Source: Bacilli bacterium (GTDB lineage Bacteria; Bacillota_I; Bacilli_A; RF39; UBA660). From it: a stretch of DNA of 49,990 nucleotides. The notes beneath the pieces are model-generated. The model did not search any database, was not told where the DNA came from, and worked only from the letters and a program-made list of their open reading frames with translations. How positions within the stretch are numbered: position 1 is the stretch's first letter; every line of letters starts with the position of its first letter. The stretch lies in the NCBI GenBank assembly GCA_022795155.1, contig JAAWGF010000009.1, forward strand, positions 1 through 49,990, written 5' to 3'. Shown here in pieces: positions 1 to 49,990 of the stretch. The translations under genes were made by a program, and so were the position numbers.

Positions 1-636
1 AATCAAAAATTTTTGATTAATACTATAAAAAAACCTGTTGATACACATTTTATTGAGCATAAAAAATTCCGTGCTAGAACTAAAACTGTTAAAGAAAAAA
101 GAGAGATTAGTCAAAGTAAACTATATATAGGATTTAAATGTGATAAATTAAGTTTATTTGAAAAACAATATGTTGCAAACATTTATTCATTTATCTTAGG
201 TGGTGGACCAGATTCAAAATTATTTAAATCAGTTAGAGAAAAAAATAGTTTATGTTATTATGTTTCTTCGTCATTTAAAAGTGTAAGCAATTTATTAATT
301 ATTACATCTGGTATTGATAAAAAAGATTATCGTAAAGCCGTTAATTTAATAAAAAAAGAAGTTAAAAGTATGACGAATGGAGATTTTGATGATAGTGATA
401 TTAAAAAAGCCATTGTTACTTATATAAATAGCTTAGAGGCATCACTAGATTCACCAGCCTCAATTATTAGCAGTTATGTTAGCAATGAATATTTAGGCTT
501 TGATTTAATGGATGAGCGAATTAAAAAAATAGAAACTGTAACTAAAGATATGATTATAAATTTTTCTAAAAAGATTCATTTAGATACAATCTTTTTATTA
601 GAAGGAGGGGATATGGGTGAAACAGAAGAAATTTAG
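1..636 (+). CDS. yfmF: M16-family peptidase-like protein YfmF, C-terminal part (5' end outside window)
   Basis: The reading frame is open from base 1, so the gene starts upstream of the window and only about 210 residues of the C-terminal half are present. The text resembles the C-terminal lobe of M16 (pitrilysin-like) proteins: an LGGGPDSKLF segment followed by VREKNSLCYY, the usual glycine-rich turn and R-x-K-x-x-L-x-Y motif. Members of the YfmF group lack the zinc site and pair with an active M16 subunit. The next gene, which does have the HxxEH site, overlaps it by 20 bp, as expected for such a pair. In Bacilli the pair is annotated as EF-P 5-aminopentanol modification-associated. The N-terminal half and true start cannot be judged. 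Confidence 0.8.
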   Translation, partial: NQKFLINTIKKPVDTHFIEHKKFRARTKTVKEKREISQSKLYIGFKCDKLSLFEKQYVANIYSFILGGGPDSKLFKSVREKNSLCYYVSSSFKSVSNLLIITSGIDKKDYRKAVNLIKKEVKSMTNGDFDDSDIKKAIVTYINSLEASLDSPASIISSYVSNEYLGFDLMDERIKKIETVTKDMIINFSKKIHLDTIFLLEGGDMGETEEI

Positions 637-1909
637 TGGTATAAACTTAGAAGTTTTTAGTGAGACTTTAGACAATGGTTTAAGAGTATATGTAGTCCCT
701 ATGAAAGATAAGCATAATATTCATGCGACTTTTTCAACAAATTTTGGTTCTATTATAAATGAATTTGTACCAATTGGTGAAAATAAAATGATTCGGGTTC
801 CAGATGGTGTTGCACATTTTTTAGAACATAAACTATTTGAACAAAAGAATGGTATCGATCCATTTACTTTTTTTGGTGAAAATGGCGCTGATGCGAATGC
901 TAATACATCATATTTTAAAACAACATATTTGTTTTCTGGTTTAAAAAAGTTTAAGGAAAATTTAAATTACTTACTTGATTATGTTCAAGAACCATATTTT
1001 ACTGATGAAAATGTTGAGAAAGAAAAAGGAATTATTGATCAAGAAAGAAGTATGTACCAAGACGATCCTTTGTGGCGTATGTATGAGGGAAGCATTTATA
1101 ATTTAGTTAACAGTCATCCCATTAAATTCCCAATTATTGGTACTAAAGAAAGCATTTATGACATCACTAAAGAAGATTTATACAAATGTTATAATACTTT
1201 TTATCATCCAAGTAATATGTTTGTTGTAGTTACAGGCAACGTTGATCCAATCGAAACTATCAAGATGATTAAAGAAAATCAATCACAAAAAAAATTCCCA
1301 GCTAAACCGAAAATTGAGATAAAAAAATATAAAGAGGATAAAAATGTAGCGGTAAAAAAGCAAGAAATTGAAATGGATATTAATACTTCAAAAGTTGCAC
1401 TATCTTATAAAATATGTATTGATAATTTCCAAAATTATAGTTTATATGAGATATATAATTATATTTTGTACTATTTTAATATCAAAATTGGGCAAACATC
1501 AGCTATTGTTGAACAGTTAAAAAAGGATAATTTAATATATGATGATTTCGGTTTTGAAATAAATGGTATTGATAATTATTTATTAATAAACATTTTTGCT
1601 GAAACTCATGATCCAACTAAAGTAGTTAATACGCTAAAAAAAGAATTGAATAATAAATTAATTTCTGAGGAAGAACTTGAAAGAAAAAAGAAATGTTCAA
1701 TTAGCTCACTCTTAGCTTCTGGAGATAATTTATATCGTATTAATAATAAAATTATGAGTAATATTATAAAGTATGATGATGTTGTATATGATGATTATGA
1801 ACGAATTAAGACTCTTAATTATAAAGATTTAAATAATATTATTGATAATATATCGTTTGATGAATATTCTATTTTTATAATTAATCCAAAGAAAAAGGAT
1901 ATCCAATAA
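617..1909 (+). CDS. yfmH: M16 family metallopeptidase YfmH
   Basis: A 430-residue pitrilysin-type zinc peptidase. The inverted zinc motif HFLEH is at about residues 67-71, followed by the ENGADANANTSYF stretch typical of M16 enzymes; the distal glutamate probably lies in the ENVEKEKGII segment near residue 145. It starts with GTG at 617 behind a strong GGAGGGG and overlaps the preceding YfmF-like gene, so the two are translationally coupled and probably act as an active/inactive heterodimer. A cytoplasmic location is likely because no signal peptide is seen. In Bacillus-type genomes the pair is linked to EF-P modification; that role is inferred from family and pairing. A rho-independent terminator overlaps the 3' end. 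Confidence 0.88.
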   Translation: MKQKKFSGINLEVFSETLDNGLRVYVVPMKDKHNIHATFSTNFGSIINEFVPIGENKMIRVPDGVAHFLEHKLFEQKNGIDPFTFFGENGADANANTSYFKTTYLFSGLKKFKENLNYLLDYVQEPYFTDENVEKEKGIIDQERSMYQDDPLWRMYEGSIYNLVNSHPIKFPIIGTKESIYDITKEDLYKCYNTFYHPSNMFVVVTGNVDPIETIKMIKENQSQKKFPAKPKIEIKKYKEDKNVAVKKQEIEMDINTSKVALSYKICIDNFQNYSLYEIYNYILYYFNIKIGQTSAIVEQLKKDNLIYDDFGFEINGIDNYLLINIFAETHDPTKVVNTLKKELNNKLISEEELERKKKCSISSLLASGDNLYRINNKIMSNIIKYDDVVYDDYERIKTLNYKDLNNIIDNISFDEYSIFIINPKKKDIQ

Positions 1910-1918
1910 TCCTTTTTT
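1892..1918 (+). terminator. Rho-independent terminator of the yfmF-yfmH operon
   Basis: AAAAAGGAT pairs with ATCCTTTTT around a short loop and runs into a T tract. It overlaps the last codons of yfmH. Confidence 0.75.
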
Positions 1919-1990
1919 AGTATAGATTTTGTTGAAGTAAATATAATTAATTGAATTAATTAATAAATATTAGATGTTTTACCTAAGGGC

Positions 1991-2019
1991 TTGATTTTAT
2001 AGTGTTTTTATGATAAATT
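1991..2019 (+). promoter_or_regulatory. SigA-type promoter for secG
   Basis: TTGATT, a 17-bp spacer, then TAAATT, followed closely by an AGGAGG ribosome binding site and the secG start. Confidence 0.6.
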
Positions 2020-2043
2020 AATATAAGTCGAGGAGGAATAATT

Positions 2044-2256
2044 GTGGAAATATTATTAATTACAGTATCAATTTTACTTATTGCCATTGCTCTTTTACAA
2101 AGTGGTAAATCAGAAGGTGCCTCTAATGTAATTTCTGGTGGTAATGATAATTTGTTTGCTAATAGAAAAGAACGTGGTGGAGAATTATTTATAACTAGAT
2201 TTACGGCTGTTTTAGGTATTGCCTTCTTCGTAATTTGTATTATTATGGGAAGATAA
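2044..2256 (+). CDS. secG: Preprotein translocase subunit SecG
   Basis: A 70-residue SecG: an N-terminal membrane helix (about residues 3-17), a cytosolic QSGKSEGASNVISGG stretch with the conserved glycine/serine-rich motif, and a second helix near residues 50-68. Length is normal for Firmicutes. SecG associates with SecYE in the inner membrane and helps SecA-driven protein export. The GTG start at 2044 is chosen because AGGAGG lies 7-8 bases upstream. It is transcribed alone; the rnr and smpB genes that often follow secG in Bacilli are absent here, and a convergent gene lies downstream. Confidence 0.92.
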   Translation: MEILLITVSILLIAIALLQSGKSEGASNVISGGNDNLFANRKERGGELFITRFTAVLGIAFFVICIIMGR

Positions 2257-2283
2257 AATTTAATAGAAGAAAAGAACTTATCT

Positions 2284-2315
2284 AAAAAAGAAACTTCAAT
2301 GTTTCTTTTTTTTCT
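2284..2315. terminator. Bidirectional terminator between secG and the convergent yfhO-like gene
   Basis: A long A-tract stem AAAAAAGAAAC pairs with GTTTCTTTTTT around TTCAAT. The A and T tracts allow it to work in both directions, which suits the convergent arrangement; it overlaps the 3' end of the minus-strand gene. Confidence 0.75.
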
Positions 2316-4833
2316 TTATGATATTTATCAAGATTAATAGTCCTAATGATAGGCTAGAGATAAATACTCCCATTTTTAATTTTGGTATCTTATAAATTAT
2401 CTTGATATTATGTGTACCACTATTTATATCAAAGCTTAAGAAACTATTAGCTATTTTAAAAGTTTCAACTTCTTTATCATCAATGTAAACTTTAAGACCT
2501 TCATCAAAATTTAACGACGTAAAGACGGTTTTATCATTGTCGACTTCCATAACACCTTCAATAAGACTATTATTAAAATTTGTAATTTGTAAGGCATTAT
2601 TATTAGTAGTTTGATAGAATTGTTCAAACTTATCACTATCCATTTGATAGGCGAGAACAATAACATTACTAATATTAGAATTAAGATAAAATTCTAACTT
2701 AGCTTCTTTATTTTTTTCAAAATAACCAGCATCTACAACATATGGTTCATTAGTTGTAATTGCGTAGTGTTTATTATTAAATATAAAGCTATTTAAATCA
2801 TAGTTATATACATATAAATAAACATTACTATTTTTAAGAGTATTAATATTAATAATAACTCTGTTAGTTTCTTCAAAATTTAAATTAGTAACAATGTCTC
2901 CTAACAAATTGTAATTATTCTGATTATCATCATTAGAAAGTGGTAATTTAACTAGTATATCATCAATTCCAGTTGCTTTTTGAACAAAATCTTGCTGATT
3001 TAAAAAGGGACTAAAATTATCATTGCTCCAATTTTTAATATTTTTTGATACAGCAAAAGCAAGTGGTAAAAAATATTTGTTTCTATAAATCTCATAGTAA
3101 TTAATTGTATCAATTTGTTCATAAAAACGGTTTTGATTTTCTAAACCAATCAAATATTTAACTGACATAATACTATTATAGATAGGGGTATTTTGCTTAT
3201 AATAATAACTATTTACATTGTTGCCAGGCATACCCAATTCCTTTTGATTTTTAGCCATCTGTTCATAAGCAACTGATGAAAAAACAGATATACCATTATA
3301 ATTATACCAAGCGCCATCATTTAAAGTTTGATTAAAACTCTTTTCAATTCTATAAAAGCTATTATCTCGTTCTTTAACACTTTCAATAGCTGAAGCAGCT
3401 GATACATAGTTATCCATAAAAGTATTTTTATTATGATCTATTGACCAATTTTCATTGATATTTAAAATAATATCGCTAAAAATTATAAAAAGAAGTATAT
3501 ATTTAACAGTATTACTATGATTAAACTTATATGTTATAAAAATTGTAAGCATTATTAAGAGAATCAACATATTTACTTCAAAAGCAAAATTAGATAAAAA
3601 ATTAATATGTTCTAAATAAAATAGGGATATAATTACTAATCCAAAAATAATTAAAGCATATCTAATTTTTAAAAAGTTAATTTTATTTAAAGAATAAAAT
3701 GCCACAATATTAATTATAAAAACATATATAAATGAAAAACGAAATGGTAGGTCATTAGGTGTATGAAATCCATGCCAAATAAAGTCGAGTGGTACATAAA
3801 GAAAACTTATAAATAGAAAAAAAATAAATATAGTAATCATTAACTTGTTTTTTAATTTAATATTACTATTAAAAAAGAAAGCAATTAGTAAAACGAAAAT
3901 AGCAATTCCACTAGATATATTAGGTAAATAATATTCTTGAGAAGAAAAAACAATTGAATTAACTAAAGAAAAATGATTAGCTAAAAAATAGAGTGGATTA
4001 AAGTTAAAATTTTTATAAAAAGTAAAACTATCGCCAGTTGCTGAAATACTACTCAAGGAACTTACATATGGTAATAGCATAAATCCAGCTAATCCGCCAG
4101 CTATTAAAGAACTAATTGTAAATAGTAATATTTTTTTTATTAATTCTTTTCTTGAAAGATCATTTTTAAAGATAATATAAATGATAAAAAATAGACAAGC
4201 GAAAAGACAAATCATATAAGTTATAAAATAGTTGGCAAGAATGCTTAAAAATAATGATAAAATATAAAGATTAATTTTGTTTTCATCAATTAGTTTTTTA
4301 ATCCCTAATATAACAAGTGGTAAAAATATTAATCCATCTAACCACATAATATTCCAATAAAAAGCTACAAAATAACTAGAGAATGCGTAGGATAGACCAA
4401 ATATCGTGGTTGTAATAGAATTTTTGTTAAAAAATTTATTTAAAAAATAAGTCATAATCGCACTAGCAGTAATTATTTTTAAAGCAATTATAATTGAGAA
4501 AGCTGTAACAATATTTTCACGATTAAATAAGAACATAATAATATTAAAAGGGCTAGATAAATAATTGTAAAAATTTCTAAAAAAAGGTAATCCTAAACCA
4601 GTACTAAAAGAATAAATTAAATTATCACCTGCCATAACTTTGTCATAGAGTTCTGCTAGTAATGGTCCATATTGGTGATAAAAATCAACTGTTAATAATG
4701 TATTTTTACCAATGGGAATAATACTTTTTAAAGCATAGATAATTAAAAACAAAAAGGTAGATATTCCGATTGTTAACCATACATATTTATTATTTTTTAA
4801 ATTTGTTTTAATTTTATTTTTTAAATTATTCAT
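2296..4833 (-). CDS. yfhO: YfhO family multi-pass membrane protein (GT-C-like glycosyltransferase)
   Basis: About 845 residues, the only gene on the minus strand. It has about a dozen hydrophobic helices in the first two thirds, a first extracytoplasmic loop with the DFYHQYGP motif after helix 1, then a soluble C-terminal domain and a last helix before a lysine-rich tail. This architecture is that of YfhO proteins, GT-C-type enzymes that use undecaprenyl-phosphate sugars to glycosylate lipoteichoic acid or related surface polymers in Bacillus and Listeria; the exact acceptor here is unknown. An upstream in-frame GTG at 4839 is possible, but the ATG at 4833 has the better-spaced AAGGTAGG. It is a single-gene unit ending in the shared terminator. 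Confidence 0.85.
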   Translation of the reverse strand: MNNLKNKIKTNLKNNKYVWLTIGISTFLFLIIYALKSIIPIGKNTLLTVDFYHQYGPLLAELYDKVMAGDNLIYSFSTGLGLPFFRNFYNYLSSPFNIIMFLFNRENIVTAFSIIIALKIITASAIMTYFLNKFFNKNSITTTIFGLSYAFSSYFVAFYWNIMWLDGLIFLPLVILGIKKLIDENKINLYILSLFLSILANYFITYMICLFACLFFIIYIIFKNDLSRKELIKKILLFTISSLIAGGLAGFMLLPYVSSLSSISATGDSFTFYKNFNFNPLYFLANHFSLVNSIVFSSQEYYLPNISSGIAIFVLLIAFFFNSNIKLKNKLMITIFIFFLFISFLYVPLDFIWHGFHTPNDLPFRFSFIYVFIINIVAFYSLNKINFLKIRYALIIFGLVIISLFYLEHINFLSNFAFEVNMLILLIMLTIFITYKFNHSNTVKYILLFIIFSDIILNINENWSIDHNKNTFMDNYVSAASAIESVKERDNSFYRIEKSFNQTLNDGAWYNYNGISVFSSVAYEQMAKNQKELGMPGNNVNSYYYKQNTPIYNSIMSVKYLIGLENQNRFYEQIDTINYYEIYRNKYFLPLAFAVSKNIKNWSNDNFSPFLNQQDFVQKATGIDDILVKLPLSNDDNQNNYNLLGDIVTNLNFEETNRVIININTLKNSNVYLYVYNYDLNSFIFNNKHYAITTNEPYVVDAGYFEKNKEAKLEFYLNSNISNVIVLAYQMDSDKFEQFYQTTNNNALQITNFNNSLIEGVMEVDNDKTVFTSLNFDEGLKVYIDDKEVETFKIANSFLSFDINSGTHNIKIIYKIPKLKMGVFISSLSLGLLILINIIKKKKKH

Positions 4834-4903
4834 AAGCACTACCTACCTTAACTTTAATTTTATATTAATATTTATTTATTGTAAATAATAATAAGGCATT
4901 TTC

Positions 4904-4932
4904 TTGATTTTAATTTTTAAAATAGATATAAT
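4904..4932 (+). promoter_or_regulatory. SigA-type promoter upstream of the LRR gene
   Basis: TTGATT, 17-bp spacer, TATAAT. It lies about 50 bases upstream of the start codon at 4985, which has a GGTGGTGAT ribosome binding site. Confidence 0.6.
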
Positions 4933-4984
4933 ATAAAATAAATTTTGAATTAATATACATTACGAATATTAAGGTGGTGATATA

Positions 4985-6083
4985 ATGCCAAAAATAAATA
5001 ATAAATTTTACCATAAAATAAAAAATAGTGAGTTAGAAGATACGCTTGGGTTTTATAAAAAAAAGAATAAATATGAAAATATTACCTTTGCTCCCAATGT
5101 AAAAAAAATTAAAAATTTTAGTTATTCTGAAATGCTTAAATCAATTTTTGTTCCAGAAACTGTTGATGAAATAGAAGAGGATAGTTTTAGCAATTGTAAA
5201 AAACTAGAAGAGGTTATTTTTAGTGAGGGGTATAACTCATCTTGGAAATTATGCTTTTAATAATTGTGAAAATTTAAAACGTATTATAATTCCTAAAAGT
5301 GTTAGGAAAATAGGAAATAGTTGCTTTAAAAATTGTACAAACTTAGAAGAAGTAATATTACAAGAAGGATTAAAAACAATTGGTGATAAATGTTTTTGGA
5401 ATTGTGAAAATTTAAAAAAGATAATTATACCTAGTAGTGTTGATAGTCTTGGATTCGAATGTTTTGGTGAATGTCTCAATTTAAAAATAATAGGGTTGCC
5501 AATTAATTATTCAGACGTTCCTTCACACGTTTTTAATAATTGTTATCATATAGAAAAAGTTAATTATCAATCTTTAAATTTGGAATTTTTACAAACAATA
5601 GAAGAAATATTAAAAAAAGAAGAAAGAACGAAAAAAGATAAAATAGTAAATAAAGAAGTATTAGAAAAAATGTTTTATTTTGGTAAATGTAAATTACTTG
5701 GTATTGATTATAAAAAAGAATATGAAGAGTTTATTGAGTACTATATAAATAATTATACAATTCCTAATAAAGATATCGTCTCTTTAGATAAAAAAGATTA
5801 TTTAAAAAAGAAAGAAGAGACTAAATTAATCCCATGATATGCCCAACAAATTCCTGGATTTATTATTACGGATTATCTTAATGATGACTATGATAATCAA
5901 AAAGTAGAACAATTGGAATATGTATCGAAACCTTTAGAATATAATTTATTACCACCTATTGCAGATGATAAATATTATTTTGATAAAAATGGTAATTTAT
6001 GGATTAAGGGTAAAAATGGTGATGATGATATAATGCCTAAATCATTTGTTAAAGAATATATTTTAAAAAATAATAATAAATGA
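4985..6083 (+). pseudogene. BspA-type leucine-rich-repeat (LRR_5) protein, frameshifted and with an in-frame TGA
   Basis: Three pieces of one gene. Residues from 4985 carry LRR_5 repeats (cysteine/asparagine-rich units such as FKNCTNLEEVIL and FWNCENLKKIIIP). Near 5228 a one-base insertion after GAGGGG shifts the frame: the repeat would read SEG-ITHLGNYAF if one T is removed. The second piece is open to a TGA at 5835-5837, after which the same frame continues for 81 codons to TGA at 6081, where the C-terminal part reads as ordinary protein (NGNLWIKGKNG). The TGA sits where a Trp would fit (P-W-Y-A-Q-Q). LRR_5 proteins are usually surface-exposed, but no signal peptide is seen here. Two lesions argue for decay rather than one sequencing error. 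Confidence 0.75.
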
Positions 6084-6140
6084 AGATATAATAATGAATT
6101 TTATCTTTTTTTTTGATAAAATAAATATAGGTGATTAAAA

Positions 6141-6869
6141 GTGTTATATTCTTCTATTGATAATAAAAAAATTAAGGAAATTAAAAAATTGAATCTAAAA
6201 AAGTATCGTGATAAAACAAATCTTTTTCTAGTAGAGGGAGAACACCTTGTAATGGAAGCTTATAAATCTGGCTATTTAAAAGAATTAATATTGGAACAAG
6301 ATAATGATTTAAACCTAGATATTACAACCAATTATGTTACAAATAATGTTTTAAAATATATAACTAATCTTGATACCCCACAAAGTATCTTAGGTATTTG
6401 TTCTAAGACACAAAATGATACTATAAAAGGTAATCGCCTACTTATTTTAGATGATATTCAAGATCCAGGTAATTTAGGAACGATTATTCGAAGTGCGGTC
6501 GCTTTTAATGTTGATACAATTATTTTAAGCTTTAATACCGTTGATTTATATAATTCTAAGGTTATTAGAGCATCGCAAGGCTTAATTTTTTATATTAATA
6601 TAATTGTTATGGATTTAACTACTACTATCCCTAAATTAAAAAATGAAGGTTATCAAATCATAGGAACGAAGGTAACTGATGGAAAAAGTTTAAAAAGTAT
6701 TGAAAAAAAGAAAAAATTTGCTATAATAATGGGAAATGAAGGTAATGGCGTTAGAGAAGATATTTTATCTCTATGCGATGAATATCTTTATATAGATATG
6801 AATAAAAACTGTGAGAGTTTAAATGTTGGCGTAGCTACAAGTATTATTCTTTATGAATTAGATAAGTAG
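6141..6869 (+). CDS. TrmH/SpoU-family RNA 2'-O-ribose methyltransferase
   Basis: 242 residues. The N-terminal third is the substrate-binding (L30e-like) region beginning with LNLKKYRDKTNLFLVEGEH. The SPOUT methyltransferase domain follows with its three motifs: DDIQDPGNLGTIIRSA (motif 1), IIMGNEGNGV (motif 2) and ESLNVGVATSI (motif 3), which form the knotted SAM site. It resembles Bacillus YsgA-type rRNA methyltransferases; the modified nucleotide is not predictable from sequence alone. GTG start behind AGGTGATT. It is directly followed by rimM after 8 bases, and so probably leads the rimM-trmD operon. A second SpoU enzyme (RlmB-like) lies at 28766. Confidence 0.88.
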   Translation: MLYSSIDNKKIKEIKKLNLKKYRDKTNLFLVEGEHLVMEAYKSGYLKELILEQDNDLNLDITTNYVTNNVLKYITNLDTPQSILGICSKTQNDTIKGNRLLILDDIQDPGNLGTIIRSAVAFNVDTIILSFNTVDLYNSKVIRASQGLIFYINIIVMDLTTTIPKLKNEGYQIIGTKVTDGKSLKSIEKKKKFAIIMGNEGNGVREDILSLCDEYLYIDMNKNCESLNVGVATSIILYELDK

Positions 6870-6877
6870 GTGATATA

Positions 6878-7372
6878 ATGAATTATATTTGTGTTGGTGA
6901 GATTGTTAATACTCATGGTATCAAAGGTGAAGTTAGATTAGTATCTAATTTTGAAAGAAAAGATTTAGTTTTTAAAAAAGATTTTAATATTTATATCGGG
7001 AATAATAGAGAAAAGCTAAAAATTAATACTTATCGTATTCATAAAAATTTTGATATGTTAACATTTGATGGTATTAATGATATCAATGATGTTATTATGT
7101 ATAAGGGTGAGAAGGTATATATTTTAAGAGAAGATTTACAAGAAGATATTCATATTAAAGATGACTTAATTGGTTTTAATGTTTTTTATAACGAGAAAAA
7201 TATTGGTAAAGTTTTTAGTTTTTTTAATAATAATGTTTATGATATTATGGTTATAAAAGGTTCTACAAAAGATAATTTTGTACCATATTTAGATAAATTT
7301 ATCTCAAAAGTTGATTATGATAAAAAGGATATTTATATTATTAATATGGAAGGCCTAATTAATGAAGATTGA
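6878..7372 (+). CDS. rimM: Ribosome maturation factor RimM
   Basis: 164 residues, normal length. It begins with the RimM signature VGEIVNTHGIKGEVRL and has a C-terminal PRC-barrel-like half with IGKVFSFFNNNVYDIMVI and FVPYLDKFISKVD. RimM binds ribosomal protein S19 and assists 30S head maturation. The gene starts at the AGGTGATATA ribosome binding site just after the methyltransferase stop and overlaps trmD by 11 bp, the classic rimM-trmD arrangement. Confidence 0.93.
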   Translation: MNYICVGEIVNTHGIKGEVRLVSNFERKDLVFKKDFNIYIGNNREKLKINTYRIHKNFDMLTFDGINDINDVIMYKGEKVYILREDLQEDIHIKDDLIGFNVFYNEKNIGKVFSFFNNNVYDIMVIKGSTKDNFVPYLDKFISKVDYDKKDIYIINMEGLINED

Positions 7373-8030
7373 TATTTTAACTCTTTTTCCTAATATGTTT
7401 GATGGTTTTTTATCAGAGTCAATTATAAAAAGAGCAATTGAAAGTAATAAAGTTAAAATTAATATTCATAATATTCGTGATTATTCTAAAGATCCTCATA
7501 AAAAGGTTGATGACTATTCTTATGGTGGAGGAGCTGGAATGGTTTTGATGCCACAACCAATTTTTGACGCTGTTGAAGCTTTAAAAAAAGATAATTCATT
7601 TGTTATTTTGGTCACGCCCCAAGGTATTCCATATAAACAATCGATAGCGTATAACTTAAAAGAAAAAGAACATCTTATTATTATTTGTGGGCATTATGAA
7701 GGATTTGATGAACGTATTAGAACTATAGCTGATATTGAAATTAGTATAGGTGATTATATTCTAACTGGTGGAGAATTAGCGAGTATGGTTATTAGTGATA
7801 GTGTTATTAGGCTTATTGATGGCGTTATTACAAAAGAATCATATGAAAATGATTCATTTACAAACAATTTGTTAGATTATCCTGTTTATACAAAACCAAG
7901 TGATTTTAGGGGAATGAAAGTGCCAGATATTTTATTAAGTGGTCATCATGAAAATATCAATGCTTGGAGGTTAGAACAACAAATAAAAAAAACTAGTGAA
8001 AAACGTCCTGATTTATTAGAAAAGAGTTGA
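7362..8030 (+). CDS. trmD: tRNA (guanine-37-N1)-methyltransferase TrmD
   Basis: 222 residues. It starts with IDILTLFPNMFDGFL, and contains the SPOUT/trefoil-knot motifs VTPQGIPYKQ, IICGHYEGFDERI and IGDYILTGGELA, and near the C-terminus FRGMKVPDILLSGHH. It methylates G37 of tRNAs with a G36, preventing frameshifts. The C-terminal domain is a little shorter than the 240-250 residues seen in many bacteria. Terminates in TGA; the AGG codon in FRGMKV sits at a conserved arginine, which supports the standard code for AGG. Confidence 0.95.
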   Translation: MKIDILTLFPNMFDGFLSESIIKRAIESNKVKINIHNIRDYSKDPHKKVDDYSYGGGAGMVLMPQPIFDAVEALKKDNSFVILVTPQGIPYKQSIAYNLKEKEHLIIICGHYEGFDERIRTIADIEISIGDYILTGGELASMVISDSVIRLIDGVITKESYENDSFTNNLLDYPVYTKPSDFRGMKVPDILLSGHHENINAWRLEQQIKKTSEKRPDLLEKS

Positions 8031-8034
8031 ATTT

Positions 8035-8541
8035 ATGAAAAGTGAACAATTTGTATTAATTAAATCTCATAAAGCAAAAGAAAATATTTATATTGATTAT
8101 AAAAATATGGCTGGTTTTAAAGTTAAACCTAAAAATGGTAAAAAATATGATGGTGTTGAAGTTAATGAAATGCTTATTATTAAACCTGATTTTATCGATT
8201 TAATTTTAAAAAGAAAAATTGGTAAAAAATTAGAAAGTTACATTAATTATTTAATAGAAATATTAGATAATGATGACGATGATGATGGTTCTAAATTAGC
8301 CCAAACTTTGAATGATATTGATCGATATAGGACAACAATTAACAATACATATAAAAAGTATCTAGATGAAAAATATTTAAACATTTTATTACGTAAATTA
8401 AAATTAGTTGAAGAAAAACTAAATATGAAAATGCAAATGTTTTATCAAAGAATGCAAAGACAAATTGAAGAAAAGATTAGACAAGAGCAAATGAATTATA
8501 ATTATGAGGACGAAGAAAAAACAAGTCGAAGAAGTAGATAA
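8035..8541 (+). CDS. Conserved-looking hypothetical protein in the trmD-rplS interval
   Basis: 168 residues, not recognised. The first 70 residues look like a small globular fold (KSEQFVLIKSHK, GVEVNEMLIIKPDFIDLIL), followed by an acidic DDDDDG stretch and a long, charged, probably coiled-coil helix to the end with Met/Gln-rich repeats and a basic RRSR tail. No membrane segment and no signal peptide. It starts 4 bases after trmD and so belongs to the rimM-trmD unit; a cytoplasmic RNA- or ribosome-linked role would be a guess from context only. Confidence 0.75.
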   Translation: MKSEQFVLIKSHKAKENIYIDYKNMAGFKVKPKNGKKYDGVEVNEMLIIKPDFIDLILKRKIGKKLESYINYLIEILDNDDDDDGSKLAQTLNDIDRYRTTINNTYKKYLDEKYLNILLRKLKLVEEKLNMKMQMFYQRMQRQIEEKIRQEQMNYNYEDEEKTSRRSR

Positions 8542-8581
8542 ATAATATTAACTAATTTTATGTAATTTATTAAAATTTTTA

Positions 8582-8610
8582 TTGCCAAATGATTTATTTT
8601 ATGATAAAAT
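8582..8610 (+). promoter_or_regulatory. SigA-type promoter of rplS
   Basis: TTGCCA, 17-bp spacer, TAAAAT, about 75 bases upstream of the rplS start, so rplS is transcribed separately from trmD with a leader. Confidence 0.7.
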
Positions 8611-8619
8611 TACTTATGT

Positions 8620-8662
8620 TGTGATCCGCTGATACTTATTTTAATTTACAATCATGATCATA
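8620..8662 (+). ncRNA. Putative structured rplS (L19) mRNA leader
   Basis: Between the promoter and the ribosome binding site, TGTGATC at 8620-8626 pairs with GATCATA at 8656-8662 (one G-U), closing a loop that contains CCGCTGATAC. Firmicute rplS mRNAs are known to carry a small L19-autoregulatory leader; this is a candidate for it by position and structure, not by confirmed consensus match. Confidence 0.4.
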
Positions 8663-8685
8663 TATTTATAAAGGAGAGTGAAATC

Positions 8686-9024
8686 GTGAATTTAGTTGAA
8701 AAAATAACTAAAAGTCAAATTCGTACTGACTTACCTAATTTTCAAGTAGGAGATACTATTAGAGTTGATTTAAAAATTGTTGAAGGAAAAACACACAGAA
8801 TCCAAGCATTTGAGGGTGTTGTTATCGCCATTCAAGGTTCTGGCGTTTCTAAAAACTTTATTGTTAGAAAGATTTCTGGTGGTGTTGGAGTTGAAAGAAC
8901 AATACCATTCAATTCACCAACGATTGATAAAATTGTTGTCATAAGAAAAGGTAAAGTTAGACAAGCAAAATTAGGCTGGTTAAGAAATCTAAAAAAACAA
9001 GCTAAAATTAAAGAAAGAAACTAA
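8686..9024 (+). CDS. rplS: 50S ribosomal protein L19
   Basis: 112 residues, standard length. It shows the L19 core: [30 protein letters not shown], the [12 protein letters not shown] turn and the basic C-terminal [17 protein letters not shown]19 sits at the 30S-50S interface. GTG start after GGAGAG. It has its own promoter and leader, and is followed by lepB within about 40 bases. Confidence 0.97.
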
Positions 9025-9066
9025 TAAGGCATTATTGTCTTATTTTTCGTAATTGGGGTAAAAAAT

Positions 9067-9618
9067 ATGGATAAAGAAATAAATAATAATTTAGAAAATG
9101 AAAATAAACAAAGCAAGTTTATATCTTTTATAAAGGAATTTTTTGTTTATTTTTTAATTATTGTCGCAGTCATTTTAATTAGAACGTTTTTAGTGACACC
9201 AATTAGAGTAGATGGAGATTCTATGAATGATACATTGAAAGATGGTGAAATTTTATTACTAAAAAAATATGATAAATCGTATGAACGTTTTGAAGTGATA
9301 GTTTTTAATTATAAAGATGAAAAATTGATTAAAAGGATTATTGGTTTACCTGGCGATCATATTGTTTATAAAGACAATAAATTGTATATTAATAATGAGT
9401 ATGTTGCGGAGTCAATGATAGATAAAAGAACATATGATTTTGACTTAACAGAGTTAGGCTTTGATACTATTCCTGATCATTATTATTTTGTTTTAGGTGA
9501 TAATCGAATAAATTCCAAGGATAGTCGAATGATTGGTTTAATTAGTGAAAAGGATATTTTAGGTACAACAAATTTTGTTCTTTTTCCTTTTAATAAAATG
9601 GGAAGTATTAATGAATAA
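9067..9618 (+). CDS. lepB: Signal peptidase I
   Basis: 183 residues. One N-terminal membrane helix (about residues 25-42) anchors the enzyme; the catalytic serine is in GDSMNDTL (Ser52) and the catalytic lysine in LIKRIIGLPGD (Lys89). The GDNRINSKDSR box follows near residue 145. It cleaves Sec and Tat signal peptides on the outer face of the membrane. Gram-positive size and order (rplS then lepB is common in Bacilli). The stop codon overlaps the start of the next gene (TAATG). A second signal peptidase I gene lies at 46203. Confidence 0.94.
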   Translation: MDKEINNNLENENKQSKFISFIKEFFVYFLIIVAVILIRTFLVTPIRVDGDSMNDTLKDGEILLLKKYDKSYERFEVIVFNYKDEKLIKRIIGLPGDHIVYKDNKLYINNEYVAESMIDKRTYDFDLTELGFDTIPDHYYFVLGDNRINSKDSRMIGLISEKDILGTTNFVLFPFNKMGSINE

Positions 9619-11162
9619 TGAAACAATCTAAAAGCATTTTTGAACGGATTAGATTATATCGTATTAATCATAATAGAATTCAAATGGATAAAGAAGAAGA
9701 TACTAAAAAGTTATCAGCAGAAACTCCTAAGGAAGTTATTAAAAAACAATCTAAGTTGAAAATATTTTTTAAATTTGTTATTGGTTTTATTGCTGGTTTT
9801 TTTGAATATTTGGTTATGAAGAATAATAAAAAAAACTCAATCAAAAATAATGTATCAACAATCAAAGCTGATAATAATTTTACTACTGATGAACCAAAAA
9901 ATACTCAAATCAATTCTAAAAAATTAGAAACTATTAATAGTAATTCGATACCACTAGTTAATATTGAAAAACTAACTAATATAGTAGATAATTCTAATAA
10001 AATTAGTCAAAAAATTGATATTGATAATAAATTGTTAGCTAAAAAAATTGATAATTTAAAAAAAGAGAAAGTTGAAACGCAAAAAGATGAACTAAAACAA
10101 ACAAAGAATCAACTAATAGTTATTGAGGAACAAATTATTTATGCTGATAGTTATGATGAATTAGAAACTGCTAAAAAGAAAATATTAAAAACCAAACAAG
10201 AATTACAACTAAAAAAAAATAATAATCTAAATTCTATTAATAGCTTAGGGGCATATAAAAATAGAGTGATAAAAAATTGTGAACCTATAAAAGAGAATGA
10301 CATATCTATTGTTAAAGAAACTAATTCGACACCAATAATAAAAGACAAAGATTTAATAAATGAGGAGGCAAGCAAATCAAAAATAATAAACAATACTGAA
10401 GAATTAAAAAAAGAAAGTCAAGTATTAATTATTGAAAATATTTCTGAAACTAAGCAAGATATTATTGATAATGATGAGGTAATTGATACTTTAATTGAAC
10501 GATGTGATGAAGATTTAACTCTTGTAGAAGAAAAAAAAGAATATATTGATTTACAATTTGAATATGAGCAACATCTGAACAGTGCATTAGAGGAATCCAG
10601 TAATTTTAAGTTAAATAAAAAGGATTTAAAGCAAATAAAGAGTAATATTAATAATATATTGGCGCAACAACAAAGCAATCTTGAACAATTAAATAGGTAT
10701 ATGAATATGCCTCATGACAGTCAAATGTTTATAGCTAAAATTAGTAACTTTTTAAAAAGTACAGCTAAACTTTCTTTTAGCTTTGTTCCATTTTTTATTT
10801 TTCCAAATAGATTTTTTGGATTAACAACGAGTGCCATCATGTTTAATAATTCATTAAAGAGTTATCGAATGCAGCCTAATATGAACTATATTAATCAAAA
10901 TATTAAAATGATGATTAGTAATAATGAATTATGTTTAAAATTCGGCATAAATGCCTCTAAAGATGCTTTAGGCGAAATTAACAATATAAAATATTATTTA
11001 AATAATCTACCTAGCAATATTAAAGATACAATTGAGTATCGCAAATATTTGGTTGATGTTTATTCTACCGAAAAGATTGTTAAAAAACAGATTGAGGTTT
11101 TGCAAAAAATGTCGAAAAAGTATGAAAATATTAAAGTAAAAGTAAAAAGAAGAGATTATTAA
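9618..11162 (+). CDS. Large hypothetical protein with coiled coils and two hydrophobic segments
   Basis: 514 residues, not recognised. A basic N-terminus is followed by a hydrophobic segment at about residues 51-68 (FVIGFIAGFFEYLVM), then about 300 low-complexity, Lys/Asn/Glu-rich residues with heptad-like leucine spacing, then a more conserved-looking C-terminal region with a hydrophobic stretch near residues 375-400 (FSFVPFFIFP) and helical NELCLKFGINASKDALGEI. ATG overlaps the lepB stop, so the two are translationally coupled. The layout suggests a membrane-associated structural or division-linked protein, but no family can be named. Confidence 0.7.
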   Translation: MKQSKSIFERIRLYRINHNRIQMDKEEDTKKLSAETPKEVIKKQSKLKIFFKFVIGFIAGFFEYLVMKNNKKNSIKNNVSTIKADNNFTTDEPKNTQINSKKLETINSNSIPLVNIEKLTNIVDNSNKISQKIDIDNKLLAKKIDNLKKEKVETQKDELKQTKNQLIVIEEQIIYADSYDELETAKKKILKTKQELQLKKNNNLNSINSLGAYKNRVIKNCEPIKENDISIVKETNSTPIIKDKDLINEEASKSKIINNTEELKKESQVLIIENISETKQDIIDNDEVIDTLIERCDEDLTLVEEKKEYIDLQFEYEQHLNSALEESSNFKLNKKDLKQIKSNINNILAQQQSNLEQLNRYMNMPHDSQMFIAKISNFLKSTAKLSFSFVPFFIFPNRFFGLTTSAIMFNNSLKSYRMQPNMNYINQNIKMMISNNELCLKFGINASKDALGEINNIKYYLNNLPSNIKDTIEYRKYLVDVYSTEKIVKKQIEVLQKMSKKYENIKVKVKRRDY

Positions 11163-11177
11163 TAGTGGAGATTAAAA

Positions 11178-11744
11178 GTGGAAAATTTAAAAAATGCAAT
11201 TGAAACATATATACCAATTAATGTTCAAGAAGAAAATGATAAAAAGATAATGCTGAAATATATTGATAAATTTGATGATGTTTTAACAAGGGAAAACTCT
11301 TTATTTCATTTTACTACATCGGCATGGATTGTTAATAAAGATAGAACTAAGGTATTAATGATTTATCATCGAATTTTTAATTCTTGGTCTTTTATTGGGG
11401 GACATGCTGATGGCAACTCTAACCTATTAGAAGTTATTAAAAGAGAAATTTATGAAGAGAGTGGTATTGACAATATAAAATTGTTAGATAACGATATTTT
11501 TGGCTTATCGATACATATTGTTAAACCGCATATTAAAAATAACAAGTATATTAGTTCACATTTACATTATGATATTCAATATTTGTTTGAAGCTTTAGAA
11601 GAGATTGAGGTTAAGATTAATCCTGATGAAAATAGTGATATTACTTGGATAGATGTTGATTCACTATTAGATAGAGTAACCGAAGAGCATATGATTAGTA
11701 TTTATCAGAAATTAATCAATAAAGTTAAAAATGAAGACTATTAG
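11178..11744 (+). CDS. Nudix hydrolase with a variant Nudix box
   Basis: 188 residues. The Nudix fold is indicated by FHFTTSAWIVNKDRTKVLMIYH, WSFIGGHADG and the REIYEESGI core (residues about 89-97). The canonical Nudix glutamate eight positions before the Arg is replaced by serine (GNSNLLEVIKRE), while the metal-binding REx2EE part is intact. Nudix enzymes cleave nucleoside diphosphates linked to another group; the substrate cannot be assigned. It opens the accessory run that extends to about 26.8 kb, separated from the previous gene by 15 bases. A second Nudix gene is at 19447. Confidence 0.85.
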   Translation: MENLKNAIETYIPINVQEENDKKIMLKYIDKFDDVLTRENSLFHFTTSAWIVNKDRTKVLMIYHRIFNSWSFIGGHADGNSNLLEVIKREIYEESGIDNIKLLDNDIFGLSIHIVKPHIKNNKYISSHLHYDIQYLFEALEEIEVKINPDENSDITWIDVDSLLDRVTEEHMISIYQKLINKVKNEDY

Positions 11745-11821
11745 AAATTATAATTGAAGGTGATTAAGTGATTGGTGGTATAAAAGAATTTAGAACTATA
11801 TGGATTTAGAAGGTGATTTTA

Positions 11822-12280
11822 ATGCGATTAACTAGGCGATTTATTATAGCTTCACTTAAGAATATTCCTTTAAGTAAACCGATTAGATATGAAAGATATT
11901 ATATTAATGATAATGTTAGGATTCAGAAAAAAGGTAATTGTTATGAAAAGGAAATCTTAAATGAAGAGAATATTTTAATTGAAAAGCTAACTATTACTAA
12001 AGATGAATTTATAAAATTAAAGAATAGCGCATATGCAAGAATTGTAAGAGATAGTTATTTATATTTAAAAAATAAAAATGTATCTATTAAGAAGTATTAT
12101 GATGATTATGAGGAATTAAACCGTATTGAGGTCAAATTTTTGACCATTGATGAAATGAATTCATATACCAAAGAAATATGGATGGGTAAAGAAATTACAT
12201 CTAGTCCTTTAGCGTTTGATAAAGATTTAAGTAAACTTAATCGGAAAGAATTTTTAGAAGAATTAAGAAAATATCTATAG
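11822..12280 (+). CDS. CYTH-domain protein
   Basis: About 152 residues. It reads as a small CYTH (CyaB/thiamine triphosphatase) fold: an N-terminal IRYERYYI strand, VRIQKKG with the basic pocket residues, the EKLTITKDEFIKL segment, IVRDSYLYL, the acidic strand NRIEVKFLTIDEM, and a C-terminal KEITSSPLAF stretch. CYTH enzymes hydrolyse triphosphates with Mg2+ in a charged tunnel. An upstream GTG at 11813 is in frame, but the ATG at 11822 has the well-spaced GAAGGTGAT. A 13-codon open frame from GTG 11768 with a duplicate GAAGGTGATT site precedes it and may be a remnant. Confidence 0.7.
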   Translation: MRLTRRFIIASLKNIPLSKPIRYERYYINDNVRIQKKGNCYEKEILNEENILIEKLTITKDEFIKLKNSAYARIVRDSYLYLKNKNVSIKKYYDDYEELNRIEVKFLTIDEMNSYTKEIWMGKEITSSPLAFDKDLSKLNRKEFLEELRKYL

Positions 12281-12294
12281 GAGAATAGGCTTTT

Positions 12295-12798
12295 ATGAAT
12301 TATAATATAAGAAGAAGAGAAAAAAACGATTGTAAGGATATAGCTCATGTTGTTACCATAGCTTGGAATGAAACTTATAAAGGAATAGTACCTGATGAAT
12401 TTTTAAAAGGATTATATAAAAATGAAGAAGAGCGAGTTATAAGTTCCTTTAATAATTTTGATGAAAATGATAATCATCAATTTGTTTTATTAGTCAATAA
12501 TAGAATTATAGGTTTTATAAATGTTGGTGTGTCAGAAGATAATGATTATTATGGCTATGGTGAAATTTTTGCTTTATATATTATAAATGGATATAAAGGC
12601 AATGGATATGGCAAAAAATTATTAGAAATGGGTATTGATGAATTAAAAGATATGGGATTTAATAAAATAGTTGTAGGTTGTTTAGATGGAAATAAAGCAA
12701 ATAAATTTTATAAACATATGGGTGGCAATTTTATTAAAACTAGAGTATTTGAAAAATTAAATTTACTAGAAAATGTTTATATATTTGATAATATATGA
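12295..12798 (+). CDS. GNAT family N-acetyltransferase
   Basis: 167 residues, a full-length single GNAT domain. It begins YNIRRREKNDCKDIAHVV, has the core strand GEIFALYIINGYKGNGYGKKLLE with the acetyl-CoA loop (Q/R-x-x-G-x-G variant NGYGK) and the late helix NKANKFYKHMGG. The acceptor is unknown. It follows the CYTH gene by 14 bases and stands in the same orientation, but has its own GGAGAATAGG site. Confidence 0.88.
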   Translation: MNYNIRRREKNDCKDIAHVVTIAWNETYKGIVPDEFLKGLYKNEEERVISSFNNFDENDNHQFVLLVNNRIIGFINVGVSEDNDYYGYGEIFALYIINGYKGNGYGKKLLEMGIDELKDMGFNKIVVGCLDGNKANKFYKHMGGNFIKTRVFEKLNLLENVYIFDNI

Positions 12799-12867
12799 GA
12801 GATAATTGATAAAATTTTTAAGTGTTTAATTAGAAATTTAGATTAAAATATATAGGAGTTTTGGTTA

Positions 12868-13326
12868 ATGAAAAAAGTATATTTAATAAGTTGCACAGCT
12901 AATAAACAAAAATATAAATGTAAAGCAGAAGAAATGTATTCAAAAAGTAACCTATTTAGGTTATCACTTTCATATGCCTTAGAGCGTGTTGATGATAAGG
13001 ATTCACAAATTTTCATCTTATCAGCTAAACATGGATTATTATCATTATTAGAAGTAATTGAACCATATGATATGACTTTAAAAAGAATGAATAAAAGTGA
13101 AATAATTACGTGGGGTAAAAAAGTATATAAACAAATGAAAGAAAAGTTTGATTTAAAAAATACAAAATTTATATTTTTAGCAGGGCAATCTTATATTAAA
13201 CCCCTTGAACAATATTTAAACAAGGAAACTATTGAAAATCCCATCCCAGTAAATAAAAGAATGATTGGGAAAAGAATGAAATGGTTAAAGGAGAATAGCG
13301 ATAAGGATGAAAAAAGTTTTAGCTAG
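12868..13326 (+). CDS. DUF6884-like protein
   Basis: 152 residues. The pattern YLISCTANKQK, AEEMYSKSNLFRLSLSYAL, ILSAKHGLLSL and VIEPYDMTL matches my memory of the DUF6884 group, soluble proteins of unknown activity with a conserved S-C-(T/S) motif near the N-terminus and an S-A-K-H-G-L loop, which may form a nucleotide or base-binding site. It overlaps the following GIY-YIG gene by 20 bp, so the two are probably coupled. No signal peptide or membrane helix. Confidence 0.65.
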   Translation: MKKVYLISCTANKQKYKCKAEEMYSKSNLFRLSLSYALERVDDKDSQIFILSAKHGLLSLLEVIEPYDMTLKRMNKSEIITWGKKVYKQMKEKFDLKNTKFIFLAGQSYIKPLEQYLNKETIENPIPVNKRMIGKRMKWLKENSDKDEKSFS

Positions 13327-13891
13327 AGATTTAAGGAGTAAAGAAAATTTAAGAAAAATTTCTAGTAATATGCCAGGCTATTATAAATGGTGGGCTTCAA
13401 AGGAATCACTGGCATTATTATTAAATTCTAAATATCTAAAAGATAAATATTTAAAAACGCTATTACCACATTTAACAACTAGCACTTATAAAGGAAAAAA
13501 ATATTATTATATATATGTTGGTATTGCGGTTAAGGAATCAATTCAAAGTCGTTTAGATTGGCATGTAAATCAACATCATACGAAAAGTAGTGTCGAAAGT
13601 GGTTTTTTATCAACGTTTCGTCAATCAATATCTAGTCTTGTTGCTTTTAATCAATTTGATGAGAGTGCTACTAATGAATTTATAGATACCCTTCTTATTA
13701 AATATTATCCTATTAATTTACCAATTAAAAGTAATGAGGCTAAAGAAAAAATAGAAAAATTAGAGAAAACGGAAATTTCTAATCATGTTTTACCTATAAA
13801 TATAAAAGATAACAAAGATGCAATGGTAAAAGATTTTCTAAAGGAATTAAAAGTACTTAGAAAATCATCTAAACAAAATAATAATGCTTAA
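13307..13891 (+). CDS. GIY-YIG-like nuclease domain protein
   Basis: 194 residues. The central region reads as a GIY-YIG fold: YYYIYVGIAVKESIQSRLDWHV has the paired Y-I-Y / Y-V-G strands and the Arg of the following helix, then SFFSTFRQSISSL-like helices. GIY-YIG enzymes are Mg2+-dependent endonucleases of restriction, repair and mobile elements. N-terminal about 60 residues and a lysine-rich C-terminal tail are unassigned. Coupled to the DUF6884-like gene by a 20-bp overlap, suggesting they act together, perhaps on modified or foreign nucleic acid; that is inference. Confidence 0.55.
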   Translation: MKKVLARDLRSKENLRKISSNMPGYYKWWASKESLALLLNSKYLKDKYLKTLLPHLTTSTYKGKKYYYIYVGIAVKESIQSRLDWHVNQHHTKSSVESGFLSTFRQSISSLVAFNQFDESATNEFIDTLLIKYYPINLPIKSNEAKEKIEKLEKTEISNHVLPINIKDNKDAMVKDFLKELKVLRKSSKQNNNA

Positions 13892-13912
13892 TAAAGATAA
13901 GGAGTAACTATT

Positions 13913-14619
13913 ATGAAGGCATGTTTAGTATTATTTTCTGGTGGGAAAGATTCATTACTAAGTACTATATTGTTAATTGAACAAGGCTATAAGGTTAAAC
14001 TAGTGCATTATGATAATATGTGTTCGATAGGATGTAGTAATGTAAAAAAGGTTATATAAGATTAGTAAAAAAATATGGTTGTGATAAAGTTGAATATATC
14101 GGTGTAAAAAACATTAGTGGGTTTTTTAGAAAATTCATTAATATAATGTATAATATGCATATTAGCGAAATCAAAGAAAAATATGGGAACATTTCTATAT
14201 CAGAATTAAATTGTTTAGCTTGTAGATTATCTATGTATATAGCGTCTATTATTATTTGTCAAAAGCTGAACATAAAATATGTTGCAGATGGTGCTAGAAA
14301 TAGTCAATTATTTGCGATAGAACAAGCTGAAATGCTTACTTTATTTAAAGAATTATTTAATAAATATAATATAGAATTGTTATTTCCAGTTAAAGATGTA
14401 ACTGATGATTTTGATGAAAAAAATCAACTTATTTTAAGAGGGATTATTCCTAAAATGAATGAATCGCAATGCTTATTAGGTATGCCTTTACAAAGTTCAA
14501 CTGTCGATAAAGAATCGCTTAAAACTTGCATTAATATTTATGAAATGACATTTAAAAAAATAGCAGAAGAAATGATAGAGAATTTTTCTAATATTGAAAT
14601 AGGAGAAAAATTTATATGA
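13913..14619 (+). pseudogene. PP-loop ATPase (MnmA/QueC-like), frameshifted in an A-run
   Basis: The start has a consensus PP-loop, LFSGGKDSLLST, behind AAGGAG. The frame stops at TAA 14057-14059, yet the protein continues in another frame from GGT at 14050 (GYIRLVKKYGCDKVEYIGVK) to 14619. Restoring one A to the A6 run at 14044-14049 rejoins both halves. The downstream half has an N-C-L-A-C motif followed by a helix, like the CxxC region of tRNA thiolation and QueC-type enzymes. The intact protein would be about 235 residues. Its stop overlaps the TudS-like gene. Decay, phase variation or an indel error are all possible. Confidence 0.7.
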
Positions 14620-15131
14620 TTGATAATAGAAGTAAAAAGTTTATTTTTGTACCTTTTTGTTTAATGGCACAAGCCTATCAAGCCCAAGGAATTGTTAAAT
14701 ATGATTGGAAGGGAACAATTAAACCAATCATGCAACTACTGATAGATAACGATATCAATATTATTCAAATGCCATGTGCCGAAAGTTTATATAATGATAA
14801 TTTGATAAGAGATCCGAAGGGACTATCAAAATACGATACATTAGAATTTAATCGTCATTGCGAGTCTTTATCATTACTTGTTTTTAAACAAATAAAAAAA
14901 ATAATTGATTCTGGATATGAAGTACTAGCGATATTAGGTATAGAGCATTCGCCATCTTGTTGTATTAATTATATATATACAAATAAAGGAATGGAAAAAA
15001 GAAAAGGTTTATTTATGGATAAATTATTTGCTAAATTACAAAAAGAAAATCTAAATATTCCGATGATTGGTGTTAATAGAAAATATATAAAAAAGTCATT
15101 GGATGAGTTAAATAAAATTTTGCTTAAATAA
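14616..15131 (+). CDS. TudS-related putative desulfidase
   Basis: 171 residues. It resembles the DUF523/TudS-related group (2-thiouracil desulfurase-like proteins with a [4Fe-4S] cluster): an N-terminal PFCLMAQAYQAQG strand-turn, QMPCAESLY with a conserved Cys, and the ILGIEHSPSCCINY motif with a pair of cysteines. Three conserved cysteines are thus present, compatible with an iron-sulfur site. The start overlaps the stop of the PP-loop gene by 4 bp, so they were translated together; a PP-loop enzyme that may thiolate a base next to a possible desulfidase suggests sulfur handling on nucleobases. Function inferred from family resemblance only. Confidence 0.6.
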   Translation: MIDNRSKKFIFVPFCLMAQAYQAQGIVKYDWKGTIKPIMQLLIDNDINIIQMPCAESLYNDNLIRDPKGLSKYDTLEFNRHCESLSLLVFKQIKKIIDSGYEVLAILGIEHSPSCCINYIYTNKGMEKRKGLFMDKLFAKLQKENLNIPMIGVNRKYIKKSLDELNKILLK

Positions 15132-15202
15132 AATAGTTTTTTATATGTTTTGTTAATGTTTATAAAAAGAGTGAGCATATAATTTAGAAATGGAGAAAAT
15201 TG

Positions 15203-15628
15203 ATGAAAATAAGAAAATTAGAACAAAAGGATATAGATCAGGCTTATAAATTATTAAATGAATTATATGAAAATGGAATAGTGTATGAGATATTCATAAG
15301 CAAATACAATAAAAGCTTAGCAGATAATAATTTTTATGGTATTGTTGCTGAAGAAAATGGAATTATTCTAGGTATTCTTATTTCTCGTTTAGTTGATAAA
15401 TTAGTCAAACCAAAAGATATTCTGTTTATTGATGATTTAATTATAGATAAAGAATATAGAGGTAAAGGAATAGGCAAATTATTATTACAAAATGCAATAA
15501 ATTATGGGAAAGAATTAGACTGCCAAACCATAGAATTAAAAGCTTATATTTGTAATGAAACAGCTCATAAACTTTATGAAAAAATGGGTTTCGAAAAGCA
15601 GCATTTTGCTTTTAAGAAAAAATTATAG
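15203..15628 (+). CDS. GNAT family N-acetyltransferase
   Basis: About 141 residues, one compact GNAT domain: IRKLEQKDIDQAYKLLNEL at the start, the acetyl-CoA motif DDLIIDKEYRGKGIGKLLL (R-G-K-G-I-G) and the C-terminal ETAHKLYEKMGFEK helix-strand. The ATG at 15203 is preferred over the TTG at 15200 because GGAGAAAA is 6-8 bases upstream. Substrate unknown. It is a stand-alone member of the accessory island. Confidence 0.88.
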   Translation: MKIRKLEQKDIDQAYKLLNELYENGIVYEIFISKYNKSLADNNFYGIVAEENGIILGILISRLVDKLVKPKDILFIDDLIIDKEYRGKGIGKLLLQNAINYGKELDCQTIELKAYICNETAHKLYEKMGFEKQHFAFKKKL

Positions 15629-15659
15629 TAAAAAGATTAGAAAGTTTTGGTGACTAAAC

Positions 15660-16230
15660 ATGCAAGGGATAGTATATCATGGAAGTTCTAATGGCGATAT
15701 AGAAGTATTGGAAGCACATAAAAGTACCCACCAAAAAAGTTGTATATATGCTACTGATAATAAAGTAGTCGCACTTCTTTTTGCTTGTAAAGGAACTGGT
15801 GATTTAGATACTCGTATATCTAATGTAAATGGCAAACCAGAATTAATAGAAAGAAGACCTAATGTATTAAATACTTTATATAATAAAAGTAGCTTTTTAT
15901 ATGAATTAGATGGAAGTACTTTTAATCATTATGATTATTTATGGTCATTAGAGGTTATATCATTTGAGAATGTAATTAAACCACTAAATAAAATATATTA
16001 TCCTAATATTTTAGATGCGATTATAGAAGAAGAAAAAAAAAGGTAATTTAATTTTATATAGATATCCTAATAGACCATTAGATGTACCTCTTGATAATTC
16101 GGATTTAATTGAAGAATATATTAAATTTGAAGAAGAAGGGTTAACAGGAGCTATATCAATGTTATTAAATATATATCCAGAATTTAGAGATATTTTGAAA
16201 GAGAAAGAATATAGTCCTAAAGAAAAATGA
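15660..16230 (+). pseudogene. ADP-ribosyltransferase-fold-like protein, frameshifted in an A9 run
   Basis: The first 128 codons read VYHGSSNGDIEVLEAHKSTHQK, CIYATDNKVVALLFACKG and onward, with the Y-H-G-S and Y-A-T-x-x-x-x-A-x-x-F patterns that remind me of ADP-ribosyltransferase/KptA-like folds; this is a weak family call. The frame ends at TAA 16044 right after an A9 run (16033-16041), but from GGT at 16042 another frame continues for 62 codons to TGA at 16228. Removing one A joins the two into one protein of about 190 residues. No own terminator before 16258. Confidence 0.55.
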
Positions 16231-16257
16231 TAAATTTTGATGTTAATAAAAAAATTT

Positions 16258-16287
16258 AACGTAATTATTAAGGTAATTACGTTTTTT
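16258..16287 (+). terminator. Strong rho-independent terminator
   Basis: AACGTAATTA pairs perfectly with TAATTACGTT around TTAAGG, followed by a T tract. It closes the transcription unit that ends with the frameshifted gene at 15660. Confidence 0.85.
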
Positions 16288-16419
16288 ATGTGGTATAATA
16301 TATTTATATAAATAAGTAGCTGAGGTAAATGGTTAAAGCAGCATTATCTAAAATTAATTTTTTGCAAGAACTTATAGAGTAAAACTATTAAAAGATATTT
16401 ATAGAGAGGATAAAGCTAT

Positions 16420-17346
16420 ATGAATAAAATCGTAGTAACGTATAAGAATGCCGATTTAGATTGTGTTGCGAGTGCATATGCTTATGCTGAATATTTAAAT
16501 AAGGTAGGCTTTTTAGCGTCTTACTATATTAGTGGTATGGTTCAGGATGAAGTAAATATTGTGTGTAAATTATTTAATATTTCTTTAATTAACAAAGTAA
16601 GTAAAATTCAAGATGAGGATATAATTGTTGTTGATACAAATACTTTATCATCAATTGATTATGTTAAACCACAGAATATTATTGAATTTATTGATCATCA
16701 TCCAAATTCTGGAGATATTAAGTATTGTGAAAATGCGACTTTAAAATTATATGATGTAGGCGCTGTTTGTACAATAATTGCTGAAATGTTTAAAGAGAAT
16801 AACATTCCGATATCTAGAGAATCGGCGATTTTGTTATATTATGGGATAATTTCAAACACAATTAATTTAAAAGCAAAAATTACAACGGAAAAGGATATTT
16901 CAATGTTAACATGGTTAAAGAAAAATTGTGAGGATATTGATGAATCATTAATTGCCAAAATTTTTGAAGAGAAAAGTGAAATTAATATTGAATATTTGCG
17001 TGTATTTATGGAAGTAGAAGAAAAATTTATAATTAATAATGATGAAATGATAATTGGTCAATTAGAAATAACAAATGCTATAGAGTTTTTAAATAAGTAT
17101 AGGAATAACATTGATACAATTATTTCAAATGTCTATAATGAATATAAAGTAAAATATGTTTTTTTAAATATTATCGATATATTAAATGGCTATCATTTGA
17201 TATATACACCTGATCAAAAATGTCTTCCATTTTTAGAGAATAACTTAGGTGTTATATTTAATGATGGTATTTATAAAGAAGATGCAATTGTATTAAGGAA
17301 AGAAATAAAAAAGCATTTAAAAGATTTAATGGCAAATAAAGAGTAA
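16420..17346 (+). CDS. DHH-family protein, family II inorganic pyrophosphatase homologue with altered metal site
   Basis: 308 residues, the length of PpaC (about 309), with the DHH domain, the IDHH motif at about residues 91-94 and a C-terminal DHHA2-like half. Compared with Bacillus PpaC from memory, the His of GHxxPDxD is Tyr here (TYKNADLD), the Asp of IISD(S/T) is Asn (IISNT), and the RKK substrate motif near the end is weakened to LRKEI. The two Asp of NADLD, the VVD strand and the DHH pair remain. Loss of two Mn ligands makes ordinary pyrophosphatase activity doubtful; another phosphoester substrate or a regulatory role is possible. Single-gene unit. Confidence 0.75.
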   Translation: MNKIVVTYKNADLDCVASAYAYAEYLNKVGFLASYYISGMVQDEVNIVCKLFNISLINKVSKIQDEDIIVVDTNTLSSIDYVKPQNIIEFIDHHPNSGDIKYCENATLKLYDVGAVCTIIAEMFKENNIPISRESAILLYYGIISNTINLKAKITTEKDISMLTWLKKNCEDIDESLIAKIFEEKSEINIEYLRVFMEVEEKFIINNDEMIIGQLEITNAIEFLNKYRNNIDTIISNVYNEYKVKYVFLNIIDILNGYHLIYTPDQKCLPFLENNLGVIFNDGIYKEDAIVLRKEIKKHLKDLMANKE

Positions 17347-17479
17347 ATAAGCAATTTGTTAAATTTTTAGTTAATTAACATACTTATTGCTATAGAAATA
17401 TCTTTTTCATTTTGAAATATTAATTTAATCTATATTATATAAATAAAAGAACTGTATATAATATAGATGGGTGAATATC

Positions 17480-19255
17480 ATGAGTAAATATGAGTGGGAT
17501 TTTAGTGAATATTATGGGAATATTTCAAAATGTTATGTAGAATTAAAAACTATAGATGAAAGATTAAAAGAATATGATTCTTATAAAGAACATTTTTTGG
17601 ACTCAGCCCAAAATTTATATGATTTGATTCAATTGGATTTTGAAATCACTCAACAATTGGATAATTTAAAATTTTATATTGAACGAAAATATGATGTAGA
17701 TATAACTAATAGTGAAGTTAAAAAAATAAAAAATGAAATTGCTGCTTTAGAAAATAAAAAAATGATGAAAACAGAATTTTTTCATCATGAATTATCTACG
17801 CTAAGTTTAAATGATTTGTCAAATTATATAAAAGAGAATCCTAAATTAAAAAAACTACGTTTATATTTCGAAAGAATTATAAAAAATAATTGTCATATGA
17901 TTGATTTAAAGGATAAGGAATTAGAAAAGGAATTAACATACTTTTTGAATTTATTTGTTGTAAATGCTAATTTATTAAGAAATAAGCAGATTGATTTTGG
18001 TAGTATTGTGTTTGAGGGTGAAAATATTGAGGTGTCAAATCATAACTATAAAAAATATATGAGTAATTCTTGCCGGGAATTAAGAAAGGAGTACTTTGAA
18101 AGATTTTATAAAAAGTATGCAGAATTTAGCGAGTTATTTGGTATTAATTTAAAGGAAAATATTCGGATTAATACTAAATTAGCTATACTAAAAAAATATA
18201 ATAATCCTATAGAGTATTTTTTGTCTCAAGAAGAGATAGATTATCGTATATATGATAATTTAATTATATCTACTAATGAAAATTTAGGCATTTTGCATAA
18301 ATATTATAAGTTGCGAAAAGAAATTTTAAATTATGATGAACTGCATATCTATGATTTGTATATCCCATTAGTGTCTGAATATAATAAAATATACCCTTTT
18401 GAAGAAGCTAAAAAAATGGTTATATCTTCTCTAAATATCTTAGGAGAAAACTATATTAAAATAATAGAGGAAGCTTTTGATAAAAATTGGATTGATTGTT
18501 TTCCTAAAAAAGGCAAAGTATCAGGTGCTTATGGTGGTGGTGTTTATGGGCAGCACCCATATGTTTTAATAAATTATAGTGAAAGTATTTGGGATGTAAA
18601 AACATTAATTCATGAACTAGGTCATGCAGCTAATACATATTTATCCTTTCATAATCAAGACTATCCATATGTTTATTATTCAACATTTGTAGAAGAGATC
18701 CCTTCTATCGTAAATGAATTTATTTTATATAACTATCTAAAAAATAACAGTAAATCGGCAAAAGAAAAGCTTTTTTATTCCAGTATGGAAATAGAAATTT
18801 TTGTAGAAAAGTATTTTCGGGCAACTATGCAAGCTGAGTATGAAAAGCAAATATATGATTTAGTTTTAAATAATCAATTCATTGATTATAATATATTAAA
18901 TGAATTATATTATAGTTTACAAAAAAAATATTATGGAGAATATGTTTTTGTTGATAAAGAAATATCGACTGAATGGGAACGAATACTACAGTATTTTGAA
19001 TATCCTTTATATACTTATCAATATGCTACATCTGTATGTTCTGCTTTTTATATTTCGCAAAAGTTAATTAATGGTGATTTATTATATAGAAATAAATATT
19101 TAAAATTTTTAACTTTAGGAAATAGTGTTTCACCAATAGAAGCCTTAAAATTGGTAGACTTTGATTTGAATGATAAGCAAATGTTCGTTCAAATTATTAA
19201 TGAATTTGAAAAAATGTTAAATGAATTTGGCAAAAATATTAAAAGTGCTTTTTAA
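17480..19255 (+). CDS. M3 family oligoendopeptidase (PepF-like)
   Basis: About 591 residues. The zinc motif HELGH is at about residues 378-382 (LIHELGHAANTYL), with the third ligand in the downstream FVEEIPSIVNEF helix, the pattern of M3B thimet-type peptidases. The N-terminal helical half (WDFSEYYGNISK and following) is typical of PepF. These are cytoplasmic enzymes that degrade short peptides; no signal peptide. The ATG at 17480 is chosen over the GTG at 17471 because GATGGGTG is correctly spaced. Stand-alone. Confidence 0.88.
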   Translation: MSKYEWDFSEYYGNISKCYVELKTIDERLKEYDSYKEHFLDSAQNLYDLIQLDFEITQQLDNLKFYIERKYDVDITNSEVKKIKNEIAALENKKMMKTEFFHHELSTLSLNDLSNYIKENPKLKKLRLYFERIIKNNCHMIDLKDKELEKELTYFLNLFVVNANLLRNKQIDFGSIVFEGENIEVSNHNYKKYMSNSCRELRKEYFERFYKKYAEFSELFGINLKENIRINTKLAILKKYNNPIEYFLSQEEIDYRIYDNLIISTNENLGILHKYYKLRKEILNYDELHIYDLYIPLVSEYNKIYPFEEAKKMVISSLNILGENYIKIIEEAFDKNWIDCFPKKGKVSGAYGGGVYGQHPYVLINYSESIWDVKTLIHELGHAANTYLSFHNQDYPYVYYSTFVEEIPSIVNEFILYNYLKNNSKSAKEKLFYSSMEIEIFVEKYFRATMQAEYEKQIYDLVLNNQFIDYNILNELYYSLQKKYYGEYVFVDKEISTEWERILQYFEYPLYTYQYATSVCSAFYISQKLINGDLLYRNKYLKFLTLGNSVSPIEALKLVDFDLNDKQMFVQIINEFEKMLNEFGKNIKSAF

Positions 19256-19446
19256 TATTTTTTTGTATAATGAAGTAGTTTCATAGTAAAATTTTAAGAT
19301 AATGCTCTTTAAATATCTAAAAAGGAAATATAATATGTTATAATATATAGTAGAATGTTTTAAACTAAAAAATGAATTTTTTGAAATATTATTAAAATGT
19401 TTTTGTTAATAAATTGTATATTTTAAAGTAATCGCAGGTGATAAAA

Positions 19447-20013
19447 ATGAAAGAAAAAATACAATTAATAATTGATAAGTATTTAACATTATTTCCAAAT
19501 GAACAAGATAGATTAAAATTATTAATAAATTATCTTAACGAATCGACTAATAATGAACTTATTGATTGGAATAACAAGAATGGTCATTTGACAGCTGGAG
19601 CCTTTGTATATTGTAAATGTGAAGATAAATTTTTAGTTTTATATCATAAAGATTTAAAAATGTATTTATACCCAGGGGATCACATGGATAAACAGGACAT
19701 TAATCCGTTAGAAACCGCCAAAAGGGAATTAAAAGAAGAAACAGGATTAGATAATTTAGGGTTAATGCAATTATGTAGTAGTGGGATACCATTTGATATT
19801 GATACACACTTAATACCATTTAATGATAGAGTTAGTATGCCAGAACATTATCATTTCGATTTTCGATATTTATTTTTATTAGAAAACTTGAGTGATATTC
19901 TTATTGATAAAGATCAGTTTAAAGATTATAAATGGATATCTTCTAGGGAATTAGAAAAAGATAAAAGCTATGGTAGTATAGTAAATAAATTGAAAAATTT
20001 TGAAAAATATTAA
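19447..20013 (+). CDS. Nudix hydrolase
   Basis: About 188 residues. Nudix pattern: TAGAFVYCKCEDKFLVLYHKD, YPGDHMDKQDINPLETAKRELKEETGL at about residues 75-100, with REx2EExG intact but without the canonical Glu eight residues before the Arg. Length and layout (N-terminal helices, then the fold) parallel the Nudix protein at 11178, so the two may be distant paralogues. ATG at 19447 follows GCAGGTGAT. The 190 bases upstream hold no gene and no clear promoter that I can defend. Confidence 0.85.
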   Translation: MKEKIQLIIDKYLTLFPNEQDRLKLLINYLNESTNNELIDWNNKNGHLTAGAFVYCKCEDKFLVLYHKDLKMYLYPGDHMDKQDINPLETAKRELKEETGLDNLGLMQLCSSGIPFDIDTHLIPFNDRVSMPEHYHFDFRYLFLLENLSDILIDKDQFKDYKWISSRELEKDKSYGSIVNKLKNFEKY

Positions 20014-20065
20014 TTATTGAGTAAAACAAAGATAAATTTTGTAAGTAAAGAAGGGAAAAATAAAA

Positions 20066-20872
20066 ATGAATATATTTAGTGAAAGAACTTTGCTAGCTAT
20101 GAAATTAGCAAAGGAAGCTGGTTCTGAGATAAAAAGAATATTAAGAGAAGAAAATATAAAAACGCAAGAGAAGGGATTAAATGATGTTGTAACAGTAGCT
20201 GATACTGAAAGTGAAGCTTTAATAATAAAAAGGATTAGAGAATTATTTCCAAACGATACAATAATTGCTGAAGAAAGTGGGCAATATCAAAAGGGTGAAA
20301 GCGAGTATTCTTGGGCTATAGATCCTTTGGATGGTACAATGAATTATTCAAGAGGAATACCTTATTATTGTGTCAGTATAGGATATATGAAAAATGATAT
20401 TCCTGAAGGTGGAGCAATATATATACCAGAAATGGATGAATTATTTTATTGTGAAAGAGGAAAAGGTGCATATTGTAATGGTAAAAAACTTTGTGTTTCC
20501 AATATTAATAGCATAGGCAATGCTTTAGGAACAATTGGATTTAACAATAGATATGTAGAAAAACGCGATTTTTTTAATAAAATACATAATGATTGTATGT
20601 ATCAGATGCAAAATATAGAGAAATTATTTTCAACTGTAATATCTTTGTGTTATGTCGCCTCTGGAAGAACGGAAGCACATTTTGAATTATATTGTTTTTT
20701 ATGGGATATATGTGTTGGTTCACTATTAGTTGAAGAAGCAGGAGGAAAGTGTTGTACTATTTCATATAAAACAATTAATTATTCACAAATTGATAAGCAA
20801 ATAATAATAGCTACAAATAAAAAAATACATGACTCTTTTTTAAATATAATAATGGCTAATGAAAATATTTAG
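20066..20872 (+). CDS. Inositol monophosphatase family protein
   Basis: 268 residues. It shows the IMPase metal site: IIAEESGQ (first Glu), WAIDPLDGTMNY (D-P-L-D-G-T), and WDICVGSLLVEEAGG near the C-terminus (the last metal Asp in W-D). The family dephosphorylates inositol phosphate, 3'-phosphoadenosine phosphate or sugar phosphates with Mg2+; the loop residues do not let me choose. Preceded by AAGAAGGGAAA; cytoplasmic. Confidence 0.9.
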   Translation: MNIFSERTLLAMKLAKEAGSEIKRILREENIKTQEKGLNDVVTVADTESEALIIKRIRELFPNDTIIAEESGQYQKGESEYSWAIDPLDGTMNYSRGIPYYCVSIGYMKNDIPEGGAIYIPEMDELFYCERGKGAYCNGKKLCVSNINSIGNALGTIGFNNRYVEKRDFFNKIHNDCMYQMQNIEKLFSTVISLCYVASGRTEAHFELYCFLWDICVGSLLVEEAGGKCCTISYKTINYSQIDKQIIIATNKKIHDSFLNIIMANENI

Positions 20873-20904
20873 TAGAAGGAAGCTGAAAATATGGGTGAAT
20901 AAAA

Positions 20905-21675
20905 ATGATTAATGAATTTACTGTTTTAAATGAAAATAATGAAAAACTATTTGTAGAGACATATACGCCAAGTACAATTAAGTCTACAATTATATTTTGC
21001 CATGGAATTACAGGTTGTAGAAAAGGGCGAACAATGGATGATGATTATTTTCAAAAACTAGCTATTAAATTAATGGAAGAAAATTATAAAGTTATTTTAT
21101 TTGACTTTTCTGGTCATGGAAATAGTGATGGTAATGATTATGAAGTGACTCTTTCAAAAAGTACAATGGAATTAGCTAGTGTTATTGAACAAGAAATTGA
21201 AGATAAAGACAATATTAATTTTTTAGCATTTTCTTATGGGGCAACTGTATTAAGCAACTACTTATCCAAAAACAATATTATTCCCAAAAAAATAGTTTTG
21301 TATAGTCCTTGCTTATATCCTTTAGAAAGTTGTTTTCTAAATAATAATTTTCTTTTTGGAAAAGACATTGTAAAAGCTTATAATGATGGTTCATTAAAAG
21401 ATAATGGATTTGCTATAGTTGGAGCTAAAAATTTCCAATTTAGTGCCAAAATGATTGCTGAATGTCAAGATTTTACACCTAATTATTTAGTAAAATTTAG
21501 TGATAGAATTCTTTGTTTATCAGGTACATATGATATTATTCTTGATACTAAATATAATGCTGATTTTTGCCAAAAAAATAATATAGAAAATATTTATTTA
21601 AGTGCTTCACATTCATTATTTGAAGAAATAGAAAAGGCATTTGATTATACAATAGATTTTTTTAATAAAAAGTAA
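20905..21675 (+). CDS. Alpha/beta hydrolase
   Basis: 256 residues. Alpha/beta hydrolase fold with oxyanion strand FCHGITGCRKG, LFDFSGHGNSDG, the nucleophile elbow AFSYGATVL (Ser, first Gly replaced by Ala), the acid in SGTYDIILDT and His in SASHSLFEE. The triad is therefore complete and the enzyme is probably an esterase or acyl hydrolase of unknown substrate. ATG with AAGGAAGC upstream; no signal peptide. Confidence 0.85.
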   Translation: MINEFTVLNENNEKLFVETYTPSTIKSTIIFCHGITGCRKGRTMDDDYFQKLAIKLMEENYKVILFDFSGHGNSDGNDYEVTLSKSTMELASVIEQEIEDKDNINFLAFSYGATVLSNYLSKNNIIPKKIVLYSPCLYPLESCFLNNNFLFGKDIVKAYNDGSLKDNGFAIVGAKNFQFSAKMIAECQDFTPNYLVKFSDRILCLSGTYDIILDTKYNADFCQKNNIENIYLSASHSLFEEIEKAFDYTIDFFNKK

Positions 21676-21759
21676 AAATTAAATTTATATGTTTCTATAG
21701 GTAATTAAAAATTATAATAATTAAATACACTTATAACAATGAAATAAAGAGAGGATTAT

Positions 21760-22095
21760 ATGACAACACTATATTTGATTAGACATTCATTGAAAAATAG
21801 AAATTATGGATACTGTGAAAATAATGATTCTTTTCAAATTAGAAATGAAAAGATAGTTTTAAGCTGTGAAGGTTAAAGATTAGCATTGGAACTATCAAAA
21901 CATAAGGAATTACAAAATATTGATGAATTGTGGTCTAGTAATTATGTAAGGGCTATTGAAATCGCTAAATATATAGCAACCAATAACAATATAAAATTAA
22001 ATATATCATCATCATTTGACGAAAGATATTATGGTATATGGAATAATAATATAGATAAATATGTAGAAAATAAAACAATATTTGATTGTGATTGA
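21760..22095 (+). pseudogene. Histidine phosphatase (PGAM-like) remnant, nonsense codon and truncated
   Basis: Starts TTLYLIRHSLKNRN with the catalytic RH of the phosphoglycerate-mutase superfamily. TAA at 21874 interrupts E-G-x-R-L-A-L-E-L-S; a CAA (Gln) at this position restores the family pattern, so a C-to-T change is likely. The frame then continues (LWSSNYVRAIEIAKYIA, the usual S-x-x-x-R-A helix) but stops at TGA 22093 around the middle of the normal fold, so the distal catalytic His is lost. It begins behind AGAGAGGAT. Confidence 0.75.
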
Positions 22096-22194
22096 TAAAG
22101 AAAATTAAATAATATGAAAAATAGGGGAAAAATAAAGGAGGAAATAAATAGGTAATTACACCAACCAAACCCTATTAGAAAAAAGGAGAGAATG

Positions 22195-23049
22195 ATGAAG
22201 AAAATTGGTGTTGAATATGCTGATAGTACTTTTGAAAATATAAAGCATATTGATGAATATGGAAATGAATATTGATTTGCACGAGATTTGCAGAAAGTTT
22301 TGGAATACAAAGAATGGAGAAATTTTAACGTTGTAATAGATAAAGCAAAAATATCTTGTGAAAACAGTAAATTTAATGTTTATGATCATTTTGTTGAATC
22401 CAACAAAATGATAAAATTAGGAAAAAATGCAAAAAGAGAAATCATTGAATATAAACTTTCTCGATATGCATGCTATCTAATAGTTCAAAATGCGGATCCA
22501 AATAAAGAAGTTGTTGCCTTAGGACAAACTTATTTTGCTATTCAAACAAGAAAACAAGAAATAACTGAACAAGAATATGATTCTCTATCGGATGATGAAA
22601 AAAGGTTTTATCAAAGAAAATTAACAAGGCAAGGTAATTATAATCTTCAAAAAGTTGCATTGAATGCAGGAGTTAAAAATATGGCTGAATTTCATAATGC
22701 AGGATATAAAGGGTTATATAATGGCGAAACAGCTGATGATATTTTTAAAAGAAAAAAATTGCGTTATAGAGAAGATATTTTAGATAATATGAATGAGGAT
22801 GAGTTAGTAGCTAATTTGTTTAGAATAAATCAAACTAAGCAAAGACTTTTAAAAGATAATGTACCAGATGAAAAAGAAGCAAAAGATGTTCATTATGAAG
22901 TAGGTAAAAAGGTAAGAAAGGCAATCGCAGATATTGGTGGAATGATGCCCGAAGAAATGCCAACCCCAAATAAAAGTTTGAAAGAACTTGAAAGGGAAAA
23001 GAAACCGTTAGAAAATAATGAAAAAAAGAAACTTGAAGAAATAAAATAA
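22195..23049 (+). pseudogene. dinD: DinD-like (Bro-N) protein with an in-frame TGA at a conserved Trp
   Basis: From ATG 22195 (AAGGAG 6 bases upstream) the protein reads FENIKHIDEYGNEY, then TGA at 22273-22275, then FARDLQKVLEYKEWRNF and a complete DNA-damage-inducible protein D body: KAKISCENS, KLSRYACYLIVQNADP, EVVALGQTYFAIQTRKQE. In DinD the TGA position is a conserved Trp (E-Y-W-x-A-R-D-L), so the codon is a Trp-to-stop change. The rest, about 258 codons, is intact, and another Trp in the same gene (KEWRNF) is TGG. DinD proteins are SOS-linked and often sit near restriction or phage genes. Would be functional only if the TGA is read through. Confidence 0.85.
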
Positions 23050-23080
23050 TGGCTAAAAAAGAAATAAGGGAGAAAAAAGA

Positions 23081-23581
23081 ATGATAATTTGGATTAATGG
23101 AAGTTTTGGCGTAGGCAAAACAACAATTGCCGAAACCCTAAAAATGAAAATAGCAAGCGCAATTATGTATGATCCTGAGAAAATTGGCGAATTTTTATTT
23201 AATATAATGCCAGAAAAAAAAGATGATTTTCAAGATTATGAATTATGGAGAATTTTGAATTTCGAAATTTTAAAAAACTTAAGTAAAAGTTATCATACAA
23301 TAATTGTTCCAATGACTATAACCAATAAAACCTATTATGATGAAATAATTGGTAACTTAAGAAATAATAATATAGTAGTTAAAGATTTTATATTAACCGC
23401 TACCAAAAATAAAATAATAGAAAGACTAGATAAAAGAGAAAATAGTACTGAATGGGCTTATGAACAAGTGGATAGGTGTATAGATGTTTTTGATAAAAAT
23501 TTTGAAGGGTATAAAATAAATACCAATAATGATACTGTAGAAGATATTTCTTTAAAAATTTTAGACATATTAAAAAATTAA
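23081..23581 (+). CDS. TmrB-like P-loop ATP-binding protein
   Basis: 166 residues. IIWINGSFGVGKTT at the N-terminus is a Walker A of the TmrB (tunicamycin-resistance) style, followed by the TmrB-typical YDPEKIGEFL and DFQDYELWR, and a late RLDKRENSTEWA lid-like segment. TmrB-type proteins are small P-loop ATP-binding proteins related to kinases; resistance to tunicamycin is described for the Bacillus protein, but here a general small-molecule kinase role is as likely. GGGAG site upstream; single gene. Confidence 0.78.
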   Translation: MIIWINGSFGVGKTTIAETLKMKIASAIMYDPEKIGEFLFNIMPEKKDDFQDYELWRILNFEILKNLSKSYHTIIVPMTITNKTYYDEIIGNLRNNNIVVKDFILTATKNKIIERLDKRENSTEWAYEQVDRCIDVFDKNFEGYKINTNNDTVEDISLKILDILKN

Positions 23582-23605
23582 GATTTATAATAGGATAATA
23601 TAAGT

Positions 23606-23732
23606 GGAAAATCGGAAAATACGATAGTTAAATATGATAATCAAACAAATGGACAACCATAGATGAATCTTTATAAATGAAGATTTGTTTAAAATAAACT
23701 TATACTTTTTAGAAAAAGGAGAGAATGATTAA
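23606..23732 (+). pseudogene. Decayed gene remnant of unknown family
   Basis: Between two intact genes, one frame reads GKSENTIVKYDNQTNGQP then stops, and a second frame reads NEDLFKINLYFLEKGEND up to TAA at 23730-23732. Together they look like pieces of one protein broken by at least two lesions. The family is not recognised. Confidence 0.35.
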
Positions 23733-23735
23733 TAT

Positions 23736-24317
23736 ATGAAAAATATTATACTTACATCATGTGGTATTGTAAAAGAAGATTTTAAAAATAATTTTTACAA
23801 AATTATAGATAAAGATGAGCTTAAATATAAAAAGGTTTTATATATTACAACAGCAGTTGATGGTGAAGACGATGGAGATAAATCATGGATGATTAGAGAA
23901 TATAAAACAATTTTAAATTTAGGAATTGATGAAAGCAATATTACTGAATATAAAATTGGTAGTAGCGATATAGATATTAATAATTTTGATATTATTTATA
24001 TGATGGGTGGAAATACTTTTTATTTGCTTTATATGATTAGAAAATATAATTTTGATAATAGTATTAGAGACTTTATTAATAAAGGAAAAATATATATTGG
24101 ATCTAGTGCTGGAAGTGAAATACTAGGAAGTTCAATTGAACCAGCCTTACCATATGATGAGAATAAAGTAAACATGAGTGATTTTTCTGGACTTAAAATA
24201 GTAAATGGATTAATAATACCACATTCAAATAAAAAGGAAGAATTTATAAATAATCTAAAAAATAATTCAAGTGAAGAATTATATCTACTGTATGATGGCG
24301 ATGGTATAATTATATAA
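23736..24317 (+). CDS. Peptidase S51 family protein (PepE-like)
   Basis: 193 residues. Features of the S51 dipeptidase E group: IYMMGGNTFYLL, the nucleophile motif GSSAGSEIL (Ser in S-A-G), and GLIIPHSN with the catalytic His. S51 enzymes cleave Asp-Xaa dipeptides or, as cyanophycinase, cyanophycin. The C-terminus ends at YDGDGIII, a little short; the six following codons before the next TAA read GSQIN, so the final strand may have been clipped. AAAGGAGAGAATG upstream is nearly identical to the site before the DinD-like gene. Confidence 0.82.
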   Translation: MKNIILTSCGIVKEDFKNNFYKIIDKDELKYKKVLYITTAVDGEDDGDKSWMIREYKTILNLGIDESNITEYKIGSSDIDINNFDIIYMMGGNTFYLLYMIRKYNFDNSIRDFINKGKIYIGSSAGSEILGSSIEPALPYDENKVNMSDFSGLKIVNGLIIPHSNKKEEFINNLKNNSSEELYLLYDGDGIII

Positions 24318-24447
24318 GGAAGCCAAATAAATTAACAAATATTAGTTTGATTATTGATATATATAGCCATACTATAAGTCTTATAAATAGTCTACTTAAA
24401 ATAGGTTTTTATTCATTTATATTAAATTACAAAAAAGGAGTTAAATT

Positions 24448-25047
24448 ATGGAAAAAATATTTTTAGAAATTCCCACAATAAATAGAAAACAAGAAGCATT
24501 AGATTATTTAGTAGAAAATGTTAAATATAAATCTGATTTAAATGGGACTGGTAGCATGGATGAATGTTTAAATGGAATGGCTTATGAAGAATGGTTGTTA
24601 GAACTTGAAAAAAGAGAAGATATAAAATATTTAAATCGAATAAATAGAATTCCTTCAAAAACATTTTTTGTAGTAAGAGAAAATGATAATAGAATAGTTG
24701 GAATGATAAATGTCAGATATAATATTTCAGATGATAAACTTAAAACTTGGGCCTCTCATATTGGTTATGGTATTAGACCCACTGAAAGACGAAAAGGATA
24801 TGCCAAAACAGCACTTTATTTAGGTTTGTTAGAAGAACAAAAATTAGGTGAAGAAAGAATATTATTGGAGTGTACTGTTGATAATATTGGATCAAATAAA
24901 ACAATTTTATCTTTAGGCGGAGTTTTAGAAAAAACAGAACTTGATGAATATGATAATTTAATGACAAATTATTATTGGATAAATGTTAATGATTCGATTA
25001 AGAAATATTATGATAGTTATAAAAATTATATAAAAAGTGTTTTTTAA
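24448..25047 (+). CDS. GNAT family N-acetyltransferase
   Basis: 199 residues. After an N-terminal QEALDYLVE region and a GxxGxMDECL loop, the GNAT core follows: FFVVRENDNRIVGMINVRY, IGYGIRPTERRKGYAKTALYLGL (acetyl-CoA loop R-R-K-G-Y-A) and LLECTVDNIGSNKTILSLGG. This is the RimJ/YitI-like subtype often annotated as acetyltransferase of unknown substrate. Excellent AAAAAAGGAG site. Single gene. Confidence 0.88.
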   Translation: MEKIFLEIPTINRKQEALDYLVENVKYKSDLNGTGSMDECLNGMAYEEWLLELEKREDIKYLNRINRIPSKTFFVVRENDNRIVGMINVRYNISDDKLKTWASHIGYGIRPTERRKGYAKTALYLGLLEEQKLGEERILLECTVDNIGSNKTILSLGGVLEKTELDEYDNLMTNYYWINVNDSIKKYYDSYKNYIKSVF

Positions 25048-25070
25048 AATACGTAAGAAAAAGGATATAT

Positions 25071-25145
25071 ATGGAGCAAAATACTACAAAAACTAGTATC
25101 AATCCAATGATACAAATTTTACAAAGTTTTCAAAGTTTTAAATGA
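25071..25145 (+). other. Possible 24-codon open frame
   Basis: ATG after AAAAAGG with open frame MEQNTTKTSINPMIQILQ and onward to TGA. It could be a leader peptide or the head of a lost gene. Nothing similar is known to me. Confidence 0.2.
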
Positions 25146-25163
25146 AAAAAATGTCAGAATATA

Positions 25164-25192
25164 TTGACGAACAAATGTACTTATAATATAAT
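25164..25192 (+). promoter_or_regulatory. SigA-type promoter
   Basis: TTGACG, 17-bp spacer, TATAAT, about 30 bases ahead of the hypothetical gene at 25222. Confidence 0.65.
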
Positions 25193-25221
25193 TGTATCAT
25201 CGATGAAAGATTGTGATAAAA

Positions 25222-25617
25222 ATGGATAAGATAAAAAACATTAAAAGCATTAAACAATTAATTGATAAAGTAATGTTGCCAAATTATAATTATAAGACAA
25301 GTTTTAATAGCCCTGATTTTTTAATTGATATTAACTCTCAGTTTATCATTCATGCAAAACCTAAATGTTTAAATGATAGAGTTGTGTATGAGTTTGTTTT
25401 AGATACACAATTTTTATCTAACAAAGAGATATCATATTCTGAACTTAAAATGATAAATAATATAATTAATATATTAGAAGATAATAGGAAATTTGTTTTG
25501 TCTAAATTCAAGAAATATACAATAGATGAATATAAAGAAGAAATGAAAATTCGAGAAGAAAGAAGCAGATTAATGATGGAAAGCCTTAAGAAGATAATAA
25601 TTGGCAATATGAAATAG
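25222..25617 (+). CDS. Hypothetical protein
   Basis: About 131 residues, not recognised. The first half alternates polar and hydrophobic strands (FLIDINSQFIIHAKPKC), then a helical, highly charged C-terminal third with EEMKIREERSRLMMESLKK. No membrane segment. An in-frame GTG at 25213 is also possible; neither start has a strong Shine-Dalgarno site. It has its own promoter, and no functional partner is obvious. Confidence 0.6.
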   Translation: MDKIKNIKSIKQLIDKVMLPNYNYKTSFNSPDFLIDINSQFIIHAKPKCLNDRVVYEFVLDTQFLSNKEISYSELKMINNIINILEDNRKFVLSKFKKYTIDEYKEEMKIREERSRLMMESLKKIIIGNMK

Positions 25618-25709
25618 TACAAATAAAGATTTTACTAGATATAAAATGTTTAATTATAATTTATAACATAATATAAAGTTTATATATAAAATATAGAAAA
25701 GAGGTAATT

Positions 25710-26624
25710 ATGAATAAAAAAGATAATGATATAATGATATATGAGGATAAAGATGGAATTACAAAAGTAAGCGTAAAATTTATCGATGAAGACCTTTGGT
25801 TAACTCAAAATCATATAGCAAGTATTTATAAAACAACACAGCAAAATATAAGTTTACATATTAAAAATATTTATGAAGATGGGGAATTACAAGACATTTC
25901 AACTCACAAGAATTTCTTGTTAGTTCAAAAAGAAGGTAATCGAGAAGTAAAAAGAAATATTGATCATTATAACCTTGATATGATAATTGCCTTAGGATAT
26001 CGAGTTCAGTCAGAAGTCGCAGTTAGGTTTAGAATTTGGGCAACTGCGAGACTACATGAATATATACAAAAGGGTTTTGCAATGGATGATGAAAGATTAA
26101 AACAAGGTGGGAATAGATATTTTAAAGAACTTTTACAGAGAATTAGAGATATTCGTTCTAGTGAGAGAAATTTCTATCAACAAGTAACAGATATTTATGC
26201 TACAAGTATAGATTATAATCCTAGAAGTGACTTAACTAAGAAATTTTTTGCAACGGTTCAGAATAAATTACATTATGCTGTTCATGAACATACCGCAGCT
26301 GAACTTATATATAAGAGAGTGGATAATGAAAAACCATATGTTGGAATGACTAACTTTAAAGGTGATTACGTAACAATAGATGATGTAAAAATTGCTAAAA
26401 ATTATTTATCAGAAATTGAACTTCAAAGACTTAATTTATTAGTATCTCAATTTTTAGATTATGCTGAACTTCAAGCATTAGAACAAAGAACAATGAAAAT
26501 GACTGACTGGGTTAGTGAGTTGGATAATCAAATATTAATGAATAGAAAGAAAATATTGGAAGGCAATGGAAAATATAATAACAAATATGAGAAGTGGAAG
26601 AAATTATATAAATGTTTCTTCTAG
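25710..26624 (+). CDS. rhuM: RhuM family protein, C-terminus replaced by fusion with downstream DNA
   Basis: 304 residues. Typical RhuM (virulence-protein RhuM, Bro-N/Fic-neighbour) sequence: DEDLWLTQNHIASIYKTTQQNISLHIKNIYEDGEL, NIDHYNLDMIIALGYRVQSEVAVRFRIWA, then YFKELLQRIRDIRSSERNFYQQVTDIY. The family usually continues well past ILEGNGK with a lysine/glutamate-rich tail; here after GNGK the frame runs into an unrelated stretch and ends. The function of RhuM is unknown; homologues sit near restriction-modification and defence genes. Good GAGGTAATT ribosome binding site. Confidence 0.85.
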   Translation: MNKKDNDIMIYEDKDGITKVSVKFIDEDLWLTQNHIASIYKTTQQNISLHIKNIYEDGELQDISTHKNFLLVQKEGNREVKRNIDHYNLDMIIALGYRVQSEVAVRFRIWATARLHEYIQKGFAMDDERLKQGGNRYFKELLQRIRDIRSSERNFYQQVTDIYATSIDYNPRSDLTKKFFATVQNKLHYAVHEHTAAELIYKRVDNEKPYVGMTNFKGDYVTIDDVKIAKNYLSEIELQRLNLLVSQFLDYAELQALEQRTMKMTDWVSELDNQILMNRKKILEGNGKYNNKYEKWKKLYKCFF

Positions 26625-26829
26625 TGATTTAGTAATTGCCTGTGGAATTGATGTAGGAACTATATCAGAAATATCATTAACATTAGTAAAAACTAATAAT
26701 AAAAAAGTTATTTTAGTTGGAACAATAGAAGAAGCAAATTGCTTATTTACAAAATTAAAATCGGATAATATTTTTATTGCTAAAGATTATAATGAGTGTA
26801 TTGATATATTTAATAGAATTGAATTTTAA
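26566..26829 (+). pseudogene. 3' remnant of a SLOG/TIGR00725-like gene
   Basis: In a frame different from RhuM, the text reads TNMRSGRNYINVSSSDLVIACG, then GTISEISLTLVK and KKVILVGTIEEAN: the C-terminal half of a SLOG/lysine-decarboxylase-like nucleotide-binding protein (R-N-x-I-x-V-x-S-S-D-x-V-I-A-x-G and G-T-x-S-E). The N-terminal half, with the first nucleotide-binding glycines, is missing. It begins inside the 3' end of rhuM, so a deletion has fused two genes. Confidence 0.75.
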
Positions 26830-26877
26830 TAAAACTACAATTTATATAAAGAATAATAAAATAAGGGAGTGATATAA

Positions 26878-27759
26878 ATGGAAAATATTCGGCAAAATTC
26901 GACAAATATAAACTGGTATCCAGGCCACATGGCCAAAACAAAAAGATTAATACTTGAAAATATTAATCTAATTGATGTTGTATATGAAGTGATTGATGCC
27001 AGAATACCAAATTCTTCAGTAGTACAAGAAATAGATAATTTATTAAAAAATAAACCACGTATTTTGCTTATGACAAAAAGTGATTTATGTGATAAAAAAG
27101 AAACAAATAAATGGATTGAAAAATATCAAAGTGAAGGTAAAAAAGTATTACTTTTAGATTTAGAGCATAATTTTGATTCTAAAAGTATTGTTAATTTAAC
27201 TGAAGAAGTAATGGAAGACGTTAATGCAAAAAGAATTAGTAAGGGACTTAGCAAAAGAAGAACACGCGCATTAATTGTTGGGATACCGAATGTAGGTAAA
27301 TCGACTCTTATTAATCGTTTAGTTGGTAAAAAAGCTGTTAATGTTGGTAATGCACCTGGTATAACAAAAGAATTAAATTGGATTAGAATAAATGAAAGAT
27401 TAGAACTTTTAGATACTCCTGGCATTTTATGGCCTAAATTAGATCAAAATAGAATTGCGTATAATTTAGCAAGTTTAACTGCTATTAAAGAAGAAATTTT
27501 ACCACTTTTTGATGTTGTAAGTTATATATTAGAAACTTTAAATAATTATTATCCAGAAATTTTAAAAGAACGCTATGGAATAGAGGGCATAACTGATGAT
27601 ATTGTTGATACCCTTGATATTATTGGAAAGAAAAGAGGCTGCTTAATTAAAGGTGGCGAAATTGATTATGAGAAAGTGTATAATGTTATTTTAAATGATA
27701 TTAAAAATGGTTATATAAAAGGGATAACATTTGATAGATATGATGCATACCAAGGATAA
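26878..27759 (+). CDS. rbgA: Ribosome biogenesis GTPase RbgA (YlqF)
   Basis: 293 residues. A circularly permuted GTPase: INWYPGHMAKTKR at the N-terminus, G4 TKSD (MTKSDLCD), G1 GIPNVGKST, G2 and G3 DTPGILWP in that order, with the RNA-binding C-terminal helices. RbgA is required for late 50S assembly (L16 incorporation). Clear AAGGGAGTGAT site. It marks the return to housekeeping genes after the accessory island and overlaps mrnC. Confidence 0.95.
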   Translation: MENIRQNSTNINWYPGHMAKTKRLILENINLIDVVYEVIDARIPNSSVVQEIDNLLKNKPRILLMTKSDLCDKKETNKWIEKYQSEGKKVLLLDLEHNFDSKSIVNLTEEVMEDVNAKRISKGLSKRRTRALIVGIPNVGKSTLINRLVGKKAVNVGNAPGITKELNWIRINERLELLDTPGILWPKLDQNRIAYNLASLTAIKEEILPLFDVVSYILETLNNYYPEILKERYGIEGITDDIVDTLDIIGKKRGCLIKGGEIDYEKVYNVILNDIKNGYIKGITFDRYDAYQG

Positions 27760-28114
27760 GAATGTTTTAACTTTAGCTTATATAGGTGATGCTATCTACG
27801 AAGTATATGTCAGAAAGTTTTTTATCGATAACGGTTTAACAAAAGTAGATAGTCTCCAAAAGAAAGCTGTAGAGTATGTAAGTGCCAAAGCCCAAGCAAA
27901 ATTTCTAACTACTTTAATGGATAATAAATTTTTTAATGATATTGAACTAGAAGTAATCTTTAGAGCGAGAAATCATAAATCTCGAATGCCCAAAAATACT
28001 GATATAATAACTTATAAATATGCAACTAGTTTAGAAGCAGTAGTTGGCTATTTATATTTAGATAATCAAAGTGCTAGACTTGATGAATTAATGGAGAAAA
28101 TATTGAATGATTAA
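27740..28114 (+). CDS. mrnC: Mini-ribonuclease III
   Basis: About 124 residues. LAYIGDAIYEVYVRKFF carries the RNase III-like catalytic Asp/Glu, and the second acidic helix TSLEAVVGYLYL follows; there is no double-stranded RNA-binding domain, as expected of Mini-III. It matures 23S rRNA ends. The start overlaps the rbgA 3' end; ATG codons at 27740 and 27743 are both possible. In Bacillus mrnC lies just before rlmB, as here with one gene between. Confidence 0.9.
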   Translation: MMHTKDKNVLTLAYIGDAIYEVYVRKFFIDNGLTKVDSLQKKAVEYVSAKAQAKFLTTLMDNKFFNDIELEVIFRARNHKSRMPKNTDIITYKYATSLEAVVGYLYLDNQSARLDELMEKILND

Positions 28115-28763
28115 AAAAATTAGTATTGCTTTATTGATTATATTAATTAGTATTTTATTATTAAAAATATTTATAAAGCCAAAAACTTATTTAGCTAGTG
28201 ATTTTGGGATTGAAACCATAATATCAAAAAATGATTATGATAATGATGGTGTTGATGATTATACTGATATTATGCTAGGGGCTAGGATGGATGCTATAAA
28301 TAAACCTAAGTATAAAAGTGTTTATTATGCTGGAGGGTATCCACCTGATGATGAAGGGGTATGTTCTGATGTTATTTGGCGTGCATTCAAAAATGCTGGT
28401 TATAATTTAAAAGATATGATCGATTTAGATATAAAAAATAACACTAATGATTATCCAGGTTTAGATAAAGTACCAGACCCCAATATTGATTTTAGAAGAG
28501 TTCGAAATTTAAAAGTATTTTTTGATAAATATGCAACAAGTTTAACTTTAGATCCTTATAATATTGCAGCTTGGCAACCAGGGGATATTGTCATATTTGG
28601 CACGTCTTATAATCATATTGGAATTATTTCTGATAAGCGAAATAAAAAAGGAATACCATATTTAATCCATAATGCTAGTCAGTATAATCGCGAAGAAGAT
28701 GCTTTAGAAGCTTGGTATAAAAAAAGTGGGATAACAGGACATTACAGATATGAAGGAGAATAA
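28107..28763 (+). CDS. DUF1287 protein (NlpC/P60-like cysteine hydrolase), membrane-anchored
   Basis: 218 residues. An N-terminal hydrophobic helix (about residues 5-23) acts as signal or anchor. The DUF1287 core follows: GARMDAIN, YAGGYPPDDEGVCSDVIWRAF with the presumed catalytic Cys, YNHIGIISD with the His, and the HNAS motif. These are thought to be cell-wall-acting NlpC/P60-like enzymes, so an extracytoplasmic role is likely. Its start overlaps mrnC by 8 bp and rlmB follows after 2 bases, so it belongs to the mrnC-rlmB operon. Confidence 0.85.
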   Translation: MIKKISIALLIILISILLLKIFIKPKTYLASDFGIETIISKNDYDNDGVDDYTDIMLGARMDAINKPKYKSVYYAGGYPPDDEGVCSDVIWRAFKNAGYNLKDMIDLDIKNNTNDYPGLDKVPDPNIDFRRVRNLKVFFDKYATSLTLDPYNIAAWQPGDIVIFGTSYNHIGIISDKRNKKGIPYLIHNASQYNREEDALEAWYKKSGITGHYRYEGE

Positions 28764-28765
28764 GT

Positions 28766-29461
28766 ATGTATGTATTTGGAAAAAATGTTGCCTTGGAAAT
28801 TTTAAAAAAAGGTGATAAAATAAAAAAAGCTTATATTTATAAAGATTTTAATGACAGAAATATCATTTCTGCTTTACAGAAATCGAAAATCTGTATAAAT
28901 TATTGTACAAAAATGGAATTAGATAAACTTGCAAATGGAAATCATCAGGGTATAATTTTAAGTGTGCCTGATTATGAATATGCTGATATTTCCAAAATGA
29001 TTAATAATGAAGATGCATTAATTGTTATTTTGGATCATTTAGAAGATCCCCATAACTTAGGAGCAATAATAAGAACTTGTGAAGCAGCTGGTGTTAATGG
29101 AATCGTTATACCAAAGGACCGCTCTGTTAGTGTTAATTCAACCGTTATGAAGGTAAGTGCAGGAGCATTAGAAAATATAAAAATTGCTTGTGTAACCAAC
29201 TTAAATAATACAATAAAATATTTAAAAGATAATGGATTTTGGATTGTTGGAACGGATATGCTGGGGACACCTTATGATAAAATCGATTATCGTGGTAAAA
29301 TAGCCATTGTTATAGGTAATGAGGGTAGTGGCATGAGTAAATTAATAACTGATTCATGTGACTTTATTGCTAGTATTCCCATGCGAGGAGAAATTAACAG
29401 TTTAAATGCATCAGTAGCAACAGGCATTATTGTATATGAGGCAATAAAATGTAGAAAGTAG
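28766..29461 (+). CDS. rlmB: 23S rRNA (guanosine-2'-O-)-methyltransferase RlmB
   Basis: 231 residues. VFGKNVALEILK at the N-terminus (substrate-binding domain), then the SpoU motifs VILDHLEDPHNLGAIIRTCEA, VIGNEGSGM and IPMRGEINSLNASVATGI. RlmB methylates G2251 of 23S rRNA. Position between mrnC and a SigH-like gene matches the Bacillus yazC-yacO-yacP-sigH order without yacP. Confidence 0.93.
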   Translation: MYVFGKNVALEILKKGDKIKKAYIYKDFNDRNIISALQKSKICINYCTKMELDKLANGNHQGIILSVPDYEYADISKMINNEDALIVILDHLEDPHNLGAIIRTCEAAGVNGIVIPKDRSVSVNSTVMKVSAGALENIKIACVTNLNNTIKYLKDNGFWIVGTDMLGTPYDKIDYRGKIAIVIGNEGSGMSKLITDSCDFIASIPMRGEINSLNASVATGIIVYEAIKCRK

Positions 29462-29469
29462 GTTTTTTT

Positions 29470-30075
29470 ATGGATTATCGTGATTATAATGATTCAGAAT
29501 TATTATCATATATAGCTGAAAATAATGAAGAAGCAAATGAGATTATTTTTAAAAAATATGAACCATTAATTGTAACGATATCTAAGCGTATGTATCGGTA
29601 TTGTAAAAATGCTGGAGTAGAAATGACTGATTTAATTCAGGAAGGACGACTAGGACTTAATGTTGCTATAAATGGTTACCAAATTAGTAAAGATGCAACT
29701 TTTTATACATATGCTAGGACTTGTATTGAAAGAGGAATCATTAATTATGTGGTTAGAGCTAAAAGACAAAAAAATAGGGTTTTAAATGAATCACTGTCAT
29801 TAGAACTTCCAGATGATGAGCAATATAAATTTGAAAAAATATTCGCTGATAATAGTCAAAATCCTGAAATACAAGTTTTAGAATATGAGCGTGAGCAGGA
29901 ATTAATTAATAATGTAAAAGGGAATTTAACAGATTTTGAACAACAGGTTTTTGAACTTAAATTGGCAAGTTTTTCTTATAAGGAAATTGCCGAAATTTTA
30001 GAAAAGGATTTAAAAGCTGTTGATAATGCCCTTCAAAGAATTAGAATTAAAGCTAGAGAACAAATAAATATATAA
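29470..30075 (+). CDS. sigH: SigH-like RNA polymerase sigma factor
   Basis: 201 residues. A sigma-70 family protein with region 2 (MTDLIQEGRLGLNVAINGYQISKDATFYTYARTCIERGI) and region 4 HTH (FSYKEIAEILEKDLKAVDNALQRIR), lacking region 1. Size and position just after rlmB match SigH of Bacilli, which governs early stationary phase, competence or sporulation. The regulon here is unknown. A GTAGG element at 29458-29462 serves as ribosome binding site. Confidence 0.88.
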   Translation: MDYRDYNDSELLSYIAENNEEANEIIFKKYEPLIVTISKRMYRYCKNAGVEMTDLIQEGRLGLNVAINGYQISKDATFYTYARTCIERGIINYVVRAKRQKNRVLNESLSLELPDDEQYKFEKIFADNSQNPEIQVLEYEREQELINNVKGNLTDFEQQVFELKLASFSYKEIAEILEKDLKAVDNALQRIRIKAREQINI

Positions 30076-30124
30076 TTTTTTTCAATTTATTTTCTTTTTG
30101 GCATATATTATATTAGGTGGTTAT

Positions 30125-30493
30125 ATGTCTAAAATTGATGAATTTAAAAGTTTTGTTAAGGATAATCCGCGTTTAATTAAATATGTAAAAAATAATGAAA
30201 TGACTTGGCAAAAGTTTTATGAAATTTATGATTTATATGGTAATAGTAGTGATGCATGGAAAGATTTTCTAGATGTTGGAGTAGCTACAACCGTTGCTGA
30301 AACTACTGCTAGTACTAGTGCAGCCACATCCGATTTTATGTCATGGATAAAGGGAATTGATTTAGATAGTATTCGTGAAGGTGTCAATAGTTTACAAAGG
30401 GTAATAGGTGTTATGCAAGATTTTAATAGTTCTAAGAAAACTAGTTCAGAAGAATATAAGCCTCGTCCATTATATAAGCATTTTGAGGATTAA
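30125..30493 (+). CDS. ylbD: YlbD family protein
   Basis: About 122 residues. N-terminal FKSFVKDNPRLIKYVKNNEMTWQKFYEIYDLYG is the YlbD signature (a helix pair with T-W-Q-x-F-Y-E), then an Ala/Thr-rich linker and the LQRVIGVMQDF helix. In Bacillus, YlbD is a spore-coat-associated protein; here it may simply be retained. ATG 30125 is chosen because GGTGGTT precedes it. Coupled to ylbE by a TAATG overlap. Confidence 0.85.
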   Translation: MSKIDEFKSFVKDNPRLIKYVKNNEMTWQKFYEIYDLYGNSSDAWKDFLDVGVATTVAETTASTSAATSDFMSWIKGIDLDSIREGVNSLQRVIGVMQDFNSSKKTSSEEYKPRPLYKHFED

Positions 30494-30714
30494 TGACATT
30501 AGATATTCAATTTAAAATAAAAAATAATCCCTATTATCAACGATATATTAGAGAAAATTCTATTTGGTATAAAGTGTTAACACGTAATCCTGAGCTATTT
30601 AAGGAATTTGAAGAAAAAGTGAAAGAAGAATATAAATTAAGACCAACTGATCGATTAGAAAGAATGTTTACTACTATTGAAATGATACAATCAGTTATTG
30701 GTTCGCTAAAGTAG
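30493..30714 (+). CDS. ylbE: YlbE-like protein
   Basis: 73 residues. IKNNPYYQRYIRENSIWYKVLTRNPE and LRPTDRLERM match the YlbE-like family, small proteins of unknown role that lie between ylbD and rsmD in Bacilli. ATG overlaps the ylbD stop. Standard length. Confidence 0.88.
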   Translation: MTLDIQFKIKNNPYYQRYIRENSIWYKVLTRNPELFKEFEEKVKEEYKLRPTDRLERMFTTIEMIQSVIGSLK

Positions 30715-30721
30715 GTGTAAT

Positions 30722-31261
30722 ATGAGAGTTATAAGTGGCAAATATAAAGGAATGGATTTAGATGGATTTGATATAGAAGGGACTAGACCAACGATGGACC
30801 GCGTTAAAGAGTCAATGTTTGCGATGGTTCAGAACAATTTGAAAAATAGTGTTTGTCTTGATTTATTTGCTGGTAGTGGTTCTCTTGGCGTTGAGGCTTT
30901 AAGTAATGGGGCTAAGTATTGTTATTTTGTCGATAATAGTGCCGATATTTATAAAATCTTAAAAAGAAATTTATCTAAAATCAATAATGATAATTATGAA
31001 ATTATTTTCAAACACTATAAACAGACTTTGGAAGAATTTAAAAACCAAAATATAAAATTTGATATAATTATTTTAGATCCACCATATAAATTAAATTTAA
31101 TTAATGATATAATTGTATATATTTATGAAAATAATTTATTGAATAAAAATGGTATTATTATGTGTGAATATGAAGATGAAGGATTAGAAACCAATTTATT
31201 CACATTGTTTAAGCATAAAAAATATGGGTCTAAAAATGTAAGTATTTATATAAATAGATAG
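30722..31261 (+). CDS. rsmD: 16S rRNA (guanine-966-N2)-methyltransferase RsmD
   Basis: 179 residues. MRVISGKYKGMDL start, TRPTMDRVKESMFAM, the SAM motif LDLFAGSGSLGVEAL and the catalytic DPPYKLNLI (N6/N2-type DPPY). It methylates G966 of 16S rRNA. In Bacillus the next gene is coaD, absent here; a terminator follows instead. Confidence 0.94.
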   Translation: MRVISGKYKGMDLDGFDIEGTRPTMDRVKESMFAMVQNNLKNSVCLDLFAGSGSLGVEALSNGAKYCYFVDNSADIYKILKRNLSKINNDNYEIIFKHYKQTLEEFKNQNIKFDIIILDPPYKLNLINDIIVYIYENNLLNKNGIIMCEYEDEGLETNLFTLFKHKKYGSKNVSIYINR

Positions 31262-31284
31262 AGTGATGTAGAATCACTTTTTTG
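31262..31284 (+). terminator. Rho-independent terminator after rsmD
   Basis: AGTGAT pairs with ATCACT around GTAGA and is followed by T6. Confidence 0.8.
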
Positions 31285-31296
31285 TGCTAAAAATGA

Positions 31297-31325
31297 TTGC
31301 ATTTTTAACTATTTTATATTATAAT
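31297..31325 (+). promoter_or_regulatory. SigA-type promoter
   Basis: TTGCAT, 17-bp spacer, TATAAT, 30 bases upstream of the transglutaminase-like gene. Confidence 0.7.
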
Positions 31326-31354
31326 ATCAAATCACTAAAAAGAGGGATGTTATA

Positions 31355-32836
31355 ATGAATGGTTTTATTAGAATTAGATTTGATGAAAAGAAAGAATCTT
31401 ATAAACTTGAATCGGCGCAAGGTTATTATGATTGTGATTATATTTTTATGATTGAATTGACTAGTCCGAAGTTATATAAAGATATTGTTGCTGATAAGAA
31501 AAAAATCAATAAATATTTATTGAAAGATTATAATAAAAATTTAGTGCAATTTGAAGATGAGTTTGCAGAAGAAATTGAAATAAATAAAAAATATTTTGAT
31601 AATCAATTTGATTTGTTTTCAGATAGTAATTATATAGAAATAGATGCTTCATTTGCGGAAGTAAGTGATTATCTTAAATTGAATCCAGAATTAAAAATGA
31701 AAAAAATTTTATTTGCTAATCCTTTGGATTTAGAATATACAACTTTACTAGAAGTGAAAAGATATTTAGGTGGGGTTAACAATGTTTATTTTAAAGTTGA
31801 TGGAAATAATGAAGCAATTACAATCGAAGATTATGAAAAGACGGTAAATAAAATACAGGATATTTTAATGAATATTAAGCAGTATAACTATAGCCCATTT
31901 GAGAGAGTTTTACATGCTTATGATTTAGTAAGGGATAAACAATATAAAGAAGAAGATATTGTTGAAAAAGTAACTGTTTCACGTGATTTAACATCCGCTT
32001 TATTAGGTGATAAAATTGTTTGTGGTGGCTATGCTAATATTTTTAAAAGCATTTTAAATCATCTTGGCTTGTCAGCTATAGTACATAAATTAAATGGTAA
32101 TGGTGAAACTAGCAATCATGCTATTGTTTTAGCTTATATTAAAGATGATAAATATGATATCGATGGTGTATACGATTTTGATGTAACAGCTGATAGTAAA
32201 AAGAATGATAATAATTTCTTTAATAAATATGCTGGTTTTGCTAAAACAAGAGCGCAAATGATGAATATATATCATGGAAAATTTAGCGATGATACTTTTT
32301 CACTCTTGTCAACTGATTTAGTAACTTGTTTTGAAAATTGTTATAATGAATACGGAATTGAGGGAATACTTGATCAGTTACTTAAACCAATTAACAAATT
32401 ATCAAATCTAATTGAAGATAAACCACTTTTAGATATTGTTGATCTTATTTATGCGGATCAAAGTTACATCGATAAAATCATAGACTATTTGGGAAGATAT
32501 GATATAATTTTAAATAACATGCTTGATGCTGATATATTTTTGGAAATGCTATATAATGTTAGAAAAAACGAATATTATGAAATCCCTAGTAAATATCCTT
32601 TTAGTATGAATGCTTTTCATGAAGCATTAGAAAAATCAAACTTTGCTTTTAAAGATGACGCTATAATAAATATGTTTCAGGAAATGTTCAATATATCAAT
32701 AGTAAAATCTATGGAAGATTTAAATAATAAGATAGGTAGTTGTATGGACAAGTTTAATCTAGAAGAAAAAATTTTAGGTGTTACACTTGCTAAATCGCTA
32801 AAATTAGTATATGAAAAAGAGAAAAATGATTTATGA
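31355..32836 (+). CDS. Transglutaminase-like protein
   Basis: 493 residues. The middle holds a transglutaminase-like fold with Cys223 in KIVCGGYANIF, His255 in SNHAIVLAYI and Asp276 in VYDFDVTAD, the expected order of the papain-like triad. The approximately 210-residue N-terminal and 190-residue C-terminal parts are not recognised. There is no signal peptide, so a cytoplasmic protein is likely, unlike secreted wall transglutaminases. Own promoter and terminator: a monocistronic unit. Substrate unknown. Confidence 0.75.
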   Translation: MNGFIRIRFDEKKESYKLESAQGYYDCDYIFMIELTSPKLYKDIVADKKKINKYLLKDYNKNLVQFEDEFAEEIEINKKYFDNQFDLFSDSNYIEIDASFAEVSDYLKLNPELKMKKILFANPLDLEYTTLLEVKRYLGGVNNVYFKVDGNNEAITIEDYEKTVNKIQDILMNIKQYNYSPFERVLHAYDLVRDKQYKEEDIVEKVTVSRDLTSALLGDKIVCGGYANIFKSILNHLGLSAIVHKLNGNGETSNHAIVLAYIKDDKYDIDGVYDFDVTADSKKNDNNFFNKYAGFAKTRAQMMNIYHGKFSDDTFSLLSTDLVTCFENCYNEYGIEGILDQLLKPINKLSNLIEDKPLLDIVDLIYADQSYIDKIIDYLGRYDIILNNMLDADIFLEMLYNVRKNEYYEIPSKYPFSMNAFHEALEKSNFAFKDDAIINMFQEMFNISIVKSMEDLNNKIGSCMDKFNLEEKILGVTLAKSLKLVYEKEKNDL

Positions 32837-32853
32837 AATAAATAACTACAATA

Positions 32854-32880
32854 AAGTGATAGATTTTTGTCGCTTTTTTT
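32854..32880 (+). terminator. Rho-independent terminator
   Basis: AAGTGA pairs with TCGCTT (one G-U) around a 10-base loop, followed by T7. Confidence 0.6.
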
Positions 32881-32905
32881 GTTATAATATTTATGGTGAA
32901 AAAAT

Positions 32906-33964
32906 ATGACAAAAAAAAGAAAATTTAAGAAGGGTGTTATTCTAAAATTATTATTTTTATTAGCAGTTTTCATTTTAATATTATTAGCTATTGTTTTTAT
33001 ATTCAAAAAAGTAACAGCAATTAAATATAAAGAATATACCAAAACATTGAATTATATGGATACGGTTATTGATATTAAAATTTATAGTAATAATGAAAAT
33101 GAGGCAAATACAATTATAAGTGAAATTGAAAAAATTTATAAACATTATCATGAATTAACTGATAGATATAATAAATATGATGACATAAATAATGTTTATA
33201 TAATTAATAATACTAAAGAGATTGCCCAGTTAGATATTGATAAAGACCTATATGAAATTTTAAATTATAGCGTTAATTGGTATTATAAGAGTAATGAATT
33301 GTTTAATATTAATATTGGTAATTTAACTGATTTATGGAAAAAGTATCGTGATAATAAAACAGGAATCCCAACTAATGATGAATTATATAGATTATCCGGA
33401 TTAGATATTAAACATATTGTTTTATACAATGATAATAAGATTTTAACGGGTAATGTTAATTTAGACTTAGGGGGAATTGCTAAGGGCTATGCAACCGAAG
33501 TTGCTCATCACTATTTAAAAAGTATTGGTTTTGAAAGATATTTAATTAATGCTGGGGGAACTGTTTTAGCAGGTATTAATTCGGAAGGCAATAAATATAA
33601 AGTCGGACTTCAAGATCCTGATAATGCTTCGGCAATTTTAAAAGATGGGGATAAAGAAATTAAATTAAATTTATCTAATGCGATTATTACAAGTAGTGGT
33701 GGTTATGAACGTTTTTATGAATTTAATGGTGTTAGATATCATCATATTCTAAACCCTAATACGAAAATGCCAGCTAACAATATGAAAAGTGTTTCGGTTA
33801 TTACTGATGATGCTATGCTAGGCGATGTAATGTCCACAACTTTATTCTTGATGAGTGTTGAAGATGGGCAAAAGTTTATTGAAAACTTTGATAATGTCGA
33901 AGCAATTTGGTATACAAACGATAACAAAGTAATAAAATCATCTGGCGTACAAAAATATGAATAA
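32906..33964 (+). CDS. apbE: FAD:protein FMN transferase (ApbE/FmnB-like)
   Basis: 352 residues. An N-terminal hydrophobic anchor (about residues 11-32) precedes the ApbE domain: NYMDTVIDIKIY, GNLTDLWKKYR, the signature LDLGGIAKGYATEVA at about residues 188-202, GGTVLAG, and the C-terminal HHILNPNTKMPANN and ITDDAMLGDVMSTTLF. ApbE attaches FMN from FAD covalently to a threonine or serine in extracytoplasmic FMN-binding proteins. The downstream FMN-binding lipoprotein is the evident target. It overlaps the next gene by 8 bp. Confidence 0.92.
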   Translation: MTKKRKFKKGVILKLLFLLAVFILILLAIVFIFKKVTAIKYKEYTKTLNYMDTVIDIKIYSNNENEANTIISEIEKIYKHYHELTDRYNKYDDINNVYIINNTKEIAQLDIDKDLYEILNYSVNWYYKSNELFNINIGNLTDLWKKYRDNKTGIPTNDELYRLSGLDIKHIVLYNDNKILTGNVNLDLGGIAKGYATEVAHHYLKSIGFERYLINAGGTVLAGINSEGNKYKVGLQDPDNASAILKDGDKEIKLNLSNAIITSSGGYERFYEFNGVRYHHILNPNTKMPANNMKSVSVITDDAMLGDVMSTTLFLMSVEDGQKFIENFDNVEAIWYTNDNKVIKSSGVQKYE

Positions 33965-34328
33965 AAGCGATATAAAACTTATTATAATAATTATATTAAT
34001 AGCTATCATAGTTTTATCTATGATAGCTATTCTAAATGATAACTCAAATAAACAAGCATTAGTCTATTATGATAATAAACTTGTTTTAACAATTGATTTA
34101 AGCGAAACAGAAAAAAAGGAATATTTGGTTGATGGTTATAATGGTGTTGTAAAAATTATCGCTTTAGACGGTAAAATAAAAGTCGATGAAGAGGATAGCC
34201 CGTTACATTTATGTAGTAAGCAAGGTTTTATTGAACATTCTTATGAGACAATTGTTTGTTTACCAAATAAGGTAGTAATTAAAATTGTTTCATCTAAAGA
34301 TAATGATTTAGATACTATATTGAGGTGA
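33957..34328 (+). CDS. NusG domain II protein (EetA-like)
   Basis: 123 residues. One N-terminal membrane helix (about residues 6-27), then a small extracytoplasmic NusG_II-type beta domain: ALVYYDNKLVLTIDL, GYNGVVKIIALDGKIKV and the closing CSKQGFIEHSYETIVCLPNKVVI with two cysteines. Proteins of this type are EetA of flavin-based extracellular electron transfer in Listeria and related Firmicutes. It lies between ApbE and a Gx-transporter gene, which is the same neighbourhood. Confidence 0.82.
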   Translation: MNKSDIKLIIIIILIAIIVLSMIAILNDNSNKQALVYYDNKLVLTIDLSETEKKEYLVDGYNGVVKIIALDGKIKVDEEDSPLHLCSKQGFIEHSYETIVCLPNKVVIKIVSSKDNDLDTILR

Positions 34329-34332
34329 ATTG

Positions 34333-34836
34333 ATGGAAATAAAAAAAATAAGCCGTATATCTATGCTTTTGGCTTTATCCGTGGTTTTAAATATACTTGA
34401 AAGTTTTATTCCATTATTTAATGGAATAATTCCAGGCTTTAAATTAGGTTTAGCTAATATTGTTATTTTATTGGTTATTTATACATATAGTTTTAAGGAT
34501 GCTTTACTTATATCCCTATTAAGAGTTTTTTTAGTAGGAATACTTAGAACAGGATTATTTAGTATGAGTTTTTTCTTTAGTTTAGGTGGGTCAATTATAA
34601 GTATAATTGTTATGTACTTAGCTAAAAAAATTACAAAATTATCAATTATAGGGGTAAGTATTATGGGCTCAGTTAGTCATACATTAGGGCAAATTATAGT
34701 AGCAATCATATTTTATAATATAAACATGATTTATTATACTGCATGGGCTTTGCTATTATCTTTACCAACTGGTATTTTAGTAGGATACTTAACCAAAGAA
34801 ATAAAAAAAACATTAGATTTATCTATTAAATGGTGA
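34333..34836 (+). CDS. Gx transporter / HepS-I family membrane protein (EetB-like)
   Basis: About 167 residues with five or six hydrophobic helices. RISMLLALSVVLNILESFIP and GFKLGLANIVILLVIY are typical of the Hpre_diP_synt_I (Gx transporter) family, predicted S-component-like integral membrane proteins. In Listeria the EetB protein of the electron-transfer locus belongs to this group. ATG 34333 preferred over TTG 34330, behind GAGGTGAATTG. Operon member with apbE and the NusG_II gene. Confidence 0.82.
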   Translation: MEIKKISRISMLLALSVVLNILESFIPLFNGIIPGFKLGLANIVILLVIYTYSFKDALLISLLRVFLVGILRTGLFSMSFFFSLGGSIISIIVMYLAKKITKLSIIGVSIMGSVSHTLGQIIVAIIFYNINMIYYTAWALLLSLPTGILVGYLTKEIKKTLDLSIKW

Positions 34837-34853
34837 TTGTTAATATAGAATTA

Positions 34854-34882
34854 TTGAAAAATTTATTTAATTATGATACAAT
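34854..34882 (+). promoter_or_regulatory. SigA-type promoter with extended -10
   Basis: TTGAAA, 17-bp spacer, TGATACAAT, directly ahead of the FMN-binding lipoprotein gene, so this gene can be transcribed apart from the apbE operon. Confidence 0.7.
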
Positions 34883-34907
34883 TTAAAAGAAGATAGGAAG
34901 GGATCAA

Positions 34908-35396
34908 ATGAAAAAATTAAAAAATTTACTTTTATGTTTTAGTTTAATTTCGATTTTATTTTTTACAGGATGTGAAGAAGTTCCTGAAAAAGGAATATAT
35001 AAAGAAGGGACTTATTTTGGTTATGCCCAAAGTGAATCTTATGGTTCGATTTTAACAACTACAGCTGTTGTTTACGTTGATGATTTGGGTATGATAAAAT
35101 CAGTTTTTATTGATTCAACATATATTAAAACGCCAGGTACATTATCAACAAAAAAACAACTTGGTGATGAATACGCAATGAAATCTTCTTCAGCTAGTAT
35201 GGGTAATATTCCAGGTGGAGCTGAATGGTATGAACAAGTTGAAACTTTAGAAAATGAGATTGTTAAACAACAAGGTTTAAATTGGATTAAATGGACTGAT
35301 GATACAAAAACAAAAACAGATTCTGTTGCTGGGGTTACAATTGAAATCGATGATATGTATACAGCTGTTAATATGGCATTAAATAACGCAAAATAA
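34908..35396 (+). CDS. FMN-binding domain lipoprotein (PplA-like)
   Basis: 162 residues. Signal peptide with a lipobox ending FFTGC (Cys22), then one FMN_bind domain from about residue 33. The flavinylation motif DSVAGVTIEI, Thr144, fits D-x-x-(A/S)-G-x-T and is preceded by a glycine-rich NIPGGAEWYEQ. Only one FMN_bind domain is present, whereas Listeria PplA has two. Anchored on the outer membrane face, it would shuttle electrons as covalent FMN after ApbE modification. Own promoter; strong terminator behind. Confidence 0.88.
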   Translation: MKKLKNLLLCFSLISILFFTGCEEVPEKGIYKEGTYFGYAQSESYGSILTTTAVVYVDDLGMIKSVFIDSTYIKTPGTLSTKKQLGDEYAMKSSSASMGNIPGGAEWYEQVETLENEIVKQQGLNWIKWTDDTKTKTDSVAGVTIEIDDMYTAVNMALNNAK

Positions 35397-35398
35397 TG

Positions 35399-35443
35399 AA
35401 AAACATAGAATTTTTGATATCTAAAATTTCTATGTTTTTTTTA
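35399..35443 (+). terminator. Strong rho-independent terminator
   Basis: AAACATAGAATTTT pairs with AAAATTTCTATGTTT with a single-base irregularity and runs into T8. Confidence 0.85.
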
Positions 35444-35497
35444 TTACCAAATTTTTAAGTACTGAATTTAATATAATAGAGATTTGGAGGTATTATT

Positions 35498-35833
35498 ATG
35501 TTTGATAACTTTATTACTTCAACTTTATTTTTATTAGTTTTGTGTTTACTCTTTATTATTGACACAATATTAGGCGTTTTAATTGGTACTAAAGAGATTG
35601 GATTTAATTTAAAAAAATTTTTATATGGTCTTTTAAAAGGTGGAATAGCTGCTTTATGTGTTATAGGCTTTTGTTTTGTTATAGAGATAACACCTATTAT
35701 ACTAAAAAGAATAGATATAGAATTGCCAAGTGATATAATAACGCTTACAGAATTTATGGGTGTTACTTTTACTGCATATAAGAAATATGCTTTAGACTGT
35801 TTTGAAAAGATTAAAAAAATATTTGGAGAATGA
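35498..35833 (+). CDS. Holin-like small membrane protein
   Basis: 111 residues. Two strong membrane segments, about residues 6-28 (TLFLLVLCLLFIIDTILGVLIG) and 45-70, with a DTILGVL motif near the end of the first, and an amphipathic charged C-terminus. The layout and the D-T-x-x-G motif recall phage toxin-secretion/lysis holins (Holin_4 type). No endolysin or phage gene is adjacent, so it is either a domesticated relic or an unrelated small membrane protein. GGAGG site; its own terminator. Confidence 0.55.
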   Translation: MFDNFITSTLFLLVLCLLFIIDTILGVLIGTKEIGFNLKKFLYGLLKGGIAALCVIGFCFVIEITPIILKRIDIELPSDIITLTEFMGVTFTAYKKYALDCFEKIKKIFGE

Positions 35834-35837
35834 TAAG

Positions 35838-35864
35838 AAAATGATGCTTTAAGTATCATTTTTT
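35838..35864 (+). terminator. Rho-independent terminator
   Basis: AATGATGC pairs with GTATCATT around TTTAA, then T6. Confidence 0.75.
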
Positions 35865-35937
35865 GGTATAATAGTGTTGTATTTAAACAAAATAGTGTCA
35901 TTTTATGTTAAAAAATAGATAATTCACGTAAAAGAAA

Positions 35938-35966
35938 TTGACAATTAATAATGAAAATATTAATAT
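35938..35966 (+). promoter_or_regulatory. SigA-type promoter
   Basis: TTGACA, 17-bp spacer, TAATAT, ahead of the acyl-CoA synthetase operon. Confidence 0.75.
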
Positions 35967-35993
35967 AAACAATTATTTAAGGGGGAAATAGTA

Positions 35994-37784
35994 GTGATAA
36001 ATAACTTGAAGATAAGTGATACAAAATCACATGATTTATATTTAAGAGGAATTGCATTAGGTAAGATATATGGTCCTATGACAGGAAAAGCTTCAATTGA
36101 TAAAGAATGGTTAAAATATTATTCAGAAGAACAAATACTAGGTGAAATGCCTGAAAAAACAATTTTTGAATACATGAAAGCGGATAATGAAAATCATTTA
36201 AATGATATAGCACTTAAGTATTTTAATACTAAAATAACATATAAACAATTTTTTTGTAAAATAGAAGAATGTGAAAAAGCTTTTATTGCAAATGGAATAA
36301 AAGAAGGTGATATTGTAACTATTTGTATGCCAAATACACCAGAAGCTGTTATAGCTTTCTATGCTTTAAATAAACTTGGCGCTATAGCTAATATGATTCA
36401 CCCATTATCTGGACAAAATGAAATTAAAAATTTCATAAATGAAGTTAATTCCAAAATTATTATTACTATAGATATAGCTTGTAATAAAATTTTAAATGTT
36501 GCTGATGATACAAAATTGGAAAAAATTGTAAATGTTACACCGGTTAATTCAATGGGGTTTATTGTAAAGAAAATTTATAAATATACTAAAAAGGCGGTCA
36601 AAATTCCTAATGATGAACGATTAATATCATGGGATGAATTTATTAAAATGGGTAGAAATTTAGAAAATATTAGTGATAATGAGATTAAATATGCTAAAGA
36701 TAAATTGGCTATTTTATTGCATACTGGTGGAACAACTGGAAACCCAAAGGACGTAATGTTAACTAATGATAATTTTAATTCTATGGTTGAACAATTTTTT
36801 AAAGGTGAAAATAATTTTGAAAGAGGCGATAGTATTTTAGCTATTATGCCAGTCTTTCATGGATTTGGTTTATGTAGTTCTATTCATTTACCATTATCAG
36901 TCGGAGTCCATCCAATTTTAATACCAAAACTTAATGGTAAAAAATTGGATAAAGTATTTAAAAAGTATAAGCCAAATAATATAATAGGAGTTCCAACTCT
37001 ATTTAAGGGAATGCTAACTAATAAAAAACTTAAAAATATGGATATGTCCTATTTAAAGTATGTTGTTTCAGGTGGCGATTTAGTTAAGGATTCATTAGAA
37101 GAAGATATTAATACTTTTTTAAGACAACATGGATCTAAAGCAAAACTAAGCAAAGGGTATGGTTTATCAGAGGCTGTAGCAGGTGTTACGTTTGCATCTA
37201 AAGATTATAATTTACCATCATCAATAGGAATACCTATGACAGATACTAATATTAAAATAGTAAAACCAGGTACAAATGATGAACTATTTAAAGGTGAAAT
37301 TGGGGAAATGTGTATTAAGAGTCCAAGCGTTATGAAAGGTTATTATAACAATAATGAAGAAACAAATAAAACTATGCAAGACGGATGGCTACATACAGGT
37401 GATTTAGGTTATTGTAAAAATGGGATATTTTACTTTGCTCAAAGAAAAGGGAATATGATTATATCAAGTGGTGTAAATGTATATCCAAGTAATATTGAAC
37501 AAGTTATAGAAATGCATGAAGCAGTTGCTTCTTGTGCTGTAATCGGAATATACCATTCATATAAAATGCAAGTTCCAAAGGCTTATATAGTTTTAAAAGA
37601 GGGGTATGAAGCTAGTGAAGAATTAAAAAACGAAATTGCTAGTTTATGTAGAAAAAATTTAAATATTTATTCAATTCCATATTCATACGAGTTTAGAGAA
37701 AAATTACCACAAACATTATTAGGTAAAATAAGTCATAAAGAGTTAGCAGAAGAGGAACAAAAAGTAAAAGTTTATAAAAGGTAA
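35994..37784 (+). CDS. AMP-dependent acyl-CoA synthetase/ligase
   Basis: 596 residues. ANL-superfamily motifs in order: the ATP loop LLHTGGTTGNPKDV, SKGYGLSEAVAG, DGWLHTGDLGY and the C-terminal lysine motif LPQTLLGKIS. It activates a carboxylic acid as acyl-AMP and then acyl-CoA; whether for fatty acids or another substrate is not decided by sequence. Because the next gene contains a PlsC-type acyltransferase, use of the acyl group for glycerolipid synthesis is likely. GTG start behind AAGGGGGAAA. Confidence 0.9.
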   Translation: MINNLKISDTKSHDLYLRGIALGKIYGPMTGKASIDKEWLKYYSEEQILGEMPEKTIFEYMKADNENHLNDIALKYFNTKITYKQFFCKIEECEKAFIANGIKEGDIVTICMPNTPEAVIAFYALNKLGAIANMIHPLSGQNEIKNFINEVNSKIIITIDIACNKILNVADDTKLEKIVNVTPVNSMGFIVKKIYKYTKKAVKIPNDERLISWDEFIKMGRNLENISDNEIKYAKDKLAILLHTGGTTGNPKDVMLTNDNFNSMVEQFFKGENNFERGDSILAIMPVFHGFGLCSSIHLPLSVGVHPILIPKLNGKKLDKVFKKYKPNNIIGVPTLFKGMLTNKKLKNMDMSYLKYVVSGGDLVKDSLEEDINTFLRQHGSKAKLSKGYGLSEAVAGVTFASKDYNLPSSIGIPMTDTNIKIVKPGTNDELFKGEIGEMCIKSPSVMKGYYNNNEETNKTMQDGWLHTGDLGYCKNGIFYFAQRKGNMIISSGVNVYPSNIEQVIEMHEAVASCAVIGIYHSYKMQVPKAYIVLKEGYEASEELKNEIASLCRKNLNIYSIPYSYEFREKLPQTLLGKISHKELAEEEQKVKVYKR

Positions 37785-37794
37785 GGTGATAATT

Positions 37795-39267
37795 ATGGCA
37801 AATATTGGTATAGATATTGATGGTGTTTTGAGAAATTTGGGACAATTTCAGTTAAAATATGGAAAAAAGTATTTTAAAAATTATGATGAAAAGAATATAG
37901 ATGAAACAAAGATTGAAATTAAAGATATTTTTAAATGTACAGAAAGCGAGAGTAAAAAATTTTGGATAAAACATATTTTTAAGTATTGTTTAAATGAACC
38001 TATGGTAAATAATGCTGCCGATATTATTAATTTATTACAAAAAAATGGTAATAAAATCCATATTATTACTCAGCACGTTCATACTTTAAGACAAGATTTT
38101 ATTGGTAAATTATTTAGAATTATGTTAAATAGATTTTTAAATAAAAATGGCGTAAAACCTGATTCTATCAATTATTGTGAAAATTTTGGAAATCCAAATG
38201 ATAAATTAAGTGTATGCAAAAAGTTAGGTATTGATTATATGATAGAAGATGATTCTATTAATATAAAAGCTATTAGTAGTTATTGCAAAGTTATATGTAT
38301 AAAGAATAAGTATAATGATAATTTAGCCATAAATGATAATATTCTAAAAGTTGATAGTTTTAGTGATGTTTATTATTGTATAAAAAATTTTGGAAAAATA
38401 AAAAATGGTGAAAAAATTAGGAACCTAACTCTCTTTACAGAGAAGTATGAAAAAAATTACAATTTATCAAGAAATATAGGTACTCCATTATTTAAATGTT
38501 TTTTTAAACCAACAATTTTACATTCTGAATTTATACCAGAAGAAGGTCCTATATTACTATGTGGTAATCATTTACATGTATGGGATCAATTTCCTGTAAT
38601 ATGTGCAACTGATAGAATAACTCACTGGATGTCAAAAAAGGAATATTTTGACAGCAAATTAGGCTCTTTTTTTAAACAAACTGGTGCTATTTGTGTTGAT
38701 AGATATGGAAATCCAAATGATGCAACAGAAGAAGCATTAAATTATTTGGAAATTGGAAGCGCTATTGGAATTTTTCCAGAGGGAACAAGGAATGGACTAA
38801 AAAATGATAAAATAAAAGATTTATATAAATATGTTAATAGTTTCTTTATGGATTATGAAACATTCAAAAAAGAAATTAGAGATATTAATCCATTGGCATC
38901 ACATATAATTTTTTTAGAAAAGTTATTTAATGAGAAAAGAATATCTAGAGATGATTTTTTATTATCATTATATAATTCAAGAGAAATGCTAAATGATATG
39001 CTCAATAATAATATTATTTCAACTGAAGAAATGAATGATGCTGAATTATTGCCGTTTAAATTTGGTGCAGTATCAATGGCAAAAAAAAGTAATGCACTTA
39101 TAGTACCTTTTGGGGTTACTGGTGATTATAAAATTGGAAATAAAAATTTAACTGTAAATTTTGGTGAACCATTTAAAGTAGAAGATGACTTAGAGGCTTC
39201 AAATAAAATTTTAAGACAAAAAATATTAAAACTTGTTCAGGAAAATCGACAAAAAGATAAAAAATAA
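37795..39267 (+). CDS. Fusion of HAD (NT5C-like) phosphatase and PlsC acyltransferase
   Basis: About 490 residues. Residues 1-200: HAD-type domain with DIDGVLRN (Asp nucleophile motif), IITQHVH, and DKLSVCKKLGIDYMIEDDS (Lys and acidic motifs), similar to NT5C-type 5'-nucleotidases. From about residue 215: a PlsC-type 1-acyl-glycerol-3-phosphate acyltransferase with NHLHVWD (H-x4-D), FPEGTRN and LIVPFGVTGDYK. Between FPEGTRN and LPFKFGAVSMAK there is an unusual insert of about 90 residues. Coupled to the acyl-CoA synthetase, so a lipid-assembly pair is inferred. ATG 37795 has AAGGTGATAATT. Confidence 0.85.
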   Translation: MANIGIDIDGVLRNLGQFQLKYGKKYFKNYDEKNIDETKIEIKDIFKCTESESKKFWIKHIFKYCLNEPMVNNAADIINLLQKNGNKIHIITQHVHTLRQDFIGKLFRIMLNRFLNKNGVKPDSINYCENFGNPNDKLSVCKKLGIDYMIEDDSINIKAISSYCKVICIKNKYNDNLAINDNILKVDSFSDVYYCIKNFGKIKNGEKIRNLTLFTEKYEKNYNLSRNIGTPLFKCFFKPTILHSEFIPEEGPILLCGNHLHVWDQFPVICATDRITHWMSKKEYFDSKLGSFFKQTGAICVDRYGNPNDATEEALNYLEIGSAIGIFPEGTRNGLKNDKIKDLYKYVNSFFMDYETFKKEIRDINPLASHIIFLEKLFNEKRISRDDFLLSLYNSREMLNDMLNNNIISTEEMNDAELLPFKFGAVSMAKKSNALIVPFGVTGDYKIGNKNLTVNFGEPFKVEDDLEASNKILRQKILKLVQENRQKDKK

Positions 39268-39298
39268 CAATGATTTCTTTATTGTTATTTTTTTTTAT
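39259..39298 (+). terminator. Strong rho-independent terminator
   Basis: AATAACAAT pairs with ATTGTTATT around GATTTCTTT and is followed by a long T tract. Confidence 0.85.
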
Positions 39299-39337
39299 GC
39301 TATACTTATATTAGAATGATGAGAGGATGATATATTA

Positions 39338-41173
39338 GTGAGCAGTGTTTTTTTTCAGTCGATAAGTTTAATATATATATTACTGTTAATTATAGTTTAC
39401 TTTTCTAAAAAAAGATTGAATACAATAGAAAATAAATTATATATATCATTAGCAATTATTAATGCTATCGGGCTTATATTGGATATTGGAAGCATTTATA
39501 CAATAATGAATTTAGATGCTATTCCTATCATAAATCAAGTTATAACTAAAGCATACTTAATATACTTGTTAACTTGGATTTCTATTATGACTTTATACAT
39601 TTTTATTATTTCAGAAAAAAACAAAAATGCAGATTTAAAATTTAAAAGGAAGTATAAAAACTTAGCTATAATTTTCAGTTTATTTTATACATTTTGTTTA
39701 ATATTAATCATTATTTTACCATTATATTATATCTGTGAAAATAATTTAGTATATTCATATGGCCCTAGCTCAACATTTTTATATATAATTAGTGGTATAT
39801 ACATGGTTATTTGGATTGTAATAATGATTCAAAATTATAAAAATTTAAAATCCAAAAAATATTTGCCGATGTTTGTTTATATGGTTATAGGAATAGTTGT
39901 TATAATGATTCAGGGATTACATCCAGAGCTACTATTGATGACTTCAATGGAAACTTTTATTACTTTTTTAATGTATTTTACAATCGAAAACCCTGATATG
40001 AAATTGATTGAGCAGCTTAATATTGCCAGAGATTCAGCAGAAAAGGCAAATCAAGCAAAATCAGAATTTTTATCAAATATGAGTCATGAAATAAGAACAC
40101 CTTTAAACGCTATAGTAGGTTTCAGTCAAGCTTTAAAAGAAGAAAACTTACCAGATAGTGCTAAAGATGAAGTTGAAGATATAATATCAGCCTCTGAAAG
40201 TTTACTTGATATTGTTAATGGTATTCTTGATATTTCTAAAATCGAAGCTAATAAATTAGAAATTGTTAATACAGAATATAATTTTAATAAAATATTAAAA
40301 GAATTAGTTTCTCTAACAAAAGCTCGTTTAGGAGATAAACCTCTTGATTTTAGGACCAATTTTGATTCGAATATTCCACCTGTTTTGTATGGAGATCATG
40401 TTAGAGTAAAACAAATTATATTAAATATTTTAACTAATGCGGTTAAATATACTAAAGAAGGTTATATTGAATTTAATGTTAGCACCGTTGTTAAAGATGA
40501 TGTTTGTAGACTCATCATTTCTGTTGAAGATAGTGGTATTGGTATCAAAAAAGATAATATTGACAAGCTATTTAGTAAATTTGAACGCTTTGATTTAGAA
40601 AAAAATATTACGATTGAAGGAACAGGTTTAGGAATGGCTATTACAAAAAAATTGATTGAACTTATGCATGGTAATATTGTTGTTCAAAGTGTTTATGGTG
40701 AAGGTTCAAAATTTACAGTCGCAATTGATCAAAGAATTATTCATAAAGACTTAGTTGAATTAGAAAAAGAAACAGAAAACATGAATATTGAAAATATTGA
40801 TTTAAGTGGAAAAAGAGTGCTAGTTGTTGATGATAACAAAGTTAATCTAAAAGTGGCTAATCGATTATTACAAGGTTTTAACTTAACAGTTGAATTAGTT
40901 ACTAGTGGTCAAGAATGTATCGATAAAATTCAAAGCGGTGAAACTTTTGATTTAATTTTAATGGATGATATGATGCCTAATATGACAGGGGTAGAAACTT
41001 TAAAAAGACTAAAAACAATGGATGGTTTTAAAATACCAACAATCGCGCTTACTGCTAATGCTATTTCAGGTATGCGTGAAAAATATCTTAAGGATGGCTT
41101 TGATGATTATTTATCTAAGCCAATTGATAAAAACGAATTAATTTTATTGATTCAAAGTATTTTAGGAAAGTAG
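39338..41173 (+). CDS. Hybrid sensor histidine kinase with 7TM-like sensor
   Basis: 611 residues. Residues about 1-220 contain six or seven hydrophobic helices (7TM histidine kinase N-terminal type). A coiled-coil [30 protein letters not shown] segment carries the phosphorylated His250. The ATPase domain shows [20 protein letters not shown] and GTGLGMAI. A fused REC domain ends the protein with [14 protein letters not shown], phospho-acceptor Asp543 (LMDDMMP) and YLSKPID. GTG start. The stand-alone Hpt gene follows after 9 bases. Confidence 0.88.
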
Positions 41174-41182
41174 GTGTTTGTA

Positions 41183-41542
41183 GTGAAAGACATAGAATAT
41201 TTAAAACAAAATGGTATTGATGTAAATAGTGGGTTAGAACTATTAGGCGATATGGAAATGTATGATGAAACGCTGGAGGATTTTTTAAATGAATGTGAAA
41301 CACGTTTGCCAGATTTAGAAAAATATAAAAATAGTGGTGATATGGCAAATTACGCAATTCAAGCACATTCAATGAAAAGTGATTCTAAATATTTAGGTTT
41401 TACTACCTTAGCAAAAATGTCATTGAATCATGAAATGAAAAGTAAAGATAATGATATCAATTATGTTAATAGTAATTATGAAAATTTGATTATTGAAGCA
41501 AAACGTATTATTAGTATTGTTAACCACTATCTTGGAAAATAG
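41183..41542 (+). CDS. Stand-alone Hpt phosphotransfer protein
   Basis: About 119 residues of helical bundle. The Hpt signature AIQAHSMKSDSKYLGFTTLAKMS carries the phosphorylatable His62, with a conserved Lys two residues later. It would take phosphate from the REC domain of a hybrid kinase and pass it to a response regulator. It sits between two hybrid kinases in one unit. The GTG at 41183 is taken over the one at 41174 on account of the TAGGTG spacing. Confidence 0.85.
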   Translation: MKDIEYLKQNGIDVNSGLELLGDMEMYDETLEDFLNECETRLPDLEKYKNSGDMANYAIQAHSMKSDSKYLGFTTLAKMSLNHEMKSKDNDINYVNSNYENLIIEAKRIISIVNHYLGK

Positions 41543-41554
41543 GAGGAAATGCAT

Positions 41555-43741
41555 ATGGAACATCGTAATAAAAAAATTTTCCCAATTTTAATTATAATTA
41601 CTTTAATTGCTATATTTTTAATGTATAAATTTATCGATTTCAGTTCTTTAAGTACTGAAACGTCTATTACAGTTGTTATTAGTTGTATTGTGTTACTTCT
41701 TTTAATCTTTTTAATTTTTTATATTATTATTTATATTCGTAACAAAGAAAAAACTAAAGAGCTTAGGCACCGTGATCAATTGTTTAATTCATTAGTAAAA
41801 AATTCAGATACTATTTATTTAATGTATGATAATAAAAATCGTGAATTAGTTTATATGACCCATAATATGTATGATGTTTTAGGTATTAAAACAAATGATA
41901 TAAATGATAAAAATGAAATGACTATAATAAAAGAAATATTTAAAAGTGAATCACTATCAAGCCAATTAGATAGTTGGGATGAACAAAGTGAATTTTTAAG
42001 TCAAATGTTTTCGTACAGAAATCCTAGCTATCAACATACTAGATGGTTAAAAATCAAAATATATCCATTTATTGAAAAAAAATCTAGTTATTATGTTATT
42101 CTAATTTCTGATGCAACAAAAGAACATGAACAGCAACATTTATTAGTTTCACAAGCTAGTGATATAAAAACGCGTGAGCGACAACTTAATCAAATAACTT
42201 CTTTATCTTACGATATTGAAATGGATGTTAATTTAACTAGTCAGGAATTTTCCTTAAAAAATTTAAAAGAAGATATAAGATATTTTGGTGATTCAAAAAA
42301 GGGAAATTGCCATGATCTTTTAGAAATTTTAAAAAAATATGTTAAAGAAGAAGACTATAGAAACGTTTCTACGGTATTAGAACCAAATAACTTAGAAAAA
42401 TTATCAAATGAGCAACTTAATGAAACAACATCAATTAAATATTGTCTATCTAGTGTTGAACAAGAGATTTGGCTAGAAAGTACACTTTTCTTTACTACTA
42501 ATAAGGGTGAAAAACATGTAACCATTTTAACTAAGAATGTTACTGAAGATACAGAATATATACGTAGACAAAATGCAATATTACAAAGCGCTCTAAAAGA
42601 GGCAAAACAAGCCAATGATGCTAAATCTGAATTTTTATCTATTATGTCTCATGAAATTAGAACACCTATGAATGCTATTATTGGCTTAAGTGAATCAGTA
42701 TTAGCAGATGAAATTAATGAAAATGTACGTGAAGATATTGAAAATATTAATAGTGCTAGTAACAATTTACTTGATGTTATAGATGGTATATTAGACATAT
42801 CTAAAATTGAGTCTGGTATTTTAAAATTAGAAGAAAAAGAATATAGTACAGCTAAATTTTTTAAAGACATTTATAATTTAACTAAAGAACGTATTAATCA
42901 GGACAAAGTAAAATTAATATTAGATATTGATAAAAATATGCCAACTAAATTATTTGGTGATAATGGTAAAATTAGACAAATTGTACTAAATTTATTAAAC
43001 AATTCTATTAAATTTACTGAAAATGGTGCTATAACAATCAAATCAAAAGGTATTAAACATAACTCGAATGTTAAATTACAGATATCAGTTATTGATACAG
43101 GAATTGGTATTGAAAAAAATAAATTGTCAAGACTATTTGACGATAACAAAAAAATAACTAATAATGATAAAAATTATATTGGTGGAATGGGATTATCAAT
43201 TTCTGGGAAACTTATAGATTTATTAAATGGCTCAATTGTTGCTGAGAGTAAAGTAGGTGAAGGTTCTATTTTCACTATCACAATTGAACAAAAAATCATT
43301 GATGATAAACCAATTGGCGATATTGATATGATTAAAATACAAAAGAAAAAGGCTAGTAATTTTAAAGCGGTTGGTAAAAAAATATTAATCGTTGATGATA
43401 ATAAATTAAATTTAAAAGTAGCTGAAAAGTTGCTAAAACCTTATGATGTAATAACAACCTCAGTGTTAAGTGGTAAAGAATGTTTAGAACTAATTAATAA
43501 TGGTGAAAATTTTGATTTAATTTTATTAGACCAAATGATGCCAGATATGGATGGGGTCGAAACTTTAAACAAACTTAAAACAACTGATAATTTCTCAACA
43601 CCAGTTATTGTTTTAACAGCCGACGCAATTGTTGGTGTAAAAGAAAAATATTTAAGTGTTGGGTTTAATGACTATTTATCAAAACCTATTAATGTTGATG
43701 AATTAAATGAAATTTTAAAAAAATATTTACAAAATAATTAA
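41555..43741 (+). CDS. Hybrid sensor histidine kinase with PAS-like region
   Basis: About 728 residues. Two N-terminal membrane helices (about residues 8-28 and 40-62) with little extracytoplasmic loop, then a PAS-like sensory region (SDTIYLMYDNKNRELVYMTHNMYDVLGI), a second linker, and the kinase core: [16 protein letters not shown] with His366, NNSIKFTENG, DTGIGI and GGMGLSIS. A C-terminal REC domain has ILIVDDNKLNLKVA and Asp659 (LLDQMMP). REC domain wording is close to that of the kinase at 39338, so they are paralogues. Excellent GGAGGAA site. Confidence 0.88.
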   Translation: MEHRNKKIFPILIIITLIAIFLMYKFIDFSSLSTETSITVVISCIVLLLLIFLIFYIIIYIRNKEKTKELRHRDQLFNSLVKNSDTIYLMYDNKNRELVYMTHNMYDVLGIKTNDINDKNEMTIIKEIFKSESLSSQLDSWDEQSEFLSQMFSYRNPSYQHTRWLKIKIYPFIEKKSSYYVILISDATKEHEQQHLLVSQASDIKTRERQLNQITSLSYDIEMDVNLTSQEFSLKNLKEDIRYFGDSKKGNCHDLLEILKKYVKEEDYRNVSTVLEPNNLEKLSNEQLNETTSIKYCLSSVEQEIWLESTLFFTTNKGEKHVTILTKNVTEDTEYIRRQNAILQSALKEAKQANDAKSEFLSIMSHEIRTPMNAIIGLSESVLADEINENVREDIENINSASNNLLDVIDGILDISKIESGILKLEEKEYSTAKFFKDIYNLTKERINQDKVKLILDIDKNMPTKLFGDNGKIRQIVLNLLNNSIKFTENGAITIKSKGIKHNSNVKLQISVIDTGIGIEKNKLSRLFDDNKKITNNDKNYIGGMGLSISGKLIDLLNGSIVAESKVGEGSIFTITIEQKIIDDKPIGDIDMIKIQKKKASNFKAVGKKILIVDDNKLNLKVAEKLLKPYDVITTSVLSGKECLELINNGENFDLILLDQMMPDMDGVETLNKLKTTDNFSTPVIVLTADAIVGVKEKYLSVGFNDYLSKPINVDELNEILKKYLQNN

Positions 43742-43767
43742 AATCCAAATATAAAAATTGGATTTTT
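43738..43767 (+). repeat. Direct repeat copy 1 (terminator-like)
   Basis: 30 bases that recur at 44918-44947 with a single mismatch (ATC versus ATT); the shared core begins CAAATATAAAAATTGG. Confidence 0.7.
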
Positions 43768-43768
43768 G
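43741..43768 (+). terminator. Rho-independent terminator
   Basis: AATCCAA pairs with TTGGATT around ATATAAAAA, followed by T5. The same sequence recurs near 44922. Confidence 0.75.
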
Positions 43769-43788
43769 TAAAAAAATGCAAAAAATAC

Positions 43789-43816
43789 TTGACATATATA
43801 AAAATTGTGCTATACT
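43789..43816 (+). promoter_or_regulatory. SigA-type promoter with inverted repeat over the -10 region
   Basis: TTGACA, 16-bp spacer, TGC-TATACT. A perfect inverted repeat TGTGCT-9 bp-AGCACA (43806-43826) spans the -10 element and transcription start, a position suited to a repressor. Confidence 0.65.
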
Positions 43817-43876
43817 ATTAAGCACACAACGAGAAAAAATTTTCTTATGACATTTATAGAAAAAGGGGGAATTAAA

Positions 43877-44401
43877 ATGGAAAAGAAAGTCAATAATAAA
43901 AAAATAGTAAAATATGCAGGTGCAGGTCTATTAGCTGCTGCAATCACAACAGGAGTTGTAATATATGATGATTGTATAGAGCATGAACAAGAAATATGTC
44001 CAATTACTCGTGCTTTAAATGTTATACCAGATTTTGCATTTCCTGAAATGCCAACAGGTATTGCATTACATCAATTATTTCAAATGGAAAGTGACCTTGT
44101 TGATAGAGGATTAGACAATGTTACTGTAGCATATTGCCCTGGAAATTATAGTGTAACAACAGGGATGGAGAAAGTTACAGTAGAACCAACTATGATAAAA
44201 AACGAAGATGGTACAGTTACTTATACAATACCAGCAGGTTATATCTTAAAAAATGATGAAAATGGTAAATTAGTGGGAGAAGCATATGAACCTATTATTG
44301 AAAACTTAACTGGTTTAAAAGCAACATGGGGAGATATAGGGTATGATGTAGAAAAAAAAGATTTTGTATTTGAAGGCGAAACTTTTTTAAAAACAAAATA
44401 A
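43877..44401 (+). CDS. Membrane-anchored or secreted protein of unknown function
   Basis: About 174 residues. Lys/Asn-rich N-terminus, then a hydrophobic segment (YAGAGLLAAAITTGVVIY, about residues 12-30) acting as signal or anchor, a CIEHEQEICPITRAL segment with two cysteines, and a glycine/acid-rich C-terminal half with TVEPTMIKNEDGTVTYTIPAG and WGDIGYDVEKKDFVFEG. Not recognised. The ATG at 43877 is chosen for its AAGGGGGAATT site; an upstream frame is open but has no such site. Own promoter; followed after 16 bases by the DUF1292 gene, which may share its transcript. Confidence 0.7.
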   Translation: MEKKVNNKKIVKYAGAGLLAAAITTGVVIYDDCIEHEQEICPITRALNVIPDFAFPEMPTGIALHQLFQMESDLVDRGLDNVTVAYCPGNYSVTTGMEKVTVEPTMIKNEDGTVTYTIPAGYILKNDENGKLVGEAYEPIIENLTGLKATWGDIGYDVEKKDFVFEGETFLKTK

Positions 44402-44417
44402 TAGGGGGAATATTTAA

Positions 44418-44675
44418 ATGGAAAGTATGCAATTTGAAACAATAGATAAAAAAGGGAATAAAATTATTTGTGAAGTAATTGCAACTTATCATGATGATTC
44501 AAATAAAGACTTTATAGTTTATACTGATAAAACCTTTGATAAAAATAAACAATTAAAAGTATACTATTCGTTATATGAAAAAGTAGGTAATGCTATAAAT
44601 TTAATCGATATAACTGATAGTAATGATAAAAAAATTGGATTAGAATTAGTAAAAGAATTACTAAGCAAGAATTAG
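44418..44675 (+). CDS. DUF1292 family protein
   Basis: 85 residues. FETIDKKGNKIICEVIATYHDDSNKDFIVYTD matches the small DUF1292 (YrzB-like) proteins of Firmicutes, acidic beta-rich proteins of unknown role. Slightly short of the usual 85-95. Second gene of the unit started at 43789. AGGGGGAAT site. Confidence 0.7.
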   Translation: MESMQFETIDKKGNKIICEVIATYHDDSNKDFIVYTDKTFDKNKQLKVYYSLYEKVGNAINLIDITDSNDKKIGLELVKELLSKN

Positions 44676-44689
44676 AAGAATTAAATTAG

Positions 44690-44728
44690 AAGAATTTTTT
44701 AATAGTAAATATTATTAAATTCTTTTTT
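44690..44728 (+). terminator. Rho-independent terminator after DUF1292 gene
   Basis: AAGAATTT pairs with AAATTCTT around an A/T-rich inner part, followed by T6. Confidence 0.55.
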
Positions 44729-44917
44729 ATATTTCATAATTTATCATAAATTACAACTCAATACTATATAATATTAATGTGAAAGATTCTATAAACTATA
44801 TTTAGACATTGTTTTAATCTTGATGTAGTTATAGGCTCAAAAGAAAAATATAAAAGCCAAAGATTTGTTAATTATATATCAAAATCATTCAACCAAAAAT
44901 AAATAAAAGAAAACTTT

Positions 44918-44947
44918 TTAAAATTCAAATATAAAAATTGGATTTTT
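44918..44947 (+). repeat. Direct repeat copy 2 (terminator-like)
   Basis: Same 30-base text as 43738-43767 with one mismatch, followed by a longer T tract. No intact gene ends just before it. Confidence 0.7.
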
Positions 44948-44953
44948 TTGATA

Positions 44954-44982
44954 TTGAAAATATTTTTAAATTATAGTAATAT
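44954..44982 (+). promoter_or_regulatory. SigA-type promoter
   Basis: TTGAAA, 17-bp spacer, TAATAT, 32 bases before the Cys-rich protein gene. Confidence 0.5.
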
Positions 44983-45014
44983 ATATAACGATTAATATTA
45001 ATTTGGAGGATTAG

Positions 45015-45239
45015 ATGACATTAATGCAAGCAAATAAAGAAATATGTGCAACATGTGGTGGAATGAGTTGTAAAAAACGTGATTGCGATGATAGTATTAA
45101 TAATTTTAAAAGTTCGCAAATATACTGTTTACAAAAGAAATTAGTAAAAATCTATCTAGGGGGATATGCCAAGGCCAAAGATATAGTTGATAAATCGCAA
45201 CAAATGATGAAGAAAAGAAATGTTAATATAGAATTATAA
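45015..45239 (+). CDS. Small Cys-rich protein
   Basis: 74 residues. ICATCGGMSCKKRDC gives C-x2-C-x4-C-x4-C near the N-terminus, a possible zinc or iron-sulfur knuckle, followed by a second half with YCLQKKL and a helical basic tail. Not recognised. It has a good TTTGGAGGA site and its stop is directly followed by the next gene, so they form one operon with the transglutaminase-like protein. Confidence 0.6.
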   Translation: MTLMQANKEICATCGGMSCKKRDCDDSINNFKSSQIYCLQKKLVKIYLGGYAKAKDIVDKSQQMMKKRNVNIEL

Positions 45240-45241
45240 TT

Positions 45242-46096
45242 ATGATAGATAACATAAATGAAATAATAAATGTAGTTGATTTAAATTGGACAAAAGATGA
45301 AATTATTCGTTTTTTATATGTAAAATTAGCTCCCTTTTTTGAACGTGATCTATCTTATTTTTTGGCCCCTGAAGATGAACAATTTAAAATATATCAAAAT
45401 GGCTTTAAGCAAAATGGTAGATTAGTTGTTTGTCAAACTATTTGTGAAATATATCAATTGATCTATAAAGAATTTAAAATTGATAGTCATATAATTGCCA
45501 CTAATTCAAAATCAATTCCACATTATGCTTTGATAGTTAATGGTAACCATGGATGGTATTATATTGATCCACTAAAAGATTTGTTTGCTAACCAATTAGG
45601 TTTAAAAACAGAATACTTTGGTTGTATACCTAAATATGGTAGTGTTAAAGAAGAGTACCCTTTTTTAAAAAGCTTGTCAGATCAATATATCAAATTTATC
45701 GATACTAAACTAAAACTTGTAATAAATAATTTTTATATGGATAACTTTTTTGATATATTAAATAAGGAAATGACCAATAATAAAGCTCATGTTTTTTTTG
45801 ATGTAAGTAAGAATGATTATATTTCTATAATATTAGGAAAATTAAGGTTTGCTAACAATCATATAATAAATATGGGTAAAATACCAGGATTATATGAAAG
45901 ATTAATATTTTATAAATTTATTATTAATAAAATTTATAAAAAAAATGAAAAAAAAGTTATTGAACCATCATTAATTTTTGATAAAGATAAATACGCATTA
46001 TTATTAGATTTGAATTTTAAGACTAATAGTTTACATATGACTTTCCGCGAAAAAAAAGATAACAATGGCAAGTATTATTTGAAAAAAATTAAATGA
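45242..46096 (+). CDS. Compact transglutaminase-like cysteine protein
   Basis: 284 residues. Cys64 in RLVVCQTICEIY, His94 in IPHYALIVNG and Asp109 in YYIDPLKDL are in papain-like order, spaced closely (30 and 15 residues), as in small transglutaminase-like or arylamine-acetyltransferase-like folds. The C-terminal half (from about residue 140) is unassigned. No signal peptide. The 45015 gene precedes it by 2 bases. The catalytic reading is inferred from motifs only. Confidence 0.65.
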   Translation: MIDNINEIINVVDLNWTKDEIIRFLYVKLAPFFERDLSYFLAPEDEQFKIYQNGFKQNGRLVVCQTICEIYQLIYKEFKIDSHIIATNSKSIPHYALIVNGNHGWYYIDPLKDLFANQLGLKTEYFGCIPKYGSVKEEYPFLKSLSDQYIKFIDTKLKLVINNFYMDNFFDILNKEMTNNKAHVFFDVSKNDYISIILGKLRFANNHIINMGKIPGLYERLIFYKFIINKIYKKNEKKVIEPSLIFDKDKYALLLDLNFKTNSLHMTFREKKDNNGKYYLKKIK

Positions 46097-46152
46097 CTAT
46101 AAGCCCATGACTTCGGTAATTATTAATTAATGTAAAGAACTAGTATAGTTAA

Positions 46153-46181
46153 TTTACTTTCTAATATATACATGCTATAAT
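46153..46181 (+). promoter_or_regulatory. SigA-type promoter
   Basis: TTTACT, 17-bp spacer, TGC-TATAAT, 22 bases before the second signal peptidase gene. Confidence 0.6.
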
Positions 46182-46202
46182 CATAATAGAGGAGTAGTAA
46201 TT

Positions 46203-46709
46203 ATGCGGGATATAAAGGAGTTTCTTAAAGATGCTGTTGTATATGTTTTAATAGCGGTCGCGGTTATTTTGATTATTAAATATGTCTTTTCATTAGAACA
46301 AGTTGTTGGGCCATCAATGGAACCAAACTATAGGTCTGGGGATTTATTGTTTCTAAATAAAATTTCTTATAAATTTAAAGAACCTCGGTTATTTGATGTT
46401 GTTGTTATTGCTAATGATGATACAAAATATATGATCAAAAGAATTATAGGGTTACCAGGAGATACTATTGAATATAAAGATAATAAATTATATATAAATG
46501 GTGAAGTAACAAAGGAATATTTTGATACATCAGGGATTACTAAGGATTTTAGTTTGGCACAGTTTGATTATGACATAATACCTGATGGATATTATTTTGT
46601 TCTTGGAGATAATCGTGAAAACTCTAAAGATAGTCGAGTATATGGATTAATTAGTCGTGAAGATATAATTGGTAAAGTACAATTTAGAATTTGGCCAATA
46701 GTTAGATAG
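46203..46709 (+). CDS. lepB: Signal peptidase I (second copy)
   Basis: 168 residues. One N-terminal helix (about residues 10-28), catalytic Ser38 in VVGPSMEPNY and catalytic Lys79 in MIKRIIGLPGD, GDNRENSKDSRVYG box near residue 138. Clear paralogue of the 9067 gene, about the same size. It precedes a PH-like protein and two secreted proteins, so it may serve local surface-protein export, but that is inference. Confidence 0.93.
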   Translation: MRDIKEFLKDAVVYVLIAVAVILIIKYVFSLEQVVGPSMEPNYRSGDLLFLNKISYKFKEPRLFDVVVIANDDTKYMIKRIIGLPGDTIEYKDNKLYINGEVTKEYFDTSGITKDFSLAQFDYDIIPDGYYFVLGDNRENSKDSRVYGLISREDIIGKVQFRIWPIVR

Positions 46710-46718
46710 GTGGTATGT

Positions 46719-47120
46719 ATGGCTTATATAAAGTATAAAGAATTAACCCAATATTTTAATTTTTATAAAGAATTGGATATTAATAATTTGCCAGATTATG
46801 TTAATGAATATATTGATACCAACGAAAAGGTATTAATAGGTTATGGCACTATGCGAGATAAATTTATATTAACTGATCGTAAAATTATTTTATTTGATGT
46901 TAGAGGAATAAGTGGAAAACATAAACGTATTCATTTTTTTCCTATCACCTCTATTTCTTCTTGCGCTTTAGATTTTAAAATAAAAGAAATTGGATTACTT
47001 TTATCATTAGATAGTGGGTATCAACTACGATTGAATTTTACGAATATGAATCCAACTGATAAAGTCAAAATTAGGACATTTTTTACAGAAATTGTTAATA
47101 AAAAATGTTTAAAAATTTAA
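46719..47120 (+). CDS. PH-like domain protein
   Basis: About 133 residues. After a short helix, KVLIGYGTMRDKFILTDRKIILFDVRGISGKHKRIHFFPITSISSCALD is the strand pattern of bacterial PH (bPH/YokE-like) domains, followed by a C-terminal helix. Role unknown; some bPH proteins bind membranes or cofactors. ATG 46719 chosen because of AGGTGG. Coupled to the signal peptidase gene. Confidence 0.65.
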   Translation: MAYIKYKELTQYFNFYKELDINNLPDYVNEYIDTNEKVLIGYGTMRDKFILTDRKIILFDVRGISGKHKRIHFFPITSISSCALDFKIKEIGLLLSLDSGYQLRLNFTNMNPTDKVKIRTFFTEIVNKKCLKI

Positions 47121-47147
47121 TTTATTAAAATTTAAATCAATTATATT

Positions 47148-47172
47148 AGGTGAGAATTAACTCACCTTTTTG
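47148..47172 (+). terminator. Rho-independent terminator
   Basis: AGGTGAG pairs perfectly with CTCACCT around AATTAA, then T5. Confidence 0.85.
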
Positions 47173-47302
47173 CATATTATATAGTAGTATAATGTTTATT
47201 ATCAAATTATATTGTATTAACAATTATAAAATAATTTTAAAAAACATGTTTTTTTGAAAAAGTCAATACAAAAAGAACGAAAAAATAAAATCAAAACAAG
47301 AA

Positions 47303-47331
47303 TTGACATTTTTTTACGCGTATGCTATAAT
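47303..47331 (+). promoter_or_regulatory. Near-perfect SigA-type promoter
   Basis: TTGACA, 17-bp spacer, TGC-TATAAT (extended -10), 33 bases before the PT-repeat protein start. It is the strongest promoter in the window. Confidence 0.85.
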
Positions 47332-47363
47332 TTCATTAGCATTAAAGAAAGGGGAATTTTTTT

Positions 47364-48251
47364 ATGATTAATAAAAAAACAATATTAATTATAGTGATGT
47401 TTGTAGTTACTGGTTTTTTAGTGTTCTCGTTTGCTAATCCAAGCGAAGATAATGAATTAAATGATAATGGTATTGATACTGACAATAAGGTCAATAATTC
47501 AAAAGATGATGAAAATAATGATAAAAAAGGGAATCAAACGCCAAATAAAGATAGCGATGATAAAAAAACGGATGATGAAAATAAATATGGCAGTTTGGAT
47601 AGGGATAATCCTAACGGAACAAACGTGAATAACAATTTAGCTAATGGAAACACAGGGACAACACCAGGTGGAAATACGGGAAATAATAAACCAACAGAGC
47701 CAGACAAACCAACACAACCAGACAAACCAACACAACCAGACAAGCCAACAGAGCCAGACAAACCAACACAACCAGACAAACCAACACAACCAGACAAGCC
47801 AACAGAGCCAGACAAACCAACACAACCAGACAAACCAACAGAGCCAGATAAACCAACAGAGCCAGATGTTGATAAATTGACTGGTCCAAGTGTATTTGTT
47901 CCAACTGATGAAGGAATAGATGCAACTGTAGAAAATGGTAATGTTGTTATTTATAAAGGGGTTGTAGAAAAAGCAAATGTTGATGATTTTGGTGTTTACT
48001 ATATAAATGTTGTAGTTAGAGCACCATATAAATATTCTCAAGATGTTTTAAAGAATGCTTTAATAATTACTCCTTATGGGGAAAAGTATAATGCTGGCTT
48101 TTTACAATATGATTCAGAGGGATATGCATATTTCACTATACCACAAGGCTTTATTAATGGGATTTCTTCCGAGCTAAGCTTAACAGTTAACTGGGGAGTA
48201 GGAGAAAATATTGTATATACATTAAAATCTAACATCAATGTTGTTGATTAA
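47364..48251 (+). CDS. Secreted protein with KPT(E/Q)PD repeats
   Basis: 295 residues. Signal peptide (hydrophobic [20 protein letters not shown], about residues 6-25), an acidic Asn/Asp/Lys-rich low-complexity stretch, ten 6-residue [12 protein letters not shown] units (about residues 109-168), then a beta-rich C-terminal domain ([21 protein letters not shown] and onward). The C-terminal tail lacks a sortase LPxTG motif, so the protein is probably released or anchored through its N-terminus. Pro/Thr repeats form an extended stalk. Function unknown. Strong promoter. Confidence 0.75.
47688..47867 (+). repeat. Ten tandem 18-bp units ([12 protein letters not shown])
   Basis: Ten in-frame units encoding KPT(E/Q)PD in the order E-Q-Q-E-Q-Q-E-Q-E-E, showing a 54-base higher-order repeat of three units. 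Near-identical DNA is prone to length change. Confidence 0.95.
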
Positions 48252-48254
48252 TGT

Positions 48255-48283
48255 GTGTCATCATTGATGATGCACTTTTTTTG
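48255..48283 (+). terminator. Rho-independent terminator
   Basis: GTGTCATCA pairs with TGATGCAC (one bulged T) around TTGA, followed by T7. Confidence 0.75.
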
Positions 48284-48331
48284 CAATATATGTCGTTTTT
48301 ACACAAACCATATAGGTATTATGGACACATA

Positions 48332-48360
48332 TTGACAAAAAAATAAAATAATGTTATTAT
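48332..48360 (+). promoter_or_regulatory. SigA-type promoter
   Basis: TTGACA, 17-bp spacer, TATTAT, 26 bases before the large surface-protein start. Confidence 0.7.
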
Positions 48361-48385
48361 ATTAAACCAATTAGGGGGGATTTAT

Positions 48386-49990
48386 ATGAATAAAAAATTT
48401 ATTAGGAATTTAACTTATATTATAGCAAGCTTTTTATTATTAATTGGAGGAATTTTCACTTATTCTTTAATTAATAATAAGAAAATATATTTTTCAGAAG
48501 ATGATGTTTTATTAGCAGCAACTAATTACATCAAAGAAAATGATATTGGGATAGGTGACGAATTAGAAATACCAGTATCATTATTAAAAGCAAATGGTTT
48601 TTTAGGAAATGATGTCATTTGTACAAATGATTCATATATCACTGTTAAAAATATTGATGATGAATATATATATGAGTCTAATTTGAGTTGTAATAATATT
48701 ACTACAATAACTGATAATGTAGTATATATGACTGCAAATACAATAAATGAAACTATTCATCCTCAAATACCTCTTGCATATAAAGGGCCTACTTATAGTA
48801 TTACTAGTAGAACAAATAAGAATGTAACTGTTACCATTGTAACTAATTTAGATATTTTAGATGTTGATGGTTGGACAAAGGTTAATAGTAAAACTATTTC
48901 TAAAACATTTAGTAACAATAGTACTGAGACGATAAAAATTTATGCTAAAAATAGTGTTAATAATTATCGTGAAATTTCTATTAATGTTAATAATATTGAT
49001 AAATATGAGCCAACAATTACTGGAGTTGTAAATGGGACAACCTATACTCAAGATGTAACAATTGGCTTTAATAAAGTATTTAATGGTTCAATAGTTCCTG
49101 TTACAGCTAAGCTGAATGGCAAAAATTTTGAAAACGGACAAGTTGTTTCAAAAGATGGAAATTATACATTAGTAGTTACTGATGATATTGGTAATAGTAA
49201 AACTGTAAGTTTTATAGTTGATAAGACAGCTCCAGAGGTTACTGGTGTTGTGAATAATGGACATTACAATCATGATGTAACTATTAATTTTAATGAAGGT
49301 AATGCAACCTTAAATGGTGATAAAATTGATAATGGACATTTAATTATAGCCAATACAGGAAATGAAAAAGAGTATAAATTAGTTGTAATTGATACAGCCG
49401 GAAATAAAAATGAAATTACATTTTGGATAGATATAACAGGTCCAAGTGTTATAAATGATGGTATTAAATATAGTCCAGTTTTAGTAGATGGGAAAACCTC
49501 TGCTGATACAATTGTAACGATTACATATAATGAAGAGATTAGTTTATCCGAAGGCAGTGACTGGTCAATTTCAGCAAGCAATTCAAAACAAATTTACAAA
49601 CAATTTAATGGTGAAAATAATAGTGTAGTAAATATTAATGATACTATTGTAGTTAATGATTTAGCTGGAAACCAAAGTGCTGAAGAAACTATTAATTTCA
49701 TAATTGATAAAAAGTCACCAGAAATTGTAGGAGAAATCGAATATAGTCCAGTTTTAAAAGGTGGAAGAACAACAAGTGATACAACAGTAACAATTACGTA
49801 TAATGAAGCAATTAAATTGGGTGAAGATAGTGAATGGAGTATTGTTGAAGGAACAAATAATACCCAAATTACAAGAACATTTGTAGGAACAGAAAATGCT
49901 GAAACAGTAGTAAATGAAAATGTCAGTGTAAGTGATTTAGTAGGTAATCAAAGTGTTGAAACAATAATTAACTTTACAATCGATAAAAAA
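48386..49990 (+). CDS. Large repetitive surface protein with Ig-like domains (3' end outside window)
   Basis: Open from ATG 48386, behind TTAGGGGGGA, to the window end: 535 codons with no stop. An N-terminal hydrophobic helix (TYIIASFLLLIGGIFTYSLI, about residues 9-28) is a signal or anchor. Residues 40-110 (ATNYIKENDIGIGDELEIPVSLLKANGFL, two Cys, YIYESNLSC) recall a pilin-like head. From about residue 210 come Ig-like beta units, each with V-T-I-x-F/Y, D-x-x-GN and (I/V)-D-K-x-x-P-E; the last two units share YSPVL, TVTITYNEE/A and NFIIDKK. Likely an adhesin or surface-layer-type protein; total length unknown. Confidence 0.85.
   Translation, partial: MNKKFIRNLTYIIASFLLLIGGIFTYSLINNKKIYFSEDDVLLAATNYIKENDIGIGDELEIPVSLLKANGFLGNDVICTNDSYITVKNIDDEYIYESNLSCNNITTITDNVVYMTANTINETIHPQIPLAYKGPTYSITSRTNKNVTVTIVTNLDILDVDGWTKVNSKTISKTFSNNSTETIKIYAKNSVNNYREISINVNNIDKYEPTITGVVNGTTYTQDVTIGFNKVFNGSIVPVTAKLNGKNFENGQVVSKDGNYTLVVTDDIGNSKTVSFIVDKTAPEVTGVVNNGHYNHDVTINFNEGNATLNGDKIDNGHLIIANTGNEKEYKLVVIDTAGNKNEITFWIDITGPSVINDGIKYSPVLVDGKTSADTIVTITYNEEISLSEGSDWSISASNSKQIYKQFNGENNSVVNINDTIVVNDLAGNQSAEETINFIIDKKSPEIVGEIEYSPVLKGGRTTSDTTVTITYNEAIKLGEDSEWSIVEGTNNTQITRTFVGTENAETVVNENVSVSDLVGNQSVETIINFTIDKK

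Follow-up and report, generated by a model that had tools for sequence, protein, structure and literature searches.

One known relative of the locus analyzed here is the flavin-based extracellular electron transfer (EET) locus of Listeria monocytogenes, which consists of ndh2, dmkA, dmkB, eetA, eetB, fmnA, fmnB, and pplA. In Listeria, EetB binds FAD and is required for the FAD supply to the ApbE-like protein FmnB, and the deletion of eetA resulted in no EET phenotype (PMC9973259). The eetA and eetB genes are colocalized in 3,328 genomes, and eetB is most often colocalized with Rnf and EET systems, Rnf accounting for 572 Clostridia genomes (PMC9973259). In addition, multi-flavinylated RnfG proteins have been proposed to provide a second electron route from Rnf to extracytosolic acceptors (PMC8238504). 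The locus in this study is similar to the Listeria locus in holding apbE (fmnB), eetA, eetB, and an FMN_bind lipoprotein, and a preliminary description regarded it as a reduced core of that locus. Our analysis led to a different reading, to which we assign a probability of roughly 0.8: the locus is an extracytosolic ApbE/EetAB flavinylation cassette for an Rnf complex encoded on another contig and for one FMN lipoprotein.

The window, namely the whole stretch of 49,990 nucleotides analyzed (contig JAAWGF010000009.1 of a Bacilli bacterium, assembly GCA_022795155.1), contains the four genes on the forward strand at positions 32,906–35,396. The first, apbE (32,906–33,964), encodes a membrane-anchored FAD:protein FMN transferase of 352 aa (Pfam ApbE, 215.4 bits, E 1.3e-63); it is followed by an eetA-like gene (33,957–34,328) for a single-TM NusG_II domain protein of 123 aa (95.1 bits, E 3.6e-27), and an eetB-like gene (34,333–34,836, with an alternative TTG start at 34,330) for an ECF S-type membrane subunit of 167 aa, a predicted FAD exporter (Hpre_diP_synt_I, E 1.6e-36). 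These three genes overlap or abut, the overlap between apbE and the eetA-like gene being 8 bases. The fourth gene (34,908–35,396) encodes an FMN_bind lipoprotein of 162 aa. The 5' edge of the cassette is set by the terminator-like hairpin of the upstream gene (32,853–32,876, forward strand; −10.3 kcal/mol, z −2.96), and an intrinsic terminator, an A+T-rich hairpin followed by a T run, lies 3' of the lipoprotein gene (35,398–35,442, forward strand; −14.3 kcal/mol, z −5.33). The four-gene arrangement of the preliminary description is therefore real: the profile searches confirm its first three members, including the NusG_II and Gx-transporter assignments, and the lipoprotein is supported by its relatives, by homology to PDB entries, and by a modeled structure.

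Concerning the flanks, the gene directly 5' of apbE (31,355–32,836) encodes a protein of 493 aa that weakly resembles transglutaminases and was also found at a locus of the same genus (L034); a comparison with a look-alike in the rnf operon revealed no kinship between the two. On the 3' side, a 111-aa holin-like membrane protein (35,498–35,833; 21.3 bits against Phage_holin_4_1, cut-off 22.2) occupies the same place in two other loci (L034 and L035).

The translation of apbE (PF02424) has a visible N-terminal hydrophobic anchor, as expected of an extracytosolic enzyme, and this is the sole ApbE found in the genome. The EetB-like protein (PF07456) adjoins the EetA-like protein (PF07009), as in a cassette, and also matches ECF_trnsprt just under the cut-off (E 1.1e-6). 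FAD export by this protein is predicted from its Listeria homologue. Since EetB is an FAD-exporting ECF subunit and the eetA deletion is without an EET phenotype, apbE, eetA, and eetB are best understood as the machinery of FMN attachment rather than as the electron path itself.

The lipoprotein scored 14.2 bits against FMN_bind (PF04205), below the gathering cut-off of 22; the preliminary assignment to this family is supported through its relatives and through solved structures. One relative (from genome G033) scored 28.2 bits, above the cut-off, and 32 of the 42 aligned relatives matched FMN_bind at E<=0.01 (best 1e-6). The profile of the family matched PDB 2kzx (3.2e-16) and, weakly, domain 1 of flavinylated CbFMN4 (8p2b, 0.082). 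An AlphaFold2 model with a mean pLDDT of 91.7 was superimposed by VIA-align on 3o6u, an FMN-bind domain protein (PMC10339131), with Z 11.0 and rmsd 2.4 over 108 residues, the next row having 6.2; a Foldseek search with the model gave no match at E<=0.001. In a profile–profile comparison with RnfG-like domains, 24 columns were aligned, covering the C-terminal motif region only (probability 74%). Judged from profiles and the model, the lipoprotein is a member of the FMN_bind family despite its sub-cut-off score, and it has a single domain with a single motif, as had been noted.

The lipobox FTGC (Cys22) has a cysteine that is kept in all 42 aligned lipoproteins. The putative flavinylation motif, D138-S-V-A-G-V-T144 (35,319–35,339, forward strand), ends in Thr144, the predicted FMN attachment residue. 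The motif claimed earlier is thus present in its Asp, Gly, and Thr but not in its canonical letters: compared with D-x-x-[S/T]-G-A-[S/T], Ser/Thr is replaced by Ala, and Ala by Val. At the position before this Thr, 38 of the 42 sequences have Val or Cys instead of the published Ala. As the motif is non-canonical, and an Ala-to-Val change at the same place in a Klebsiella reductase cut flavinylation to about 50% (PMC12052999), flavinylation at Thr144 is likely but not certain.

The same departures from the canonical motif, together with the sub-cut-off score of the window copy, would suit a lipoprotein that is redox-inactive, is itself unflavinylated, and serves Rnf or ApbE as an assembly or accessory factor. 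We consider this unlikely, although it is the most durable of the alternatives, because the motif Asp and the motif Thr are each kept in 41 of the 42 aligned lipoproteins while the neighboring positions vary, the modeled fold is that of an FMN_bind domain, and the sequence AGVT is also found in an RnfG-like domain of the same genome.

The preliminary description also credited the lipoprotein gene with its own promoter. A promoter-like site (TTGAAA-17-TACAAT) lies at 34,854–34,882 on the forward strand, and in 28 of 40 related loci the 100 bases that precede the lipoprotein gene contain a site of the form TTGNNN-16..18-TA[TC]AAT, compared with 0.64 expected from first-order random sequences. 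The conservation of this separate promoter suggests that the lipoprotein may be made at a level different from, and perhaps higher than, that of the cassette enzymes.

The whole genome, with 1.43 Mb on 45 contigs and a completeness of about 90%, was then searched one protein family at a time. Besides the sub-threshold lipoprotein, FMN_bind matched only one gene, at positions 2183–3955 of another contig (C21), which encodes a 590-aa fusion of RnfD followed by two FMN_bind (RnfG-like) domains. This fusion carries DxxxG[A/V]T motifs, with AGVT in its first RnfG-like domain, and is predicted to be a flavinylatable client of ApbE. It is encoded on C21 together with rnfC, rnfE, rnfA, and a short rnfB. 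On a further contig (C19), the genome's single ECF-T gene and two ECF ATPase (ECF-A) genes were found together.

Several features of this rnf operon were observed in passing. At L033, 6075–6445, a Cys-rich frame of 36 aa comes before an RnfB protein of 86 aa, which has a TM segment and an FeS domain and no ferredoxin domains; similarly short RnfB proteins of 85–94 aa recur across the family. A transglutaminase-like frame of 276 aa, for which Pfam gave no match, lies between rnfD and rnfE (L033, 4040–4870; also L158 and L159) and is confined to the genus among the rnf operons read.

We examined the co-occurrence of these components across the family, in 37 genomes. EetA was found in 11 of them, including the genome of the window, and a strong ApbE in the same 11; FMN_bind was found in 10, all of them among the EetA genomes (Fisher 3e-8), although the family genomes are related and are not independent samples, so that such P values overstate the support. 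The RnfD–FMN_bind fusion, EetA, strong ApbE, and the lipoprotein (E below 1e-50) occur together in these 10 genomes. The exception, G003, has ApbE and EetA only; its assembly, of 170 contigs, reaches 81% completeness, and its contig breaks off immediately 3' of eetB. The flavinylation Thr of RnfD (ATPL/STPL) is kept in 10 of 10 cassette genomes, whereas in the four EetA-negative genomes sampled it is replaced or absent (Ser in G028, Val in G007, no such motif in G005 and G023), and RnfD has no C-terminal FMN_bind domains in any of these four. One of them, G005, has a weaker ApbE match (1.6e-33). As a side observation, the EetA-negative members keep an Rnf remnant composed of rnfC with 4Fe-4S motifs and rnfD; in G007, G005, and G023 (L149, L160, and L161), no rnfE, rnfA, rnfG, or rnfB was found beside it, and in G028 (L150) an rnfA-like gene is present with one of two cluster cysteines lost.

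The lipoprotein profile was also used to scan named genomes, yielding 80 loci. The order apbE–eetA–eetB–lipoprotein was found in 39 of them, with fewer than 150 bases before the lipoprotein gene in 33 of the 39; the two nearest records carry the labels uncultured Tenericutes and uncultured Bacilli. No physical linkage between the cassette and rnf exists in the genome of the window or in those family members that were read. Elsewhere, 11 loci from Clostridia or another Bacilli family (L130, L136) contain rnf genes at a distance of about 9 kb or less from the lipoprotein homologue, and most of these loci also hold apbE, eetA, and eetB; one example (L144) reads rnfC-D-G-E-A, lipoprotein-like gene, apbE, eetA, eetB. 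Therefore, the cassette is tied to Rnf by position in addition to co-occurrence. We also observed in that other Bacilli family two membrane genes at the positions of rnfE and rnfA (L049, 6614–7743; L050, 9659–10713; also L130 and L136), which have no Pfam family match and no conserved Cys motifs; no rnfB was seen in the rnf cluster at these loci.

With regard to the quinone pathway, the preliminary description noted that ndh2 and the demethylmenaquinone genes are missing from the locus, and genome-wide profile searches found none either. The quinone prenyltransferase family UbiA/MenA (PF01040) had no match in the genome, whereas all 14 control genomes matched, and no Ndh2-like protein was found among the Pyr_redox_2 matches, which comprise one protein resembling thioredoxin reductase, one FAD-dependent protein of 467 aa, and one partial match within a frame of 635 aa; as the genome is about 90% complete, an ndh2 or menaquinone gene may have been missed. 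These results bear on the reading of the locus as a reduced Listeria-type EET system, in which an NADH dehydrogenase and demethylmenaquinone would pass electrons to the FMN lipoprotein and on to extracellular acceptors. The apbE, eetA, eetB, and FMN_bind lipoprotein genes are indeed common to the Listeria locus (PMC9973259), but what is held in common is the flavinylation machinery. Since the quinone genes and ndh2 were not found, and an Rnf complex with flavinylation sites is present and co-occurs with the cassette, we regard a stripped-down locus for Listeria-type extracellular respiration as very improbable; the notable simplification of EET suggested earlier gives way to a flavinylation cassette unlinked from rnf. 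Equally improbable is a role of ApbE mainly as a secreted FAD pyrophosphatase of the Treponema Ftp type, scavenging flavin rather than transferring FMN, which would suit a small-genome, probably host-associated organism in which a search for riboflavin-transport genes elsewhere in the genome, proposed in the preliminary description, returned no RibU-like ECF S subunit (PF12822 matched EetB only), but which agrees poorly with the co-occurrence of ApbE with FMN_bind domains and the RnfD threonine.

Returning to the flavinylation cassette, the following mechanism may be proposed. EetB, together with the single ECF-T and the two ECF ATPases of the genome, would move FAD out of the cytosol, perhaps with the help of EetA, and the membrane-anchored ApbE would transfer the FMN half of FAD to threonines of its client proteins. 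One client would be the Rnf complex, through RnfD and its two fused RnfG-like domains; the other would be the last-encoded member of the cassette, the FMN_bind lipoprotein, expressed from its own promoter. Rnf would be the route of electrons across the membrane, and at the outer face electron exchange most likely takes place between the RnfG-like flavins and the lipoprotein. It is plausible that the lipoprotein would accept electrons from Rnf, possibly serving as an electron carrier that Rnf supplies and that needs no quinone. A more far-reaching scheme, which we put forward tentatively and think somewhat doubtful, is a quinone-free electron outlet in which electrons would pass from the RnfG-like flavins of Rnf to a lipoprotein that is abundant and carries a single FMN, its attachment site having a distinct Dxx[S/A/T]G[V/C]T motif that the partner ApbE recognizes, and Rnf would serve as both outlet and ion pump.

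These data move a locus resembling Listeria EET to energy conservation, with the cassette as a probable cofactor supply for a predicted flavinylated Rnf pump, and provide an uncultured small-genome gut lineage with a predicted flavinylated Rnf that includes an RnfD–RnfG–RnfG fusion. They also call for caution, as apbE–eetA–eetB with an FMN lipoprotein is insufficient alone to call EET. Further, the lipoprotein, which is conserved and has both a promoter of its own and a non-canonical motif, can be tested as a candidate flavin carrier that would cooperate with Rnf independently of quinones.

In comparison with the Listeria system, no ndh2, prenyltransferase, or quinone pathway was detected in this genome and Rnf is present; moreover, the window lipoprotein has one domain and one motif, whereas PplA has two flavinylation sites. 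The lipoprotein shares a single FMN_bind-type domain with CPE2226 (PDB 3o6u), which it resembles in predicted fold, and with 2kzx, which it resembles by sequence profile, but it differs from both in being a lipoprotein, in having a G[V/C]T motif, and in being encoded within an apbE–eetA–eetB cassette. There is also a likeness to the Rnf-associated eetA–eetB–apbE cassettes of Firmicutes (PMC9973259), with which the window shares the three genes, their families, and the tie to Rnf with flavinylated subunits (predicted here); in contrast to them, the window cassette is unlinked from rnf, its last gene encodes an FMN_bind lipoprotein of one domain and has a separate promoter, and the genome's RnfD carries two fused RnfG-like domains. 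As in the multi-flavinylated RnfG proteins (PMC8238504), Rnf bears additional FMN domains, but here two RnfG-like domains are placed on RnfD, and a lipoprotein of its own provides the further flavin domain. The locus in this study thus agrees with the former picture (PMC9973259) and represents a variant of the latter (PMC8238504).
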